A stretch of 64,000 nucleotides of DNA. It comes from Niameybacter massiliensis (lineage in GTDB: Bacteria > Bacillota > Clostridia > Lachnospirales > Cellulosilyticaceae). The position numbers were made by a program, and so were the translations under genes. This document shows positions 1-64,000 of the stretch, in pieces (position 1 is the first letter of the stretch; the number at the start of each line of letters is the position of its first letter). The notes beneath the pieces were generated by a model. The model did not search any database. It was given only the letters and a program-made list of their open reading frames with translations, and was not told where the DNA came from. The stretch spans positions 3,042,411-3,106,410 of the forward strand of contig NZ_LN875035.1 in the NCBI RefSeq assembly GCF_001282685.1. Reading direction: 5' to 3'.

Positions 1-588
1 GGACCTACTCAGGAAATTGTAAGTGTACAAATGCGACTAGATTTTTGTAAAAATATGCTACTTCAAGATTTAGATAAAGGATTTCTACTTATTGATCAGC
101 TTAAAGATAATCTTTCACATGCCATATCTGAAATACGTGAAATCTTATTCCGCATTACACCTGCTCCTTTAGAATCTCTTGGTTTAAAAAATTCAATCGA
201 TAATATACTTTATAATAGTTTTAATAATACATGTACTAAAGTACAATTTATCTATAATGTAAGTTCCTCCAATATAGATATTGAATTTCAAGGTTCTATC
301 TATAGGATTGTTCAAGAACTTATTTCTAATATAAAAAAGCATGCTTATGCACCTCAAGTTACACTCACCCTTTGTCAACAAGAACAACTTATTCATATAG
401 AGGTTATTGACAACGGCGTAGGATTTGATATAGATGAGTATCAAAAAAACTTTTCTTCCTCTTCAAAGTCTTATGGTTTCACCAATTTATATACACGTAT
501 TAAAGAACTTAATGGTTCTATTAAAATAAAGTCTTCCCAAGAACTAGGAACACATTTTAATATAAAAATACCAATCATTACTATATAG
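1..588 (+). CDS. NarL/DegS-type sensor histidine kinase, C-terminal part (cut by window edge)
   Basis: The frame is open from base 1 and begins GPTQEIVSVQMRLD, the segment just after the phospho-acceptor His-Asp of a HisKA_3 H-box, so the sensor and the His lie outside the window. The rest shows the dimerisation helices and a HATPase_c domain with the N-box (VQELISNIKKHA) and G1 box (DNGVGFD). ATP-dependent autophosphorylation and transfer to the next gene's product is the family function. Its stop overlaps the ribosome binding site of the response regulator, so the two are an operon. The input signal cannot be told. The DegS-like layout next to a chitinase gene suggests exoenzyme control, which is inference. 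Confidence 0.9.
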   Translation, partial: GPTQEIVSVQMRLDFCKNMLLQDLDKGFLLIDQLKDNLSHAISEIREILFRITPAPLESLGLKNSIDNILYNSFNNTCTKVQFIYNVSSSNIDIEFQGSIYRIVQELISNIKKHAYAPQVTLTLCQQEQLIHIEVIDNGVGFDIDEYQKNFSSSSKSYGFTNLYTRIKELNGSIKIKSSQELGTHFNIKIPIITI

Positions 589-598
589 GAGGTTATAT

Positions 599-1306
599 AT
601 GGGTAACTCTATTAAAATTATTATTGTAGATGACCACCCTCTTATCCGCGAGGGAATCAAGCAAATTCTTTCCTTCTCTGAAGATGTCTCAATCGTAGGA
701 GAAGGTTGTAATGGTCAAGAAGCACTCTCACTGGTTGAACAAGTACCTTGTGATTTATTACTCTTAGATATAAATATGCCTGTTTTAGACGGCATTGGCG
801 CACTAAGAGCCTTAAAGGAAACACATCCCACTTTGAAAGTTTTACTTTTATCTGTGGCAAGTGATTTATCTACTTTTAAAGAAGCACTAGCCCTACAAGT
901 TAATGGATACATTTTAAAAGATTCTGCTGGTACTACTTTAATTGATGCAATCAAACATATACATGCAGGTAATGTTTTTATTGATCAATCATTAAATAAA
1001 CATGTTTTTCATTTAGTACAAGAATCCTCCTCAACTGGTTCTATAGCTCCTGAACCTTCTCCTACTCCAGATACTTCACCTGTTCTTACTCCTTATACAT
1101 TATCTATAAATGAATTATCTGATAGACAAAAAGCTATTTTATATTTGATTTCTAGAGGCCTTAGTAATAAAGAAATTGCTTCCCAACTTTTCTTATCAGA
1201 AAAGACTATCCGCAATAATATCACTCTTTTATTCAAGAAAATCAATGTTAAGGACCGCGTACAAGCTACCCAATTTGTACTCAATTATGGTAAAAAAATA
1301 GTTTAG
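599..1306 (+). CDS. NarL/FixJ (DegU-like) response regulator
   Basis: 235 residues. The receiver domain (about 5-122) has the acidic pair D11/D12, phospho-acceptor D57 in LLLLDINMP, S85 and K107. A proline-rich linker (about 146-165) leads to a LuxR-type HTH (about 170-230, with LSDRQKAILYLISRGLSNKE). The start is fixed by GGAGG at 588-592 overlapping the kinase stop. Phosphorylation by the upstream kinase is expected to switch on DNA binding. It is convergent with the chitinase gene, so that gene is a natural candidate target. This is not proved by the sequence. Confidence 0.95.
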   Translation: MGNSIKIIIVDDHPLIREGIKQILSFSEDVSIVGEGCNGQEALSLVEQVPCDLLLLDINMPVLDGIGALRALKETHPTLKVLLLSVASDLSTFKEALALQVNGYILKDSAGTTLIDAIKHIHAGNVFIDQSLNKHVFHLVQESSSTGSIAPEPSPTPDTSPVLTPYTLSINELSDRQKAILYLISRGLSNKEIASQLFLSEKTIRNNITLLFKKINVKDRVQATQFVLNYGKKIV

Positions 1307-1350
1307 AATAAAAGCTACTCTTTTCTCAGGACAAGGGTAGCTTTTATTTT
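1307..1350. terminator. Bidirectional terminator between response regulator and chitinase
   Basis: Perfect 12-bp arms at 1307-1318 and 1337-1348 with an 18-nt loop. A-rich and T-rich outer arms allow it to stop transcripts from both convergent genes. Confidence 0.85.
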
Positions 1351-1359
1351 ATATACTTA

Positions 1360-4300
1360 TTATTGTACTAATTCCCATGAATCATCACTACCTGGCTCTG
1401 TATTAGTCCACCATTTTGCTCTGTATTGTACACCTTGGTAAGTTACAATATCTCCTGCAACATAAGCATTACCTGGTATGTATCCTTGATTATTTTCTTC
1501 ACCTTCATCACCTTCTAATCCCCAAGATGAATCGCTACCTGGTGTTGAATTAGTCCACCATTTTGCTACATATGTTTTACCATTGTATACAACACGGTCA
1601 CCTTCTACATATGTTTTACCTGGAATATAATCTTGGCTTCCATCTGGGTTAGTTTCTATCTTTGCTTCCCATACGTCTGACTGACCTGGTATATCCCCTT
1701 TTGTCCACCATTTTGCTGTATACTCTTTGCCGTTGTACATCACCTTATCACCAGCATTGTAAATTTCTTCTGGGTTATATGTATTATTAGGATCTGGTTT
1801 TTCTTTTACAACTACTGTTCTTGTTGCTGTTGCTTCTAATCCTTTTGAATCTGATACTGTATATACAAGTTTATATGTTCCTGCTACTTCTGTATCTACT
1901 GCTCCATTTACTTTAATAGCAGATGTTAAATCACCATCTTCTTTATCTGTTGCTGTTACACCTTCCATTGCATCAAATGTGTCACCTACTGTAAGGATTA
2001 CATCTTGTACACCATGGATAACTGGTTTTGTATTTGCTTGTGGTATTTCACCTGTACCAAAACCTTTAAAGATATTTGTAAATGCATATTGACTTGGAAC
2101 ACCTTGATTATTTTCAAGTTGTGCATCTCTGTTCATTGACCAGAATGATGTCATACCAATTCCCTTTTCAATTGCATGATCAACCACTAGCTGTGCCCAT
2201 TCCGTTGTAAAGATTGGGTGTGCTTGTCCTTCAAATCCAATTGAAGGTGTTGTTCCTAATTTTGCATAAGCTTCTTCATCTGTTAATGTTACACCTACAA
2301 AACGTTTATAGTAATCTTTTAATTGGTCTTTTGTACTATCTACTGCACGAAGTGAACCTGTACCATAATTTTCTCCTGGTAAAAGCATTGCCTCACCATA
2401 GCACATAGTCATTAAGTTAACTACACTTACTTCTACACCTTCTGCAAGATATGCTTCTAACACACCTAAACCTTCACTTGTTAAACCACTTGGAAGCACT
2501 GCTAATGTGAGTACAATTTCTACACCTGTAGCATCTTGTACTTTTTTGATTGCTTTAGCATTTATAATATTTTGTTGCTTATTCTGTGCAGAACCTTCAA
2601 TGTCTAAGTCAAGTCTTGTAAGTCCATACCCTGTTACAAGGTCCATATATGTATTTGTTAAAACATCTACGTCTTGTGTTGCTTGCCAGAATGCTGTACC
2701 TGCTAGACCACCTAGAGAAATAGTTACATCTCCACCCATTTGACGAAGTTCACGGATAGACTTTTTAATTCCTAAGTATTGATCATTATTTGGATTAGCT
2801 TCGCTAAGTGCATCTAACCCAGCCCATCCCCATACAAGTTTACCATCTTTAATTTGTCCAGCTACAGATTGAATAAACCCTAAATTAAAGTAGTTTACAC
2901 CTGTATCTTCTGCAAGTTTAACTAAATTTGGTGCTCCATTGTTTCCATATCCAGGTTTTGTAATCCAGCTCCCCATATCTACAAATGGTGCATTTACTTG
3001 TTTTGGCCATACAATACCTTCACCTACACCAAAATCACTTTCTGGAATCTCTGGCACTGTTACTTCTTCTACTACTACTTGTCTTGATGCTGCTGCTTCT
3101 AGACCTTCGCTGTCTGCTACTCTATAAGTTAATGTATATGTACCTACATTAGCAGTATCTACATCACCTTCAACTTGAATAAGATGTGTTAAATCACCGT
3201 CTTCTTTATCTGTTGCTGTTACACCTGCCATTATATCAAATGTGCTACCTACTTTAACTGTTACATCATTGATACCTTTTAATTCTGGCGCTTGGTTAGG
3301 TTTTTTCGCTGCAACAGTAATTGTTCTTTCTACTACCGTTTCTAACCCTTTACTATCTGCCACTTTATAAGTTAATGTATATGTACCTTCTATTTCTGTA
3401 TTTACGCTACCCTCAACAGTTAAAACATGTGTTAAATCACCATCTTCTTTATCACGTGCTGTTACACCCAGCATTGCGTCAAATGTATCACCTACTGTAA
3501 TGGTTTTATTCTCAGCTCCCTGGATAACTGGTGCTTGATTTACTTGTTCTGTAGATCCATAGATTGTTTGACGTTTGATTTCTTTACCTTGTTTATTTAA
3601 ACGTTGTGCAAGCTCAATACTTTCAATGCCGCTTACATCTTCTACTGGACCATTTGCTTTTAATCTAAAAGTATAGGTTCTACCAGCTTCAATTTGACGT
3701 GCATCATATACACTACTTAAATCTACAACTGTGTATTCACCTTCTTGTGTAACTGTACCAGCTTTATAATCTCCACTTGTTAATAGACCATTTGCATGTT
3801 TAATATAAAACTTTGGAAGGGTAATGGTTTCTGCCATTTTTTCTGTCGCACTAAGTACTGTATTGCTTTCTTCTAGTACTTCATTATTCTTGATAGTGAT
3901 TTCATAACCACCTGTATTTCCCCAAGACTCCATATAAGGTGTAAGTGTTACTGTAATATCTAAATCCGCATATACAATCTCATATTGTGGAAGTACTGCA
4001 TTGCCATAAAGTCCTTGTTTAGTAGCCTTTGTAAGTTCATCACGTTTGCTAGATCTAGTTGGTGCATCCATAGATGCCATCCATGCAATCATACCACCCA
4101 AATCATTTTCATTTACGTAGTTTGCTTTTTCTGTAATTGAACGTACATTATCATAAGTAAAGAATGCTCCCGTTTGTTCACTGTATAAGTATGGCACCTT
4201 CGCTTCATCGTCCCAGTATTCTTTAAGTCCTGGATAAGCTGTTTTAAGCTTGTCTAAGTTTCTATAAGCCCATACACCAGAACGGCGTCCACCATCTCCC

Positions 4301-5406
4301 ATTGTTATAGGTGAATCATTTGCTGCACCTCTTGACGGTGTAAAGTCAGCATCTTTTCCTACAATTGCCGCTTCACCAAAGAGACCTGGATTACTTGGAT
4401 CTGTTCCTCCAGAAACCTCTTCCCATCCACGTGTGTAGTATGCAGCTCCAACAACTAATTTTTCTGCTGGTGCACCTTCTCCAATCATATACTGTACTGC
4501 TTCATCAATCGTATACTTTCTATCTTTATATGGATCATTTGAATTTGGATAAAGGCCCGCTTGATGTCCACTAATCTCATCAAATGCACCACGCATATCA
4601 TATGTCATTAAATTACCAAAGTCGATAATCTCAAACATTCTTTGTACATCTACACCTGTAGCTAATTTATCTTGTGATGCTGGAAGTGCTACTGATAATT
4701 CATACTCTTTTCCAAGTTCTACTTCTTTTATATTAAGTGCCTCTCTAATATCTTCTAATAATAAGATATAGTTTTCTCTATCATCTGGTCTTGCGTTTGG
4801 TGTACCCTCATCATTTTTGTTATCTACAGTATCTGCTTCACGTACAAATGCTGGATACTCCCAGTCAATATCTACAAAGTCCATATTGGTATACTCTACG
4901 AACTTAACGATATTCTCTACAAATTTTGCTCTTTTAGCTGGGTTTGCTGCCACTTCTGAGAAATCTCCTGATTTTGACCATCCACCAATAGAAACTCCAA
5001 TTTTTAAGTTTGGATTTTGCGCACGTAACTCCACTAATGCTGGAAGAATACCCGCACTAATATCTCCCCAAGTTACCCCTGGTTGTCCTAATGGATTTCC
5101 TATTGCTGCATCTTTGTCTGTAAAGATTAAATTACCTTGGTTATCAAAATCTAGGAATGCAAAATTCAAATGTGTTAACTGATCTGCTGGAATATCTTGT
5201 GGATAGAAATTCCCTTGTCCTCCCCATACAGACCAATCTCCATAATACATAACATTTCTTTTTGTATTTGCTTGACTCTTATACTCAAAACTACTTGTTT
5301 CTAATGCTTGTAACTGTACTGGATTTGTGATTACCATACCCCCAAGAACCATTGCTAATGTAGAAACTAATGCTGCTCTACTCATGAATCTTTTAAATAA
5401 TTTCAT
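1360..5406 (-). CDS. Secreted modular chitinase: two GH18 domains, three Ig-like DUF5011 repeats, three CBM5/12
   Basis: 1348 residues with a Sec signal peptide (about 1-35). The first GH18 domain (about 50-475) has the full DxxDxDxE motif D176-D179-D181-E183 in DFVDIDWEYP. A beta-sandwich linker (about 480-620) follows, then two DUF5011-like repeats (about 625-780, each with DKEDGDLT). The second GH18 domain (about 795-1130) is of a different, chitinase-D-like subtype with LDLDIEG (E937), where the first Asp of the motif is replaced. A third DUF5011 repeat (about 1140-1210) precedes three chitin-binding modules, each with AKWWT. It is predicted to cut chitin outside the cell. The start is supported by AGGAGG just upstream. 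Two different GH18 domains on one chain suggest complementary cutting modes. Confidence 0.95.
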   Translation of the reverse strand: MKLFKRFMSRAALVSTLAMVLGGMVITNPVQLQALETSSFEYKSQANTKRNVMYYGDWSVWGGQGNFYPQDIPADQLTHLNFAFLDFDNQGNLIFTDKDAAIGNPLGQPGVTWGDISAGILPALVELRAQNPNLKIGVSIGGWSKSGDFSEVAANPAKRAKFVENIVKFVEYTNMDFVDIDWEYPAFVREADTVDNKNDEGTPNARPDDRENYILLLEDIREALNIKEVELGKEYELSVALPASQDKLATGVDVQRMFEIIDFGNLMTYDMRGAFDEISGHQAGLYPNSNDPYKDRKYTIDEAVQYMIGEGAPAEKLVVGAAYYTRGWEEVSGGTDPSNPGLFGEAAIVGKDADFTPSRGAANDSPITMGDGGRRSGVWAYRNLDKLKTAYPGLKEYWDDEAKVPYLYSEQTGAFFTYDNVRSITEKANYVNENDLGGMIAWMASMDAPTRSSKRDELTKATKQGLYGNAVLPQYEIVYADLDITVTLTPYMESWGNTGGYEITIKNNEVLEESNTVLSATEKMAETITLPKFYIKHANGLLTSGDYKAGTVTQEGEYTVVDLSSVYDARQIEAGRTYTFRLKANGPVEDVSGIESIELAQRLNKQGKEIKRQTIYGSTEQVNQAPVIQGAENKTITVGDTFDAMLGVTARDKEDGDLTHVLTVEGSVNTEIEGTYTLTYKVADSKGLETVVERTITVAAKKPNQAPELKGINDVTVKVGSTFDIMAGVTATDKEDGDLTHLIQVEGDVDTANVGTYTLTYRVADSEGLEAAASRQVVVEEVTVPEIPESDFGVGEGIVWPKQVNAPFVDMGSWITKPGYGNNGAPNLVKLAEDTGVNYFNLGFIQSVAGQIKDGKLVWGWAGLDALSEANPNNDQYLGIKKSIRELRQMGGDVTISLGGLAGTAFWQATQDVDVLTNTYMDLVTGYGLTRLDLDIEGSAQNKQQNIINAKAIKKVQDATGVEIVLTLAVLPSGLTSEGLGVLEAYLAEGVEVSVVNLMTMCYGEAMLLPGENYGTGSLRAVDSTKDQLKDYYKRFVGVTLTDEEAYAKLGTTPSIGFEGQAHPIFTTEWAQLVVDHAIEKGIGMTSFWSMNRDAQLENNQGVPSQYAFTNIFKGFGTGEIPQANTKPVIHGVQDVILTVGDTFDAMEGVTATDKEDGDLTSAIKVNGAVDTEVAGTYKLVYTVSDSKGLEATATRTVVVKEKPDPNNTYNPEEIYNAGDKVMYNGKEYTAKWWTKGDIPGQSDVWEAKIETNPDGSQDYIPGKTYVEGDRVVYNGKTYVAKWWTNSTPGSDSSWGLEGDEGEENNQGYIPGNAYVAGDIVTYQGVQYRAKWWTNTEPGSDDSWELVQ

Positions 5407-5518
5407 TATTTATTTCCTCCTTATATTTTATCTCTATATTTTTTATTTATATTTTTATATTAGATACTCTTTTATGTCTTATATTCGTTTTAATCACGGT
5501 TTAAGTTATGATAATTTT

Positions 5519-5585
5519 ATTATAGGTACTCTATTTGTCCCTTGTCTATGTCACTAATGTCCCTCATTTATATCCTTTTTGTCCC
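5519..5585 (-). promoter_or_regulatory. Chitinase promoter with three phased TGTCCC repeats
   Basis: Reading toward the chitinase there is a -10 TATAAT (5519-5524) and only a poor -35 (5542-5547) at 17 bp. TGTCCC (GGGACA on the coding side) occurs at 5536-5541, 5558-5563 and 5580-5585, exactly 22 bp apart, so on the same face of the helix. This is the layout of a site for a cooperatively binding activator. Confidence 0.55.
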
Positions 5586-5617
5586 GACTTCAAAGGACAT
5601 CCTTTTAATGAACACAT

Positions 5618-5677
5618 AAAAAAGCTAGTTTAAGCATCTGTCTGCGTATAACAGATTGCCTAAACTAGCTTTTATTA
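5618..5677 (-). terminator. Terminator of pflB
   Basis: A long inverted repeat, AAAGCTAGTTTA... against ...TAAACTAGCTTT, with a loop around 5641-5650. It lies directly after the pflB stop and runs into T residues on the minus strand. Confidence 0.85.
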
Positions 5678-5690
5678 CTTTAATATTCTA

Positions 5691-7913
5691 TTACATTCTT
5701 TCGTGGAATGTTCTACTGATAACGTCTAATTGTTGTTCTCTTGTTAATTTGATGAAGTTAACTGCATAACCTGATACACGAATTGTTAATTGTGGGTATT
5801 TTTCTGGATGATCCATAGCATCTAATAAAAGATCTTTATGAAGAACGTTTACGTTGATGTGTTGTCCTGTTTGGCCAAAGTAACCATCTAAAATACCTAC
5901 CATGTTGTGTACACGTTCTTCTGGTGTTTTCCCTAATGTTTGTGGTACTAATGAGAATGTGTATGAAATACCATCTTGTGCATGTTCGAATGGAATTTTT
6001 GCTACTGAACTACATGCTGCAAGTACACCTTTTGTTTCTCTACCATTCATTGGATTAGCCCCTGGTGAGAATGGTACACCTGCTTTACGTCCATCTGGTG
6101 TAGCCCCTGTTTTCTTACCATATACAACGTTTGATGTAATAGTAAGAACAGATTGTGTGTATGTTGAATTTCTGTATGGTGTATGTCTTCTGATTTTTTC
6201 CATGAAATCTTTTGTAAGCATTACAGCAATGTCATCTACACGATCATCATTGTTACCGTATGCTGGGTATTCCCCTTCGATTTCAAAGTCAATTGCAATA
6301 CCTTGTTCATTTCTGATTGGTCTAACTTTTGTATGTTTAATAGCTGATAATGAGTCAGCTGCTACTGCAAGACCTGCTATACCACATGCCATAGTACGGA
6401 ATACTTCTGTATCATGAAGTGCCATTTCAATTCTTTCATAGCAGTATTTATCATGCATGTAGTGAATGATATTAAGTGCATCTGTGTAAGTTTTTGCAAG
6501 CCAATCTGTAGCAATTTCGAAGTTTTTCATAACTTTATCGTAATCTAAAACTTCATCTGTCATAGGTTCGATACCTGGAATAACAGCAACACCTGCTTTT
6601 TCATCTACCCCACCGTTAATTGCATAAAGTACAGCTTTTGCAAGGTTTGCACGTGCACCGAAGAATTGCATTTGTTTACCAATTCTCATTGGAGATACAC
6701 AACAAGCAATACCGTAGTCATCACCAAATTGTGGTCTCATTAAATCATCACTTTCATATTGGATAGCTGAAGTATCAATAGATACTTTTGCACAGAAATC
6801 TTTGTATCCTTGAGGGAATTTTTCACTCCAAAGTACAGTTAAGTTTGGTTCTGGAGATGGTCCAATATTGTAAAGTGTGTGTAAGTAACGGAAGCTATTT
6901 TTAGTTACAAGTGAAGCACTTCCATCTTCTAAGATACCACCAAGTGATTCTGTAACCCATGTTGGATCACCTGAGAATAAATCATTGTATTCTGGTGTTC
7001 TAAGGAATCTGATGATACGAAGTTTCATAATGAATTGGTCAATAATTTCTTGTGCTTCTTTTTCTGTAATAATACCTTCTTCAATATCTCTTTGGGCATA
7101 AATATCAAGGAATGTACTTGTTCTACCAATTGACATTGCTGCACCATTTTGCTCTTTTGTTGCTGCAAGGTATGCAAGATATAACCATTGTGTTGCTTCT
7201 TGGAAGTTATTAGCTGGTCTTGATAAATCAAATCCGTACATTTCACCTAGTTGTTTAAGTTCTTTAAAAGCTTTTACTTGTTCTGCAATCTCTTCGCAAT
7301 CTCTTATTGTCTCAGCTGTAAAGATTGTAGATTTAGCTTCTTTATCTTTAAGTTTTTCTTCGATTAATCTGTCTACCCCATATAGTGCTACTCTTCTGTA
7401 GTCACCAATGATACGTCCACGTCCGTATGCATCTGGAAGACCTGTTACGATACCTACTTTTCTAGCTTTGCGGATATCTGCATTGTATACATCAAATACA
7501 CCTTCATTATGTGTTTTTCTGTATTTTGTGAAGATCTCTTTCATTTCAGGTTCAATTTCATAGTCATATGAATTTAAAGCAGTCTCAACAGTTCTAATAC
7601 CACCAAATGGTTGTACTGAACGAACAAGTGGCTCTTCTGTTTGTAAACCTACTACTTTTTCTAAATCTTTATTGATGTAGCCTGCATTGTGTGAAATGAT
7701 TGTTGAAATTGTTTTTGTATCTACAAAACAACCTCTTTCTCTTTCTTTCACCATAAGCTCACTAAGTTGTTCCCAAAGTTTTGTTGTATTTTCTGTAGGG
7801 CCTTCTAAGAAACTTGCATCCCCTGTGTACTCTGTATAGTTGTTAACGATGAAATCTCTTACATCTACTGATTCATTCCATTTACCTGTTTTAAAGTTTC
7901 TCCATTGATTCAT
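5691..7913 (-). CDS. pflB: Formate C-acetyltransferase (pyruvate formate-lyase)
   Basis: Converts pyruvate and CoA to acetyl-CoA and formate by a glycyl radical mechanism in the cytoplasm. The chosen start gives 740 residues, the normal family length. It begins [12 protein letters not shown] and has AGGAG just upstream; an in-frame ATG 54 bp further out crosses the promoter/operator region and is rejected. The catalytic cysteine pair is C404-C405 (IACCVSPMR). The radical glycine is in RVSGYA (G715), 26 residues from the end. The pfl-activating enzyme gene usually found next to it is absent here, so activation must come from elsewhere in the genome. Confidence 0.97.
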
Positions 7914-7951
7914 AATTTGCAGCTCCTGTCTATGTAAAGTAATTTGCACTT

Positions 7952-7966
7952 TGTATACTGTATACA
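7952..7966. promoter_or_regulatory. Perfect 15-bp palindrome in the pflB leader (candidate operator)
   Basis: TGTATAC-T-GTATACA is a perfect 7-1-7 dyad about 10-25 bases downstream of the predicted pflB start site, a typical repressor roadblock position. It matches neither the Rex nor the Fnr consensus. The regulator is unknown. Confidence 0.5.
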
Positions 7967-7982
7967 CGCTTTCGATGAATTA

Positions 7983-8011
7983 AATATACCACACTTTATA
8001 AACTTAATCAA
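7983..8011 (-). promoter_or_regulatory. pflB sigma-A promoter
   Basis: On the minus strand, TTGATT (8006-8011), a 17-bp spacer, and TATATT (7983-7988), about 70 bp before the pflB start codon. Confidence 0.65.
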
Positions 8012-8130
8012 TAATAATTATTAAATAATTTATATTTTGTTCTATTATTTTTTATCATATAATACAAAAAATGATTTATTCTTAGTAATCAGCTGAAATA
8101 CCTTATAATGAAAAATCCCTCTAAACATAC

Positions 8131-8168
8131 ATAATAAAAGGCTATGTAACTTTATCGTTACATAGCCT
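8131..8168 (-). terminator. Terminator of the GH2 gene
   Basis: 12-bp perfect arms AGGCTATGTAAC (8139-8150) and GTTACATAGCCT (8157-8168), followed on the minus strand by TTTTATTATG. Confidence 0.85.
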
Positions 8169-8177
8169 CACTTATTT

Positions 8178-11100
8178 CTATTGATAATGAACTTGATATG
8201 TTCTTGTCTTTGTTACATCACCATTTTCAGGTATGATTTCTATAGTAGTAATACCATCTTTATCTAATGCTGGTACGATTGTCACATTAGCATGTTTTGT
8301 AGCTTCAACATGTACCTTAGGCATATTGCCGTCTTGTATTTTATAAGTACAGTTTAAAGACTCATCAAATGTATCTATAATGTTATGATCATCTAATTCA
8401 ATCTTTGCCACTTCATAGCTATCATAAGCGATTGCTTCTTTACCATACACTTCTAACTCTGTAATGGCAATCCCTTTCATATCTGCTTTCTTCTTCATAT
8501 TTAAACGAATTGCATAAGTGCTAACTATATCAAAGCTAAAACTATTCATTTCTCCTGCACCTACATGTTCTGTATTAGGAGCTACATGCTCTACAGCTCT
8601 CCAGTTATTAGAATCTGCTAAGTCTCCTTCTACAACATGACCAAATTTGCTAGGGATACCTGGTTCTTCATTTGGCACATAATATTCAATAGTAAAGCTT
8701 TCTGGTGAGCTTACACCATGGTCTTCAAAGAATCCTACTTTTATGGTATCAATATAGCGTTTTGTAATATTACCACCTTCTGCAAAGAGAATACCTACCC
8801 AGTCCTCATCTCTACCTTCTACTTGCCAGTTACTCCATCTATTATGACTCTCCACGTCAAAAGCAATAACTGTATCATTAACTGTTGCAATGTTATCTCT
8901 TGAGCCTTCTGCATCATTTGTGAAGGATGCAAGCGCTGCTGGGAACTCAGATCCAGTCCATTGTTTTGCATAGTTCATACTTGTTTTAACCGATGATTTA
9001 TCATCTGTAATTCTTATACTTGCCTCTACTGTTTGAGAACTTCCTTCTATTATTCCTACAACTTTTGCTTCTCCTACTTTGGTATAATCTACACCACTTT
9101 GATCCCATTTAACTTGTTTTTCTTCTTTTGCACCATCACTATAATAAACATTTACCTTTTCTGGAAGTGTTGCTGGAATATATGCAACTGTAGCTACCGA
9201 TACAGCCTGTACCCCAATGATTCCTCTAATTGTCACTACTGCACAAGCTTTAAGGTTTTGTCCCTCTACTGTTCCTAGTACTTCAAATTGGTTATAGTAC
9301 ATGCACTGTTCTTTTTCAATTGGCGCCCATTCAACTTGGACTGAATCTGGTGCTCCTACATTAAACTTTGCTCTAATTATTTTTGGTAATGTCGGAACTT
9401 CTCCTACTTGCGCTGTTACTCGAACTGGAGCAAAGGCAGTAACCTGTTTTTCTATACCTTCTTGTTTAATCTCTTGTTCTTGTAAATCATACCCTAAGCC
9501 TTTTGGCATTTCACACGCCATCGTCATTACACTCACTTCATCAGTTACAAGGCCTTCTGATAATGCTTTTAAGGTAAAGTTACCAGTTTGAGTAGTAGAT
9601 TGTACGATAACAAGTGCCTTTCCATTAAAGGCTTTACGTTTCCATGTTCCATCTACTTGTTCTTGATAACGTTCATGGCTAATTGGATTACCATTATCTA
9701 CACCTACAATTCTACCTTCACCACTAATCTCAAAGATTACTTCATTGTCTGCTGTTGGTACGAAATTCCCTTTAGCATCTACTACATCTACTGTAATATA
9801 GCAAAGGTCTTCTCCATTTGCTTTGATGTTTGTTCTATCTGTATGTAATTGAATACCATATGCTTTATCTGCTGTTACAATGGTTTGCTCTGCTACTACT
9901 TCACCTTGATTATTTTTTGCAAGCGCTTGAATAGTTGTACCTGGTACATAAGTATAATCAAGTCTCCATTCTAGGTAAAGCTTGTCACTTGTTTCTGAGA
10001 GCTGTTGATATTTAAACCCATAGTCTGTTTCCATCTGAGCAAATGATTGAGTACCTTGGCTTACACCATTAATTACAAGCTCAATATGTGGCGCATTTGA
10101 ATATACTCTTAAAGGAATTTTACCATCTGCTCCTGTTACGTTATTTCTTAAGGTTTCATCTTCAAAGTTCCAATGAGGAAGAATGTGTACCATCGGGCTT
10201 ACCTCTAAGTTTTTCCATACACTTTGGTAAAGGTAATAATCATCTTTTGGGAAACCTGCAGTATCTACTATTCCAAAATATGAGCTCTTTGGTGATAAGC
10301 TATGTCCAGGCCCACCTGTATTATGCCAGGGTGTAGGTTCACCAATGTAGTCAAAGCCTGTCCATATAAACTGACCTGCTACAAACTTACGATCTCTATC
10401 TTGAATCCATGCACGGCTTGCAGTTGCTCCCCATGCTACATGGTCATTATCATAAGAGGATTGTTGGTAATCTGCATGTTCTCCTGAATCATGACTTCCT
10501 ATTGTATCAGGATGACTATAAACTCCTCTTGATTTAGTTGCTGATGAAGTTTCAGAACCATAGATTGCCCAGTCTGGATGTTTTGCATGAATTGTATCAT
10601 AGTTGCCTTCTGCGTAGTTAAAGCCTACAGTATCTTGTACCTCAGCTATATCCTCATGACCACCTTCTCCTGTGCCAAATCTAAATTTATCAGCACCTTG
10701 TGTAATGCCTCTAGTTGGGTCTACTTCTGCTACCCATTTCTTCATGTTTTTGATTGTTTCAAGGGAACGTTCATCTCCTGAAGCTTCGCTTACTTCATTT
10801 CCTACAGACCATTTAATAATACATGGGAAGTTACGTCCTCTCTTTACCATACGTTTGAGGTCAAACTCTGCCCAAGTTACTGTATTTCCCCCTTCTGGAT
10901 GACTACTAGAGCCTTGGCTAAAGAAGCGTCCAAGGTCATATTGTTTCTTGCCCCAATACCATGTATCAAAAGCTTCATCAATAACCATAAGTCCCTTCTC
11001 ATCACATATTCTAAGAAGTTCATCTGCTGCAGGGTTATGGGTTACACGTATTGCATTAGCTCCCATCTCTTGCATAATTTCCATCTGACGTTCTATTGCA

Positions 11101-12092
11101 CGTGTATTGGCAACAGCTCCAAGTGCTCCTTGGTCATGATGCATACATACCCCTTTGAGCTTCATCCATTCTCCATTCAAGAAGAAACCTTCATTGGCAT
11201 CAAATTTCACCCATCTATACCCACATCTTGACTCTACAGTATCTACAACTTGTTCGTCTACAATCACTTCTACACGCATTTTATAAAGATTAGGTGTATT
11301 AACAGACCAGAGTTTTGGATTTATAACAGCCATATCCTGTTCAAAATAGCACACTTCTCCTGGTTGAATGTCTTTGCTTGCACACTCTTGTGATTTTGAA
11401 ACTTCTTCGTTTGCATAGTCTAAAAGTGTAGCACGTACTTTTACGTTTTGCACTTGAGTTGATGCATTTTTAACTTCTGTTTGAATATGTGTTGTTACTG
11501 ATCCTGATTGGTACTCCTCTTCAATATGTGGTGTTGTAATAAATGTACCATATTCAACAATATGTACTGGTTCTGTAATAATAAGTTCTACTTGACGGTA
11601 AATCCCACTTCCTGAATACCATCTACTACTTGGTTGTTCATTTACGACCTTTACAGCAATAATATTTTCAGTCATTCCATCTGCTGAAACATATTCTGTT
11701 ATATCATATGTAAAAGGCATATAACCATTTGGATATTTTCCTACTTGCTTTCCATTCACATAAACAGTGCTATCCATATAAACACCACCGAAGCGAATAA
11801 ACACTCTTTTATTCTCTAATTCTTCTGGTAATACTAAAGCTTTTCTATACCAGCCAATACCACCATCTAGATACCCTGCTTCTGAACCTACTAAAGAATG
11901 TTCTATATTAAAGTCAAATTCAATACTCCAATCATGAGGTAGATCTAACTTTCTCCATGTCTCATCATTATAGTTTACTTGATAAGCATCGCTTATATCT
12001 TCTCTTGGATGGTTACAGTCACCAGCCCAGCAAAACTTCCAGTCTTTATTTATTTTGATTACACGGTCTATTGTTGTATTCTTCGTTGTCAT
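8178..12092 (-). CDS. GH2 beta-galactosidase-like glycosidase with C-terminal Ig-like and discoidin-like modules
   Basis: 1304 residues. An N-terminal GH2 sugar-binding domain (about 15-180), an Ig-like domain (about 185-295) and a TIM barrel (about 300-600) follow in order. Acid/base E433 is in SVGNEVSEA and the nucleophile is E514 in YGSETSSA. Further domains are DUF4982-like (about 640-720), an invasin-like Ig domain (about 745-855), bacterial Ig group-4-like segments, and a carbohydrate-binding discoidin-like domain (about 1080-1235). It probably removes beta-galactosyl or related units from glycans. No signal peptide is visible at MTTKNTTIDR, which is odd for such a modular enzyme. Exact substrate is not readable. 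GGAG upstream supports the start. Confidence 0.9.
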   Translation of the reverse strand: MTTKNTTIDRVIKINKDWKFCWAGDCNHPREDISDAYQVNYNDETWRKLDLPHDWSIEFDFNIEHSLVGSEAGYLDGGIGWYRKALVLPEELENKRVFIRFGGVYMDSTVYVNGKQVGKYPNGYMPFTYDITEYVSADGMTENIIAVKVVNEQPSSRWYSGSGIYRQVELIITEPVHIVEYGTFITTPHIEEEYQSGSVTTHIQTEVKNASTQVQNVKVRATLLDYANEEVSKSQECASKDIQPGEVCYFEQDMAVINPKLWSVNTPNLYKMRVEVIVDEQVVDTVESRCGYRWVKFDANEGFFLNGEWMKLKGVCMHHDQGALGAVANTRAIERQMEIMQEMGANAIRVTHNPAADELLRICDEKGLMVIDEAFDTWYWGKKQYDLGRFFSQGSSSHPEGGNTVTWAEFDLKRMVKRGRNFPCIIKWSVGNEVSEASGDERSLETIKNMKKWVAEVDPTRGITQGADKFRFGTGEGGHEDIAEVQDTVGFNYAEGNYDTIHAKHPDWAIYGSETSSATKSRGVYSHPDTIGSHDSGEHADYQQSSYDNDHVAWGATASRAWIQDRDRKFVAGQFIWTGFDYIGEPTPWHNTGGPGHSLSPKSSYFGIVDTAGFPKDDYYLYQSVWKNLEVSPMVHILPHWNFEDETLRNNVTGADGKIPLRVYSNAPHIELVINGVSQGTQSFAQMETDYGFKYQQLSETSDKLYLEWRLDYTYVPGTTIQALAKNNQGEVVAEQTIVTADKAYGIQLHTDRTNIKANGEDLCYITVDVVDAKGNFVPTADNEVIFEISGEGRIVGVDNGNPISHERYQEQVDGTWKRKAFNGKALVIVQSTTQTGNFTLKALSEGLVTDEVSVMTMACEMPKGLGYDLQEQEIKQEGIEKQVTAFAPVRVTAQVGEVPTLPKIIRAKFNVGAPDSVQVEWAPIEKEQCMYYNQFEVLGTVEGQNLKACAVVTIRGIIGVQAVSVATVAYIPATLPEKVNVYYSDGAKEEKQVKWDQSGVDYTKVGEAKVVGIIEGSSQTVEASIRITDDKSSVKTSMNYAKQWTGSEFPAALASFTNDAEGSRDNIATVNDTVIAFDVESHNRWSNWQVEGRDEDWVGILFAEGGNITKRYIDTIKVGFFEDHGVSSPESFTIEYYVPNEEPGIPSKFGHVVEGDLADSNNWRAVEHVAPNTEHVGAGEMNSFSFDIVSTYAIRLNMKKKADMKGIAITELEVYGKEAIAYDSYEVAKIELDDHNIIDTFDESLNCTYKIQDGNMPKVHVEATKHANVTIVPALDKDGITTIEIIPENGDVTKTRTYQVHYQ

Positions 12093-12204
12093 TTAATAAT
12101 CTCCATTCCCTAAAATATTTACTTAATACCTTTCTTAAATTTTACTACTTTTTTACTATTTTTTAAACTAGTATTCTAAAACTTATTAAAATATTTTTTA
12201 GTAA

Positions 12205-12242
12205 ATTAAAAAGTGGTCTCTAACTCATCGTTAAGACCACTT
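12205..12242 (-). terminator. Terminator of pepP
   Basis: Arms AAGTGGTCT (12211-12219) and AGACCACTT (12234-12242), with an inner TAAC/GTTA extension and T-rich sequence beyond on the minus strand. Confidence 0.8.
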
Positions 12243-12262
12243 CTAATATTTTGTATTTTTGT

Positions 12263-14056
12263 CTAAATAGCTCTTGTATAAATTTTAAGCCATTCTTTTT
12301 CTGGCTCTGATAAGAAAGGTGAAACCTTATCATATACCTCTTTGTGATAAGCATTTAAGGCTTCTTTTTCATGTTTATTCATCAAGTTTGGATCAATCGC
12401 GTCTAAATCAATCGGCGCAAAAGTCACTACTTCAAACTCTAAAAATTGCCCATACTCGTTTTGTTCAGCTTTTCTTACCACTAACTCATTTTCAATACGA
12501 ATACCATGTGATCCTTCTATATAGATACCTGGTTCATTGGTTGTCACCATACCCACTTCTAACTCGCAGCTATCATTACGTTCTGGTACTATTTTCCACC
12601 TAAATCCATTTGGTGCTTCATGTACATTGAGTAAGAAGCCTACACCATGGCCTGTACCACATTTATAATCTAGCCCTAAATCCCATATAGGTCCTCTAGC
12701 TAATAGATCTAGATTATATCCTCTTACACCTTGTAAAAATTTTGCACGGGATAAGTTCAACATCCCCCTCACAACTGCTGTAAAATGCTCTTGTAACTCT
12801 TCACTTATAGCTCCTAATGCCATTGTTCTTGTAATGTCTGTTGTACCTTCATAGTATTGACCACCTGAATCTACGAGGAATAATCCTTCTTCCATTAGAG
12901 GATAAGCACTTTCTTTGGTTGCACTATAATGCATCATCGCTCCGTGCTCTTTGTAAGCCGCTATTGTTCCAAAGCTCGGTTCAATAAAGCCTTCTTGTTC
13001 TCTTCTAAATGCTTCTAACTTTTCACTTGCACTAAGTTCTGTTATTTCTACCTTACCTACATTGGTTTTAAGCCAATACATAAACTTTGAAAAAGCTACT
13101 CCATCTTTGATATGGCTTTTACGAATACTTTGTAATTCCACTTCATTCTTCTTCGCTTTTGCAAACATGGTTGGATTAGGTGCATCTATTTTTTGAGTTT
13201 CATTTGGGATATTGTAATAAATTGCATAGTTTACTTTATTACTATCTAAAAGAATATGTTCATCTGTAGCCAATTCTTTAACATATTCATAAATTGCTTC
13301 ATACCCATGTAGCTTAATATCCGTAGCCTTAAAAATTGCTTCTATATCTGCATTAAGTTTTTCCTGATTTAAGAATAGATGAACCTCTTCAAGTGTAATT
13401 ACTGCATATGCAAGTACAACAGGATTAAACTTTATATCTCCCCCTCTTAAGTTGAAAAGCCATGCAATATCATCTAGTGTTGTAATAATGTGAGTCGTTA
13501 CATTTTTTTCTTTCATTACTTCTCTTAGTTCACTAAGCTTCTCTTCAACACTTTTACCACAGTATTTAGTATCTAATATGAATGCTGGTGCATTTGATAA
13601 AGTAGGTCGCATCTCCCATACTTCATCTACTAAGTCATAGCTATAAACCACCTTAATATGCTTAGCTGCTAATTTTTCATTAAGCTTCATACCTTGTTGT
13701 GCGCTCACTACACGTCCATCAAATCCTAATGTTCCCTCTACTGGCATAACATCAACAATATATTCTTCTACTGTAGGTACACCTGGTTCTCCTGATTTAA
13801 AAAGTTTAATTCCTGTATCTTCTAACTGTTTTGCAGCTTGAATAAAGTATCTTCCATCTGTCCATAATCCTGCTTCATCCATTGTTACAACTACTGTTCC
13901 TGCAGAACCTGTAAAGCCTGATATAAATTCTCTTACTTTAAAGTAATCTCCAACATACTCACTTTCGTGAAAGTCTGAAGATGGAATCATATAAACATCA
14001 ATTTGATGCTTTTTCATATTTTCTCTAAGTGCTTGTATTCTTTCTCTAACAGTCAT
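12263..14056 (-). CDS. pepP: Xaa-Pro aminopeptidase (M24B, long three-domain form)
   Basis: Releases N-terminal residues before proline in the cytoplasm. 597 residues with two creatinase-like N-terminal domains and a C-terminal pita-bread domain. Metal ligands are visible: Asp in LVDSGGQYY, Asp in TTDITRTM, His in TGHGVGF, Glu in TNEPGIYIEG and Glu in RIENELVV. An ATG 33 bp further upstream is open but has no ribosome binding site. The start chosen (MTVRERIQALR) has AAGGAG upstream, somewhat far at 13 nt, and matches where family members begin. It stands alone between two terminators. Confidence 0.95.
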   Translation of the reverse strand: MTVRERIQALRENMKKHQIDVYMIPSSDFHESEYVGDYFKVREFISGFTGSAGTVVVTMDEAGLWTDGRYFIQAAKQLEDTGIKLFKSGEPGVPTVEEYIVDVMPVEGTLGFDGRVVSAQQGMKLNEKLAAKHIKVVYSYDLVDEVWEMRPTLSNAPAFILDTKYCGKSVEEKLSELREVMKEKNVTTHIITTLDDIAWLFNLRGGDIKFNPVVLAYAVITLEEVHLFLNQEKLNADIEAIFKATDIKLHGYEAIYEYVKELATDEHILLDSNKVNYAIYYNIPNETQKIDAPNPTMFAKAKKNEVELQSIRKSHIKDGVAFSKFMYWLKTNVGKVEITELSASEKLEAFRREQEGFIEPSFGTIAAYKEHGAMMHYSATKESAYPLMEEGLFLVDSGGQYYEGTTDITRTMALGAISEELQEHFTAVVRGMLNLSRAKFLQGVRGYNLDLLARGPIWDLGLDYKCGTGHGVGFLLNVHEAPNGFRWKIVPERNDSCELEVGMVTTNEPGIYIEGSHGIRIENELVVRKAEQNEYGQFLEFEVVTFAPIDLDAIDPNLMNKHEKEALNAYHKEVYDKVSPFLSEPEKEWLKIYTRAI

Positions 14057-14260
14057 CTCTACTTTTCCACTCCTTGTTATTTTACTCATGCTTATTTGAG
14101 TACTAAAAATATTATTTTTATGGTTCTACCTTAATATAGCCCATCTTTATTTCATATATATTTTTCTAAACGTATTATACAGCATACAAAAATATCATTC
14201 TATAAACTCTACTAAATAATTTTCTTAGATTTTGAAAATTAAGCTTATCTAAAATCTCCA

Positions 14261-14292
14261 AAAGGCATATATCTTCTTAGATATATGCCTTT
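14261..14292 (-). terminator. Terminator of the CydDC-like ABC operon
   Basis: 14-bp perfect arms AAAGGCATATATCT (14261-14274) and its complement (14279-14292). The T-run is short, so read-through is possible. Confidence 0.7.
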
Positions 14293-14317
14293 TACTACTT
14301 TATAAATAAATATTATT

Positions 14318-15991
14318 TTAAACGGTTTGAATTAACTTTTTATTTTCTAACTTATAAACCTTATCACAAATGGCTGTTGTAGATTTTCTATGAGAAATTA
14401 AGACAATTGTCTGTTCTTTACTATTTTCTTTGATTGCTTTTAAAATTTCTGCTTCATTAAGTGTATCTAGATTACTTGTTGGCTCATCTAGAATAAGAAC
14501 ATCACTTTGTCTTAAAAAGGCTCTAGCAAGTCCTATACGTTGCTTCTCTCCAGAAGAAACCGAACTTCCGAGTTCCCCTACCCTACTCTCATACTGATGA
14601 GGTAAACTCATAATAAAATCATGTATAGAAGCTTTCTTCGCAGCTACAATCACTTCCTTTTTTGAAGCTTTTGGATTACCTAAACGAATATTATCTAATA
14701 TACTTTCGTTAAATAAGAAGGTCTCTTGACTTACTAAAGTCTGTGAATCTCTTAAAGAACTTGTCGCAACCTCTTTAATATTTTTCCCATCAATAGTAAG
14801 TGTACCACCTCTTACATCCCAAAATCTCATTAGTAGTTTAACAAAAGTACTTTTTCCGATACCACTCTCACCAATAAGTGCAAGTTTATCACCTTTGTTA
14901 ATAGTAATAGATGCTTCTTCTAGAATCGTTTCTGTACGATTGTTATAACCAAAATCAACCTCTTTATAATCAATACTTTCATTTGCTAAAGAAGTCGTAC
15001 CTGCAACTTCTTCTACTTGTGGCACCTCATCTAATAAATCAAATAGTCTTTGAGCACAAGCAAAAGTCTGTAAGAGATTATTAGATAAATTGCTTAATGC
15101 AACAACTGGTCCAAAGGAAGACGCAATAATAACAATGGCTAAAAGATACTCACTAAAGTTGATTGTACCTGATTGAAGAACGAATGCCCCCATAACAACA
15201 CAACTTAATACAGCTAACATAATCATTAAGTCTGCCAGCGCTCTAACTAAACCTTCATGAGCTTTAAGCCTTTCTTGGCTCTTATTAAGTTGTTTAGAAC
15301 TATCATGAACTGCTTGTAATCTACTAGAACCATTCTTATAAATAAGAATTTCTTTTAATCCACGTAATGAATCAAGTATAAACTGATTGGTTACAGCAAA
15401 TGTTTTGCGATAAGTTACACCTGCCTCTTTTGCAAATGCAGAAGAAAAATAAGGAATTGCTAACCCTACTATAAGGAAGAATCCACCACCCAATAACCCA
15501 AAGTATGGATGAATACTGTATAAAAGAACTGTAATAATGGTATTTGTAATAATAGCAATACTAATAGGTGCAATGGTATGAGCATAAAAAACTTCTAGTA
15601 ATTCAATATCAGAAGTTACCATTGCAATAAGATCACCTTTATCTTTACCTTCTAATTTAGCTGGTGCTAATTTACGAAGACACATAAAAATCTTATCTCT
15701 TAAAATAGCTAAAATCTTAAAAGCTATGTAATGTCCTGATAACTGTTCACCATAGCGTAGGAGTCCTCTAATTACTGCACAAATTCCCATTACCCATAAG
15801 CAACCTGTAAAACTTATAAATGTTATTTCACCTATTAAAGTACCAATAGCAACTGCACTAAAACTTGTAATGGTAATAGCTGCTAAAAAGCCTAATACAC
15901 CTAGTGTAATAGTAATCATCATAACAGGTGCTAAAGGTTTAAGCTCCACAAGAAGCCTTTTCATAATTGAAAAACCTGATTGACGTTTCAT
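14318..15991 (-). CDS. ABC exporter-type half-transporter, CydC-like (second of a pair)
   Basis: 557 residues. Six membrane helices (about 20-310) precede an ATPase with Walker A GESGIGKST, signature SSGEKQ and Walker B LILDEPTSNLD. The sequence is CydC-like, a family that exports thiols for cytochrome bd assembly. No cytochrome bd gene is nearby, and the operon promoter carries Fur-like sites. The same exporter fold is used by siderophore importers of the YbtPQ/IrtAB kind, so an iron-linked role is an alternative. Its ATG directly follows the stop of the upstream gene, which contains its ribosome binding site (GGGAGG), so the two halves are made together. Confidence 0.85.
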   Translation of the reverse strand: MKRQSGFSIMKRLLVELKPLAPVMMITITLGVLGFLAAITITSFSAVAIGTLIGEITFISFTGCLWVMGICAVIRGLLRYGEQLSGHYIAFKILAILRDKIFMCLRKLAPAKLEGKDKGDLIAMVTSDIELLEVFYAHTIAPISIAIITNTIITVLLYSIHPYFGLLGGGFFLIVGLAIPYFSSAFAKEAGVTYRKTFAVTNQFILDSLRGLKEILIYKNGSSRLQAVHDSSKQLNKSQERLKAHEGLVRALADLMIMLAVLSCVVMGAFVLQSGTINFSEYLLAIVIIASSFGPVVALSNLSNNLLQTFACAQRLFDLLDEVPQVEEVAGTTSLANESIDYKEVDFGYNNRTETILEEASITINKGDKLALIGESGIGKSTFVKLLMRFWDVRGGTLTIDGKNIKEVATSSLRDSQTLVSQETFLFNESILDNIRLGNPKASKKEVIVAAKKASIHDFIMSLPHQYESRVGELGSSVSSGEKQRIGLARAFLRQSDVLILDEPTSNLDTLNEAEILKAIKENSKEQTIVLISHRKSTTAICDKVYKLENKKLIQTV

Positions 15992-17719
15992 CTACTCTAC
16001 CTCCCTTACCTGTTCTAATTCATTTTGCTTATTCACCATTCTAAAATATTCGCTTTGGTTAGCATATAAACTTTCATGGGTACCACTCTCTACAACTTCA
16101 CCTTGTTTCATAACATAAATGCAATCTGCATGCTTTACATTCACTAGACGATGAGAAATAACCAGTACCGCTTTTGTTTTTGCTAACTCATGAATAGCTT
16201 TCCATATTGCTTCTTCACTTTCAATATCAATATTTGAAGTTGCCTCATCAAAGATCATGACTTCTCTATTTGCCAAAATAGCACGCGCTAAGGCAAGTCT
16301 TTGTTTTTGACCACCTGATAGAAGATTTCCACCCTCTCCAACAGGTGTATCTAACCCTTCTTTTAATGAGCTCACAAACTCACTTAACTGAGCAAGTTCA
16401 AGGGCTACTTTTATCTCTTCATCTGTCACATTCAACTTTGCCATAAGTAAATTTTCTCTAATAGTTGTTCCCATGATATAACTATTTGTCGAAACTAACG
16501 TCATATGATTGTAGAGTTGGCTACTACTTATATCATTAAAGTTCACTTCTCCCCATTTTATATTACCTTTATGTACTTTATAAGTTTTCATTAAAAGGGA
16601 TGCAACGGTACTTTTTCCACTTCCACTTTCACCTACTATAGCTGTAAGATTCGTTGGCTTAATAGCAAGAGAAACTTGTTTCAAAATAGGTCTTGTTTCA
16701 TCATAACTAAATTCTACATTTTCTAATGCAATTGACTCTTCAACCTTAATTGTAGATTTCTCTACCTCTTCTGGCTCTTTGGCATCTAATACTTTAAAAA
16801 TACGATCTGATGCTGCCATTCCATTCATGGCAATATGGAAATATGAACCTAGTAAGCGCATTGGAATAAAGAATTCTGCCGAAAGTAATGTAATAATCAA
16901 AAGATGACCTACGAGAATTTCACCTCTACTATATTGAATAAGTGCTGTAATTGTCCCTGCTGCTGCACCACCAAAAGCAACTAAATCCATAATATTGATT
17001 GAGTTAAGCTGCATACTCAGTACTTTCATTGTCATGATTCTAAAGTCTTCAGCTTCTTGATTCATCTTTTGATGACGTTCTTCATCTTGATTAAATACTT
17101 TTAAAGTTGTTAATCCTTGAAGATTTTCTAAGAAAGTTCCACCTAAGTTTGAGTAGCTTTTCCAATAATTTTTTAAGATACGCTTTGCAATTTTCATAAT
17201 CGCAATAATAGAAATAGGAATAAGAGGTACAGATATAAGTAAAATAAGCGCTGCTTTAAAAGAATATGGCAAAATGACTACAAAAAGTGTTAATGGTGCT
17301 AATAGCGCATAGAAAAATTGAGGAAGATAACGTCCAAAGTAAACCTCTAACTGTTCTACCCCTTCTACCATTATTTGAACAAAAGATGATGTGCCATCTA
17401 CTTGTTGATAGTTTGTTCCCAGTCTTAAAAGCTTCTTATATATTTGGTCTCTTAATCTGACCTTTGCATTTTCAGAAGCTAATGCGGAAAATTTCCCATA
17501 ATATAAGTTACTAATAAATCGTCCTCCTAAAAATAGGATTAATGATAACATAGATAATAAACTTACTTCTTCATGAACTATAAGTTTATTAATAAATTGT
17601 CCAATCCATAAAATAATAGAGATATTACATAGAAGAGCAATCCAGTTTGCAACTACAGTCAGTATCATATACTTCTTTGACTCTTCACAAAGGCCAATAA
17701 GCCTCTTATTGATCATCAT
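15992..17719 (-). CDS. ABC exporter-type half-transporter, CydD-like (first of a pair)
   Basis: 575 residues from the chosen start (MMINKRLIGL). AAGGAG sits 9 nt upstream of that ATG; an earlier in-frame ATG at 17758 lacks a site and touches an operator. It has six membrane helices and an ATPase with Walker A GESGSGKST, signature LSGGQKQ and Walker B MIFDEATSNID. It should form a heterodimer with the following CydC-like half. The substrate is unknown. The promoter architecture points to iron-controlled expression, hence possibly siderophore or iron-chelate handling rather than glutathione/cysteine export. Confidence 0.85.
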   Translation of the reverse strand: MMINKRLIGLCEESKKYMILTVVANWIALLCNISIILWIGQFINKLIVHEEVSLLSMLSLILFLGGRFISNLYYGKFSALASENAKVRLRDQIYKKLLRLGTNYQQVDGTSSFVQIMVEGVEQLEVYFGRYLPQFFYALLAPLTLFVVILPYSFKAALILLISVPLIPISIIAIMKIAKRILKNYWKSYSNLGGTFLENLQGLTTLKVFNQDEERHQKMNQEAEDFRIMTMKVLSMQLNSINIMDLVAFGGAAAGTITALIQYSRGEILVGHLLIITLLSAEFFIPMRLLGSYFHIAMNGMAASDRIFKVLDAKEPEEVEKSTIKVEESIALENVEFSYDETRPILKQVSLAIKPTNLTAIVGESGSGKSTVASLLMKTYKVHKGNIKWGEVNFNDISSSQLYNHMTLVSTNSYIMGTTIRENLLMAKLNVTDEEIKVALELAQLSEFVSSLKEGLDTPVGEGGNLLSGGQKQRLALARAILANREVMIFDEATSNIDIESEEAIWKAIHELAKTKAVLVISHRLVNVKHADCIYVMKQGEVVESGTHESLYANQSEYFRMVNKQNELEQVREVE

Positions 17720-17759
17720 AACTACCTTCTCCTTCTTATAATCGAAATCGCATTTCAAA

Positions 17760-17812
17760 TGATATTTATTATCAACTTAATTTAGATTACAACAATTGAT
17801 AACCATTGTCAA
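17760..17812 (-). promoter_or_regulatory. Promoter of the ABC pair overlapped by two Fur-box-like dyads
   Basis: On the minus strand, TTGACA (17807-17812), a 17-bp spacer, and TAATCT (17784-17789). One dyad, TGATAACCATTGTCA (17797-17811), covers the -35 and spacer. A second, TGATATTTATTATCA (17760-17774), lies just after the start site. Both fit the 7-1-7 Fur consensus TGATAATNATTATCA with two and one differences respectively. Confidence 0.7.
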
Positions 17813-17928
17813 TAAAACCTTTCTATTTATCCTTATATATATTTCTTCTATTTTTTATGTTTGTCGCTTTTTTTCATTAATTTATTACAAAAGTCGATTC
17901 TTTTTTCCCTTGTGTCCTATTGTATTTT

Positions 17929-17970
17929 ATCTAACCTTCAAGTGTCTCTAACACTTATGTCAAGTTAGAT
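17929..17970. other. Nested inverted repeat in the non-coding region
   Basis: ATCTAAC (17929-17935) pairs with GTTAGAT (17964-17970), and inside it AAGTGT (17940-17945) pairs with ACACTT (17951-17956). There is no clear T-run. It may be a processed RNA end or a protein site. It belongs to the gene-free stretch 17720-18729. Confidence 0.35.
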
Positions 17971-18051
17971 TGTCACTATTTTTATCCTAAAGTATAGTTT
18001 CTTTATCAGCATTTATACTTAATAATGATTTGCCATTAAGTTTAGTTGAAC

Positions 18052-18080
18052 TTGACTCTATTTTTTATCTATGGTATTCT
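18052..18080 (+). promoter_or_regulatory. Plus-strand promoter reading into the 22-bp repeat array
   Basis: TTGACT (18052-18057), a 17-bp spacer, then TATTCT (18075-18080). No protein-coding frame follows. The next strong signal is the terminator ending near 18620. Confidence 0.5.
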
Positions 18081-18125
18081 TGCTTTCGGTAAAAACAGTT
18101 GTTTAATCTATATTGATTTTAAATT

Positions 18126-18412
18126 AGCTTTTTAATTACTAGAATTAACTTGCTTAGTCACTAGAACTCACTTGCTTAGTCACTAGAACTCACTTGCTTA
18201 GTCACTAGAACTTACTTGCTTAGCTACTAGAACTTACTTGCTTAGTCACTAGAACTTACTTGCTTAGCTACTAGAACTTACTTGCTTAGTCACTAGAACT
18301 TACTTGCTTAGCTACTAGAACTTACTTGCTTAGTTACTAGAACTTACTTGCTTAGTTACTAGAACTTACTTGCTTAATTACTAGAACTTAACTTGCTTAA
18401 TTACTAAAATTC
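18126..18412. repeat. 22-bp tandem repeat array, about 12 copies
   Basis: Copies start at 18148, 18170, 18192 and then every 22 bp to 18368, with a last one after a 1-base insertion and a decayed one before the first. The unit is ACTTGCTTAGTCACTAGAAC plus two bases. Only the centre varies (GTCAC, GCTAC, GTTAC, ATTAC), changing in order along the array. There are no spacers, so it is not CRISPR. Confidence 0.95.
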
Positions 18413-18578
18413 TTCACTATAAAATTTTATTTCTTATTACAACTTATGTAGTTACACATCATCTACTATTAAAATTGTCTTCCCCAGACCAATATAAATT
18501 ATGATAAAAGGTTCAATTTTATCATCTCCCCTATATCTCAAGTACAACATAAATAAACTACATAGGTTTTTATAATAG

Positions 18579-18620
18579 AATAAGAGTAGCCTAATTTTTA
18601 TTAGGCTACTCTTATTTTTA
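18579..18620 (+). terminator. Strong intrinsic terminator after the repeat array
   Basis: 16-bp perfect arms (18579-18594 and 18601-18616) with a 6-nt loop, followed by TTTTTA. No gene on either strand ends here, so it probably ends a non-coding transcript. Confidence 0.8.
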
Positions 18621-18694
18621 TCTGAAAATATTTCTATTTCTATGAACTCGGATATCATTCGAAAAGTTTTAGGTACTTAAAAATATTATATTTA

Positions 18695-18703
18695 TGCTAT
18701 AAT
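18695..18703 (+). promoter_or_regulatory. Extended -10 promoter for the leader/CD3324 transcript
   Basis: TGCTATAAT is an extended -10 element. The -35 position is weak. The expected start site is about 18710, giving a leader of about 210 nt before the CD3324-family gene. Confidence 0.5.
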
Positions 18704-18729
18704 ATTTACAGCGTATTGGAGGTGTTTTG

Positions 18730-18825
18730 ATGAAGGTCTATAGTACATTCAGCTCTAAAGCGACTTGCTCCTTGCAAAGACTACAACAAAGCCAGCTATG
18801 CTTTGTGTGGAGCCTAAGCCTTTAA
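18730..18825 (+). CDS. Short leader ORF (31 aa)
   Basis: ATG at 18730 preceded by GGAGG at 18718-18722 with ideal 7-nt spacing, and 31 codons to TAA at 18823. The peptide starts MKVYSTFSSKATC and resembles nothing I know. Most of the ORF lies inside a nested hairpin, the arrangement of a leader peptide whose translation alters RNA folding. Whether it is translated is inference. Confidence 0.4.
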   Translation: MKVYSTFSSKATCSLQRLQQSQLCFVWSLSL

Positions 18826-18833
18826 AGTAGCTG
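18750..18833 (+). ncRNA. Nested hairpin in the leader of the CD3324-family gene
   Basis: Coaxial stems CAGCT (18750-18754)/AGCTG (18829-18833), AAAG/CTTT, GCTCC (18767-18771)/GGAGC (18809-18813) and ACAAAGC (18786-18792)/GCTTTGT (18800-18806). A further CTTTAAT/ATTAAAG hairpin lies just before the downstream ribosome binding site. It looks like a cis-acting regulatory leader of unknown class. Confidence 0.4.
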
Positions 18834-18920
18834 AAGCACATTTACTTATTAGGTTCTGTAACACATAGCTTTTTGTATTCTTTGCTTTAATATTGCCATT
18901 AAAGTAAAAGGAGCATAACT

Positions 18921-19199
18921 ATGAAATATGTTAAAGCACAAGATGTGTTACCCGAAGAAATCTTAAAACTCATACAAGAGTATGCGGATGGACAGTATCT
19001 TTATATTCCTAAAAAGAATAATACCCACACTCCTTGGGGTGAAGAAAGTGGTATTAAAGCTGCCCTAAAGATTAGAAATAATGAAATCTATTATAAATAT
19101 ATACATGGCGCTACAATCAACGAGCTCACACAAGAATACTATTTGTCTGCACAAAGTATTCGTAGAATAATTAATACAACCAAACTTCTTTGCTCATAA
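18921..19199 (+). CDS. CD3324-family small protein with Mor-like HTH
   Basis: 92 residues of a family common in Clostridia. The conserved pattern is visible: MKYVKAQDVLPEEILKLIQ, then YLYIPKK, WGEESG, RNNEIYYKY, and a C-terminal HTH-like LTQEYYLSAQSIRRII. It probably binds DNA, but no target or role is established. AAAGGAG upstream sets the start. The structured leader before it suggests post-initiation control, and a terminator after it separates it from the FusB-like gene. Confidence 0.85.
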   Translation: MKYVKAQDVLPEEILKLIQEYADGQYLYIPKKNNTHTPWGEESGIKAALKIRNNEIYYKYIHGATINELTQEYYLSAQSIRRIINTTKLLCS

Positions 19200-19253
19200 T
19201 CTTAGCAGAATTATTTATGAGCTTGAAACTCATACATGTTTTAGATTAAGATG

Positions 19254-19290
19254 ATGATGACTACTTTGTACTAAGCAGTCATCATTTTTT
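19254..19290 (+). terminator. Terminator after the CD3324-family gene
   Basis: Arms ATGATGACT (19254-19262) and AGTCATCAT (19277-19285), then a run of T. Confidence 0.8.
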
Positions 19291-19338
19291 ATAAAAGTTA
19301 TAAATTAAAATCTAATATATAAAAAGGAGCTAAGTATT

Positions 19339-19992
19339 ATGGAACCTTTTATCAAAAAACACGAGTATAACGCCATTAGAAAATATTTACGTGATTTAAA
19401 CAGTACATTTAGAAATTGTACGGATCAAAAAATTATTGAGACTCATAAAGCTAATATTGGAGAGAATATCCTTCATCTCTTTTCTAACTTATCTGATGAT
19501 CAAAGAGCATTAATTGATATTAGTGCCTTAAATGATTCTTTCTCTATTGATAACTACATCTCTAACTTAGATCATTATGTATATGGAATGGCTGATATTA
19601 CTCCCGCTGCAATCCGTAAAGTATTTAAAAAAGAAAAGAAGCTTAAGCTCCCATCAGGAGAAGTTCTCACTTCAAAAAAGGTCTATCTAGGGTGGCTTGA
19701 TGAGTCTATTCGTAAACTTTTCCTCATCTATAATCTAGATAATAAATGGATTGGTATGGCTTGTAGAATCCCTAATACTAATTCTACTAACACACATATC
19801 TGCACACTTTGTAATCATGTAGGTAAAGAGGATGAAGTGACCTTCGTTTCACCTATCTGCAAAATGTCTGACCCAGATGCCTATAAATCTATAGGGTTTC
19901 ATATATGTTTAGATAGTGAACAGTGTAACGAACGTATTACCTCTACTGAAAAATTAGAGAAGCTTCTCAAAACAGTTAATAACCTATCCTAA
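19339..19992 (+). CDS. FusB/FusC-family EF-G-binding zinc protein
   Basis: 217 residues, the usual family length. The helical N-terminal half is followed by the family core YLGWLDESIRK (about 114-124) and a treble-clef zinc domain with CTLC (about 153-156), then HICLDSEQCNE near 193-203. Staphylococcal relatives bind elongation factor G, free it from fusidic-acid-stalled ribosomes and give resistance. Chromosomal relatives in Clostridia may have a housekeeping translation role. AAGGAG upstream sets the start. The gene appears monocistronic. Confidence 0.85.
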   Translation: MEPFIKKHEYNAIRKYLRDLNSTFRNCTDQKIIETHKANIGENILHLFSNLSDDQRALIDISALNDSFSIDNYISNLDHYVYGMADITPAAIRKVFKKEKKLKLPSGEVLTSKKVYLGWLDESIRKLFLIYNLDNKWIGMACRIPNTNSTNTHICTLCNHVGKEDEVTFVSPICKMSDPDAYKSIGFHICLDSEQCNERITSTEKLEKLLKTVNNLS

Positions 19993-20061
19993 AACTCAAT
20001 TCTTCTTACAATAAAAATTCCAAGATAGCTACTCGTTCTCTGGAATCTTTATCTAACCAAT

Positions 20062-20090
20062 AAGGAGGCTGTACTATAGACAACCTCCTT
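20062..20090. terminator. Possible terminator between convergent genes
   Basis: AAGGAGG (20062-20068) pairs with CCTCCTT (20084-20090). The T-run is weak on both strands. A second weak hairpin (ATTCCA/TGGAAT) lies at about 20016-20045. Confidence 0.4.
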
Positions 20091-20106
20091 GTTCGTTAAA
20101 TTTAAT

Positions 20107-20529
20107 TTATTTTTCCCATACCATAAATATTTCAACTTCACCTGTACTCTCATCTATAGCTTTACTTTGTTTATTAAATCCTTGCTTTTCGTAAAAAGAA
20201 ATAGCCTTAATATTTTTTTCATATACTTTCAAGCTAAGTTGGTTGTACTGCTCTTTTACTACTTCTACTAATGCTTGTCCTACTCCTTTTGATTGTTCCT
20301 CTTGTAATACAAAAAGTCCTGCAATATATCCTGAATTAATCCCTATAAAACCTTGTATACGTCCTTTGGTCTCATAAATATAGACTTCAGCTTGAGGCAA
20401 AATCTCTTTAACCAAATTATAATTGTTGTTCCAGTAATCCTCTGTAATAAAACTATGAGCTTGTATATTCGTATTTCGCCATATCTCCATTACACTTTCT
20501 AAATCCTTACTGCGGAGTGCTCTTACCAT
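20107..20529 (-). CDS. GNAT-family N-acetyltransferase (RimI/YjaB-like)
   Basis: 140 residues from the chosen start (MVRALRSKDLE), which has GAAGGAG at good spacing. A longer frame beginning at 20586 would overlap the upstream gene by 8 bp. Acetyl-CoA-binding motif A is VLQEEQSKGVGQALVEVV, followed by the motif B region NIKAISFYEKQGF. It acetylates an unknown small molecule or protein. The gene lies directly downstream of a nucleotidyltransferase gene and is probably co-transcribed. Such pairs recall drug-modifying enzymes, but no specificity can be read. Confidence 0.85.
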   Translation of the reverse strand: MVRALRSKDLESVMEIWRNTNIQAHSFITEDYWNNNYNLVKEILPQAEVYIYETKGRIQGFIGINSGYIAGLFVLQEEQSKGVGQALVEVVKEQYNQLSLKVYEKNIKAISFYEKQGFNKQSKAIDESTGEVEIFMVWEK

Positions 20530-20578
20530 ATAATCTCCTTCTAAAGTTTCCTTTTTTATTCTAACAGTACTTCTATGG

Positions 20579-21445
20579 CTATTCATCTTCTTTATTATGC
20601 TTTTCTATTTCCACTTGTAAATCATCTCTAATATTTGTAAGTATATCACATTGCTTTTGTAACAACTCACTATTACGTGGTGCACTCAATAAAAGTTCTA
20701 TATTCTCTATAAGCTCATTAGGACAATACTTCATATCCTTTAATGCTTTCTCTAACTTTTTATCTCCTGTAAAATATACTTCATTTAAAGCAAATATCAC
20801 TTGTATCATATCCATAACTGTATGCATAACAATAGGTCCTGTAAATAGTAAATCCATTCTTTTTATAGCACTTTCATAATGAAAATTATCAAGCCAAGTA
20901 TTGGCTCTATCCATAAAGCAATTAATAATTGATTGTTTTAACTTCTTTGGATAAATCTTTAATTCTTTTTGATAGCTTTCCAATATACCTTGAGGATCCC
21001 ATATAGGCTTGATAAAGCTTAACTCACATAAATAGATAAATGTATAATATCCATTAGAAGTCCATGTTGCAGGAATAATTTCAAATTCACCTTCTTTACT
21101 TTGTGCAATCCTTTTTTCCATTTGTGCAAAGGTACGTACAGTTGTCTCAATAGGTGTTCCTTGGAAATAGAAATCCATAGACCCTCCCCATGGGTACTCT
21201 TCAAAGCTTGGTGATATCCATGGCGTTGTCCCAGCATCTGCTATTTTCTCTATAATACACTTTCTTTCTTCAAAGCTTTTCGCTTCCTGTATAAACATAA
21301 AAATATCAATATCTGAATTCTCATCTGCCACGCCTTTTGCATGGGCACCTGCTAATGCTAAAATACATTCACCATTTACTGTAGATTTAAGTACTTCTAT
21401 AATACAGTCCAATTTTTCTTGAATTTTACGGCTTATCCCACTCAT
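20579..21445 (-). CDS. Nucleotidyltransferase-domain protein (DUF4037-like)
   Basis: 288 residues. The N-terminal nucleotidyltransferase fold has a GAHAKGVADENSDIDIFMF motif (about 33-51), which matches the G[GS]xxxG...DxD catalytic pattern. A third acidic residue is probable near MDFYF. The C-terminal half is helical and resembles the substrate-binding part of aminoglycoside adenylyltransferase relatives. Substrate unknown. GGGAGG upstream fixes the start. It precedes the acetyltransferase gene with at most about 50 bp between coding parts. Confidence 0.75.
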   Translation of the reverse strand: MSGISRKIQEKLDCIIEVLKSTVNGECILALAGAHAKGVADENSDIDIFMFIQEAKSFEERKCIIEKIADAGTTPWISPSFEEYPWGGSMDFYFQGTPIETTVRTFAQMEKRIAQSKEGEFEIIPATWTSNGYYTFIYLCELSFIKPIWDPQGILESYQKELKIYPKKLKQSIINCFMDRANTWLDNFHYESAIKRMDLLFTGPIVMHTVMDMIQVIFALNEVYFTGDKKLEKALKDMKYCPNELIENIELLLSAPRNSELLQKQCDILTNIRDDLQVEIEKHNKEDE

Positions 21446-21560
21446 ATTTTACCTCCCTATAATCAGACCAGATTCTTGTTTTGTATCCTTATTATAGAAG
21501 AAATGCTCAAAAACAAAAGCATGAATATTGCACAAACCTAGTACAATCTTGCCTTACTTA

Positions 21561-21622
21561 TAAAACTAAAACAGCAAGCAAAACTAAGTAGCCTTAACTA
21601 CTTAATTTTCACTTGCTGTTTT
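21561..21622 (-). terminator. Terminator of the sugar ABC permease operon
   Basis: AAAACAGCAAG (21568-21578) pairs with CTTGCTGTTTT (21612-21622), with an inner AAGTAG/CTACTT stem and T-rich sequence beyond on the minus strand. Confidence 0.8.
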
Positions 21623-21664
21623 TAAGTATATTTTTTATATAAAATCTTATATAACCTTTTAATA

Positions 21665-22513
21665 TTATCCTTTAACTGCACCTGCAGCAATACCTTTAAT
21701 AATGTACTTTTGACAAGTTAGATAGAAGATTACAATAGGTAAGATAGCAAGTACTAGCATTGCCATCATTGCTCCCATATCAATAGAGCCATATCCACCT
21801 TTAAGGTATTGAATAGCAATTGGTATTGTTTTGTAATCTGTTCCTATTATTAAATAAGGGAGGAGGTAGTCATTCCAAATCCACATTGTATTTAAAATAC
21901 CTACAGTAATAGCGGTTGGCTTTAAAATAGGGAATACAATTCCAAAGAAGGTTTGGAAAGGATTGCAACCATCAATAAGAGCTGCTTCTTCTACATCAAT
22001 TGGGATTGCCTTAATAAACCCACAGAACATAAATACGGATAAACCTGCTCCAAACCCTAAATAGATTAAAACGATACCTATAGGATTATCTAGATGAAAG
22101 ACATTCGCAACTTTTGTCATTGTAAACATAACCATTTGGAATGGTACAATCATAGAAAAAACAAACATATAATATAATACTGTGGTAAGCTTCGTTTTTA
22201 CTCTTACAAGGAACCATGCTGTCATAGAAGTAAATAAAACAATAGCAACTACTGAAAATACAGTAATAAATAAAGACCAACCAAAAGCCTGTATAAAGCC
22301 TGTTTTTGTTACCCCGTTAATATAATTTGTTATACCTGCAAAAGTCTCTGCTGTTGGAATACTAAATGGCATATCACTAATATAAAGTTTACCTTTAAAA
22401 GAGTTCATGAGTACAACCATAATAGGTGCAATAAATGCCAACGCTAGTATAACTGTTAAAACAAATAATGATCCATCTAGTAATCTATTTTTTGGGCTAC
22501 TTTCTCTTTCCAT
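21665..22513 (-). CDS. Carbohydrate ABC permease, MalG type (CUT1)
   Basis: 282 residues with six membrane helices. The EAA loop is VEEAALIDGCNPFQTFFGIV (about 169-188), which docks the shared ATPase. It imports sugar or oligosaccharide together with the MalF-type partner, whose stop overlaps this start by one base (TAATG). No ATPase gene is present in the operon. As often in Firmicutes, an MsmK-type ATPase encoded elsewhere is expected. Context with malQ and glgP suggests maltodextrins. Confidence 0.93.
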   Translation of the reverse strand: MERESSPKNRLLDGSLFVLTVILALAFIAPIMVVLMNSFKGKLYISDMPFSIPTAETFAGITNYINGVTKTGFIQAFGWSLFITVFSVVAIVLFTSMTAWFLVRVKTKLTTVLYYMFVFSMIVPFQMVMFTMTKVANVFHLDNPIGIVLIYLGFGAGLSVFMFCGFIKAIPIDVEEAALIDGCNPFQTFFGIVFPILKPTAITVGILNTMWIWNDYLLPYLIIGTDYKTIPIAIQYLKGGYGSIDMGAMMAMLVLAILPIVIFYLTCQKYIIKGIAAGAVKG

Positions 22514-23355
22514 TAGTTTTCAACCTCCTTACTTCTAGTAAATATAAGCTGTGGTAAAGATATAAGTGCTACCAAGATAAAGAATATGACAGCTTTTGCT
22601 TGACCTACTCCTTCCCATCCTACTCTACCATAGAAGGTGTTATAAATATCTAATGCTAACATCGCTGTTTTATTAGAAGGTGCTCCCGCTGTTAATGCTA
22701 AGTTTTGGTCAAATAATTTAAACGCATTAGAAACAGTTAAGAATAAACAAATTGTAATTGAAGGCATAACTAATGGTACTGTAATACTACGTAAAAGTCT
22801 AAATGATGAAGCACCATCAATACGTGCTGCTTCAACTATAGAATCAGAAATATTTTGAATCCCTGCAATATAAATAACCATCATATAACCTATGAGCTGC
22901 CAGTTCATTAAGATTACCAATCCCCAGAACCCATACTCTGGTTTATATGTAAGTGTCACCCCGAAGTTTTGTAATACACCATTTAAAATAAGTTGCCAAA
23001 TATAACCTAGTACAATCCCACCAATAAGATTAGGCATAAAAAATACTGTTCTAAAGATATTGGTTCCTTTCATTCCTCTTGTTAATAAAAGTGCTAATAA
23101 AAATGCGATTGCATTAATCGTAATAACTGATACTACTGCATATTTAGCAGTAAACCATAGTGCACTTAAAAATCCTTCATTTGAAAAAGCTTTTATATAG
23201 TTATCAATTCCAACCCATTTCGCATCTGTTACTGTTGTAAATTCAGTAAATGATAATACTACGCCCAAAATGAAAGGGATTAAAAATGCAATACTAAATG
23301 CAATTACTGTAGGTAATACAAAGAACGGAAAATATTTTTTAATCGTCTTCTCCAT
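22513..23355 (-). CDS. Carbohydrate ABC permease, MalF type (CUT1)
   Basis: 280 residues, six membrane helices, with an EAA loop VEAARIDGASSFRLLRSIT (about 175-193). It is shorter than enteric MalF because it lacks the large periplasmic loop, as is normal in Gram-positives. It starts after AAGGGGGG. A hairpin separates it from the upstream binding-protein gene, which would lower permease expression relative to the binding protein. Confidence 0.93.
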   Translation of the reverse strand: MEKTIKKYFPFFVLPTVIAFSIAFLIPFILGVVLSFTEFTTVTDAKWVGIDNYIKAFSNEGFLSALWFTAKYAVVSVITINAIAFLLALLLTRGMKGTNIFRTVFFMPNLIGGIVLGYIWQLILNGVLQNFGVTLTYKPEYGFWGLVILMNWQLIGYMMVIYIAGIQNISDSIVEAARIDGASSFRLLRSITVPLVMPSITICLFLTVSNAFKLFDQNLALTAGAPSNKTAMLALDIYNTFYGRVGWEGVGQAKAVIFFILVALISLPQLIFTRSKEVEN

Positions 23356-23386
23356 AAAACGCCCCCCTTAAGTCCTTCATAAGATT

Positions 23387-23425
23387 GATAAAAGAGTGAG
23401 TCAGATCAACTTACACTCACTCTTT
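23387..23425 (-). terminator. Intra-operon attenuating hairpin between binding protein and permeases
   Basis: 11-bp perfect arms AAAGAGTGAGT (23391-23401) and ACTCACTCTTT (23415-23425). On the minus strand it is followed by TTTTATC, a moderate T-run. Partial termination would give binding protein in excess over permease. Confidence 0.7.
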
Positions 23426-23435
23426 TTTTTGGGTA

Positions 23436-24782
23436 TTATTTTGCTTTTGCTGCACTTTCACGTGCCCAAGATTCTGTTACAACTTGACGTACTTCTTCCC
23501 AATTCTTTTGGCCTTGTGCATATTCTAATAATGCATCGCCAAAATCATTTTTAAATTGTTCACTTGGGAATCCTGCGAATGTCCATGGTACAGATGTTAC
23601 ATCTTTTTCCATCCATCTAAGTACTTCTCTTGCTAATGGATCAGCTGGTTTTTCATTATCTTCAAAAGTACTAAATGGAGAAATGAAACCTAGGTCATTT
23701 GTTACATAGGATTTACCTGTTTGACTTTGGAATAACCATTCTAAGAATGCTACTGACATATCTTGTACTTCTTTTGATACTTTGCTATTGATTGCAAAGT
23801 AGTTTTCTGTACCAATACATAAACCTTGTTTTTCTTCACCTGGCATACCTGTATAGATTGGTAAGTATTTAATATCATCTGCATTTACTACGTTACCATC
23901 TACACCACTAATTTGTCCCCATGCCCAGTTACCATTTTGTACCATAGCTACTTGACCAAGAGCGAACTCTGCCATAGAATCATCTACTGATTTACTACCA
24001 AGAAGCCCTGGTTCTGTTGCTGAATTATTAATGTATAAATCAAAGATGTTCTTATAATTATCTGAATATGTAAAGTCAATTTCTGGACTATTTAAACTTG
24101 CTAAGATAGTATTATCAAACTCTTTGTTATTTAAGAATTCATAATAGAAAGGTACATTTGCTAAGTGAGTTTGCCATCTCCATTGTTCTCCGCTACCTAA
24201 TGAAGTTGATGCAAATACGCCTTTAATACCTAAGGCATCTTTGTGTTTAGTCATATCTGTTACAACATCTGATAACATATCAAAATTAGTAATCTCATCT
24301 GCTGAACTGATTGATACTGCTTTATCTGGTAAAGCAAAATATTGTTCCATAATCGCATTGTTGTAGATAATACCATATCCTTCAACTACGTAAGGAATAC
24401 CATATACACCATCATCTTTTGTTACTGCTAAACTTGGATCAGATAAGTAGCTATAAAGTTTAGTATCTTTAAGATCAAGACAATAACTTGCCCATGCTTC
24501 ATACCCTACAGGTCCGTTAATTTGGAAAATACTTGGCGCTTGTGATTTTGACATTTCTGATTTAAGTGTTGTTTCATAAGTTCCACTAGCTGCTGTTACA
24601 ACTTTAACCTTTACCCCTGTTTCTTTAAAATAATCTTCTGCTATTTTGTCATAAATCTCTGCTATTTCAGGTTTAAAATTTAAAAAGTAAATTTCTTTAG
24701 CTTGCTCTTTTTGGCTACATCCAATCATAGAAAAAACCATTGCACTACTTAAAAGTATACTTGCCATTTTTCTCATTTTCAT
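23436..24782 (-). CDS. Sugar-binding lipoprotein of CUT1 ABC transporter (probable maltodextrin)
   Basis: 448 residues with a lipoprotein signal ending SMIGC (C22 is lipidated) and an SBP family 1 body. Tryptophan and tyrosine residues typical of sugar stacking are abundant, for example GNWAWGQ. It captures the sugar outside the membrane for the MalF/MalG-type permeases downstream. GAGGGG upstream sets the start, and a LacI-type operator lies about 60 bp before it. The maltodextrin specificity is inferred from neighbours glgP and malQ and from the shared operator. Confidence 0.9.
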   Translation of the reverse strand: MKMRKMASILLSSAMVFSMIGCSQKEQAKEIYFLNFKPEIAEIYDKIAEDYFKETGVKVKVVTAASGTYETTLKSEMSKSQAPSIFQINGPVGYEAWASYCLDLKDTKLYSYLSDPSLAVTKDDGVYGIPYVVEGYGIIYNNAIMEQYFALPDKAVSISSADEITNFDMLSDVVTDMTKHKDALGIKGVFASTSLGSGEQWRWQTHLANVPFYYEFLNNKEFDNTILASLNSPEIDFTYSDNYKNIFDLYINNSATEPGLLGSKSVDDSMAEFALGQVAMVQNGNWAWGQISGVDGNVVNADDIKYLPIYTGMPGEEKQGLCIGTENYFAINSKVSKEVQDMSVAFLEWLFQSQTGKSYVTNDLGFISPFSTFEDNEKPADPLAREVLRWMEKDVTSVPWTFAGFPSEQFKNDFGDALLEYAQGQKNWEEVRQVVTESWARESAAKAK

Positions 24783-24839
24783 ATGCGTACCCCTCTTTAC
24801 ATTTATTATAAATTTTTATAACCTTCTTATTTTCGTTTC

Positions 24840-24851
24840 GGTAACGTTTCC
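24840..24851. promoter_or_regulatory. LacI/MalR-type operator before the binding-protein gene
   Basis: GGTAACGTTTCC (GGAAACGTTACC on the other strand), the same core as the operator before malQ. It lies 58-69 bp upstream of the binding-protein start codon. Confidence 0.65.
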
Positions 24852-24869
24852 ATTTTGTTGTATTTTCCC

Positions 24870-27242
24870 CTATATTCTAATAGGTTTAATGTCCCATAAA
24901 TCTTTAGCATATTCCATAATCGTTCTATCACTTGAAAATACGCCTGCATGTGCAATATTCATTAAGCACATTTTAGCCCAACTCATTTCATCTTGATAAG
25001 CTGTGAAAACTGTTTCTTGGGCTTCTTTAAATGCTTTAAAATCTGCTAATAGATAGTATTGATCTGGTTCATGCCAACTTGTTCCTTCAAGTAAAGAATC
25101 ATGTAATTCTTCAAATTCTTCTGTTCCTCCATCAGAAAAAGTTCCATCTATTAAACTATCTATAACTCTCATAAGATTTTTGTCATTTTCATAAAATGTT
25201 TGTGGATCATACTCATCTTCTATTTGGGCTATATCTTCTACTCTTAAACCAAAGATAAAGTTATTCTCCTCTTTGCTTGCTTCTACAATTTCTACATTGG
25301 CACCATCATAAGTTCCAAAAGTAGGAGCCCCATTTAGCATAAACTTCATATTGCCTGTTCCTGAAGCTTCTTTTCCTGCCATAGAAATTTGTTTTGAAAC
25401 ATCTGCAGCTGGGAATAGCTTTTCTGCTAAAGATACACGATAGTTTTCTACAAACACTACTCTCATCTTTTGATTTACTTCTTCATCTTCATTTACTAGT
25501 TGTTGGATTTGTCCTATAAACTTAATGATAGCTTTAGCACGTTCATATCCTGGGAATGCTTTTGCACCAAAGATAAAGGTTACTGGCGGCATTTCTTTAG
25601 TAGGATTTTCTTTTAATTCATAATACAAATCTAATATATAAAAAGCATTTAATAATTGGCGTTTGTACTCATGAAGACGTTTAATCTGAATATCAAATAG
25701 TGAACTTGGATCAATCTCAATCCCTTGTGTCTCTTTAATATACTCTGCAAGTTGAACCTTCTTGGTATGTTTAATATCCATAAGCCTTTTTAAAACACTT
25801 TCATCATCTACATACTTCTCAAGTTCTTCTAATTTACTAAGATCCATAACCCAGTCTTCATTTCCAAGAAGTTCTGTAATAAGTGCTGATAACTCTGGAT
25901 TACAAAGACGTAACCATCTTCTTGGTGTAATTCCATTCGTCTTATTTTGGAACTTTTCAGGATAGAGTTCATACCACTGATGAAGTTCTCTTTCCTTTAA
26001 AATATCTGTATGAAGTTGTGCTACACCGTTAACTCCAAACCCTACATGAATAGCTAAATTAGCCATATGTACTTTTTCATCTTGTATAATGTGGAATTGT
26101 TCTAATACTTCTTCTTCATAATCTTTGTCTGCTAAAGTAGCTTCAAAGTATTCATCTAATTTAATGATAATCTCACTTATTCTACTAAATAATTGCTCTA
26201 TTAAATCCATTTCCCATTTTTCAAGGGCTTCTTGTAAAATAGTATGATTTGTATAAGCAAAAATTCTTTGGCTAATTGCTAATGCTTCCTCAAATTTCAT
26301 GCCCTCTTCATCTACTAGAAGTCTTATAAATTCTGGGATTGCAAGCACTGGATGTGTATCATTTAACTGAATCACATGCCATTTATCAAAAGTTGTAAAG
26401 TCTAATCCATGCTCTTCTTTATGGCTTCTTATAATATCTTGTAATGAAGCACTTACCATGAAGTATTGTTGTCTAAGACGTAAGAGTTTTCCTTCTTCTT
26501 TTGAATCATTTGGATAAAGTACGCGAGATATATCTTCTGCTCTATTTTTCGCTTGAACGGCTTCATCATACTCTTGATTGTTAAATAATTCAAAATCAAA
26601 AGACTCTAAAGATTCTGCTTTCCAAAGTCTTAATGTATTCACATTTTTAGAACCGTATGCAATGATAGGTGTATCATAAGGAATTGCACGTACTGTAAAA
26701 TCATCAAATGTAACTTCAACAGCTAAATCATCTTTACGAATACTCCAAGGGTCTCCATATTTTAGCCATTCATCAACACATTCAACTTGACTTCCATCTA
26801 CGATTTTTTGGCTAAATAATCCATTGCTGTAACGAATTCCGTATCCTGAAAGTGGTATATTCATTACTGCTCCTGAATCCATAAAGCAAGCTGCTAATCT
26901 ACCTAATCCGCCATTTCCAAGTCCTGCATCTTCTTCTATTTCTTCAATTTCATTAAGATTAATATGCATTTCTTCCAAGAGTTCTTTTACTTCATCATAA
27001 ACTTGCATACTCATAAGGTTATTGCCAAGTGCTCTTCCCATTAAATACTCTGATGAGAAGTAATAAGCTCTTTTTTGCTTATTATATATTTCTTGAGTTT
27101 GATTCCAGTTTTCTACGATCGCTTCTAAAAGTGCTAGTGATAAGCTATTCCATATTTGATAAGATACTGCTTTTTCAATAGACTTTCCATACTTTACTTG
27201 GCAATTTCTTTGCATGCTCTCTTTTAATTTTTGCTTATTCAT
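24870..27242 (-). CDS. glgP: Glycogen/maltodextrin phosphorylase
   Basis: 790 residues, the family length (GT35). It releases glucose 1-phosphate from alpha-1,4-glucan ends with phosphate and pyridoxal phosphate. The PLP lysine is K633 in SGTGNMKFMLNG; GLGNGGLGRLAACF and the RIKRLHEYKRQLLN-type region are also visible. Its start lies only 3 bp after the malQ stop, so the two are coupled. Together they turn imported maltodextrins into glucose and glucose 1-phosphate. It could also act on stored glycogen, but no glg synthesis genes are in the window. Confidence 0.96.
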   Translation of the reverse strand: MNKQKLKESMQRNCQVKYGKSIEKAVSYQIWNSLSLALLEAIVENWNQTQEIYNKQKRAYYFSSEYLMGRALGNNLMSMQVYDEVKELLEEMHINLNEIEEIEEDAGLGNGGLGRLAACFMDSGAVMNIPLSGYGIRYSNGLFSQKIVDGSQVECVDEWLKYGDPWSIRKDDLAVEVTFDDFTVRAIPYDTPIIAYGSKNVNTLRLWKAESLESFDFELFNNQEYDEAVQAKNRAEDISRVLYPNDSKEEGKLLRLRQQYFMVSASLQDIIRSHKEEHGLDFTTFDKWHVIQLNDTHPVLAIPEFIRLLVDEEGMKFEEALAISQRIFAYTNHTILQEALEKWEMDLIEQLFSRISEIIIKLDEYFEATLADKDYEEEVLEQFHIIQDEKVHMANLAIHVGFGVNGVAQLHTDILKERELHQWYELYPEKFQNKTNGITPRRWLRLCNPELSALITELLGNEDWVMDLSKLEELEKYVDDESVLKRLMDIKHTKKVQLAEYIKETQGIEIDPSSLFDIQIKRLHEYKRQLLNAFYILDLYYELKENPTKEMPPVTFIFGAKAFPGYERAKAIIKFIGQIQQLVNEDEEVNQKMRVVFVENYRVSLAEKLFPAADVSKQISMAGKEASGTGNMKFMLNGAPTFGTYDGANVEIVEASKEENNFIFGLRVEDIAQIEDEYDPQTFYENDKNLMRVIDSLIDGTFSDGGTEEFEELHDSLLEGTSWHEPDQYYLLADFKAFKEAQETVFTAYQDEMSWAKMCLMNIAHAGVFSSDRTIMEYAKDLWDIKPIRI

Positions 27243-27245
27243 AGG

Positions 27246-28730
27246 TCATTTACACCTTCCATAGAGTTTTGTTAAATTGTAAAGTTTCTCTGCCAACGCA
27301 TCTGTTAAACTTGCTTCTGGCATACGCCATATCCAATTCCCACCTAAAGTTGAAGGTAAATTCATTCTAGCCTCATTTCCAAGGTCTAATAAGTCTTGCA
27401 TCAGTGTAATTGCTACATCCCCTACACTACTCCATGCCCCTCTTATAAATCCCCAGTTTTGTCCTTCTTCATCATTAAGATGTAAATATGTCTTTGCATA
27501 TGCTACATCCTCTTTCATTCCCGTCGTTTCCATCCAACCCTTTATGGTATCATTGTCATGGGTACCTGTATAAACAATACAATGTTTATAATATGTATGT
27601 GGTATGTAGTCACTTTGCTCCCTTGTGTCAAAAGCAAATTGTAATACTTTCATACCCGGATAACCGGTAGCATCTCTAAATTCTAGAACTTCATCTGTCA
27701 AAAATCCTAAGTCTTCTGCAATAATATTAACTTCACCTAAATCTTCTCTAATCTGTTTGAAAAGTTTTAATCCTGGACCTTTAACCCATTTTCCATTTAC
27801 TGCTGTCGTTTCTCCATATGGTACTTCCCAATAAGATTCAAATCCTCTAAAATGATCAATACGTATCACATCAAATAACTTTAAGCTTTCTTTAATGCGC
27901 ATTACCCACCAAGCATATTCTGTCTTTTCTAAGTAATCCCAATCATATATAGGATTACCCCATAATTGTCCTGTCTCGGAAAATGCATCTGGTGGACATC
28001 CTGCAACTGTTATTGGATTTTTGTCTTCATCTAATTTGAATAACTCTGGATGTGCCCATGTATCACTACTATCACTTGCTACATAAATAGGAATATCTCC
28101 TATGATTTGAATACCTAGTTCATTCACATAAGCCTTCAATTCATTCCATTGTTTATAAAACTCATACTGAATGAATTCCCAAAATCCAATTTCATCAGCT
28201 AAACTCATCCTATAATGTTTCATACTTTCTTCTTTGCGTAACTTAATATCTAAATCCCATTCTTGCCAACTTACAAAATTCATTTTTTCTTTGATTGCCA
28301 TATACATGGCATAATCATTAAGCCAACTCTTATTCTCTACTACAAACTCTTTTATTTCATTATTTAAAACCTTTTTAGCTTTTAAATAAGCCTTTTTTAA
28401 TACCTTATATCTTGTATCAAACAGCCACTTATAATCAACTTGATTGTTTTTGCCTTTGTAAATTACTTGTTGCAAATCTTTTTTCTCTAGAAGCCCTTCT
28501 TTAGCCAAAATATCTAAGTCAATAAAGTACGGATTGCCTGCAAACGCTGAGAAGGATTGATATGGCGAATCACCATACCCCGTATGTCCTAATGGTAGTA
28601 TTTGCCAATAGCTTTGCCCTGATTCCTTTAAGAAATCTGCAAATTTATAAGCACTTGCTCCAAAAGTTCCTATCCCATGTTTTTCAGGTAATGATGAAAT
28701 ATGCATAATAATACCACTACTTCTTTTCAT
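27246..28730 (-). CDS. malQ: 4-alpha-glucanotransferase (amylomaltase, GH77)
   Basis: 494 residues from MKRSSGIIMHISSLP, the usual GH77 start, with AGGGG upstream. A frame open 117 bp further crosses the promoter and operator and is rejected. GH77 motifs are visible: IRIDHFRGFESYWE (nucleophile Asp), IIAEDLG (acid/base Glu) and GTHDNDTIKGW (transition-state Asp). It shuffles alpha-1,4-glucan chains, producing glucose and longer chains for the phosphorylase encoded next. First gene of the malQ-glgP unit under a LacI-type operator. Confidence 0.96.
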   Translation of the reverse strand: MKRSSGIIMHISSLPEKHGIGTFGASAYKFADFLKESGQSYWQILPLGHTGYGDSPYQSFSAFAGNPYFIDLDILAKEGLLEKKDLQQVIYKGKNNQVDYKWLFDTRYKVLKKAYLKAKKVLNNEIKEFVVENKSWLNDYAMYMAIKEKMNFVSWQEWDLDIKLRKEESMKHYRMSLADEIGFWEFIQYEFYKQWNELKAYVNELGIQIIGDIPIYVASDSSDTWAHPELFKLDEDKNPITVAGCPPDAFSETGQLWGNPIYDWDYLEKTEYAWWVMRIKESLKLFDVIRIDHFRGFESYWEVPYGETTAVNGKWVKGPGLKLFKQIREDLGEVNIIAEDLGFLTDEVLEFRDATGYPGMKVLQFAFDTREQSDYIPHTYYKHCIVYTGTHDNDTIKGWMETTGMKEDVAYAKTYLHLNDEEGQNWGFIRGAWSSVGDVAITLMQDLLDLGNEARMNLPSTLGGNWIWRMPEASLTDALAEKLYNLTKLYGRCK

Positions 28731-28758
28731 GCTGTCCACCCCTTTTGGTATCGTTACC

Positions 28759-28797
28759 GGAAACGTTTCTAATAAGATATTACAAAAAAAATAGCAA
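28759..28797 (-). promoter_or_regulatory. malQ promoter with LacI-type operator
   Basis: On the minus strand, TTGCTA (28792-28797), a 17-bp spacer and TATTAG (28769-28774). The operator GGAAACGTTTCT (28759-28770), with the perfect dyad GAAACGTTTC, sits at the start site and would block transcription when bound. It could also be read as a catabolite (cre) site. Confidence 0.65.
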
Positions 28798-28875
28798 CAA
28801 TACAATATTTTTATAACTTTTTCTTTAATTTTGTGTAAAATTTGCATTATTACTATTTATTTTTGTGAATTTTTA

Positions 28876-29880
28876 CTATATTTCTATACAAGAATTTCCT
28901 TCTATAAGATCTGCATCTAATAAGATAGATATGGACTGGTTATTGCCATTCAATTGTTCAAAAAGTAAATCAGCGCTCAATTTGGCCATTTCTTCCCTAG
29001 GTTGTTTAACTGTTGTAATAGTTGGTGTGTAATATTGTGCAATATCCATTCCATCAAATCCTACAATTGAGATATCCTGCCCTATTTGTAACCCACTATC
29101 TGTTATAGCTTTAGCCACACCTATAGCCATACTATCTGATACAGCAAAAATAGCCGTAGGTTTCTTATTCTGTAAAAGCTTTATTGTTTCTTCATAAGCT
29201 TTCTCCATAAGATAGTGCCCCTTAAGTACATTTTCTTTATCAAATGGTATATCACTCTCTTCAAGTGCTCTACAATATCCCTTGTATCTTTCTAAGCTGG
29301 CTGCTTCTTTTTCATCACAGATCATAATACTAATATCTTTATGTCCTTTTTCAATCAAATAGTTAACCGCTTTATAAGCAGCCTCTTCATTGTTAATATC
29401 AATAATAGATACATGCTGCTTATTATTCATAGCAACAGGTAGGTTAATAGAAGTTAAGATGATAGGTACATCGATATGTTTAAAGGTATCTTCCTGTATA
29501 TCATTAAACTTTCCACCAAGGCATATAACACCTTGTAATTTTCTTTCTTTTATAAATCTTAACGTACTCTCAATATCATCCTCTTCAACTTCTGTATGTT
29601 GTAAAAGCATTGTATAACCTTCAAATTGAATTTTTTTACTGATTATACTAACCATCTCAGATAAAAAAGGGTTGAAAATCCCTTTAATCAGTATACCAAT
29701 ATTTTTTGTACTGATTTGTTTAAGTACCCTAGCACTACTATTGGGGATATAGTTATATTCTTTTATAATGTTTAAAACATGTTCTCTTGTTTCTTTTTTT
29801 ACATCTGGGTGATTGTTCACCACTCGCGACACTGTACTTACCCCTACACCCGACAACCTTGCAATATCTTTAATATTCAT
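28876..29880 (-). CDS. LacI-family repressor (MalR-like)
   Basis: 334 residues. The N-terminal HTH is MNIKDIARLSGVGVSTVSRV, with hinge helix NSSARVLKQ at about 47-55, followed by a periplasmic-binding-protein-like sensor domain. It probably represses malQ-glgP and the sugar transporter genes and is released by a maltodextrin-type ligand. Candidate operators lie at 28759-28770 and 24840-24851. Its start overlaps the stop of the molybdopterin oxidoreductase gene (ATGA), so repressor synthesis depends on translation from that upstream operon. Confidence 0.93.
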   Translation of the reverse strand: MNIKDIARLSGVGVSTVSRVVNNHPDVKKETREHVLNIIKEYNYIPNSSARVLKQISTKNIGILIKGIFNPFLSEMVSIISKKIQFEGYTMLLQHTEVEEDDIESTLRFIKERKLQGVICLGGKFNDIQEDTFKHIDVPIILTSINLPVAMNNKQHVSIIDINNEEAAYKAVNYLIEKGHKDISIMICDEKEAASLERYKGYCRALEESDIPFDKENVLKGHYLMEKAYEETIKLLQNKKPTAIFAVSDSMAIGVAKAITDSGLQIGQDISIVGFDGMDIAQYYTPTITTVKQPREEMAKLSADLLFEQLNGNNQSISILLDADLIEGNSCIEI

Positions 29881-31823
29881 TTATCTCTTCCCTTCAGCCT
29901 TACAAATGTTTCATTGTATGTTACTTGTCCACCTATATCTGATATTCCTGATTCAGTTATCCAATTAGGATTCCCATGTTTTTTCCACCAACCTACATAC
30001 ATCATAACAATATGGTCACCAATATGATCATCTATCTCTAATTTTACTTGTATTGCACCTTTTTCAGATTCTAAATAGATGATTTCACCATCTTCAAACT
30101 CATGTCTTTTTGCCATTTTAGAATTAATATAGGCCTTTGCTATCCCATCCCTATCCATAAAATGTTGACTAAATAAAGAGTCTCTACTATGATTGGTTAG
30201 CAATCTAAATTGATTATCTCTTTGCCCATGATTTTGTTTATCCTCTTCAGTAAATGCATCTTTATTAAAAAGAATTTCAAATTTTCCTGATGGGGTAAGA
30301 AATACCTTATCCTTCCAAGCAATGCTTTCATGTAAAGTGAAATAATGATTGATTAAATACTCTAAGCTCATTTCTTCGTGCTTTTCTTTGAGTGGTTCTA
30401 TTACTTTATCTAAATATTCTCTCTTGCTTACTTGGGGATAATCTTTTAACTCTAGCTTCATAGCTAAGGCTCTATAAAAAGCATACTCATCCATTAATGC
30501 CTCTTTAGGTTCTAACGCTTTCTCATTATAAGTTATATAAGGATTTGTCATTGAACTAAAAAGTAAATCTTCACTTTCCAAAACTGTTGTTGTTGGAATG
30601 AATAAATCACATACTTGTGCTGTATCAGTTAAAAACAAATCAAAGCATACTTTAAACTCAATCTTTTGTAAGGCTTCTTCTAAGCTTCTAAGATCTGGTA
30701 GCTGGTTAAGTAAATTACTTTTTGTTATAACAGCCATTTTGATAGCATTTTCCCTAATAAAATCACTTATATGACTTACATAAAACGCTCGATTATCAGC
30801 ATAACTCTCACTATTATATGGATCTAAATTTAGAACACTTGGGTAAACTTTATTTGCATAGTTAACACCACCACCGCTTACGCCTATTTGACCTGTTAAT
30901 GCTGCTAATGCATCTATCAGCCAAATTGTATTACCTCCGTAAGCATACTTTTGTAAGCCATATCCTAAAAGAATGGTTGCATAGAAATCTGTATACTTCT
31001 CTACTAAGAAGTCTACTTCAGCTTCTGTCACACCTGCTTTTTCACATAGTTTTTCCATATTAAATGTTTCCACATAATCCCTATATGCCTCAAATCCATT
31101 GACATATTTTGATATATATTCTTTGTTATATAGGTTCTTTTCAATAATTTTTTTAGCCATTGCTAAAGCTAATGCACCATCACCACCAGCTTTAATCCTA
31201 ATATATTTGTCTGCTTGCGTAGCTGTTGCAGTACATATAGGATCAATTACAATGACATAACTTCCTTGTTGCTTAGCTTTCTTAATCATTTGCATTGTAT
31301 GAATTGTTGTATGTGCAGGATTTTTGCCCCATACTATAATCGTCTTACTATTTAACATATCTTCTAATGCATGACTTCGTACATCTCCAAAGTTCTGGTT
31401 CTGTGCTGCAATACCTGCACTCCAGCAAGGCCCGCCTTTTTGCTTAGAAACACCACCAAAAAAGTTAAAAAATACATCACCTATACTTTTAAGTACACTT
31501 CCACTTCCATACTGTTCATAATACAAAATAGACTTTGAACCATACGCTTCTTTATACATTCCTAATTTTTGAGCCATAAGTTCTATAGCCTGGTTAAAAG
31601 AAATCTCTTGCCATTTTCCATCTACTTTAAGTAATGGACTATATTGTCTCTCTGAATGATTGGTACGGTCTAAATGCATTAATCCCTTTTTACAAATAAA
31701 ACCTTTGGTATAAGGATGTTCCTTATCTCCTTCAATTTTTATAACTTGATTTTCATCTACATAAACATTAAATTTACAACAATCAAAACAATCTAGTGTA
31801 CATCCAAGACTTAATTTTTTCAT
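29877..31823 (-). CDS. Molybdopterin-dependent oxidoreductase (DMSO reductase superfamily)
   Basis: 648 residues. The N-terminal iron-sulfur motif is C8-x3-C12-x3-C16-x27-C44, the CPLDC-type 4Fe-4S site. Molybdopterin-binding domains follow (GKNPAHTTIHTMQ, VIDPICTATATQADKY), and a C-terminal MopB_CT beta-barrel begins near 530 (LLTNHSRDSLFSQH). The metal ligand could be the Cys or Ser of GGPCWSAG. No Tat signal is present, so it is probably cytoplasmic. No electron-transfer subunit or cofactor gene is nearby. The substrate is unknown. It is co-transcribed with a 74-residue protein upstream and the LacI gene downstream. Confidence 0.88.
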   Translation of the reverse strand: MKKLSLGCTLDCFDCCKFNVYVDENQVIKIEGDKEHPYTKGFICKKGLMHLDRTNHSERQYSPLLKVDGKWQEISFNQAIELMAQKLGMYKEAYGSKSILYYEQYGSGSVLKSIGDVFFNFFGGVSKQKGGPCWSAGIAAQNQNFGDVRSHALEDMLNSKTIIVWGKNPAHTTIHTMQMIKKAKQQGSYVIVIDPICTATATQADKYIRIKAGGDGALALAMAKKIIEKNLYNKEYISKYVNGFEAYRDYVETFNMEKLCEKAGVTEAEVDFLVEKYTDFYATILLGYGLQKYAYGGNTIWLIDALAALTGQIGVSGGGVNYANKVYPSVLNLDPYNSESYADNRAFYVSHISDFIRENAIKMAVITKSNLLNQLPDLRSLEEALQKIEFKVCFDLFLTDTAQVCDLFIPTTTVLESEDLLFSSMTNPYITYNEKALEPKEALMDEYAFYRALAMKLELKDYPQVSKREYLDKVIEPLKEKHEEMSLEYLINHYFTLHESIAWKDKVFLTPSGKFEILFNKDAFTEEDKQNHGQRDNQFRLLTNHSRDSLFSQHFMDRDGIAKAYINSKMAKRHEFEDGEIIYLESEKGAIQVKLEIDDHIGDHIVMMYVGWWKKHGNPNWITESGISDIGGQVTYNETFVRLKGRDK

Positions 31824-31833
31824 ATGATCCCTC

Positions 31834-32058
31834 CTATATATTATTTATTTTACCCTTTATTTTTTTTAGGAATTGATCTTTAAGTGCATTTTTATCTTCT
31901 AATTCTTTTATTTTCTTATTTAAATATTCTATATGCTCTATGGTCACTTTAGCTCCATTTTTATTAACTACATCATCACTTTCTAATACTTCATTAAGCC
32001 AGTGTAAGGTTGAATTTTTTATCATTTCATTATACGTATTGTCTTCTCTACCAAACAT
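31834..32058 (-). CDS. Small hypothetical protein, first gene of the molybdoprotein operon
   Basis: 74 residues from MFGREDNTYNEM, the ATG with AAGGAG at 8 nt. An ATG 24 bp upstream lacks such a site. It is charged and helical, with a likely coiled coil near 43-72 (IEHIEYLNKKIKELEDKN). There are no cysteines and no membrane segment. It lies 10 bp before the molybdoprotein gene, so it may be a partner or chaperone, but I do not recognise it. Confidence 0.7.
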   Translation of the reverse strand: MFGREDNTYNEMIKNSTLHWLNEVLESDDVVNKNGAKVTIEHIEYLNKKIKELEDKNALKDQFLKKIKGKINNI

Positions 32059-32191
32059 TATTTGTTCTCCTTCTATTCTCAACTAGTCATCTGCTTTTTA
32101 TTTATTATAAACTATATAATACCTCAAAATATAATCTTTTTACTTTTTTCGCCTTTTATATCTATTAAATTTAAAAAATTATTCTATAAAG

Positions 32192-32231
32192 AAAAGCCTT
32201 CAACATACTTACTATATGTTGAAAGCCTTTT
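32192..32231 (-). terminator. Terminator of the mutS2-like gene
   Basis: TTCAACATA pairs with TATGTTGAA around 32199-32223, extended by an imperfect AAAAG/CTTTT base. It directly follows the stop. Confidence 0.65.
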
Positions 32232-32243
32232 AAATTAATCTTT

Positions 32244-34139
32244 CTAATTACTTATTCTATTTTCTTTACGAATTTTCTTAAGCGCTTTTTTTGAACCTCT
32301 TGCAAGATCATGCTCTAGCTTTCTTTCTTTGAAACTTGTAAAAAGGCTGTCTAGATCATAATCTGCAGGATATAAATCTCTTGCACGGAGTTTTAATTTC
32401 ACTCTTCTCTCATCTGCTTCTACTAATTCACCTTTATAAAATATAATTAGAGATTCTAATTGAGTCTTTGGCTTATAAACGATTGCTTCTTCACCATACT
32501 CTAACAATATAACTTTATCGCCCTTTTCTAATATTTCTCTTTGTACTTCTTGTTCTTTGGTATTCTCTATCTGTAGTCTTTTTCTCTTAGGCTCAACTGT
32601 CTCGTAGTTATAGCATTTTTCTTCCATATAACGTGCTGCATTCTTTAGAATATCTGCTCCAATGCCCATCTTCTTTGCGATCCATAATGCATTACTTTCT
32701 CCTGCTTGACCTATGAGAAGTTTATAAAGAGGTTCTAAAGTTTCTCTATTAAATTGCATCGCTGCATTTTCAAAGTCAGGATGTCCTGCTGAGAAATCTT
32801 TGATTTCATTGTAGTGGGTTGTTGCAACCGTAATAGCACCTTTTTGATAGAGTGCTTCTAATATAGCAATAGCTAGCGCTGCACCCTCCCCAGGCTCTGT
32901 CCCACTTCCTATTTCATCAAACAGAAGTAGAGTAGATTTATTTGTGTTATTTACGATTGAGGCTAGGTTTTTGACATGAGATGAAAAAGTACTTAAAGCA
33001 TTCTCAAGGCTTTGACCATCACCAATATCTACATATACTTTATCAAACACAGACATCTTTGTGCCTTCACCTACTGGTATATGAAAACCTGATTGCATAG
33101 CAAGTGTTAATAAGCCTACTGTCTTTAAAACAATTGTTTTCCCACCTGCATTTGGACCTGTTATGATTAAGCTACGATAATCTGTCCCTATCTTAAAGTC
33201 TAGTGGTACCACTTTACCTTTTAGAAGAGGGTGACGGCCTTGCTTAATCTCAACCATGCCATAATCATTAATTTGCGGGCTTCTTCCATCTAAACTTTTG
33301 CTATATTTTGCTTTAGCAAAAATCATATCATATTGTCCCATAACTTCCATATTACGTTTGATACTGTCACACTTTTCATATACAAGACCTGTTAGGTAAG
33401 ATAATACTTTATACTCTTCCATAGATTCTTCTACTTGTAGATTCAGTAACTCCGCTGTATATTTATTTACACTATTGATTTCCATGAATGCTGTTTTATC
33501 TGTACTTTCAACCACAGTTCCTTCAACTTTGTTCTTATAAGCAAGTTTAATAGGTACAGTTAATTTTCCTTGCCTTTTACTAATAAAGAACTCTTGAATA
33601 TAAGATTTATTATGAGGATTTTTTAAGAACTGGTTCAATCTTTCTTCTATTTTATCTTCTGCTATTGCCATATGTCTTCGAATCTTCTTTAACGTATTAC
33701 TGGCTTCATCGCAAACTTTATTGTTACGTACTGCATATTCTATTTCTTCTTCAATAGCCGGAAAAGGTTGAATACATAGGCTATAGCCTTGTAGCATGGG
33801 TGCTTCGATGCTCCTATCCTTCATATAAGTTTGGATCTTCTGACATCCTCTTAAAAAGGCTGCAATTTGCGTAATTTGTTCCTCGTTTAGGATGATATCC
33901 TTTTCTACCTTCTCTATAAGCTCAGCAATATTTGAAATCCCTTGTAATGGTACACTCCCTGTACAATCAAGTAGGCGTCTTGCCTCAGTTGTCTCCTCTA
34001 GTCTATTTAATACTACTTTTTTATTGCCACTTGGCATTAAATCTCTTATAAGCTTTTTCCCTAAACTACTTACGCAGTAAGATTCTACGATTTCTTTCAT
34101 CTCGTTATATTGTAATTTTTCAAATACTTCATTATTCAT
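32244..34139 (-). CDS. MutS2-like ATPase lacking the Smr domain
   Basis: 631 residues. MutS core and lever helices (about 1-300) are followed by a MutS ATPase with Walker A GPNAGGKT, Walker B LLLFDEIGSGTEPGEG and a conserved TTHY. A long helical stretch and a KOW-like barrel (about 535-600) come next. The chain ends with a basic tail (KKALKKIRKENR). Classical MutS2 is about 780 residues and ends in an Smr endonuclease domain, which is missing here without any sign of a frameshift. It probably acts on branched DNA or collided ribosomes like MutS2, but without its own nuclease. Confidence 0.88.
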   Translation of the reverse strand: MNNEVFEKLQYNEMKEIVESYCVSSLGKKLIRDLMPSGNKKVVLNRLEETTEARRLLDCTGSVPLQGISNIAELIEKVEKDIILNEEQITQIAAFLRGCQKIQTYMKDRSIEAPMLQGYSLCIQPFPAIEEEIEYAVRNNKVCDEASNTLKKIRRHMAIAEDKIEERLNQFLKNPHNKSYIQEFFISKRQGKLTVPIKLAYKNKVEGTVVESTDKTAFMEINSVNKYTAELLNLQVEESMEEYKVLSYLTGLVYEKCDSIKRNMEVMGQYDMIFAKAKYSKSLDGRSPQINDYGMVEIKQGRHPLLKGKVVPLDFKIGTDYRSLIITGPNAGGKTIVLKTVGLLTLAMQSGFHIPVGEGTKMSVFDKVYVDIGDGQSLENALSTFSSHVKNLASIVNNTNKSTLLLFDEIGSGTEPGEGAALAIAILEALYQKGAITVATTHYNEIKDFSAGHPDFENAAMQFNRETLEPLYKLLIGQAGESNALWIAKKMGIGADILKNAARYMEEKCYNYETVEPKRKRLQIENTKEQEVQREILEKGDKVILLEYGEEAIVYKPKTQLESLIIFYKGELVEADERRVKLKLRARDLYPADYDLDSLFTSFKERKLEHDLARGSKKALKKIRKENRISN

Positions 34140-34348
34140 TGTTTATAGGTCTCCTTTAATTTCAATCACTACTTGGACCTTTGCTTACACATCTACAAAT
34201 AAATACAAGATAGCATACATGCTATTTTTAATTAGATTTTAATATTCTCGTCTTATATAACTCTATCCTAAATTATGTCTTTTACCACATCTAGGACTAT
34301 CATCTTTTTATTTTTTAATATGCTATTAAATCTTATCTTTCCTAAAAT

Positions 34349-34644
34349 ATAAAAAAAGCAGCGTACAAAAATACGCTGCCTTCACTTATACCATTTCTAT
34401 TATACATTATAAATAGCCTCATTCTACCATGCTTAAAGCATCTTCAATAAGTAGGCATAACTATAATGTTGACCGAATAGACATGTTTAGTTGTGCGTTT
34501 TGTATCTTCATAGATTTGCAAACAAAGGTATCACAAACAAAGGGTATAATTACCCCTAGTTTTAATAACTTTTGTTTACCATATTTAATTAATCTATTTT
34601 AGATACCTCCACACTCACAAACATGTCTCCTTTACTATTATGAT
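34349..34644 (-). ncRNA. Orphan structured non-coding RNA (about 295 nt)
   Basis: It has its own consensus promoter and a strong terminator but no credible ORF. On the minus strand the transcript folds into a long rod. The steps are GACAUGUUU (34627-34619)/AAACAUGUC (34488-34480), GUGUG/CGCAC, GUAUC/GAUAC, AUAGAUU/AAUCUAU, GGUA...UACC with AACAAA/UUUGUU, and an AGGGGUA/UACCCU apical hairpin. A second hairpin (CUAC...AUGCUU/AAGCAU...GUAG) and the terminator follow. The rod with internal loops recalls 6S RNA, but the long 3' part does not. I cannot assign it to a known class. Confidence 0.6.
34350..34380 (-). terminator. Terminator of the orphan RNA
   Basis: GCAGCGTA (34358-34365) pairs with TACGCTGC (34372-34379), followed on the minus strand by seven T. 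It may also end the chemoreceptor transcript from upstream. Confidence 0.9.
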
Positions 34645-34650
34645 GATAAC

Positions 34651-34679
34651 ATTATATGCAATAATGCTGTTGCTGTCAA
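34651..34679 (-). promoter_or_regulatory. Consensus sigma-A promoter of the orphan RNA
   Basis: Perfect TTGACA (34674-34679), 17-bp spacer, perfect TATAAT (34651-34656). It begins 13 bp after the stop codon of the chemoreceptor gene. It is the best promoter match I found in the window. Confidence 0.85.
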
Positions 34680-34691
34680 AGTAAATTTATT

Positions 34692-36395
34692 CTATATCTT
34701 AAATTCATCTATCTTATTTATAATGCCATCAATCAATCCATTTAACTTTTCAGCACTATCTGATACTTCTTTAGATGCACCATTAATATTTTGTGAGAAA
34801 TGATGTATTTCATTCACTAGTGCTTCAACCTCTTTAGAAATATCAAAAAGATACTTAATTTTTCCACTAACCTCTTCCTTTTCTTCTCTTAATTCAAAGG
34901 CTTGCTTTAACGTACTTTTCATTTTAGGAATGATAGTTTCTATGCGTTCTATAATTTCTTCGAAAACACCCACTGTTTCTTCTGAAATATTCATCTGTTT
35001 CTTAACATCATCATCTAGGTTACTAAACTGATTCACAACTTCTAATGTTTCCCTAGATACCTCTTTAATTTTATTAATAATTTCATCCGATAATTGCTTT
35101 GTTCTTAATGACAAAGTTTTAATTTCTTCTGCTACAATAGCAAAGCCTCTTCCTGACTCTCCTGCTCTTGCAGCTTCAATCGATGCATTGAGTGCTAGTA
35201 GGTTCGTCTGATTTGCTATATCTGTAATCAGTCCTGATATCTCAGATATTTGAATAATATGCTTTTCTAAAGTTGTAATCTTCATATTAACATGTTCTAA
35301 GGTATCCCCTACCTTCTGAGCTGCTACCCCTAAATCCTGAATGGCTTTTGAACTATCTTGGGATTTTAAAGTAATGGCATATGTATTATCTTGTATTGCT
35401 TGTAAATTCAAGTGCATCTCATCCATATTTTGCCCAAACCCATCCATAAACTCTACAATGTGACCTAGCTCATTATTTTGTTTAAGCATTTTGTCATTAA
35501 TTTCTTCAATAGATTGAGTGGTTGAGGCAGTTGCTAAATGTACTTCATCAGATGTAGTATTTAAATCTTTTGCATTCTGATCGATAACTTGAGACATTCC
35601 CTTTATATCACTAACTAATGAATGAAGTTTTCTTACCATCTCACCAAAGTTATTAGCTAATTGTCCAAACTCATCTTTCTTACTATCTTCTATATTTAAA
35701 GTTAAATCACCTTTTGAAACGATATTCGTATGCTCTACTATCGAACGTAGTCTTCTAGCAATACGTTCAATAACTAGATAGGCGCTTAACATTGAAACTA
35801 AAATCAGAGTAATTCCCAAAACAATCATTCTGTTCTTTATCACATTTACTCTATCAAAAACTTCTTCGGCGCCGTAATCACATGCTAAAATACCTACAGA
35901 CTCTCCCATTGAATTTTTAATAGGTACCACTGCGCTCAACATTTCTCCATATTCCCGATCTAAAGCTATCTCCGTGTAGCCACTTTTGCCTTCCTCCATT
36001 GCTTCTTTAAATAGCTCTGGATTTTCTGTCGACTCTTCCGCTTCTCCAAATATATTGGCTTCTTCATCCAAGAAAACATATCCATAGTTTTCTTCATCTA
36101 ATTTCATCATTGCATATATATAGGTGGCACCTGTATCTTCTCTAACATCTTTTAATAGTTCATGCATTTGTAATATGTATGCTTCATCTTCTCCTTCACT
36201 TTCAATAAGTTCCTCAAATTTATCTCCATCAATCTGATAGATTAATGTTTGTACTATTGCTAACGCCTGCTCCCCTACTAACTTCTCCGTTATATTATTA
36301 AGTGATGTAATAGAAAAATAGCTTAACAAACCACTTAATAGTACACATAACCCACATACAAAAATAATAGCCTTTCCTTTTATAGATAGATGCAT
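34692..36395 (-). CDS. Methyl-accepting chemotaxis protein (single-Cache-like sensor)
   Basis: 567 residues. Membrane helix about 8-30, extracytoplasmic sensor of about 150 residues, second helix about 186-207, HAMP about 208-265, then a cytoplasmic signalling coil with the hairpin tip [20 protein letters not shown]. The sensor is rich in acidic residues. It passes ligand signals to the CheA/CheW kinase. The ligand is unknown. GGGAG upstream sets the start. No terminator directly follows; the orphan RNA promoter lies there instead. Confidence 0.95.
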
Positions 36396-36576
36396 TCTGT
36401 TTCTCCCGCCTGATAGTATTTTTCGAGCTTAATTTTATTTTTTATACTATAGTTTAGTATTTTGACACACAATTTTATCATTGCTCTCTCCTCCTGTCAA
36501 TCATACTTTGCTACCTTATAAAATCATTTGATTCTCTCCTTATACTCTCTTCATCATCTAACTAAATCGATTGTTA

Positions 36577-38604
36577 CTATCTAAAAAACTTTAACTTTTC
36601 TTCTAAGTTACTCATCACATCTCTCAGTACTTGTGAAGATTGATAAATACTTTCTCCTATTTCATTAAACTCTTCTGTTGAAGCCGCTATCTCTTCTGAT
36701 GTTGCCGCTATATCTTGAGAGATATCTTGAGATATTTCTATTTCACCTATTACTGTTCCTTTATATACATTCATATATTCAAAAGCATTCGACATATTAT
36801 CTAAATTACTTACCATTTGGCTAACCTCTTGTAAAATCTTTATAAATGATTCTTCACTTTTTTGAATGATAGTATTTTGCTCTATAATCCCTTCTTTTAA
36901 CTCTATTGCTTCTGATACAATAATTTCACTTTCATTTCCAACTCTATTTAAAATACCTTTAATTTCTGATGCTGATTTTTTACTTTCCTCTGCTAGAATT
37001 CTAATTTCATTAGCTACTACGGCAAATCCTCGTCCTGATTCGCCTACACGTGCTGCCTCTATTGCTGCATTAAGTGCTAATAAATTAGTCTGCTCTGAAA
37101 TTCCATCGATAACTTTTGTTATAGAGTCAACTTCTTTTAAACTTGTACTCATATGGTTAATATTTGCTTCAAATACCTTAAATGTATCCATTACACGTTC
37201 TGCTTTTTCAAGTAATATAATAAGCTCTTTCTGAGTGAAATCAGCTTTATCATTAATAATTTCTGCTGATTGTTCAGATTCTTTGACCCTTACTCCAAGA
37301 TCAATAATCTTCTCTTCAAATAGCGTCATTTGAGTAGATATAGTCACCATGTTATCTGTTTGTTGCTGACACCCTTCTGCTGTTCCATTAATAGCTATAG
37401 CTATATTTTTTGCATTCTCTGACATAATTTCTGCTGTATCACCTAATTGATTACCCTCTTGCTGCAATAATATAGTTGTATTTTTTGTGTCATCAATAAT
37501 ATTCTTTATTGCTTGCTGAGTTGCAAAAAGTGCTTTCCATACTTCGGCAATTTCATCTTTTCCCTTAATCATACTTTCTTTTGGTACTTGTGAAAGATTA
37601 CCGCTAGACATATTTGTTATATAATCTTGTAATATTGATAATCTTGTTATAGCCCTTTTCAAAATAATATACAGACTCATCCCCAAAATAATGACCATTC
37701 CTAGTAAACTATATTTAACATAGCCTGAAATTTTTTTCGTCATGCTAAGTATTGCATCTTCTTCTACTCTTAATCCTAGTGACCATTCAGATTTACTATT
37801 AATAGGTTCATATACTAAATAACTTCTTCTCCCCTCATCATTTCTATACTGCTCAATCCCCTCTTCTCCATTGATCATTACTTGATGAATTTTTGATAGT
37901 TCAACATCACTTCCTATTGTCTTTGCATTTTCAATACAGTTCATAAGTTGTTTAGCAAACTCTATATCTTTATAAGCAATAATTGCCCCATTCTCATCTA
38001 GTATATATGCCTCTCCTACCTCACCATAATCTAATTTATCCAGTAATATTGATAATGCAGCAGCATCATATGTATAAGTGTATACCCCTATTATTTCTTG
38101 TCTATCATACATATTATGAACTGGTACTGAAATGCTGTAGCTAAAATCCCCCGTCTGCCTATCTACTACTGGCGAACTATAATACACCTCTCCTCTAATA
38201 GCATGTTGAAATTGCTTAGACTCTGATAAATCTATATACCCCATATTATTGGTTGCCATCGTTTTGCCTTGTATATCTGCAAAACTTACAACTGATCCTG
38301 CATATTCTGGGTTAACAAAAAGCTCTAATGTCTTTAATCTTTCCTGATCTGTTAAATTTGGATCTTCTATACTTGTGTTATATATATCCTCTATAACATC
38401 GTGAATTTGCATATCTATCATCTGAGAGACCGCTTCATTAATCATCTTTGTTACATTTTGTGCATTCCGCAAAGAATCTTGAATAACTACTTCTGATAAC
38501 TGCTTATTTAAACTCATTACAATAGTTGTCGTTAGTACCATTAAAATTAAGGTAGGTACAACAATAAGCTTAAACTTTAATCCTGTATTTATATTAAATT
38601 TCAT
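36577..38604 (-). CDS. Methyl-accepting chemotaxis protein (dCache sensor)
   Basis: 675 residues. First helix about 11-30, double-Cache extracytoplasmic domain about 35-285 (with [20 protein letters not shown]), second helix about 297-316, HAMP, and signalling domain with [20 protein letters not shown]. The dCache type usually senses amino acids or small organic acids. It is divergent from the neighbouring two-component genes, whose kinase also has a Cache-type sensor. AAGGTGA upstream is the probable ribosome site. Confidence 0.95.
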
Positions 38605-38876
38605 TTTCTTTAGTCACCTTTTTCTTATTTTTCTTTAGAATATTTTTTCTAATATATAATTATTTTCCTTGAATAATCATTTCTCTTTTACGATTATAGA
38701 TTTTTTTTTCTAAAACTCAATCTTCTTGTATTATTTGGTCAATATAATGTTGTAGACAGAACTCTAAATAAAAAGATTCACATAAATTAGATTTAAAATT
38801 ATAAGGAGTTATGATAAAATTAAGCTTAAACTTTATTCTAAAATCTTTATTTTTATATTAAAAGGAACCTCTCCCT

Positions 38877-40595
38877 ATGAAATCTAAGTCATTAGTACGG
38901 ACATTTCGAATTACTATTACACTTACTATAGTAATTCTCATTATATCCTTAGGACTTTTTTTTAAATTCTTTTTAAAACACGAATTTGAAAAATTAAAAA
39001 ATGAATCTTTGTTATATGAAACAAAAAGCTTAGGTGTTTCAATTGAAAATTTATTTTCTGATTTATTATTAGGAGCCCAGAGACTTTCTCAAAGTGATGA
39101 GATTCTATCTTACTTTGAATTTAACACCTCTCCTTGGCCTCTTACTCCTAAACATTTGAATCTTCCAGATCAAAGATTAGTTATTTCTAATATATGGCTC
39201 TATAAAGTGGGTGACCTTTCTCCTATAGAGCATGAGCTTCTTCGTGAACACGATTTTAACCTACGTGAATGGTATCAAGAACTTGTTATAGACAAAAAAA
39301 GCTATAGTATTTCGTCCCCTTATGCGGATTACTTTACAGGTAAACAGGTCGTAACAATTGCTACACCTACTATAAAAAACAATCAAATTATTGGCATCCT
39401 AGGTGTAGATATTATTGTTGAACAACTTGTAGAACTTCTTGATTCTCAACATTTAGGAGACTCTGGATATTTAAGTATGATTTCTAACCAAGGTCTCATT
39501 ATTTCTCATATTAATGAGGATTTACGCCTGCAACACATAAATGATGCTGGTATAGATATAACTTTTAAACAAACCATCAAAAATGATCGGGAACAAGTTA
39601 TTCGCTATACACAACATAATCAATCATTTTATGGTGCTATATATAGTGTAGAGCCTGGTAACTTTAAGATTGTAGGAAGTATGTCTAAAGGAGACTTCTT
39701 AAAACCCTTATATCCTATGTTTTTTATTCTTGATATCATGATAACAAGTACATTAATTGGAGGTATTTTAATCATTTATATGATTACCTCCTGGTATACC
39801 AAGCCCCTTAAGCAAATTAAATACTACTGTGAGCAACTTAATCAAGGAAATACTGATTTTGATATCTCACATAATCTGGCTAAACGTACTGATGAGATTG
39901 GTATTTTAATTAATAACATTATTAATTCCCAGCTAGCTAAATCCGAACAGTTGCTCATCGCTGAACAACTTAAAGCTCAGCTTATTCATTATAAATTTTA
40001 TGAAGAATATATCGAGACATTAAAAACATTTAAACATGATTTTAAAAATCATGTTATTATCATCAATACACTTGTACAAGAAAATAGACTTTCTGAGCTT
40101 CAAGGATATATGAAAAAATTAGGAGCTGAATTCAATCACTGCAACATTCCTTCATACTGTGAAAACTATGTACTGGATGCACTCCTGAAATACCATATAA
40201 TGAATCCAGAAAATCAAGATATTATCTTTAATATAAATGCCTGTTTACCTCAAAATATCTCTATTGATAATACTGACTTATGTATTATTATTGGTAACTT
40301 ATTAAATAATGCCTTAGAAGCAGTACATATGAATAAGATAAACAAAACAATCGATCTAAATATCTATATTAAAAATACTTTTTTATGCATCAATATAAAA
40401 AATACTTATGAACAGCAGAATATAAAAGAAAATAATCAGTATAGGACAACAAAAGCTTCTACTTTCTCTCATGGTATTGGCCTACAGAGCATTGAGCATA
40501 TTGTAGAACTTAATAAGGGCGATATGAAAATCATTGATGTCAATCAAATGTTTGAAGTGAAAATTGTACTTAAATGCGTTACTAATCCATTCTAA
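38877..40595 (+). CDS. Sensor histidine kinase with Cache domain, AgrC/CitA-like kinase core
   Basis: 572 residues. Membrane helices at about 10-32 and 283-305 flank an extracytoplasmic Cache domain (about 35-280). A HAMP domain follows, then an H-box FKHDFKNHVIII (His about 389) and a GHKL ATPase with N-box NLLNNALEAV and GIGLQSIEHIV. It phosphorylates the LytTR regulator encoded 20 bp downstream. A 16-codon ORF (38811-38861) with AAGGAG only 2 nt before its ATG precedes the gene; it may be chance. The ribosome site of the kinase itself is weak. Confidence 0.92.
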   Translation: MKSKSLVRTFRITITLTIVILIISLGLFFKFFLKHEFEKLKNESLLYETKSLGVSIENLFSDLLLGAQRLSQSDEILSYFEFNTSPWPLTPKHLNLPDQRLVISNIWLYKVGDLSPIEHELLREHDFNLREWYQELVIDKKSYSISSPYADYFTGKQVVTIATPTIKNNQIIGILGVDIIVEQLVELLDSQHLGDSGYLSMISNQGLIISHINEDLRLQHINDAGIDITFKQTIKNDREQVIRYTQHNQSFYGAIYSVEPGNFKIVGSMSKGDFLKPLYPMFFILDIMITSTLIGGILIIYMITSWYTKPLKQIKYYCEQLNQGNTDFDISHNLAKRTDEIGILINNIINSQLAKSEQLLIAEQLKAQLIHYKFYEEYIETLKTFKHDFKNHVIIINTLVQENRLSELQGYMKKLGAEFNHCNIPSYCENYVLDALLKYHIMNPENQDIIFNINACLPQNISIDNTDLCIIIGNLLNNALEAVHMNKINKTIDLNIYIKNTFLCINIKNTYEQQNIKENNQYRTTKASTFSHGIGLQSIEHIVELNKGDMKIIDVNQMFEVKIVLKCVTNPF

Positions 40596-40615
40596 ATATA
40601 TCGTGAGGTAGATTT

Positions 40616-41344
40616 ATGATTAAAATAGCCATATGTGATGATGAATTACTCTATATCGATAAAATCGAATCTATTCTAAATTTAATCGCACATAAAAATA
40701 TATTAGAGATAACTATTGATAAATATCAAAGTGGTGAAACATTACTCGCTTCAATAAATAATTCTAATGTTTCCTATGACCTTATTTTCTTAGATATTCT
40801 TTTAGGCAGTACAAATGGTATCCAAATAGCAAAATTATTAAAACCTTTATCTCCACAAACACGTATCATTTTTTTAACTAGTTCTTCTGAGTATGTATTT
40901 GAAGGATATGATGTTGAAGCTTTTCATTATTTACTTAAGCCTCCAAATACTGAAAAAATTGAAGAACTCTTATTGAAATATCTTTCAATACTTTCTTCCA
41001 AAGATATATTTTACTTTCCTGTAAAAACTAAACAAGGAATTGAGAATTTCTTACTTACTGAGATTACCTTTTTTGAAACTTTTAATAGGATTATTACCAT
41101 GCATTTAAAAAATGGTCAGTCTCGAACCTTTTATGCCAAATTAGATGATTTAGAAATACAATTAAACACCTCTGGATTTATCAGATCTCATAGAAGCTAC
41201 TTAGTTGCACTAAAATATATTCAAGAAATTAAATATAATGAAATCTATTTAACTACAAATCAAGTAATTCCAATTAGCCGTCGTAATATTACATCAATTA
41301 AAAATTTATTTTTTGAGTACTTAATGCAAAATAATTCCCTTTAA
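40616..41344 (+). CDS. LytTR-family response regulator
   Basis: 242 residues. The receiver domain (about 1-122) has D8/D9, phospho-acceptor D60 in LIFLDILLG and K108-region LLKPP. The LytTR DNA-binding domain (about 135-238) shows FFETFNRIITMHLKNG and FIRSHRSYLV. It binds paired direct repeats in target promoters. Targets are not identified. The secreted nucleosidase-like gene immediately downstream has its own promoter and could be one. Confidence 0.95.
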   Translation: MIKIAICDDELLYIDKIESILNLIAHKNILEITIDKYQSGETLLASINNSNVSYDLIFLDILLGSTNGIQIAKLLKPLSPQTRIIFLTSSSEYVFEGYDVEAFHYLLKPPNTEKIEELLLKYLSILSSKDIFYFPVKTKQGIENFLLTEITFFETFNRIITMHLKNGQSRTFYAKLDDLEIQLNTSGFIRSHRSYLVALKYIQEIKYNEIYLTTNQVIPISRRNITSIKNLFFEYLMQNNSL

Positions 41345-41347
41345 CCT

Positions 41348-41388
41348 AAAGCCTAAATCACTTAGTAATGAGTGATTTAGGCTTTTTC
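41348..41388 (+). terminator. Terminator of the LytTR two-component operon
   Basis: 15-bp perfect arms AAAGCCTAAATCACT (41348-41362) and its complement (41371-41385), then T. Confidence 0.9.
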
Positions 41389-41459
41389 TTAATCCAACTT
41401 TTCTTCCTTATTTTTCCGAATATTTATTGTCATTTTTAAATTATTGTTCGATTTTATTA

Positions 41460-41488
41460 TTGACTCCTCTTACTTCTCCTTATATAAT
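41460..41488 (+). promoter_or_regulatory. Promoter of the exported nucleosidase-like gene
   Basis: TTGACT (41460-41465), a 17-bp spacer, TATAAT (41483-41488). The start codon follows 43 bp after the -10. Confidence 0.75.
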
Positions 41489-41531
41489 GAGTTCATAAAT
41501 AGACTAACGTTCAACTTGAGGAGATACTAAC

Positions 41532-42446
41532 ATGAATAAACTTTTTAAAAAAGCTCTCACACTTTTTGCAGTAGCATCTATCGGTGCTGTAATGATGGGT
41601 GCAGCACCTGCAAATACAGTTAATAACGAAACGATTCCAGCGATCAAACTTGTTGAGGCAACTCAAAGACCACTTCTTATCCAAGGTGCAATGGATGTTG
41701 AAACTGAAATTATGATGGCAGCACTTGAAAATCCTGAAGATATTACTTTAGGTGTTTGGAAATATACAACAGGTACATTAAATGGTTATCCTGTTGTAAT
41801 CTCTAGAACACGTATTGGTATGGTCAATGCAGCAGCCTCTACTACACTTGCTATTGAACATTTCAATCCTGTAGCAATTATTAACCAAGGTACAGCAGGG
41901 GGACATGATCCTGAACTTCATAAATATGATATTGTACTTGGTAAAGAAGTAGTAAACATGGGTGCATTCAAAACAGACTTTACAGAAAAAGGTGAAGGTA
42001 TTCATCCAACAGCCTGGAAACCTATGACTCTTGAAATCGTACATAACCAAACTGGTGAATGGACTGAAGTAGGTAGTTTCCCTGCTGATGAAGCACTTCT
42101 TGCTGCAGCAAATAGCGTAAAGGATACGCATACAAAAGGTAAAGTTGTAGAAGGTACTGTAGGTTCAGCTGATGAATGGAACAAAGAAATTGATCGTATT
42201 TTATGGCTTAACGAAACACTTGGTACATCAGCTGAAGAAATGGAAACAGCTGCTGCTGCTCAAATCGCAGCAACTTATGATATTCCATTCTTGAGTATTC
42301 GTATTTTATCAAATAATGAAGTACATAAAGAAGCTTATGACCGTACAACAGGTGAAGATTCTCAAGCTTTCACTTTACAAGTTGCAAAAGCATATATCAA
42401 TAACTACTTATTAGTAGAGACTGAAGAAGTCACTACAACAAAATAA
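41532..42446 (+). CDS. Exported MTA/SAH nucleosidase-like protein (phosphorylase superfamily)
   Basis: 304 residues. The signal peptide (about 1-25, cleavage near GAAPA) is followed by a PNP/UDP phosphorylase-type fold. Nucleosidase motifs are present: NQGTAGGHDP, GSADEW, and EEMETAAAAQIAATY, which carries the Met-Glu pair that holds ribose. RILSNNE carries the base-side region. Cytosolic MTAN cleaves methylthioadenosine and S-adenosylhomocysteine. Here the enzyme would act outside the membrane, perhaps for purine salvage or signal breakdown. The substrate outside the cell is inference. GAGGAG precedes the start. Confidence 0.87.
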   Translation: MNKLFKKALTLFAVASIGAVMMGAAPANTVNNETIPAIKLVEATQRPLLIQGAMDVETEIMMAALENPEDITLGVWKYTTGTLNGYPVVISRTRIGMVNAAASTTLAIEHFNPVAIINQGTAGGHDPELHKYDIVLGKEVVNMGAFKTDFTEKGEGIHPTAWKPMTLEIVHNQTGEWTEVGSFPADEALLAAANSVKDTHTKGKVVEGTVGSADEWNKEIDRILWLNETLGTSAEEMETAAAAQIAATYDIPFLSIRILSNNEVHKEAYDRTTGEDSQAFTLQVAKAYINNYLLVETEEVTTTK

Positions 42447-42449
42447 TTC

Positions 42450-42500
42450 ATTATCCCCCCCGCCTAAAAAATATTTCTAGGTAGGGGGGATAATCTTTTT
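42450..42500 (+). terminator. Terminator of the nucleosidase-like gene
   Basis: ATTATCCCCCC (42450-42460) pairs with GGGGGGATAAT (42484-42494), then CTTTTT. Unusually G/C-homopolymeric for this genome. Confidence 0.9.
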
Positions 42501-42603
42501 TATAAATAATTTTTGCTGTTATTTATTTTGATAATCAAATATTTCTTTCATCAAACTTTCATGTTATAATATGAAACACTAAAAGACATCAAGGAGTGTG
42601 ACA

Positions 42604-43575
42604 ATGAAAATTTTTAAAAAGATTCTAATCGGGATTATTACTTTTACTATACTTATAGGCACTATTGGCATAGGCTTTGGTGCAAATTATTTATATAACT
42701 TAGCATTAAATCCATATACATCAAAAGATTTAATTTTTGGTTCGGATGATGAAGATTCTAGTGATATGGTGAGCCAAAATGAAACCAGCGGTATAAGTAC
42801 TGTAGATGACCGAACATGGTTATTAGAACACAGTGGCTATGAGGATTTATTCATGACTTCTCGAGATGGCTTAAAACTTCATAACTATGTGCTTACTCAA
42901 TCAGATTCTAATAAATGGATGATTGCTGTACATGGCTATACTTCTGAAGGTATATTAATGGCACCTTATGCTAGAAAATTTTATGATATGGGCTATAATG
43001 TAATCATTCCAGACCTTAGAAGCCATGGTCAAAGTGAAGGTGACTATATTGGAATGGGATGGGATGAACGTTTTGATATTATTGATTTAGTTAACTATAT
43101 TGTAGAAAATAACCACGATGCTCAGATCGCTCTATTTGGTGTTTCGATGGGCGCTGCAACTGTTATGAATGTCTCAGGTGAAGAACTTCCAAGTAACGTT
43201 AAGGCCATTATTGAAGACTGTGGCTATACCTCTGTTTGGGATCAATTTGCTTACCAACTAGATGACCTTTTCGGCCTACCAGCTTTCCCTATGATGCACA
43301 CTGCAAGCTTAGTTGGTAAATTACGTGCTGGCTACTGGATAGGAGAAGCTTCTAGTATTGAGCAAGTCAAAAAATCTATAACACCTACACTATTCATTCA
43401 TGGTGATGCTGATGATTTTGTTCCATACTTTATGCTAGATCAATTATATACTGCTTCAAATGCTGAGAAAGAAAAGTTAGTCATAGAAGGTGCCGGACAT
43501 GCAAAATCAAAAGATGTAGATCCAGAACTATATTGGTCGACTATTACAAATTTCTTAGATAAATATGTAGATTAA
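42604..43575 (+). CDS. Membrane-anchored alpha/beta hydrolase
   Basis: 323 residues from ATG 42604, which has AAGGAG 7 nt upstream. A GTG two codons earlier also fits the frame. A membrane anchor (about 5-30) is followed by an extracytoplasmic linker and an alpha/beta hydrolase fold. The nucleophile elbow is GVSMGA, the acid is probably in HGDADDFVP, and the His is in GAGHAKS. The oxyanion region is HGYTSEG. Such YfhR/BEM46-type proteins are esterases or peptidases of unknown substrate. An extended -10 (TGTTATAAT at 42562-42570) is the likely promoter. Confidence 0.88.
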   Translation: MKIFKKILIGIITFTILIGTIGIGFGANYLYNLALNPYTSKDLIFGSDDEDSSDMVSQNETSGISTVDDRTWLLEHSGYEDLFMTSRDGLKLHNYVLTQSDSNKWMIAVHGYTSEGILMAPYARKFYDMGYNVIIPDLRSHGQSEGDYIGMGWDERFDIIDLVNYIVENNHDAQIALFGVSMGAATVMNVSGEELPSNVKAIIEDCGYTSVWDQFAYQLDDLFGLPAFPMMHTASLVGKLRAGYWIGEASSIEQVKKSITPTLFIHGDADDFVPYFMLDQLYTASNAEKEKLVIEGAGHAKSKDVDPELYWSTITNFLDKYVD

Positions 43576-43608
43576 ATTACTCATTACTTATTTATAACCT
43601 AAACCTAA

Positions 43609-43646
43609 AAAAGTAGGAGCTTGGATTAAAGAGCTCCTACTTTTCT
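43609..43646. terminator. Bidirectional terminator between hydrolase and thioredoxin genes
   Basis: 12-bp arms AAAAGTAGGAGC (43609-43620) and GCTCCTACTTTT (43633-43644), A/T-rich on both sides. Confidence 0.88.
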
Positions 43647-43669
43647 CTATATAAATAACTATAAAATAG

Positions 43670-43984
43670 CTATTTAACTTGTTCTATCATTGATATTAAG
43701 GCTGTCTTAGGTTGAAAACCTACACTTGTATGAAGGATTTCTCCATTCACAAACATCTTAATAGTTGGTATACTTTGAACACCATATTGTGCTGCTAATT
43801 CTGTACTTTCATCTACATTTACTTTTACTATTTTGGCATTGTTTACTTCAGCTTGCACTTCTTCTAATATTGGTGCTAACATTTTACATGGCCCACACCA
43901 ATCTGCGTAGAAGTCTACTACTACAACACCCTCTGCCTCTAATACTTCCTTTTTAAATTCATCTTTATTAATATGTTTGACCAT
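43670..43984 (-). CDS. trxA: Thioredoxin
   Basis: 104 residues with the canonical WCGPC site (C30, C33) in YADWCGPCKML and the cis-proline loop SIPTIK. It reduces cytoplasmic disulfides using the TrxB encoded upstream in the same direction. AGGAGG sets the start. An 85-bp gap with a candidate dyad operator and a promoter-like TTGTTA/17 bp/TAGAAT separates it from the glutaredoxin gene, so it can be transcribed separately. Confidence 0.97.
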   Translation of the reverse strand: MVKHINKDEFKKEVLEAEGVVVVDFYADWCGPCKMLAPILEEVQAEVNNAKIVKVNVDESTELAAQYGVQSIPTIKMFVNGEILHTSVGFQPKTALISMIEQVK

Positions 43985-44038
43985 AAATAGTACCTCCTAT
44001 ATTTCTTATCTTTATTCTACCTAGTATCCTTATTTTTA

Positions 44039-44062
44039 ACAATTAGGCACTTTAAAGTGACC
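44039..44062 (-). promoter_or_regulatory. Dyad operator candidate before trxA, shared with the rclA-like promoter
   Basis: ACAATTAGGCACTTTAAAGT followed by GACC. It matches the element at 46690-46713 in 20 of 24 positions, with arm changes that keep the dyad symmetry. The same bases could also form a weak hairpin with the end of the glutaredoxin gene. Confidence 0.5.
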
Positions 44063-44069
44063 GCTCATA

Positions 44070-44300
44070 TTATAAAAGTGCCAAAGCTTTATCGATTGCT
44101 GCTTTATCAAAACCAATAATAACATGTTCATTAATTGTTGTTACAGGTACTGATCTTTGCCCTGAAACTTCTAAAACAATATTTCTATCTTCTTTTGCAT
44201 CTGCTACTGTTACTACTTCATAAGGCACATTTTTACTTTCTAAATATTTTTTAACTTTTTGACAAGGTCCACACCATTCTACTGAATATACTTTAATCAT
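44070..44300 (-). CDS. Glutaredoxin-like small thiol protein
   Basis: 76 residues, thioredoxin fold, with the WCGPC site near residues 9-13 (EWCGPCQKVKKYL) and the cis-proline region SVPVTTI. NrdH/glutaredoxin-like in size. In an organism likely without glutathione it is probably reduced by the thioredoxin reductase encoded 2 bp upstream. AAGGAG precedes the start. Possible clients include ribonucleotide reductase or repair enzymes; none is encoded here. Confidence 0.88.
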   Translation of the reverse strand: MIKVYSVEWCGPCQKVKKYLESKNVPYEVVTVADAKEDRNIVLEVSGQRSVPVTTINEHVIIGFDKAAIDKALALL

Positions 44301-44302
44301 TA

Positions 44303-45238
44303 TTATCTCTCCTTTTGTGTTGTTATATATTGTTCTGCTTTAAGTGCAGCTATTGTACCATCTGCTACAGCAGTTGTAATTTGCCTAAATTCTTTTTCTC
44401 TTATATCACCCACTGCATAGACACCTCTAATATTAGTCTCCATACTTTCATTGGTTGTAATATACCCTGCAGATGTTAGATGAACATCTTCTTTAAATAG
44501 TTCAGTTTTCGGTTCTGTTCCTATATAGCCAAAAACTGCTTTAAGAGGTATCTCTTTGGTTTCTTCTGTTTTTGTATTCTTTATAATTGCCTTATCTACA
44601 AAGGTTTCGCCGGTTACATCTACAAGATCCCAATTGTACATAATTTCAATATTAGGAGTCTTCTCTACTGCTTCTAATACTTTTGCCTCGCCTTTAAAGT
44701 AATCATATCTTCTAATTATAATAACTTTAGATGCAAGTTTTGCTAAAAACATAGATTCTTCTAATGCAGCATTACCTCCACCAATAACAGCAATGACTTC
44801 ATCTTTATAACTTGCACCATCACATACACCACAGTAATGAATACCTTTTCCTAAATACTTTGACTCACTTGGAATAGGTAACTTTTTAGGATTGGCTCCT
44901 GTTGCAATAATCACTGCTTTAGGTTTATAGATATAATCTCCTGTTTCAACAATCTTTTCTTCATCCTTTAATGAAACACGCTCTATAAAATCAAATTCAT
45001 CAATTTGAGTCCCTAAAGCTACTGCTTGCTGCTCTATTTTATCTGCAAGTTCATTTCCTTTAATACTTTCAAATCCAGGATAATTTTCTATAGTATAACT
45101 TAATCGAACCTGACCACCTATAATATTATTTTCTAATACTAAAGTTTCAAGACCTGCTCTTGTTGCATAAATTGCAGCTGTTAGTCCTGCAGGTCCTGCT
45201 CCTACAATAATAAGATCTATTTCTTTAATAGGTTTCAT
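44303..45238 (-). CDS. trxB: Thioredoxin reductase
   Basis: 311 residues with FAD motif VGAGPAGLTAAIYA, redox site C136-x2-C139 (HYCGVCDGA), NADPH motif GGGNAALEE and a C-terminal FAD motif YAVGDIREKEFRQ. It moves electrons from NADPH to thioredoxin and the glutaredoxin-like protein. Middle gene of a three-gene unit (11 bp after the RclA-like gene and 2 bp before the glutaredoxin gene), so coordinated response to thiol oxidants is expected. Confidence 0.97.
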   Translation of the reverse strand: MKPIKEIDLIIVGAGPAGLTAAIYATRAGLETLVLENNIIGGQVRLSYTIENYPGFESIKGNELADKIEQQAVALGTQIDEFDFIERVSLKDEEKIVETGDYIYKPKAVIIATGANPKKLPIPSESKYLGKGIHYCGVCDGASYKDEVIAVIGGGNAALEESMFLAKLASKVIIIRRYDYFKGEAKVLEAVEKTPNIEIMYNWDLVDVTGETFVDKAIIKNTKTEETKEIPLKAVFGYIGTEPKTELFKEDVHLTSAGYITTNESMETNIRGVYAVGDIREKEFRQITTAVADGTIAALKAEQYITTQKER

Positions 45239-45249
45239 AACTTTGCTCC

Positions 45250-46626
45250 TTAGATTAATCCAAATAATTCATTTAAAGCTTCACTCATCGTTGGATGTGT
45301 AAAGATATGATCTCTTAAAAATGTATAATCTTGATCTAATTCCATAGCTGTACTTACAATATTTATCATCTCACTTGACTCTGCACAAAGTAATGTACAT
45401 CCTAGTATTTTGTTTGTTTTTGCATCAACTATTGCTTTCATTACACCTTCTATTTCATTAATCACTCTTGCTCTTGGCACTGCTGCAACAGGAAGCTTTG
45501 CAACTTTGATATCATATCCTTTTGCTCTTGCTTCACTTTCACTTAATCCTACTCTAGATAGGTTTGGTTCAATAAATACTGAGTAAACTGTAAACTTTCT
45601 ATCCTCTACTGTACGTTTCCCTTCACCAAATAAATTATCTTTAACGATTCTAAAGTCATCTAGTGAAATGTAAGTAAATTGTGGACCTCCATTTACATCT
45701 CCTAATGCCCATATATGTGGTGCACTTGTTTGTAGTCTACTATCCACTACAACTGCACCTCTTTCATTAACCTCTACGCCTGCTGCTTGAAGATTAAGTT
45801 CTTCTGTATTAGGTTTTCTACCTGTAGCAATTAATACAGCATCTCCTATAAGTTGCATTTGTTCATTAGATACTTTATTCGTATAGTTTACAACAACTTC
45901 ATCCTCTTTGTTTTCAAAAGCATCTACCTTTGAATTAAGTACAAAGTTAATACCTTTCTTTTCTAATACCTCTTTCACTACTTCTGAAATATCTTCATCC
46001 TCTCTCATAGCAATACGATCTGAAGATTCGATAACTGTTACTTTTGAACCAAAGGTTGCATAAATAGATGCAAACTCTAAGCCTATATAGCCACCACCAA
46101 CGATTACTAAATGCTTAGGTAATTCTGTATGCTCCATAATCGTTGTACTCGTATAGATTTTATTACTTTCATGAATACCTGGTATATTAGGAACTATTGT
46201 TGTAGCTCCTGTATTAATAAATATCTTTTCACCTTTTAGCTCTATCATACCCTCTGTAGTTTTAACCTGAATGATTGAGTCTGATACAAAAGAAGCGGCT
46301 CCATTATAGATTTCTATATTAGGATTATCATTTAACATATTGAAATTTTTAGTTCTAAGCATTTCTACTAAACTATGTTTTTCCTCTATCGCTTGTCTAT
46401 ATTCTGCTGCCTTTTCCTCAAAACTATTAAGTCCCTTATAAAGGGCTACTTTTGCTTTGTGAACTAATTTCTTAGTAGGAATACATCCGATATTAATACA
46501 AGTTCCACCATACATTTGCTCTGACTTTTCAATAACTGCTACCTTTTTCCCTTGCTTTGCCATAAAACCTGCTAATGTTTTACCGCCTTTACCAAATCCA
46601 ATAATAACTGCATCGTATTGATTCAT
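45250..46626 (-). CDS. rclA: RclA/hypothiocyanite-reductase-like flavin disulfide oxidoreductase
   Basis: 458 residues. The N-terminus DAVIIGFGKGGKTLA and the redox site GGTCINIGCIPTK (C43, C48) are close to E. coli RclA throughout, as is the C-terminal HPTMSEALNELF. RclA and streptococcal Har reduce hypothiocyanous acid and protect against host-derived oxidants; mercuric reductase is a more distant relative, and the extra MerA cysteines are missing. GGAGG upstream sets the start. The promoter carries the dyad element also found before trxA. Function is assigned by family resemblance recalled from memory, not by search. Confidence 0.85.
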   Translation of the reverse strand: MNQYDAVIIGFGKGGKTLAGFMAKQGKKVAVIEKSEQMYGGTCINIGCIPTKKLVHKAKVALYKGLNSFEEKAAEYRQAIEEKHSLVEMLRTKNFNMLNDNPNIEIYNGAASFVSDSIIQVKTTEGMIELKGEKIFINTGATTIVPNIPGIHESNKIYTSTTIMEHTELPKHLVIVGGGYIGLEFASIYATFGSKVTVIESSDRIAMREDEDISEVVKEVLEKKGINFVLNSKVDAFENKEDEVVVNYTNKVSNEQMQLIGDAVLIATGRKPNTEELNLQAAGVEVNERGAVVVDSRLQTSAPHIWALGDVNGGPQFTYISLDDFRIVKDNLFGEGKRTVEDRKFTVYSVFIEPNLSRVGLSESEARAKGYDIKVAKLPVAAVPRARVINEIEGVMKAIVDAKTNKILGCTLLCAESSEMINIVSTAMELDQDYTFLRDHIFTHPTMSEALNELFGLI

Positions 46627-46689
46627 TTTGCTTGCCTCCGCTGTCTATTTTTTATCTTATCTAAATTGTATCCCCTGACTACTGTATAA

Positions 46690-46713
46690 ACAATTAGGTA
46701 CTTTTAAGTAACT
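46690..46713 (-). promoter_or_regulatory. Dyad operator candidate in the rclA-trxB-grx promoter
   Basis: ACAATTAGGTACTTTTAAGT followed by AACT, symmetrical about ACTTTTAAGT. On the minus strand it covers a possible -35 (TTACTT) 17 bp from TATACA (46683-46688 region). Near-identical to the element before trxA. Confidence 0.55.
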
Positions 46714-46781
46714 ACTACATTCATTCTGTGTGTATTTAGAAATTTTCTTGTACTTTTGTGAAATCATTTTTGTATGTAAAT

Positions 46782-46823
46782 AAAAAAGCTGATGATTGAA
46801 AGACCATCTTCCAATCACCAGCT
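46782..46823 (-). terminator. Terminator of the DUF6472-like gene
   Basis: AGCTGATGATTG pairs with CAATCACCAGCT (one mismatch), with TTTTTTATTTA following on the minus strand. Confidence 0.8.
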
Positions 46824-46832
46824 CTCATGTTA

Positions 46833-47006
46833 TTAATTTTGTTTACGAACGATAGTATATTCATCACCTATTTTAAAATAAGGACACTGCTTGCTTGGAT
46901 GATAATTCATTCTAGCAAAGTCATCCTCATCCATAATAGGCGCTACACTACATACATACTCCCTTATTACTTCATCATATTCTAAATGCATACAATTCTC
47001 ACACAT
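46833..47006 (-). CDS. Small four-cysteine protein (DUF6472-like)
   Basis: 57 residues, MCENCMHLEYDEVI to IGDEYTIVRKQN, with cysteines at 2, 5, 19 and 41, probably a zinc site. Strong ribosome site GGAGGGG and its own terminator. The pattern CENC...YDE...CPYF..GDEY..VRKQ is a small Clostridia family of unknown function. It is transcribed just before the RclA-like operon, separated by a terminator. Confidence 0.8.
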   Translation of the reverse strand: MCENCMHLEYDEVIREYVCSVAPIMDEDDFARMNYHPSKQCPYFKIGDEYTIVRKQN

Positions 47007-47085
47007 TATACCCCTCCTTTTATTTTTCTGTCTTCTTCTATTATATGCCCTTATATCCTCAAACTAAAGCCTACTCCTATAAAGG

Positions 47086-47643
47086 TTACATCCTGATTCC
47101 TTCAATTATAATATTAATCATTTCTTCTAAAGCCTCTGTATATCCTATTTTTTCTTTTATTAATATATCTTTCTTAATAAATGCTTCAATAGATGAACAA
47201 ATTATAGTCTTTAATATGATTAAGTTAATAGGCCTAATTTTACCTTCTTCTATAGCTTGATTAAGAAGTTGAATGGTATCTGTCCAGTCTTCATCTATTT
47301 TTAAAGTGATTTTATTATAAATCTTTGGATATCTCTGTTCTAACTCATACAGCTTTCTAAAATCTATATTCGTGCAACATTCTGGTAAAACGATAATAAT
47401 TTTTTTTATTTTTTCTATTATCTCTAAAGATGTATCTTCAAAAATTTCTCTTTCACCTTTTTTCACTTGAGCGAAGAACCTTTCTATTACTTCTAAAAAT
47501 AGTTCCTCCTTACTCTCAAATTCATGGTACAAAGTTTTTTTACTTATCCCTAAATGTTTAGATAAATCATCCATTGTAAACTTTAAACCTTTTTCATTAA
47601 ATTCTTCTATGGTAGCCTCTATTATCTTGGTCTTTAAATCCAT
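47086..47643 (-). CDS. TetR/AcrR-family regulator
   Basis: 185 residues. The HTH is at about 20-45 (FTMDDLSKHLGISKKTLYHEF), with a helical ligand-binding C-terminal region. GAGGAG precedes the start. Neighbours are the four-cysteine gene downstream and a chemoreceptor upstream, and neither is an obvious target. No efflux pump is adjacent. Function beyond repressor is unknown. Confidence 0.9.
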   Translation of the reverse strand: MDLKTKIIEATIEEFNEKGLKFTMDDLSKHLGISKKTLYHEFESKEELFLEVIERFFAQVKKGEREIFEDTSLEIIEKIKKIIIVLPECCTNIDFRKLYELEQRYPKIYNKITLKIDEDWTDTIQLLNQAIEEGKIRPINLIILKTIICSSIEAFIKKDILIKEKIGYTEALEEMINIIIEGIRM

Positions 47644-47740
47644 TACTTATCTCCTCTGTGCCTCCCATATTATCATCTATTGCTTTTTATTTTACTAGAT
47701 ATTCTCTTCATATAAAATAAGAATAAATAATTTGTTCATA

Positions 47741-47778
47741 AAAAAGGTACACAAAGTGGTCTAATCATTTTGTGTACC
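47741..47778 (-). terminator. Terminator of chemoreceptor gene 47791-49869
   Basis: GGTACACAAA (47746-47755) pairs with TTTGTGTACC (47769-47778), followed by TTTTTATG on the minus strand. Confidence 0.85.
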
Positions 47779-47790
47779 CTATATCTTGTA

Positions 47791-49869
47791 TTATATATTA
47801 AATTTCTTTAGCACATCGTGGACATCTTGACTAATTTTGTCTGTGTCTTCTGCTAGCTTACTAACACTTTGAATTCTCTCCGTAATAGATGTAGTTGTTT
47901 GTGAAATTTCTCCTGCCCCATTAGCATTCTCTTCTGCTGTTGTAGCAATCTCCCCAGCTGCCTTAATCACTGTATGGGTATAGTCTTGAATTGTTTTGAT
48001 ATTTTCATCAATACTTGCAATAACTTCTTTAATTTGATTTGCATCCATTTGATATTCATTGGATATGGCAAATATATCTTCAATAACTACACTCATTTGT
48101 TCATCTATAAAATTAACTGCATCATTTGATGTTCCTTTAAGTTCATCAATTGACTTAAATACTTCGTTCAGTACAGACTCTATTTGATTTAAGTTTTGGC
48201 TAGATTGGGTAGCTAACTTTCTCACTTCTTCAGCAACTACTGCAAAACCTTTACCTTGTTCCCCTGCTCTTGCTGCCTCAATTGCTGCATTGAGTGCTAA
48301 TAAATTGGTTTGCTCTGTTATACCTCTAATACTTTCAGTAAGTAGATTAATTTCTTTAATTACTTCTGATTTTTTTATAGCACTAATTAATCGCTCTCTA
48401 ATATCTTCTGATTCTTTAGTAGCTTTTTGCGCTCTCCCAGTATTATTCTTTTTAAGCTGGGTCACTTTTTCTTCTATTGCTCCAATAACCCAGGTTCCTT
48501 GTTCTGATACTTTCTCAATTTCATCAAGCTTTTGCCCTACTATTTCAACAGAACCTGCTACCTCTTGAGTAATAGAACTAGTTTCTTCTAACCCTGCATA
48601 AAGCTCTTCAATCACTGACATATTAGATTCTGCATCATCTAATATGATCCCTATACTTTCTTTAACCTCAGACATATTCATTTTTAGCCCTGTTACATGA
48701 CCTGTAACTTGTCCTACAACCGTTCTAAATGTAGTTCTAATCTTGAGTAAACCATTACTGATTGTCCCCATTTCATCTTTATAGTTAGAAACTTTCAAAA
48801 TATGTTTAGACTCTCCGTCTGTGGCTAAGTCTAACTCTTGAGTTGTATTCATAAGTTCTTTAATCCATTCAACTGGTTTTAATACTTTATTGGCAGTAAG
48901 TATGATCATTAACAATATTGCTAAAATAATAACTGCACTTGACACTGTAGTCATTTTATTTAAATGGTTTATATAAGGTACAGCAATCTCATCATATGCC
49001 ACACTCACAAATAATACCCAACCTGTATTTCTGATTGGCATATATTTAGCCGTTTTTTCTACATTATTATAGTTATAGGTTATTTCTCCAACTTCTCCAC
49101 TTTGAATATCCCTATTTTGATATCTCTCAGTAATATCCACAGTTTCTTCTATCGTACTTTTAACACCTGTCTCATCTACTGGATGTGCTAGTCGAATGGC
49201 ATATTGGTCTAAAATAAAAGGATATGTATTAGCCGAATTATATAAATTAATATCATTTATAACATTCATAATTTCATCTGTAAAAATACAATTGATTGCT
49301 ACCCCCAACATTTCGCCATTATTTCCTATAATAGGTGCTGTAAAAGCTACAATATGTTTTTGGTTTGATTTTGAAATAAGTAGCTCACTTACAACTGGCT
49401 GCTGAGTTTGCTTTGTCTTTTGGAAATAATCACGTTCGCTAAGATCCATTCCTTCAGTATTAACACCACTATCAACTACTACCCTTCCATTAAGATCTAA
49501 TACATAGTATCCTTCTTTATTTGATTCCCATCTGACTCTTTCTGTAAGGTTCTCTCGTATATTTTTTTTAGTGTCTGTAACATCTACACCTTTTGAATAA
49601 TCTTCCATCATATGAATAATATTTGTATCATTTGCTATAATTTCTGTCATCTTAAATTCATCATCTACGATTTTTTCAACTACTCTACTATAAAGTAAAG
49701 TCTCATCATCTAAAGAGGTCGATATAATATTTTGGATAATTGTATTTCCTGTATTTTTTATAGTAGCTGCTAATGTAATTAATCCTATTACCAAGATAAA
49801 TACGGTGGGTAATAAAATTTTGTGTCTCAATTTTAAGTTCATAAATCTTGCTGTCGATAATTTTTTCAT
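47791..49869 (-). CDS. Methyl-accepting chemotaxis protein (dCache sensor)
   Basis: 692 residues. Helix about 18-38, dCache sensor about 45-305 (with [15 protein letters not shown] and RDYFQKTKQ), second helix about 312-333, HAMP, then signalling coil with tip [21 protein letters not shown]-terminal [14 protein letters not shown] suggests methylation helices. GGAGG sets the start. The ligand is unknown; the RDYF dCache layout is common in receptors for amino acids. Confidence 0.95.
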
Positions 49870-50002
49870 TAATTCCTCCAGTATGTGTTATAATGTTTAG
49901 TCAATTATTAGGCTGTCTGGAAACTTTTATATTATTTTAAGTTTCCTAATTTACTTGTCTATTTTACCATATTTTACATCTACTTCAATAATTATTTTCA
50001 AC

Positions 50003-50031
50003 TTGCACCCATATAATTACACCACTATAAA
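50003..50031 (+). promoter_or_regulatory. Promoter of the DhaS-like tetR gene
   Basis: TTGCAC (50003-50008), 17-bp spacer, TATAAA (50026-50031), about 70 bp before the start codon. Confidence 0.55.
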
Positions 50032-50100
50032 ATTCATCTATTCTTTTTCCTCAAAAACTGATATATTATTGCTAATACACTATGAGACAGGAGGGATACT

Positions 50101-50676
50101 ATGTCCGATTCTATCATTACAAAAAAAGCGCTTGCTAATGCCCTTAAAGATCTCATCTCTACTAAATCTTTTGACAAAATATCTATTTCTGATATTACTA
50201 AGGCCTGTGGTCTTAATCGCCAGACCTTTTATTATCATTTTCAAGATAAATATGAATTATTAACTTGGATTTATTATACTGAAGGTTTTGCATTTGTAGT
50301 AGATGGCATTACTTTTGAAAATTGGGATCAAAAAATCCTTCTTCTTTTGGATATTATGAAGAAGGATCAGCTATTTTATTGCCATACAATAAAAAACGAT
50401 AGCCAGTATTTCATGGACTATCTTTTAGAAATTACATGTGCTTTATTTAACGAAGCTATTAATGCTTTAGATATTCATCAAAAAATACCTGAAGATCAAA
50501 AACAATTCTTCTCTGAATTCTATGCTTATGGTATTTGTGGCGTTATTCTTTCATGGGTTAAAGGAAATATGAAACAACCACCTGAAGAAATTGCCAAAAA
50601 CTTTAAAAAGCTTGCTAAACATAGTGAACAGCTAGGCTACAACTTCTACCTTAAAGAACATGAAGATTTTAGCTAA
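50101..50676 (+). CDS. TetR-family regulator, DhaS-like
   Basis: 191 residues. The N-terminal HTH is SFDKISISDITKACGLNRQTFYYHF. The C-terminal TetR_C_8-like domain (YAYGICGVILSWVKGNMKQPPEE) is typical of DhaS-like regulators. AGGAGG sets the start. It lies about 450 bp before the oleate hydratase gene in the same direction, separated by a small opposite-strand gene whose 3' end it overlaps by 8 bp. Control of oleate hydratase in response to fatty acids is a reasonable guess only. Confidence 0.88.
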   Translation: MSDSIITKKALANALKDLISTKSFDKISISDITKACGLNRQTFYYHFQDKYELLTWIYYTEGFAFVVDGITFENWDQKILLLLDIMKKDQLFYCHTIKNDSQYFMDYLLEITCALFNEAINALDIHQKIPEDQKQFFSEFYAYGICGVILSWVKGNMKQPPEEIAKNFKKLAKHSEQLGYNFYLKEHEDFS

Positions 50677-50914
50677 GATGAAATGTCTGAATCACCCATG
50701 TTTTTAGTTCTTCCTCATTATCTGTATCAATTTGTTCCATTAACTGATTATAATAAGTATTTAATGCTTCTTTTGTTAATGGTTCTTCACTTAAATCTTT
50801 TGCTAGTTCAATCACATTACGGCAGGTTCGCTCTTTAGATTTTTGTCTATTCTTAGATAAATGCCGAATAGCAACACTTAAAGCAACCTGCTTTAATCGA
50901 TTATCTAGGCCCAT
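50669..50914 (-). CDS. Small hypothetical protein
   Basis: 81 residues, MGLDNRLKQVALSVAIRHLS to the end KTWVIQTFHLS. Helical, mixed charge, one cysteine, no membrane segment. AGGGGAG 7 nt upstream supports translation. Its stop region overlaps the convergent tetR gene by 8 bp, and it is divergent from the oleate hydratase gene. I do not recognise the family. Confidence 0.65.
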   Translation of the reverse strand: MGLDNRLKQVALSVAIRHLSKNRQKSKERTCRNVIELAKDLSEEPLTKEALNTYYNQLMEQIDTDNEEELKTWVIQTFHLS

Positions 50915-51128
50915 ATTTATCTCCCCTTTCTTAATCTACAATCAGTTTAAGACTCCCCTCATCTAATATATATATACAGTTTTTAAGTTTTGTCTATTTC
51001 TTATACATTCCTATGAATTTGTCTAATTACCTTTTCAAATTTCTGCTCTATACTAGCCCTATAAATGAGACATCGTTTCAAAATATCACATTATATATCA
51101 CAACAATAACATGAATTGAGGTATGGGT

Positions 51129-52898
51129 ATGAACAGAAAACAACAGTTAAATAAATATCTAAAAAAACACACTAAAAAACAACCTAAAAATTATACTGGT
51201 GCTCTTTTAGCATTAGGTGCAATCACTACTGCTACAGCTACTGCTGTTGTATTATCAAAGAAAAAAAACTCCTCTAAATCTAAACACGTTTCATTACCAC
51301 AGTACATTGACCATAATGAACAACAAGTTTATTTTGTAGGTGGTGGCTTAGCTTCACTCGCAGGTGCTGCTTATCTTATTCGTGACTGTCACTTCCAAGG
51401 TTCTAATATACATATCTTAGAAGGTATGAAAATACTAGGTGGAAGTAATGATGGTGCCGGTAATGTTACTAATGGCTTCGTATGCCGTGGTGGTCGTATG
51501 CTTAACGAAGAAACATATGAAAACTTCTGGGAGCTTTTTGCTTCTATTCCTTCTTTAGATATGCCTAACATGAGTGTTACAGAAGAGATTCTTAACTTTG
51601 ATCATCTTCATCCAACCCATGCTCAAGCACGTCTTATTGATAAAGATGGGGTTATTCAAGATGTAACAAGTATGGGCTTTAATACTCAAGACCGTGCACT
51701 TCTCGGAAAACTTATGATTACACCTGAAGAAAAATTAGATGATATGACTATTGAAGAATGGTTTACTAGTAGCCCACACTTTTTCACTACTAACTTCTGG
51801 TATATGTGGCAAACTACTTTCGCTTTCCAAAAATGGTCTAGCTTATTTGAATTCAAACGTTATATGGAACGTATGATTTTCGAATTCTCACGTATCGAAA
51901 CACTAGAAGGGGTTACACGTACACCTTATAACCAATATGACTCTGTTATTTTACCATTACGTACTTACTTAGAAGGTTACGGTGTTAACTTCCGCACAGA
52001 TGCAACTGTAACAGATATTGACTTTAAAGATGGCCATGGTATCACTGCATCTGCTATCCATGTTCAAAACGCTGAAGGTGAAGAAGACGTTATTACTTTA
52101 AATGCACAAGACCTTTGTATTATGACTAATGGATGTATGACAGATAGTGCTACTCTTGGTGACCTTCATACACCTGCTATTTATGACCCAAGTCATCCAA
52201 TTTCTGGTGAATTATGGGCAAAAGTAGCAGCTAAAAAAGAAGGCTTAGGCAATCCTGAACCATTCTTTGGCTATCCAGATGAAACAAATTGGGAAAGCTT
52301 CACTGTAACTTGTAAAGGCAACAAGCTTCTCAAAAAAATAGAACAATTCTCTGGAAATATTCCTGGTAGTGGCGCACTTATGACATTCAAAGAATCTAAC
52401 TGGCTTATGAGTATCGTTGTAGCTGCACAACCACACTTCAAAAATCAACCTGCTGACACTACTATTTTCTGGGGCTATGGACTTTTCACTGACAAAGTAG
52501 GTAATTATGTAAAAAAACCAATGCGTGACTGTACAGGTGAAGAACTTCTTACCGAACTTATCCATCATTTCCACTGGGAAGATGAATTAGATGAACTTAT
52601 GGAAGACGTTGTTAATGTTATTCCATGTATGATGCCTTACATCGACTCTCAATTCCAACCTCGTAAAATGTCAGATCGTCCAAAAGTTGTACCTGAAGGC
52701 TCTACTAACTTTGCAATGATTAGCCAATTCGTTGAAATTCCTGAAGATATGGTATTTACAGAAGAATACTCTGTACGTGCTGCAAGAATGGCAATCTATA
52801 AATTAATGGGCGTAAAAAACAAACAAATTTGTCCTGTTACACCATTTAAAAAAGATAAAAAAGTCCTTCTTAAAGCGTTAAAAACTTCTTATAGATAA
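51129..52898 (+). CDS. ohyA: Oleate hydratase (fatty acid double-bond hydratase, MCRA family)
   Basis: 589 residues from ATG 51129 (MNRKQQLNKYL), which has GAGG 7 nt upstream; an ATG 6 bp earlier is too close to that site. The FAD motif is VYFVGGGLASLAGAAYLIRD, with LEGMKILGGSNDGAG and CRGGRMLNEETYENFW following. It adds water to cis-9 double bonds, giving 10-hydroxystearate from oleate, and protects against antibacterial fatty acids. Unusual is a basic N-terminal extension with a membrane-like segment (about 25-44, ALLALGAITTATATAVVL) before the enzyme. It may tether the enzyme to the membrane. Confidence 0.95.
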   Translation: MNRKQQLNKYLKKHTKKQPKNYTGALLALGAITTATATAVVLSKKKNSSKSKHVSLPQYIDHNEQQVYFVGGGLASLAGAAYLIRDCHFQGSNIHILEGMKILGGSNDGAGNVTNGFVCRGGRMLNEETYENFWELFASIPSLDMPNMSVTEEILNFDHLHPTHAQARLIDKDGVIQDVTSMGFNTQDRALLGKLMITPEEKLDDMTIEEWFTSSPHFFTTNFWYMWQTTFAFQKWSSLFEFKRYMERMIFEFSRIETLEGVTRTPYNQYDSVILPLRTYLEGYGVNFRTDATVTDIDFKDGHGITASAIHVQNAEGEEDVITLNAQDLCIMTNGCMTDSATLGDLHTPAIYDPSHPISGELWAKVAAKKEGLGNPEPFFGYPDETNWESFTVTCKGNKLLKKIEQFSGNIPGSGALMTFKESNWLMSIVVAAQPHFKNQPADTTIFWGYGLFTDKVGNYVKKPMRDCTGEELLTELIHHFHWEDELDELMEDVVNVIPCMMPYIDSQFQPRKMSDRPKVVPEGSTNFAMISQFVEIPEDMVFTEEYSVRAARMAIYKLMGVKNKQICPVTPFKKDKKVLLKALKTSYR

Positions 52899-52909
52899 AT
52901 TAGTTTAAT

Positions 52910-52958
52910 AAAAGCGTGTTACCCCTATTCTATAACTTCTTTGGGTAACACGCTTTTT
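52910..52958. terminator. Bidirectional terminator after oleate hydratase
   Basis: 15-bp perfect arms AAAAGCGTGTTACCC (52910-52924) and GGGTAACACGCTTTT (52943-52957). Confidence 0.92.
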
Positions 52959-52967
52959 GAGTTTTAT

Positions 52968-54647
52968 CTACTTATATTTCCAAGTCTTTTCATCCTTAAG
53001 ATAATTATCTTGTGCAATAATTTCTTCATTTTTTGCAACTACATAATCTGTCATACCATGATTAACAGAATTGATATTCAGGATATCTATAGCTTCTTGA
53101 GCTGTATAGATAAGAAGTGATTTTGCTTCATTATTAGGATGTGGTAGTGTACTTATAAGACGTAAATTATTTCCACTATATATTTGATCTGCAACAATTT
53201 TATCCTTTGTTATTTTAAATGGAAGCTTTGTCTCATATGCTTTTAACCATAAGTTTCCCTCTACAGTCCCATAAGCAATGATATTCTTATCACTTAAATC
53301 CATTTGTAATGCTTCCTTATCTATTATAGCTGTTGCCTGCATACCAAGTTTATGGGTTAATAGATTCACTATTGCCATACAATACTCTGTAATTTTCTCT
53401 TGTACTAAAGTATTTTCTTGACTAGGCATAATAACAACTGTTTGACCGTCTATTTGTAAGGCTGCATTAATAGGCCCTTCAAATGGCATTGTATAAAAAC
53501 TTGAATCTAACTCCTGAAGATTTAACTCATTAAGTAATTTAACAATCTCAGGATAAAAGGCATTAAAATCTTTATATTCTTTTCTATTTTGTTCATAACT
53601 TGCTATTTTGTCAGATAATAATTCTATATAGAAAAATCCTTGTCTTTTTTCATCTTTTATTGCTTTTTCATAAGCTTCTTGGCCACTTTCATATAAAGTA
53701 CGTCTTGCTGTAATCGTGCGGATCAGATGCTCATTTAACGCTGTTTCCCAGTTTGAATACGCTAGTCTTTCCATTTTAACTGCAATAGGTGCAAAAAGTG
53801 CATCTGACTGAGTAAATTGATTTTGAAATACCTCTGTCAAAGGATTAATAAAAGAATGACTAAATTCATGCCATACAAGGTAATCAAAACTTTGTTTGTC
53901 ACCAAATACTGGAATATCTTCTACTACATCTACAGGCCCTAGAATACTATAAATATCATCTTTCCCTTCTGCATCAGTTAATCTTGGTCCAAATCCCCCA
54001 CCTCTATGTAAAGGTGCTAATATAATATTATAGCTATTATTGTGTATATTGTAGTACTCTTCTAACTCCGTAATATAACTTTCTTTTTCAAGTACTTGAC
54101 TTACTTGTTTAATCATCTTCTTATAAAATGATTCATGCTCTAAATAAAACTTTTGAAAATTTGTATCTGCTGCAAACTGCTTAAGCATACTTGCAAAACT
54201 TTTAAGTTGTTCCATACTTCCTGCTCTTAAGACTAGCTTTTCATCTAATTCTTTATTCTCGTCTAGTTCAAATGCATTTGTTAAATATAACATCATCGTT
54301 GGTGGTGCATCATAGCTAAATCCCTTCATACTCATCTTACTAAATAAAGTTACAGCTGGATGTGATGCAAATGTTGAAAACTGATCTAAAACGTCTTGCT
54401 TATAAGTGAAATCAAGGTCTGTCATTAATCCAAAATTTTGATTATATGTACTAAGTATTTGAACCACTGAAAGTAACTCTATACGTGGGTCAATAGATAC
54501 ATTGCTCCCGTTTACTGTTGCTTGTACCGGCTGTAACAGATCCATCTGCTCTTTTGACTTTGCACTCAAACTCCCACTACTTAAAAATACTGTACATAGC
54601 ACAATGAAGCACAAGTAAGCTACATTTTTTCTTTCTAACCTATTCAT
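52968..54647 (-). CDS. Exported DUF4932 putative metallopeptidase
   Basis: 559 residues. A Sec-type signal peptide (about 1-29, SSGSLSA) is followed by a DUF4932-like domain with HEFSH near residue 256, an HExxH zinc-protease motif. Downstream acidic/helical segments (ALNEHLIRTITARR) could give the third zinc ligand. The C-terminal third (about 390-559) is a separate mixed domain (GTVEGNLWLKAYETKLPF). It may cleave proteins outside the cell or in the envelope. Activity is inferred from the motif only. It stands alone between terminators. Confidence 0.8.
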   Translation of the reverse strand: MNRLERKNVAYLCFIVLCTVFLSSGSLSAKSKEQMDLLQPVQATVNGSNVSIDPRIELLSVVQILSTYNQNFGLMTDLDFTYKQDVLDQFSTFASHPAVTLFSKMSMKGFSYDAPPTMMLYLTNAFELDENKELDEKLVLRAGSMEQLKSFASMLKQFAADTNFQKFYLEHESFYKKMIKQVSQVLEKESYITELEEYYNIHNNSYNIILAPLHRGGGFGPRLTDAEGKDDIYSILGPVDVVEDIPVFGDKQSFDYLVWHEFSHSFINPLTEVFQNQFTQSDALFAPIAVKMERLAYSNWETALNEHLIRTITARRTLYESGQEAYEKAIKDEKRQGFFYIELLSDKIASYEQNRKEYKDFNAFYPEIVKLLNELNLQELDSSFYTMPFEGPINAALQIDGQTVVIMPSQENTLVQEKITEYCMAIVNLLTHKLGMQATAIIDKEALQMDLSDKNIIAYGTVEGNLWLKAYETKLPFKITKDKIVADQIYSGNNLRLISTLPHPNNEAKSLLIYTAQEAIDILNINSVNHGMTDYVVAKNEEIIAQDNYLKDEKTWKYK

Positions 54648-54799
54648 ACTACCCCTTCTTCCTTTTTCATTTTATTTCTCCATATAGATATACGTTTTTC
54701 ACTTTAAGAAGTTGGAACTTATTTTTATACCATTATTTAATTTTAATAATTTATTATCGATATATATAATCTAAAAAACTCTTCTTTCTAAGAATAGGC

Positions 54800-54830
54800 A
54801 AAAAAATAGGAAGCTCTGAAGCTCCCTATT
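54800..54830 (-). terminator. Terminator of the lipoate ligase operon
   Basis: AATAGGAAGCT (54805-54815) pairs with AGCTCCCTATT (54820-54830) with one mismatch, then TTTTTTT on the minus strand. Confidence 0.85.
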
Positions 54831-54836
54831 CTCTGC

Positions 54837-55754
54837 TTAAATGACTTGTTTTAAAATATTCTTTATGACTTCTTCATCCATATATTGACCTATAATTTTT
54901 TGTTTTATGATCTCTATAGGTAATGTTTCTAATAGATCAGAATAAACCTGTACTTCGTCAATACATCCGTCTTTAACTTGTAAAACTACTTGTACTAATC
55001 CTTTTGATGTACGTTCTTCTACTAAAACATCAAATTTTGGTGTTTCACCATAAATCCATTTCTCATCTTGATAACTTTCAAATTTCTTTGGTTTATAACT
55101 GGCCCTATTTATTGCTTTAACACTATCTAATTCTCCATAGACATTTTCAAAAGCATTTATAAGATATTCTTTTAAATTTTCTAATGTTATGTGTGGATTA
55201 AGCTCTTTTAAGTTAATCACTCTGCTTCTAACAGACTGAATCCCTTTAGACTCCATCTTCAGTTTAGAAGGTGTTAATACTTTCTGTAAGTACTTGAAGT
55301 CTACATCAAACATCAATGTTCCATGATGAAAATAATATTCATCGTCTTCATAAAATGCATGACCTGAAAACTTTCTTCCATCTGCTAGTAAATCATTACG
55401 CCCTGAATAGCTAATCTCTACTTCAAAAAAGCTAATAGCTTGTTTTAATACCTCTAACTGTTTTTCTAAATTACTATTTTTCTTTTTCGTTATGAATGTA
55501 AAATTAAGATTCCCAATATCATGGAATACTGCTCCACCACCAGAGATACGTCTAGCAAGGTATATATTTTCTCCTCTTAAATAATCTAAGTTACACTCTA
55601 ACCAAGGATTTTGATTTCTTCCAATAACAACTGTCTTTTCATTTTGCCAGAGATATAAAATGATATTTTCATCATCCACTGAATAGAGTAATTCTTCTTC
55701 TAGTGCTAGGTTATAGTAAGGATTAAATTCTTCGGAAATAATGACTTTATTCAT
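54837..55754 (-). CDS. lplA: Lipoate-protein ligase
   Basis: 305 residues. Ligase core motifs RRISGGGAVFHD (lipoate/ATP loop) and GRKFSGHAFY (with the active lysine region) are followed by a C-terminal accessory domain (about 240-305), so it is the complete LplA form. It attaches lipoate to a lysine of lipoyl domains. Its start lies 8 bp inside the upstream E3 gene, so the two are coupled. The E3 carries its own lipoyl domain and is the obvious substrate. Confidence 0.95.
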   Translation of the reverse strand: MNKVIISEEFNPYYNLALEEELLYSVDDENIILYLWQNEKTVVIGRNQNPWLECNLDYLRGENIYLARRISGGGAVFHDIGNLNFTFITKKKNSNLEKQLEVLKQAISFFEVEISYSGRNDLLADGRKFSGHAFYEDDEYYFHHGTLMFDVDFKYLQKVLTPSKLKMESKGIQSVRSRVINLKELNPHITLENLKEYLINAFENVYGELDSVKAINRASYKPKKFESYQDEKWIYGETPKFDVLVEERTSKGLVQVVLQVKDGCIDEVQVYSDLLETLPIEIIKQKIIGQYMDEEVIKNILKQVI

Positions 55755-57462
55755 GGAAATGTAATGCTCCTATTCCCAGTCCAAGTGTACATTCATGAAT
55801 CACTTCACCTGTTGTTGGATGGGCAAAAATAGTTTCTATAATTTGCTCTTCCTCTAACCCATTTTGAATAATCAATGTTAGGCTACTGATTAAAGTAGAT
55901 GCATCCACACCTATTATAGAAGCACCTATTACTTTATTGGTTTGTACATCCTTAATCATCTTAATAAAGCCTTTTTCTTCTCCCATTGTTAATGCTTTTC
56001 CATTAGCAGCAAATGGGAACTTACTTACTTTAATATCTATTCCTTTTTCTTTTGCTTGTGCCTCACTTAATCCTACACTTGCTATTTCTGGTGAGGTAAA
56101 AATCACATTAGGAACGTTCTGACTAGAAAATGCTTTCTTCTCTCCAAGTATCTGATCAACGACGATCATCCCTTGATGTGAAGCCGCATGAGCCAATTGA
56201 ATTCTATTATTTACATCACCAATGGCATAGATATGTTCTATGTTTGTTTGAAGGTATTCATCCGTTTTAATACCTCTACCATTTTCTAGAAGTTTTACAC
56301 CTGCTTTTTCTAAGTCTAAACCTTCTATATTAGGCTCTCTACCTATTGCAACAAGTACTTTCTCGGATACAATATATTTTTCTGCACCATCCTTTTCAAA
56401 TACAACGATTGCTTCTTTTCCTTCTGTCATTTCAACTTTTTTAACTTTTGAGTGGGTATATACATCAATGCCTTTTTCCTTAGCACTTCTAGTTATTTCT
56501 TCAGATATTTCTTCCTCTACCATTGTTAAAACTCTTGGCATATATTCAACAACTTTTACTTTCACACCAAACTGTGCATAGATAAATGCAAATTCCATAC
56601 CTATAACACCACCACCAATAATCGTCATTGATTTTGGCAGCTCTTTTAGCTCTAATGCGGTTGTACTATTCAAGATACATGGTAAATCCATTCCTGGAAT
56701 ATTTATCTTTGAAATTTTTGAACCTGTAGCAATAATAATATCTTTAGATTGAATAGTAATTTCATCTCTTCCAGATTGGACAAAAACTGTTTTTTGATCT
56801 ATAAACTTACCTGTTCCTCTTATATGCTTAATATTGTTTGCTTGAAGTAAATAATCGATTCCACCTACTAGCGTTTCTTTAATTTGATCTTTACGCTTAA
56901 TTACTTTCTCCATATTAACCCTTGCATTCTCACAGCTAAGGCCAAAATCTTCTGCATGTGTTAAGTGATGATATACTTCTGCTGATTTCACAAGTGATTT
57001 GGTTGGAATACATCCCACATTGAGGCAGGTTCCCCCTAGATTCTCTTTTTCAATCAGTATAACTTTTAAACCTTTTTTAGCAGCATAAATTGCTGCTACA
57101 TAACCACCTGGTCCACCACCAATAATAGTTACATCAGCTTCAATATTTTCTTTCTTTCCTTTCATCATACTGCCTAGATAATCAAAGCTTGTTTTTGGAG
57201 CTGCTTTTTCTACAGTTTCTTTTTCTATAGCATCTCCTTCTAGTTTTATAAGTAGATCCCCAATGCTTACTTCTTGCCCCTCTTGAACACATATATCTAT
57301 TACTTTGCCACTTGATAAACTCTTTACTGGTGTATTACCTTTCTTACTTTCTATCTGCATTAATATTTGGCCTTCTTCTACAACTTTTCCTTTTTCTATA
57401 CTAAGTTTACCTACTATTCCACTTTTGCTGTGACCGTTAAGCTTTTCAAGTTTTATGTCCAT
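55747..57462 (-). CDS. lpdA: Dihydrolipoamide dehydrogenase with N-terminal lipoyl domain
   Basis: 571 residues. The lipoyl domain (about 1-76) has ESKKG, with K41 in the position of the lipoylated lysine. A linker leads to a complete E3: FAD motif IGGGPGGYVAAIYA, redox pair C146/C151 (GGTCLNVGCIPTK), NAD motif GGGVIGMEFA and the active HPTTGEVIHE. It oxidises dihydrolipoyl groups with NAD, or runs in reverse to reduce lipoyl groups. No E1/E2 or glycine-cleavage genes are nearby; the neighbours are an AhpD-like protein and a lipoate ligase. Strong AGGAGG site. Confidence 0.95.
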   Translation of the reverse strand: MDIKLEKLNGHSKSGIVGKLSIEKGKVVEEGQILMQIESKKGNTPVKSLSSGKVIDICVQEGQEVSIGDLLIKLEGDAIEKETVEKAAPKTSFDYLGSMMKGKKENIEADVTIIGGGPGGYVAAIYAAKKGLKVILIEKENLGGTCLNVGCIPTKSLVKSAEVYHHLTHAEDFGLSCENARVNMEKVIKRKDQIKETLVGGIDYLLQANNIKHIRGTGKFIDQKTVFVQSGRDEITIQSKDIIIATGSKISKINIPGMDLPCILNSTTALELKELPKSMTIIGGGVIGMEFAFIYAQFGVKVKVVEYMPRVLTMVEEEISEEITRSAKEKGIDVYTHSKVKKVEMTEGKEAIVVFEKDGAEKYIVSEKVLVAIGREPNIEGLDLEKAGVKLLENGRGIKTDEYLQTNIEHIYAIGDVNNRIQLAHAASHQGMIVVDQILGEKKAFSSQNVPNVIFTSPEIASVGLSEAQAKEKGIDIKVSKFPFAANGKALTMGEEKGFIKMIKDVQTNKVIGASIIGVDASTLISSLTLIIQNGLEEEQIIETIFAHPTTGEVIHECTLGLGIGALHFHE

Positions 57463-57475
57463 TGTAATCCTCCTA

Positions 57476-57524
57476 TATTAAAAGGCTAATGCTCTATTGA
57501 ATACTCAATAAATACCTTAGCCTT
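57476..57524 (-). terminator. Hairpin between the AhpD-like gene and lpdA
   Basis: AAGGCTAA (57482-57489) pairs with TTAGCCTT (57517-57524) with an inner TATTGA/TCAATA stem, and TTTTAATATA follows on the minus strand. It is probably a partial terminator, letting some transcripts continue into lpdA-lplA. Confidence 0.6.
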
Positions 57525-57534
57525 CATTCACTAT

Positions 57535-57888
57535 CTATTTAAAATCTTTTTCAAATTCATCTAATGAATCTTTTAATAAAGTTACGCTATATGCCATGCT
57601 TGGGCCACCACCGAAAGCTACAGCAACCATTGCTGCTTCCATAATCTCAGCTCTTGTTGCGCCTGCTTCTAAAGCTTTATATACATGGAATACAATACAA
57701 TATTCGCAGCGGTTATATGCTGCAATTGCAACACTGATTAACTCTTTTGTTTTTGTTTCTAAACTTCCTGGTGCATAAGTTGTACCTAATAAGTTCATGA
57801 AAGCACCTACATGCTCACTATTGGTTTGACCTAATTCTTCAAGGCCCCCCATAAAATCATTTAACATTTGTCTTGGATCTTTTTTCAT
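57535..57888 (-). CDS. AhpD-like carboxymuconolactone decarboxylase-family protein
   Basis: 117 residues. C61-x2-C64-x3-H68 (CEYCIVFH) in an all-helical AhpD-like fold is the disulfide/proton-relay site of AhpD-type proteins. AhpD links dihydrolipoamide to peroxide reduction in mycobacteria. Here it lies next to an E3 with its own lipoyl domain, so an analogous chain NADH-E3-lipoyl-AhpD is plausible. GAGGAGG sets the start. Its promoter region contains an array of dyads likely bound by the MarR encoded upstream. Confidence 0.9.
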   Translation of the reverse strand: MKKDPRQMLNDFMGGLEELGQTNSEHVGAFMNLLGTTYAPGSLETKTKELISVAIAAYNRCEYCIVFHVYKALEAGATRAEIMEAAMVAVAFGGGPSMAYSVTLLKDSLDEFEKDFK

Positions 57889-57942
57889 TACTTATACCCT
57901 CCTCATTTAAAAACATTACTGTATTAATATTTAACATATTAA

Positions 57943-58014
57943 TACTTAGCATGTTAAGTATTTGGTAATTAAAATGCTAACATATATTTTATGTAAAATC
58001 AATATGCTAGCATA
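57943..58014 (-). promoter_or_regulatory. MarR-type operator array before the AhpD-like gene
   Basis: Three related dyads: TACTTAGCATGTTAAGTA (57943-57960, 2 asymmetric base pairs), a half-type ATGCTAACAT (57974-57983) and the perfect TATGCTAGCATA (58003-58014). Shared half-site TTAGCAT/ATGCTAA. It lies between the marR and AhpD-like genes. Confidence 0.6.
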
Positions 58015-58025
58015 ATTTTTTACTA

Positions 58026-58448
58026 TTATTTAATATTATTAATCATTTTTTCCATTACTTGAATAAAAACTTCCAGTTCTTCTTTACCTACTGCATTTGT
58101 AATATCAGTTGAAAACTGCTCTCCTATAGGAATCAACTTTTCTCTTAGTTCATTACCTTTTTGTGTTAAAACTAAGGTACTTATACGCCTATCATTGGCA
58201 TCCTTTTCTCGTATAACAAGTTCATTCTTTTCCATTCTATCTATAAGTCTTGCTACAGATGGCTCAGTTGTACTAATCTTATCTGCCAACTCTCTTTGAG
58301 TTAATCCTTTTATTTCCCCTATATAATAAATCGCAATCCATTGAACTCTTGTAATATTATATACTTCTAACCTTTTTTCAAAGGCTTGTGCTAATGCCTT
58401 CGCACCTCTGCTTGTTATAATACCAATACAATCATCTAAATTAAACAT
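58026..58448 (-). CDS. MarR-family regulator with a single N-terminal cysteine
   Basis: 140 residues. A winged helix (about 30-100) includes LTQRELADKISTTEPSVARLIDRMEKN and the wing DANDRRIS. The only cysteine, C7, lies near the N-terminus, roughly where OhrR-type peroxide sensors carry their sensing cysteine (C15). It probably represses the AhpD-like/lpdA/lplA genes through the dyad array downstream of its own gene. Redox sensing is inference. GGGAG sets the start. Confidence 0.9.
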   Translation of the reverse strand: MFNLDDCIGIITSRGAKALAQAFEKRLEVYNITRVQWIAIYYIGEIKGLTQRELADKISTTEPSVARLIDRMEKNELVIREKDANDRRISTLVLTQKGNELREKLIPIGEQFSTDITNAVGKEELEVFIQVMEKMINNIK

Positions 58449-58491
58449 GCCTGTCTCCCTACTATTTCCTACATTTAAATCACTTTTAATT

Positions 58492-58520
58492 ATTATATCT
58501 TATTTATAATCACTTTGAAA
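58492..58520 (-). promoter_or_regulatory. marR promoter
   Basis: On the minus strand, TTTCAA (58515-58520), 17-bp spacer, TATAAT (58492-58497). Confidence 0.5.
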
Positions 58521-58588
58521 TAGTAAGCTATTTAATACTTATTTTATAAGCTCTTATCTGTATTAGATAGGCATCTCTTAATGAAACT

Positions 58589-60685
58589 CTAGATTGTAAA
58601 TCTAGAAGCTACCTCTGACAGTTGTTCTGCTACACTTTTATTTGTCATACTCTGTTCTTTTATTTCATTGATATTTTTATTAATATTATTAGTTTGAGAT
58701 GCAATATTTACTACCCCTTGTGTATTTTCTGAAATAGCAATAGCAATGCCATCTATTGTCTCTGTAATAATTTGTGAGTACTGAGTTAATTCATGAGATC
58801 TTTGTTCTAACTCTTGTAATGCATTGTATACTTCATTTGCATCTGTCATATAGCTTTTTGCATTTTCCAAGGTATTTTCTACATTCTCGTCAATTTGTTT
58901 TTCCATAAAAGCTAAGGACTCTTGTGCGCTGTCTCTCATCTCATTTGTCGCTTCCATAACTAATGCAATTACTTCTTGTATCTTAGTTACTGCATTTCCT
59001 GACTCACTAGCAAGAGCACCTATTTCATGTGCTACTACCCCAAATCCTCTCCCTACATCTCCTGCTCTTGCGGCTTCTATAGATGCATTGAGTGCTAAAA
59101 GATTGGTTTGCTTTGTAATCGATTCAATACTCTCTACTAATAAATAGATTTGAGAGATAACCTCTGCCTTTTTGAGAGCTAATTCCATATTATTTTTGAC
59201 ATCATTATAGCTAGCTTTAACAATTTCACTATCTTGAATTGTTTTATCTTTAATTGTTTCACTATTTCTTGCAATATTTAAAGCCAATTGACTACTTTTA
59301 CCTATATGATCTGTAATCACTCTAATATTTCCATTAATACTTTCTACAGTCGAACTTACTTCTTCTGTACTTGCATTGATTTCTTCCATACTTGCAGACA
59401 ATTCTTCAACTACTACTACTGTCTGCTCTGATTCCTCTAAGGAATAACTTGCTAAGTTATCTACTGTTTGTGCACTTATCATAGTTTGTTCTGCATACTG
59501 TATAAGCTCACTTACTACTTTTTTCAATGCTTCTGTAGTGGTAGCTGTAGCTTCTGCCATTGTACCTACTTCATCTTTAAGTCTTCTTAATTTATGTAAA
59601 TCCTCGGAATCACTTAGATCTAGCCCTGCTAACTTTCTAACAATACCTTCTATCTTACCTAGCGGCTTAGAAATACTTTGGACATATAAATAAGCTGCTA
59701 TCATCCCTATTAATAGAGATACAACTAAGATCACAAGCCCACCTTTTTGCATATCTTTAATAGGCTGCATGAGTTCACCCTGGTCTATACTAATCCCTAG
59801 TAACCAATCCGCTTGGCTTACTTCTATGTATCTCATCACTCTTTCTGTACCTTGACTCATACTTTGATAAGACAATTCACCTATTACTTCTTCTGAATTA
59901 CTTGCTAACTTTAACGCAATTCCTCTAATGTTTTCATCTTCATGCAATTTACCAACATATTCTGCATTAGGATGAGCAATTAATACACCCTTTTGGTCTA
60001 GCAGCATAGGATAAGTATTTTCTGTTCCTAAAATTTTTGCACTTTTTAACTCTTCTGCTATTTTGTTAGTTACAATAATCGTACTAATCATCCCTACTGT
60101 ATTGCCTTCTTCATCTATGATAGGCACACATATTGGTACTACCTGCTCACCTGTATCTCTAGATGCCATGCTAAACCCTACATAAGGCATTCCCTTATTA
60201 ATTGTAGCCGAAAAGTATTCTCTTTCTGACACATTGTCACCGATGACACTCTCTTGGGCAGACATTACAATTTCTCCATCTAGATTGACAATCATAATAT
60301 TCTCAACCTCTGGATTACTTTCGACTTCACTCATTAATTCTTCATTAATATTCATTTGTTGGTTATTAAAATCACCAAATTGATTCTGTGGTTGATTGCC
60401 AACCTGTTCAGGTTCTATTATCTGTACAGGTCCCATTGTTCTTTCTACTCCTGTTACACCCTCTACAATTCTTCTATCAGCTGCAAATAGATTACTTATA
60501 GCAAAATGCTTTTGAATCTTTAAATCGATTACTGATTGATACATTTTTAGATTTTCTTGTATACTTGCCTCTGTTAGCTTTTCAATATTCTTTTTTGCCA
60601 TACTATTACTCACACCAACAGTTGCCGAGATACATAGAATAAGTAACACTACAATCATGATACTAAGCTTTTGTTTGATTTTCAT
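58589..60685 (-). CDS. Methyl-accepting chemotaxis protein (dCache sensor with Asn/Gln-rich insert)
   Basis: 698 residues from [13 protein letters not shown], the ATG with AAGGAG 6 nt upstream; a frame open 45 bp earlier lacks a site. Helix about 8-28, dCache about 32-320, second helix about 325-345, HAMP, signalling domain with [20 protein letters not shown]. The membrane-distal part of the sensor holds an unusual Asn/Gln-rich stretch ([20 protein letters not shown], about 105-125). The ligand is unknown. Confidence 0.95.
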
Positions 60686-60992
60686 TGCTGTCTCCTTATG
60701 TTGTCTTAGACTTTTTATGATTTGATTCATTCACTGGATTTCAGTTTATACTATTCACAAAACTTAGTTTCATATCATTAATCCCCATTTTTTGTTTCAT
60801 AAATAACTTCTTGTATTTAAGCTTATTATAAGTCGCTTCTCTGAGACTTCCCCATTTAAATATGTATTTTTTATATTTTGATAATAAATTTCTATGAATA
60901 ATATAGATTCATTATATACTTATCAACTTCTGTTAATCAATTATATTTTTACCTATGATTAACTTTTATCTAATTAAATATTTAACTATTTA
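60686..60992. other. Gene-free AT-rich spacer
   Basis: No open frame with a ribosome site is seen on either strand. It should contain the chemoreceptor promoter; a TATAAT-like -10 occurs at about 60828 on the minus strand, but without a good -35. Confidence 0.5.
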
Positions 60993-61036
60993 CTATAAAT
61001 AAAAGCTAGGAATTATCTTGCTCATTCCTAGCTTTA
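60993..61036 (-). terminator. Terminator of the FtsX-type ABC operon
   Basis: AAAGCTAGGAAT (61002-61013) pairs with ATTCCTAGCTTT (61024-61035), followed by TATTTATA on the minus strand. Confidence 0.85.
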
Positions 61037-61042
61037 TAAGCT

Positions 61043-63688
61043 TTACTGCATTTCATCTTTGATTACATCTATAATTGTTTCTTTTATAACTTTTCTTGAT
61101 AAGAAATAAGATAAGCTAAAGATAATACTTGATAATATTATTGAACCTATTATGAAAAATCCATAAGGCAGTATACTCCAAATATTCATCCAACTAAATC
61201 GTGCTGTCGTAAGCATCAATATTCCAACTCCAATCAATATTGGAATGCTATATATGATAGGCTTAATACTATAAAAAGCACTTTCTAAAAGAAGTATTTT
61301 TTTAATCCCTGCTGGTGAAATCCCAACACTTTTAAGCATAGCAAATTCTTTTCTACGTATATTCATTTGATTGCTTAATGTGCTATAAATATTAACTATA
61401 CCAATTAAAGTAATAAAACCTACACCTATTCCTGCAATCATCATAATAAGCTGTGTACTTTTTTGTTGTCCTTCTCTTGAAGTAATTATATCCCACATTC
61501 TAAAGTTAGCTTTATCTTTATGTCTATCATAGATTTCTTCTATTTGTGCTTTAACTACTGGTATATCCTCTTCAGCTACCTCTAGGTAACTAATATCTCT
61601 GTTATAGCGCTCTTGGTTCCTCTTTGTAAAGTTAGTCACAAGTCTTTGTGACATAGACTCGGGTATAATCAAGATTACGCGATAATAGTCATAATATCTT
61701 CCATGGTCAATGATTTGGTCCGTTACATAGCCAACCTCTACATCAAAAGTATAAGGCACTGTTGCTTTATCTATTGAATCTAAATCTTCTGTTACTGTGA
61801 GTACTTTGCCTTTTTCCCAATCAAAGAGTGGGATTGTTTCTTGCTCTTCTCTTATTGCCCTATTATTATAAGTTGCAAGATTATAAAGGATTGCCTTGAC
61901 CTCTTCTCCTTCATAAAACTCTGCTGCATCAGCACCTATTCTTTCACAGTACTCATTAAAAGATGCATCATCTATGGCTAAAAACTCTGTAGTAAAGTCA
62001 TATTTACCATCTACCCACTCTGCTTCTTGCTCTAAATAGGTTTTCTCCCTTGCTTGAAGTTCGGGTGATAAGTCTTCTAGTGACACCTGAGTCTGTCCAT
62101 AAAGTGTTCCTTTATTTCTTTGGACCTTCTCCACTTCATTAATAGCTCTTACTTCCCTATCTAACCGTTCAAATTCATCTTGTCCCACATCACTTAGATA
62201 AAGTTTCATTTCATAATTTATAGGTCTTGGCTCATAGCTCACTGATAAATTCCATACATTAAGATAAATGATTCCTCCCATTAAAATCACAAAGCTTATA
62301 GTGAGGAAAATATAGGCTGTCCTAAATCCTTTTCGATGTGCCCTATTAGATTTAAGTGCTAAAGTACCTTCATAACCTAGTACTTTACCTATCCATTTTG
62401 AAAAGACTGTATCTTTTAATTTTTCTACTTTATAATCCCCTTGTTTAATGGCTACAATAGGTGATAACTTAGCAACCTTTCTTGCTGGGAAATAAGCTGA
62501 TATTAATATAATAGCTAAAGTCATTACAACAATCATAACAACAGTGCCTATAGATATGTACACATCTACATGAGCATTCATTTCTAATGTTTTATAAGTT
62601 GCATTTAAATAGTTGAACACTAAACTTGCAATACCATATCCACCTAATAACCCAATAGGTATACTTATACTTCCAAGTAATATGCCTTCAAATAATACTG
62701 AATGCCTAATTTGCTTCGGTGTAGCACCAATACTTTTAAGAAGTCCTAAATATTTTACACGGGCATTGGCTGATACTGCAAAAGTATGATAAATAATGGT
62801 TACAAAGAAACTCATAATAAATAAAATAGCAACACCATAAACCATCATCATACTCCTAAACTGATCTGTAACACCCTCTTCAAATACCCCGTAACTTTCT
62901 AATAAATCATAATAGTATCTTACAGGATATCTCCCCTCGACATCTGCAGTAAGCCCTATATTTTGTGCAATCTGAGGTGTCAGTTTGTAAGTATCTTTTA
63001 CATTCTTAAACTGCATATTTACAATATATGTTCTATCTTCACGTATTTCATCTGAATAGCCTATACTTATATAACTTGGTATCTCACTATACTCATAATA
63101 AGCATCCAATATTCCCACAATCGTGTAGGTTTTACCTGCTTCTACTACTTCAAATAATTCATCGTCTATTAGCCCATCCCTTACATCAATAGACTCACCT
63201 TGTGCCACACGTTGTCCTTCATCTACAGTCATCTCACTGCCTATTTTATACTGGGGATTATCCTTAAAGAAGTCTTCTGATATAGCAATTTCACCTTCTT
63301 TTTCAGGTAGCCTGCCTAAAATGGCCATATCTTCCCATCCCATATCATTTCTATAATTTTTGTCTAAATCAATATGAGCAAAATAAGGTCTACCTTCTGT
63401 CTCATTGGGCCTAAGTGCATAAAAATTTGTTTTAATAAAGGTCTTTTCTACTTCTGGATTCTCCTTAACATAGGCTACCTGCTTGGCTGAAATATCTACA
63501 GCAAATGCTCCATGCCATTCTCCTGCACTTTCTATCCATAAGGCAATACTACTCTCCTTATAGGAATGGGCACAAAATATAAGTGCTGAAATAAATACAG
63601 TGGCTATCAAAATAGCAAAACAGCTAAAGAAAGCATGACGCTTATTACGTTTTAGATGGGTTAGTGTAAACCTACTCATAATATGCAT
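61043..63688 (-). CDS. ABC transporter permease with two FtsX domains
   Basis: 881 residues. N-terminal helix (about 20-42), a large extracytoplasmic MacB_PCD-like domain (about 45-270), a first FtsX block of three helices (about 275-420, with LLKSIGATPKQIRHSVLFEG), another helix near 458-480, and a second extracytoplasmic domain (about 485-735). A second FtsX block (about 750-870, with MLKSVGISPAGIKKILLLES) ends the chain. Such permeases move lipids, lipoproteins or peptide antibiotics, or act as mechanotransducers. Its ATG shares one base with the stop of the ATPase gene (TAATG). Confidence 0.93.
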   Translation of the reverse strand: MHIMSRFTLTHLKRNKRHAFFSCFAILIATVFISALIFCAHSYKESSIALWIESAGEWHGAFAVDISAKQVAYVKENPEVEKTFIKTNFYALRPNETEGRPYFAHIDLDKNYRNDMGWEDMAILGRLPEKEGEIAISEDFFKDNPQYKIGSEMTVDEGQRVAQGESIDVRDGLIDDELFEVVEAGKTYTIVGILDAYYEYSEIPSYISIGYSDEIREDRTYIVNMQFKNVKDTYKLTPQIAQNIGLTADVEGRYPVRYYYDLLESYGVFEEGVTDQFRSMMMVYGVAILFIMSFFVTIIYHTFAVSANARVKYLGLLKSIGATPKQIRHSVLFEGILLGSISIPIGLLGGYGIASLVFNYLNATYKTLEMNAHVDVYISIGTVVMIVVMTLAIILISAYFPARKVAKLSPIVAIKQGDYKVEKLKDTVFSKWIGKVLGYEGTLALKSNRAHRKGFRTAYIFLTISFVILMGGIIYLNVWNLSVSYEPRPINYEMKLYLSDVGQDEFERLDREVRAINEVEKVQRNKGTLYGQTQVSLEDLSPELQAREKTYLEQEAEWVDGKYDFTTEFLAIDDASFNEYCERIGADAAEFYEGEEVKAILYNLATYNNRAIREEQETIPLFDWEKGKVLTVTEDLDSIDKATVPYTFDVEVGYVTDQIIDHGRYYDYYRVILIIPESMSQRLVTNFTKRNQERYNRDISYLEVAEEDIPVVKAQIEEIYDRHKDKANFRMWDIITSREGQQKSTQLIMMIAGIGVGFITLIGIVNIYSTLSNQMNIRRKEFAMLKSVGISPAGIKKILLLESAFYSIKPIIYSIPILIGVGILMLTTARFSWMNIWSILPYGFFIIGSIILSSIIFSLSYFLSRKVIKETIIDVIKDEMQ

Positions 63689-64000
63689 TACTTATTCACC
63701 TCATCAGAAACAATTTTGCCATCTTCAATCTTAATCACACGGCTTGCTTCTAAGGCAATTTGCTCATCATGGGTAATAATGATAATAGTTTGTTTATACT
63801 TTTTATTGGACATCTTAAGAAGTTCTATAATCTCTTTTGAATTCTTACGATCAAGGTTACCTGTTGGTTCATCGGCTAATACTATAGCCGGATTATAAAT
63901 CATGGCACGTCCTATTGCCACACGCTGTTGTTGCCCTCCTGAAAGCTCACTTGGTAAATGGTTTAACCTATCTTTCAAACCTAAAATAGAAATAATCTCT
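63688..64000 (-). CDS. ABC transporter ATPase (MacB/LolD type), cut by window edge
   Basis: The frame is open to the right end. The visible C-terminal ~104 residues contain the signature LSGGQQQRVAIGRA, Walker B IVLADEPTGNLD and H-loop IIITHDEQIA. Walker A lies outside the window. It powers the FtsX permease encoded immediately downstream with a one-base overlap. The gene before it is not visible, so any controlling two-component system cannot be judged. Confidence 0.95.
   Translation of the reverse strand, partial: EIISILGLKDRLNHLPSELSGGQQQRVAIGRAMIYNPAIVLADEPTGNLDRKNSKEIIELLKMSNKKYKQTIIIITHDEQIALEASRVIKIEDGKIVSDEVNK

Follow-up and report, generated by a model that had tools for sequence, protein, structure and literature searches.

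The element described here is very probably the 5′ leader of a mutS2-like gene, acting as a ribosome-mediated (leader-peptide) transcription attenuator. It lies on the minus strand of the window, the 64,000-nucleotide stretch of Niameybacter massiliensis DNA that was analysed. The in silico support consists of a conserved ORF, 1:2 and 2:3 strand pairing, a terminator, a pause-like site, linkage to the gene and the domain make-up of its product. The features are as follows, in the direction of transcription.

34674 to 34679, minus strand: -35 element TTGACA, which together with the -10 element matches the consensus at 12/12 positions with a 17-nt spacer
34651 to 34656, minus strand: -10 element TATAAT of the same 12/12 promoter
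34627 to 34633, minus strand: Shine-Dalgarno AAAGGAG of the leader ORF, read from the sequence
34628-34619 with 34489-34480, minus strand: rod-closing stem over the translation start, in which AGACATGTTT (34628-34619) pairs with AAACATGTCT (34480 to 34489) in the MFE fold
34589 to 34618, minus strand: leader ORF with a GTG start and 9 codons (MSVEVSKID*), strand 1 of the switch, conserved in relatives
34541 to 34555, minus strand: hairpin GGGGTAATTATACCC at the rod tip, a candidate pause hairpin, in the MFE fold
34534 to 34540, minus strand: TTTGTTT, a candidate NusG-type TTNTTT pause motif by analogy to the vmlR leader (PMC9226507)
34492 to 34517, minus strand: strand 2, which pairs with the leader ORF as anti-antiterminator or, once free, with the terminator 5′ arm, from duplex energy and the masking fold
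34354 to 34383, minus strand: intrinsic terminator, a hairpin of strands 3 and 4 with a T run after it, from a terminator scan
32244 to 34139, minus strand: regulated mutS2-like gene, encoding a 631-aa MutS2 paralogue that lacks the SMR domain but has a predicted KOW-like barrel, from TIGR01069, a structure model, Foldseek and a tree

In the mechanism we propose, the strong promoter would keep the leader in constant production. By default the leader ORF, which we infer is translated in vivo, would be read and released, strands 1 and 2 would pair, and the terminator (3:4) would form, giving a short RNA of ~290 nt. The inducing signal would be a ribosome stalled on the leader ORF, for example by a drug at the peptidyl-transferase centre or exit tunnel, which would free strand 2. 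This strand could then capture the terminator 5′ arm (2:3), so that transcription would continue into the mutS2-like gene. The rod hairpin and TTNTTT motif probably pause RNA polymerase until a ribosome loads. The product, an SMR-less MutS2 paralogue, is most likely an ATPase induced under stress to split or rescue ribosomes, in addition to canonical MutS2.

The 2-kb region holds ten promoter-like sites, of which this promoter (34679-34651) alone exceeds 9/12. Homologous leaders are likewise preceded by -35 elements of the TTGAC(A/G) type and -10 elements of the TATAAT type. The RNA expected from it, from ~34645 to 34350 (~290-295 nt), folds at -88.4 kcal/mol compared with -57.7 +/- 4.5 for dinucleotide shuffles (z -6.84), and none of 200 shuffles was equally stable. 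An earlier sequence-only reading of the segment had described the perfect TTGACA/TATAAT promoter with 17-bp spacing, the nested rod helices with their closing stem and the T-run terminator, all of which were borne out (12/12 on the minus strand; stem in the MFE fold; terminator at 34383-34354). In Rfam, the check suggested with that reading, no family matched the leader RNA at gathering or relaxed thresholds, 6S RNA included; the best scores were weak, terminator-like and far under cut-off (L20_leader 19.3 bits, GcvB 18.1 bits).

6S RNA (RF00013) shares the long rod outline and the strong promoter, but here there is a coding leader and a terminator switch. The sequence-only reading had likened the rod to 6S RNA and found the 3′ hairpin unlike it. 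The leader is indeed not 6S RNA, as its covariance model gave no match at the leader, and the 3′ hairpin is the terminator of the attenuator. The genome's weak 6S-like match lies elsewhere (L001, G000:C11:2448954-2449148; sub-threshold at 36.5 bits, cut-off 46.4, E 1.5e-5) and is probably the true 6S RNA of the source genome. A repetitive element or MITE was ruled out, as the segment is single-copy; no second copy was found in its own genome, only matches of 17-29 nt. Elsewhere in the window, a plus-strand match to L20_leader (18534-18623) is weak (27.3 bits, cut-off 58.7) and probably mere terminator similarity. Upstream of the leader, on the same strand, are two consecutive chemoreceptor (methyl-accepting) genes (34692-38604).

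The leader ORF of the window (GTG AGT GTG GAG GTA TCT AAA ATA GAT TAA) is atypical in its GTG start, nine codons and displaced first stop. In ~60 relatives from Clostridia and Bacilli the leader is mostly exactly 7 codons long, M-x-x-V-V/F-L/F-N-stop, with a Shine-Dalgarno (GAAGAGGTG or AAGGAG) in the same place. Examples include MSVVVSK*, MSAVVSK*, MSWVVSQ*, MLGVVLN*, MSVSVLN* and MIEVVLN*, and the general forms are MxxVVLN* and MxxVFFN*. The claim that the segment held no credible ORF therefore fails, and a conserved short ORF had been named beforehand as refuting an orphan RNA. Of 41 SMR-less genes, 22 have the strict 7-codon leader with Shine-Dalgarno, compared with none of the 34 canonical mutS2 genes (Fisher 5e-8), as judged by a regular expression composed after inspection of the leaders themselves; being post hoc, it carries less weight than the independent leader tests. 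Genomes of the order outside the discovery set contain MSAGVLN*, MAKVFFN* (three), MTQVFFN*, MTMVFFN* and MARVFFN*. The Val-rich hydrophobic leader peptide is, we presume, reminiscent of macrolide-stalled Erm leaders.

The Ser2 codons are of both the AGY and TCN types, Val4 uses all four codons, and amino-acid identity at codons 2 and 4 is 0.42, compared with 0.12 from independent nucleotide columns. This variety of codons and excess of identity argue, at the level of sequence, that selection acts on the leader peptide itself as well as on the RNA; at codons 6-7 peptide constraint is inseparable from pairing constraint. AATTN[AC]ATA follows the leader stop in 20 of 61 leaders (0.7 expected from shuffles), lying ~30 nt past the stop in many loci, e.g. 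L083, L086 and L151. This conserved element, the large structured leader, the terminator and the conserved rod would suit a ligand-binding riboswitch for the mutS2-like gene to which the short ORF is incidental. Such a riboswitch is extremely unlikely, as loops and stems diverge strongly between groups and leave no invariant binding pocket, and conservation falls on the ORF, Shine-Dalgarno, stop and pairing.

Homologues of the 5′ rod, with 70-75% identity, were found by DNA search within the family in four genomes of one genus. Each has its own promoter and terminator and is followed directly by a mutS2-like gene. By protein search, most genomes of the family have a MutS2-like gene of ~630 aa beside canonical MutS2, and the short gene is preceded by a Shine-Dalgarno, a very small ORF and either one terminator or two, even at 37-41% protein identity. 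Carriers include Sporanaerobium hydrogeniformans, Clostridium drakei, Paenibacillus, Peribacillus, Ureibacillus, Psychrobacillus and Enterococcus dispar. A DNA pattern of the Bacillus/Paenibacillus leader (GTTCTTAACTAA, 65-95 nt, TTAAGAACA) was also searched alone against 398 genomes of the phylum. It matched in five genomes (reversed-pattern control 0), each time followed directly by an SMR-less mutS2 that has a 7-aa leader, MLGVVLN*, MSVSVLN* or MSVNVLN*. The segment had been said to belong to neither neighbouring gene, but wherever homologues were found, the mutS2-like gene came directly after them.

This linkage bears on whether the segment is instead an independent structured non-coding RNA, of the 6S type or a new class, near the mutS2-like gene by coincidence. 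The perfect promoter, the fold z of -6.8 and a terminator giving an abundant ~290-nt RNA would all agree with that. It is nevertheless highly unlikely: the element is found only directly upstream of SMR-less mutS2, including every match of the blind pattern search, it has a conserved ORF with a Shine-Dalgarno, and it does not match 6S RNA, for which the genome has a separate candidate locus. The suggestion of a new structured RNA class survives in part, in that the RNA is conserved, strongly transcribed-looking and unknown to Rfam, but it is the leader of the mutS2-like gene and not an orphan gene.

The SMR-less copy is present in 57 of 196 genomes of the order, and the canonical gene is near universal. 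This patchy accessory distribution suggests transfer, as is expected of a protection gene without being proof of one, and the finding of relatives carried by a Paenibacillus plasmid (H3) and by a large Cytobacillus replicon (H2) weakly hints at mobility. Among 69 neighbouring proteins there was no enrichment of resistance genes, with one ABC-F protein, upstream in L076. In genera g3, g4, g5 and g8 of the same family the SMR-less gene has no recognisable leader. In g3 (L045-L048) the leader-less gene is directly downstream of an apparent rpsU (ribosomal protein S21), a further link to translation.

Strand 2 sits ~60-130 nt downstream of strand 1. Their duplex in the window is at -20.3 kcal/mol (z -3.4); across leaders the 1:2 helix has a median z of -2.6, with z < -2 in 22 of 37, and cognate strands pair at -17.3 kcal/mol compared with -13.2 for swapped ones. 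The sequence-only reading had looked to relatives for conserved pairing, and it is found in compensatory changes of the 1:2 helix (GTATCT/AGATAC, GTTCTTAAC/GTTAAGAAC, TTCTAAACTAA/TTTGGTTTGGAA). The two strands covary between lineages, with GTATCT..ATAGAT/ATCTAT..AGATAC in the group of the window, GTTCTTAACTAA/TTAGTTAAGAAC in Bacilli and Paenibacillus, and the last of the three pairs above in Fusibacter.

Pairing of strands 2 and 3 was assessed with the ribosome footprint held unpaired and the transcript ended before the terminator 3′ arm. With the ORF covered, the expected number of 2:3 pairs increased from 2.0 to 6.7, compared with 1.3 to 3.7 for swapped terminators (cognate against swapped, Wilcoxon p 2e-5; gain, p 3e-6), p-values that are optimistic because species count as samples although they are not independent. 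Masking raised 2:3 pairing by >0.1 in 28 of 43 leaders and lowered it in none; with the parameters used it is absent in a few homologues, e.g. L038. In the window it goes from 0 bp in the free leader to ~8-10 bp with a footprint start between -12 and 0, and drops to 1.3 pairs with a start at +3. A mutually exclusive 2:3 antiterminator is seen at family level, and moderately in individual members. In the equilibrium fold of the full-length leader the terminator usually wins, so such folding is uninformative and antitermination must be kinetic.

Between strands 1 and 2, a hairpin followed by TTNTTY is present in 27 of 50 leaders, compared with 3.6 in shuffles. Terminator-like sites number 3 against 0.7 expected, and an intrinsic terminator is present between the leader ORF and the mutS2-like gene. 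In many Bacilli and Paenibacillus (L073, L074, L076, L082, L087 and others) a second terminator with a conserved TGTTC loop lies just 5′ of the mutS2-like gene and is perhaps a second attenuation step.

The main rival to a ribosome-stalling sensor is amino-acid starvation sensing, in which ribosomes short of charged tRNA would wait at Val, Leu or Asn codons, as in the trp, ilv and leu leaders. The leaders are Val-rich, with Val-Val or Val-Val-Val frequent, and the 1:2, 3:4 and 2:3 topology is that of trp-type attenuators. However, the regulated gene is a MutS2 paralogue and not a biosynthetic or transport gene, Val is not universal (examples are VFFN, with a single Val, MLSVSA and MSVLGSK) and synonymous codon changes are seen, which makes an amino-acid attenuator unlikely.

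The 631-aa protein encoded by the regulated gene scores 564.7 bits against TIGR01069 (cut-off 400), aligning only to profile positions 1-544 of 790. No C-terminal SMR domain was found in it, with Pfam giving only MutS_V. Structure modelling from 23 relatives (mean pLDDT 85) predicts the core/lever, clamp and ATPase, two helices in place of SMR, and a five-stranded KOW-like barrel at residues 542-584, the expected KOW position. By Foldseek the nearest solved structures are of MutS2, among them that of the B. subtilis protein on a collided disome (7qv3). The source genome also encodes full-length MutS2 (945 bits, 832-aa ORF). In a tree of 83 sequences a well-supported branch separates the SMR-less proteins from canonical MutS2, with one exception from a short contig (L126), probably a truncation, and the SMR-less lineages are intermixed across Clostridia and Bacilli. 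The paralogue shares with canonical MutS2 (TIGR01069; B. subtilis 7qv3, 8qpp) the core/lever, clamp and ATPase, probably also the KOW-like barrel, has its closest PDB fold there, and differs in having no SMR domain, a separate clade, a patchy distribution and leader control. SMR-less MutS2 is apparently an undescribed paralogue family.

In B. subtilis (PMC10897456), MutS2 uses its ATPase to split collided ribosomes. Cells that lack it become sensitive to chloramphenicol, erythromycin and tetracycline, and survival in erythromycin scarcely depends on its SMR domain. Because of this splitting activity and the precedent of HflXr, we infer that the element is a ribosome-stalling sensor inducing SMR-less MutS2.

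Systems in which a leader peptide attenuates a gene for ribosome protection or splitting are already known. In the rli80-hflXr attenuator of Listeria monocytogenes (PMC6310831) the leader ORF likewise lies within the anti-antiterminator, an antiterminator competes with a terminator, the target is a duplicated paralogue of a ribosome-splitting factor, and a short terminated RNA is made constantly. However, its target is the HflX GTPase rather than a MutS2 ATPase, and its leader is a 14-aa peptide with an RLR macrolide motif, unrelated in sequence to the 7-aa MxxVVLN-type peptide. The vmlR leader of B. subtilis (PMC9226507) also has a uORF, anti-antiterminator, antiterminator and intrinsic terminator, and a NusG-dependent pause hairpin with TTNTTT, for which the pause site here is a candidate from sequence. 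Unlike the present leader, in which the peptide itself is conserved, its 3-codon uORF (MIN) relies on arrest at initiation, and vmlR encodes an ABC-F protein (PMC9226507). The leader class and target family are absent from Rfam and from the open literature searched, which is not proof of absence.

A broader reading, to which we give an even chance, is that SMR-less MutS2 paralogues are undescribed, horizontally spread, antibiotic-inducible ribosome-splitting protection factors of Firmicutes, the MutS2 counterpart of HflXr, induced via a new stalling peptide (M-x-x-V-V/F-L/F-N-stop). If so, many Clostridia and Bacilli, including Paenibacillus, Bacillus relatives, Clostridium drakei, Enterococcus dispar and Lachnospiraceae, would make a second, SMR-less MutS2 only on ribosome stalling. 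The recently discovered splitting of ribosomes by MutS2 would be tied to an inducible stress or antibiotic response, and a short peptide of testable stalling specificity would be on offer. Genes annotated as 'endonuclease MutS2' or 'mismatch repair protein MutS' would become overlooked candidates for intrinsic drug tolerance. One genome (G016) has two SMR-less mutS2 paralogues, L034 and L057, with separate leaders of different class (MSVVVSK* and MSECVLN*).

Follow-up and report, generated by a model that had tools for sequence, protein, structure and literature searches.

In standard teaching, lipoic acid belongs to central carbon metabolism as a cofactor, and E3 proteins carrying a lipoyl domain are found in 2-oxoacid dehydrogenase, acetoin dehydrogenase and glycine cleavage complexes. 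In mycobacteria, a flow of electrons from NADH through Lpd and DlaT to AhpD, and on to AhpC, is established (PMC12028322). The Mycobacterium tuberculosis system borrows its lipoyl arm from a metabolic complex, in which DlaT (SucB) is the E2. Lipoyl-dependent peroxidase activity fed by NADH via E3 is also a feature of Ohr/OsmC, which is paired with OhrR, a MarR regulator with one N-terminal cysteine. Two further systems have a dedicated lipoyl carrier and ligase. The SirTM-macrodomain-GcvH-L-LplA2 operon of S. aureus and S. pyogenes is independent of glycine cleavage and linked to oxidative stress (PMC4518038), and LbpA with its lipoate ligase acts outside 2-oxoacid metabolism, in Hdr-like sulfur oxidation (PMC6067878). 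A literature search of open-licence papers, and hence a weak negative, found no published description of an operon that joins a MarR regulator, an AhpD-like protein, a lipoyl-domain E3 (E3L) and the lipoate ligase LplA, and no biochemistry on this family.

Such a gene set lies in the 64,000-nt stretch of the Niameybacter massiliensis genome analysed here (the window; contig NZ_LN875035.1, positions 3,042,411 to 3,106,410). Four intact, collinear ORFs occupy positions 54837-58448 of the minus strand, and profile matches to Pfam and NCBIfam identify them as a MarR-family regulator of 140 aa (58026..58448; PF12802/PF01047), an AhpD-like CMD-family thiol oxidoreductase of 117 aa (57535..57888; PF02627, TIGR00778), E3L, a lipoyl-domain dihydrolipoyl dehydrogenase of 571 aa (55747..57462; PF00364 and TIGR01350), and LplA, of 305 aa (54837..55754; TIGR00545 equivalog above cut-off). 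The first-pass annotation had recognized these four families together and had noted that the cluster is free of E1, E2 and glycine-cleavage genes and of any peroxiredoxin; all of this holds, with none of the former nearby and neither AhpC nor another peroxidase gene in the cluster. The locus is probably a self-contained, MarR-controlled oxidant-defence cassette, in which electrons would pass from NADH through the FAD-containing E3 to lipoyl-Lys41 and then to AhpD. A relay of this kind had been suggested in the first-pass annotation, and the analysis supports it. By analogy, the locus would best be read as the mycobacterial Lpd/DlaT/AhpD system in compact form.

The E3L protein scores 547.6 bits against the dihydrolipoyl dehydrogenase model TIGR01350 (cut-off 408.8) and also matches the Biotin_lipoyl domain. 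A lipoyl domain (residues 1-76) is followed by a flexible linker (about 77-99) and an FAD/NAD E3 part with the catalytic motifs C146-x4-C151 and H548-P-T-x2-E553; C146, C151, H548 and E553 are invariant in 64/64 homologues, as befits a dihydrolipoyl dehydrogenase. The AlphaFold2 model has a mean pLDDT of 89, with the linker (77-99) disordered. In it K41, part of an E-S-K-K-G motif, sits at a predicted beta-turn flanked by strands 33-39 and 42-47. K41 is invariant in all 64 homologues and E38 in 63 of them. This E-x-x-K hairpin context lacks the AMKM motif, whereas the biotin carriers of the same genome have AMKM or AMKL. Judged from its sequence, the N-terminal domain is a lipoyl domain and not a biotin carrier, with K41 (I-E-S-K-K41-G-N; codon 57340..57342, minus strand) as the predicted lipoylation site. 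LplA scores 342.6 bits against the lipoate-protein ligase model TIGR00545 (cut-off 280) and is the only LplA/LipB-type ligase in the genome.

The AhpD-like protein matches ahpD_dom (TIGR00778) with 64.7 bits, against a cut-off of 27.8, as well as the CMD domain PF02627. Residues E49, C61, Y63, C64 and H68 are invariant in 80/80 homologues (C61-E-Y-C64 codons at 57697-57708). The AlphaFold2 model (pLDDT 96) finds its best PDB match by Foldseek in Lpg0406 of Legionella (5dik, TM 0.85-0.88) and also matches RclX of Pseudomonas (7y4r); profile, conservation and structure match thus agree on an AhpD core fold with the CxxC and the relay Glu and His. Lpg0406 and RclX are small AhpD-like CMD proteins that have the fold and the CxxC in common with the protein described here. 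RclX is oxidant-induced and protective, being required against HOCl and HOSCN in P. aeruginosa (PMC7950407). Unlike the cassette, rclX forms a single-gene operon under the RclR regulator, without lipoyl, E3 or LplA partners in the portion of its description available.

In the proposed mechanism, LplA would charge Lys41 of the E3-fused lipoyl domain with scavenged lipoate. Electrons from NADH would pass via FAD to the Cys146-Cys151 disulfide of E3 and on to the tethered lipoamide, which, swinging on its flexible linker, would reduce the disulfide formed by the CxxC cysteines in the AhpD-like protein. The likelier next step is direct reduction of an oxidant by AhpD (peroxynitrite, an organic peroxide or an oxidant of the hypohalous type), and the less likely one a transfer of its electrons to another thiol acceptor. 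The cassette shares with M. tuberculosis the logic of NADH to E3 to lipoyl-lysine to the CxxC of AhpD, and the AhpD Glu, two Cys and His are conserved in both systems. The cassette differs in that a dedicated E3 carries the arm as a fusion, in a genome without PF00198, and in that mycobacterial AhpD passes electrons to AhpC, whereas the cassette lacks AhpC and includes a private ligase.

Evidence that the gene set is more than a local arrangement comes from 80 homologous AhpD loci in Clostridia, Paenibacillus and Fusobacteriota, a neighbourhood comparison of the kind that the first-pass annotation had proposed. E3L adjoins AhpD in 63 of the 80 (the E3 frame is interrupted in two of the 63), and this recurrence argues that the association is not due to chance. 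Most loci keep all four genes, and gene order is conserved over the three groups. One divergent cluster (L049) has the same gene set at identities of about 41% for AhpD, 40% for E3L and 35% for LplA. Variant loci likewise tie AhpD to lipoyl biology: AhpD occurs with a free 80-aa lipoyl protein and LplA (L132), as GcvH-E3-AhpD (L144) and as LipB-LipA-AhpD (L041/L125). About 15 of the 80 loci, some cut by a contig end, have AhpD without an adjacent lipoyl protein, and GcvH or E2 was encoded elsewhere in 7/7 such genomes tested.

Four readings compete with this mechanism. It is very improbable that E3L works for a conventional complex with genes elsewhere (2-oxoacid dehydrogenase, acetoin dehydrogenase or glycine cleavage), with MarR and AhpD as chance neighbours. 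E3 proteins with lipoyl domains are familiar from such complexes, and 17 of 32 full-cassette genomes do encode GcvH or E2. However, profile searches of the N. massiliensis genome (4.57 Mb, 98% complete) found no E2 (PF00198) and no GcvH (TIGR00527/PF01597), so E3L can serve neither a 2-oxoacid dehydrogenase nor glycine cleavage in its own genome, which disposes of one of the outcomes that the first-pass annotation had named as fatal to its proposal. Lipoyl synthase (LipA) is likewise absent, and the remaining lipoyl-like domains belong to biotin carriers or membrane-fusion-type proteins. E2 and GcvH are missing from 15/32 full-cassette genomes (this one and 14 others) but from none of the 19 that carry a reduced form (51 genomes in all; Fisher p = 2.6e-4, uncorrected for kinship), and the co-localization of E3L with AhpD again speaks against chance. 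Still less credible is a metabolic decarboxylase or lactonase for aromatic or electrophile detoxification under an HpaR/SlyA-like MarR. The Pfam name CMD hints at such an enzyme, and HpaR and SlyA models are the best profile matches of the MarR protein, every one of them below cut-off; yet the PcaC (4-carboxymuconolactone decarboxylase) model TIGR02425 gives only 25.1 bits against a cut-off of 155.7, the CxxC, Glu and His are invariant throughout the homologues, and no pathway genes were recognized next to the loci inspected.

The other two readings accept the relay and differ in its end point. AhpD could be an adaptor between lipoyl-E3 and a peroxiredoxin (AhpC) encoded elsewhere, as in mycobacteria, where AhpD reduces AhpC (PMC12028322). 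The genome does encode AhpC outside the cluster, but the gene adjoins that of an AhpF homologue (834 bits against TIGR03143), the reductase to be expected for it, which makes AhpC an unlikely acceptor here; moreover, six genomes in which E3L is the only lipoyl protein have no 1-cysPrx_C peroxiredoxin at all. The adaptor role seems rather unlikely. Ohr was rejected as acceptor, since Ohr/OsmC (PF02566) is absent from the genome. Possible, although still a minority view, is a role in general thiol homeostasis as a disulfide reductase that depends on the lipoyl group, with AhpD acting like thioredoxin on protein or low-molecular-weight disulfides and not on peroxides. A thioredoxin-like activity of AhpD is named in the title of PDB entry 1knc, the cluster has no fixed peroxidase partner, and the cassette is common in anaerobes. 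Against this, Glu49 and His68, the residues of the peroxidase relay, show no variation and are not obviously needed by a plain disulfide carrier, the close characterized relative RclX is an oxidant-defence protein, and one homologous cluster (L039/L108) includes superoxide dismutase. Given that AhpC has an AhpF as its neighbour and that Ohr/OsmC is missing, AhpD itself is the likeliest terminal reductase, as predicted in the oxidant-defence relay.

We lean towards a broader view of the cassette as a mobile, self-sufficient lipoyl-dependent oxidant reductase whose single operon unites a sensor, an electron input, the cofactor arm with its ligase, and a terminal thiol enzyme. In some bacteria, lipoic acid would then serve an oxidant-defence relay alone, with neither glycine cleavage nor a 2-oxoacid dehydrogenase present. 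A lipoate ligase seems to be retained for a single protein, the redox arm that accompanies AhpD, in at least 15 genomes. If this is true, lipoyl antioxidant chemistry has been separated from metabolism, an oxidant defence depends on scavenged lipoate, orphan CMD, MarR and LplA annotations in many clostridia are explained, and a compact four-gene system is available for the study of lipoyl-AhpD electron transfer. No orthologue was found among 23 other genomes of the family, which gave only matches of 28-34% identity; the cassette therefore probably arrived by transfer, unless the relatives lost it. In the plasmid collection a single record matched, an unannotated 2.6 Mb sequence of Acetoanaerobium noterae, which is no evidence for spread on plasmids. 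Among systems with a private carrier and ligase, the SirTM operon differs in its GcvH-like carrier, in its sirtuin, macrodomain, OYE and LLM partners and in having no E3 or AhpD, and no sirtuin or macrodomain genes occur among the neighbourhood ORFs here; LbpA differs in its role in sulfur oxidation, and AhpD is unmentioned in PMC6067878.

The MarR protein bears out its earlier description as a one-cysteine regulator. Cys7 (codon 58428-58430) is a single N-terminal cysteine, invariant in 59/59 homologues, and no other Cys is conserved. When residues 7-108 are aligned to residues 13-114 of the OhrR chain, Cys7 falls two residues upstream of the sensing Cys15. The cassette resembles Ohr/OhrR in placing a candidate lipoyl-dependent peroxidase, supplied by NADH through E3, under a MarR with an N-terminal Cys, but differs further in that this candidate has the AhpD fold. 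Upstream of ahpD lies a 22-nt near-perfect palindrome, AATACTTAACATGCTAAGTATT (57941..57962), unique in the genome even with up to 3 mismatches. A palindrome with the consensus AATACTTGCTATAGCAAGTATT occurs upstream of ahpD homologues far more often than in shuffles, and its occurrence tracks the presence of the MarR gene. The palindrome is a probable MarR operator, which the repressor, probably sensing via Cys7, would leave under stress. A consensus promoter scan gave matches no more numerous than in shuffles. The lplA start and the E3L stop overlap by 8 nt, and the two genes overlap in 42/43 homologous pairs. The 72-nt ahpD-E3L spacer (57463..57534, minus strand) contains a strong stem-loop, AAGGCUAA...UUAGCCUU, 5' of the E3L ribosome-binding site (fold z -3.35); hairpins with z < -2 against mononucleotide shuffles occur in 45/50 homologous spacers, and the stem-loop is possibly a partial terminator or an mRNA-stabilizing hairpin.

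The cassette comprises four intact, co-linear open reading frames on the minus strand of the window, encoding MarR (58026-58448), an AhpD-like CMD protein (57535-57888; ahpD_dom over the curated cut-off), the lipoyl-domain dihydrolipoyl dehydrogenase E3L (55747-57462; Biotin_lipoyl followed by a dihydrolipoyl dehydrogenase model over its curated cut-off), and the ligase LplA (54837-55754; lipoate-protein ligase model over the curated cut-off). A scan that used an alignment of AhpD relatives as query, with one genome per species and AhpD at least 70% identical, recovered 80 loci, many from Clostridia, with others from Paenibacillus and two from Fusobacteriota. The first-pass annotation had proposed that these genes could form a unit, and the neighbourhood is indeed conserved: E3L adjoins AhpD in 63/80 loci, immediately downstream and full-length in 61 and with an interrupted reading frame in two. 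MarR is present in 60 of the 80, and LplA is also close by in about 45. The E3L and LplA reading frames share 8 nt in the window; because the overlap is kept in 42/43 homologous pairs, translational coupling of the ligase with its substrate is suggested. In the E3L tree, the window sequence groups next to a clade drawn from Clostridium, Paenibacillus and Filifactoraceae, and no orthologue was found in any of 23 further genomes from the same family as the window, so the simplest reading is that the cassette was acquired by transfer. Nearby are an oleate hydratase gene (MCRA family, 687 bits; 51123-52898, plus strand) and, just past the LplA gene and in the same orientation, a gene for a secreted-looking DUF4932 protein (52968-54647).

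Evidence for lipoyl self-sufficiency came from the window's own genome (4.57 Mb, 98% complete). It encodes one CMD protein and one LplA/LipB-type ligase, with no lipoyl synthase match above cut-off, no E2 and no GcvH. Since the remaining Biotin_lipoyl matches are three biotin carriers (AMKM/AMKL motifs) and membrane-fusion-type proteins, E3L is, judged by sequence, the only recognisable lipoyl acceptor. Among 51 genomes (completeness not established for those reached via the loci), E2, GcvH and LipA are all absent in 15/32 with AhpD-E3L-LplA, while E2 or GcvH is present in 19/19 with AhpD-E3L minus LplA or AhpD alone (15/32 versus 0/19 lacking other lipoyl users; Fisher p = 2.6e-4, uncorrected for kinship). 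This pattern would be expected of a cassette that supplies its own means of handling lipoate.

Residues that a relay would require are conserved. All 80 AhpD sequences have E49, C61, Y63, C64 and H68, and the spacing of E49, C61, C64 and H68 is that of the Glu-x11-Cys-x2-Cys-x3-His motif in M. tuberculosis AhpD. In E3L, the predicted lipoylation lysine K41 is invariant (64/64) while its adjoining positions vary; C146, C151, H548 and E553 are also among the invariant residues. In the AlphaFold2 model of E3L, the lipoyl domain is rich in beta-strand and places K41 at the turn that joins strands 33-39 and 42-47; residues 77-99 form a disordered linker, and the E3 part is well ordered. This makes it plausible that lipoyl domain and linker form a swinging arm. 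The AhpD model (pLDDT 96) has Lpg0406 as its best structural match, and RclX also ranks among the top hits; RclX gives P. aeruginosa protection against HOCl and HOSCN (PMC7950407).

Variant loci differ in the form of the carrier. L132 lacks an E3 and encodes, after AhpD, a free-standing lipoyl-domain protein of 80 aa and then LplA; L144 has the order GcvH-E3-AhpD; and in L041 and L125 lipB-lipA precede AhpD. AhpD therefore stays with lipoyl carriers even where the carrier form differs. In L039 and L108 a superoxide dismutase gene lies between E3L and LplA. MarR-AhpD pairs without E3L occur at L083, L102, L110, L138, L140 and L142. GcvH is encoded elsewhere in the genome for 4/4 such loci examined (L083, L102, L138 and L140), suggesting that AhpD may there borrow GcvH as electron donor. 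A divergent AhpD-E3L-LplA trio at L049 (genome G088, 4145-7327; 41%, 40% and 35% identity, respectively) has no adjacent MarR, and the nearest model to its AhpD, TIGR04169 (arsenosugar-associated peroxidase-like), scores below cut-off; it is a candidate second subtype.

Several terminal acceptors were considered. The single AhpC of the window's genome (TIGR03137) adjoins an AhpF homologue (TIGR03143), no Ohr/OsmC was found in that genome, and no 1-cysPrx_C peroxiredoxin was found in six genomes whose sole lipoyl protein is E3L. For these reasons, the most economical reading is that AhpD would itself be the terminal reductase, acting on an organic peroxide, peroxynitrite, an HOSCN-type oxidant or a disulfide. 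The AhpC/AhpF genes (L155; G000:C11:2678000-2688000), near which proteins judged by eye to be Fur-like, FeoB-like and rubrerythrin-like are encoded, look like a separate peroxide-defence locus. In the genomes of L138 and L140 (G458 and G459), a 1-cysPrx_C match lies inside an unusually long open frame of ~600 aa, a possible fusion of a peroxiredoxin with a further domain.

The proposed electron flow shares its logic with the M. tuberculosis chain, NADH to Lpd to DlaT to AhpD to AhpC (PMC12028322). Lipoylated proteins also reduce Ohr (PMC5962072), and AhpD regenerates OsmC in C. glutamicum, according to a review (PMC8945050). Self-sufficiency is shared with the SirTM operon, which has an operon-specific lipoyl carrier with its own ligase (PMC4518038), and with sulfur oxidation, where a dedicated carrier and ligase are also known (PMC6067878). 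However, the defining E2 arm and AhpC partner of the mycobacterial system were both sought for the cassette and neither was found, so the cassette is best described as a variant of known lipoyl-AhpD logic outside the mycobacterial system proper. No description of a fused lipoyl-E3 combined with AhpD, LplA and MarR was found in the open-licence papers searched.

Upstream of ahpD lies a 22-nt palindrome (consensus AATACTTGCTATAGCAAGTATT), found at 15 or more matches in 66/81 loci, where shuffled or random stretches give about 3-4%, and in 55/57 loci with an adjacent MarR versus 9/21 without (Fisher p = 4.7e-7). The copy upstream of ahpD is the single match at up to 3 mismatches in the window's genome, so MarR looks dedicated to the cassette operon. 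Its sole conserved cysteine, Cys7 (59/59), falls two residues before the OhrR Cys15 position in a PDB comparison, and OhrR-like sensing through Cys7 is suggested. The ahpD-E3L spacer forms a strong hairpin in the window (z -3.35), with z below -2 in 45/50 homologous spacers (mononucleotide shuffles), perhaps raising AhpD output above that of E3L. Nine Clostridium loci (L067, L082, L084, L085, L089, L092, L099, L104 and L116) carry a further palindrome, TACCAC-N6-GTGGTA, within the ahpD promoter region and upstream of the MarR palindrome; absent from the window and seen in 0/4000 shuffles, it is a possible site for a second regulator.
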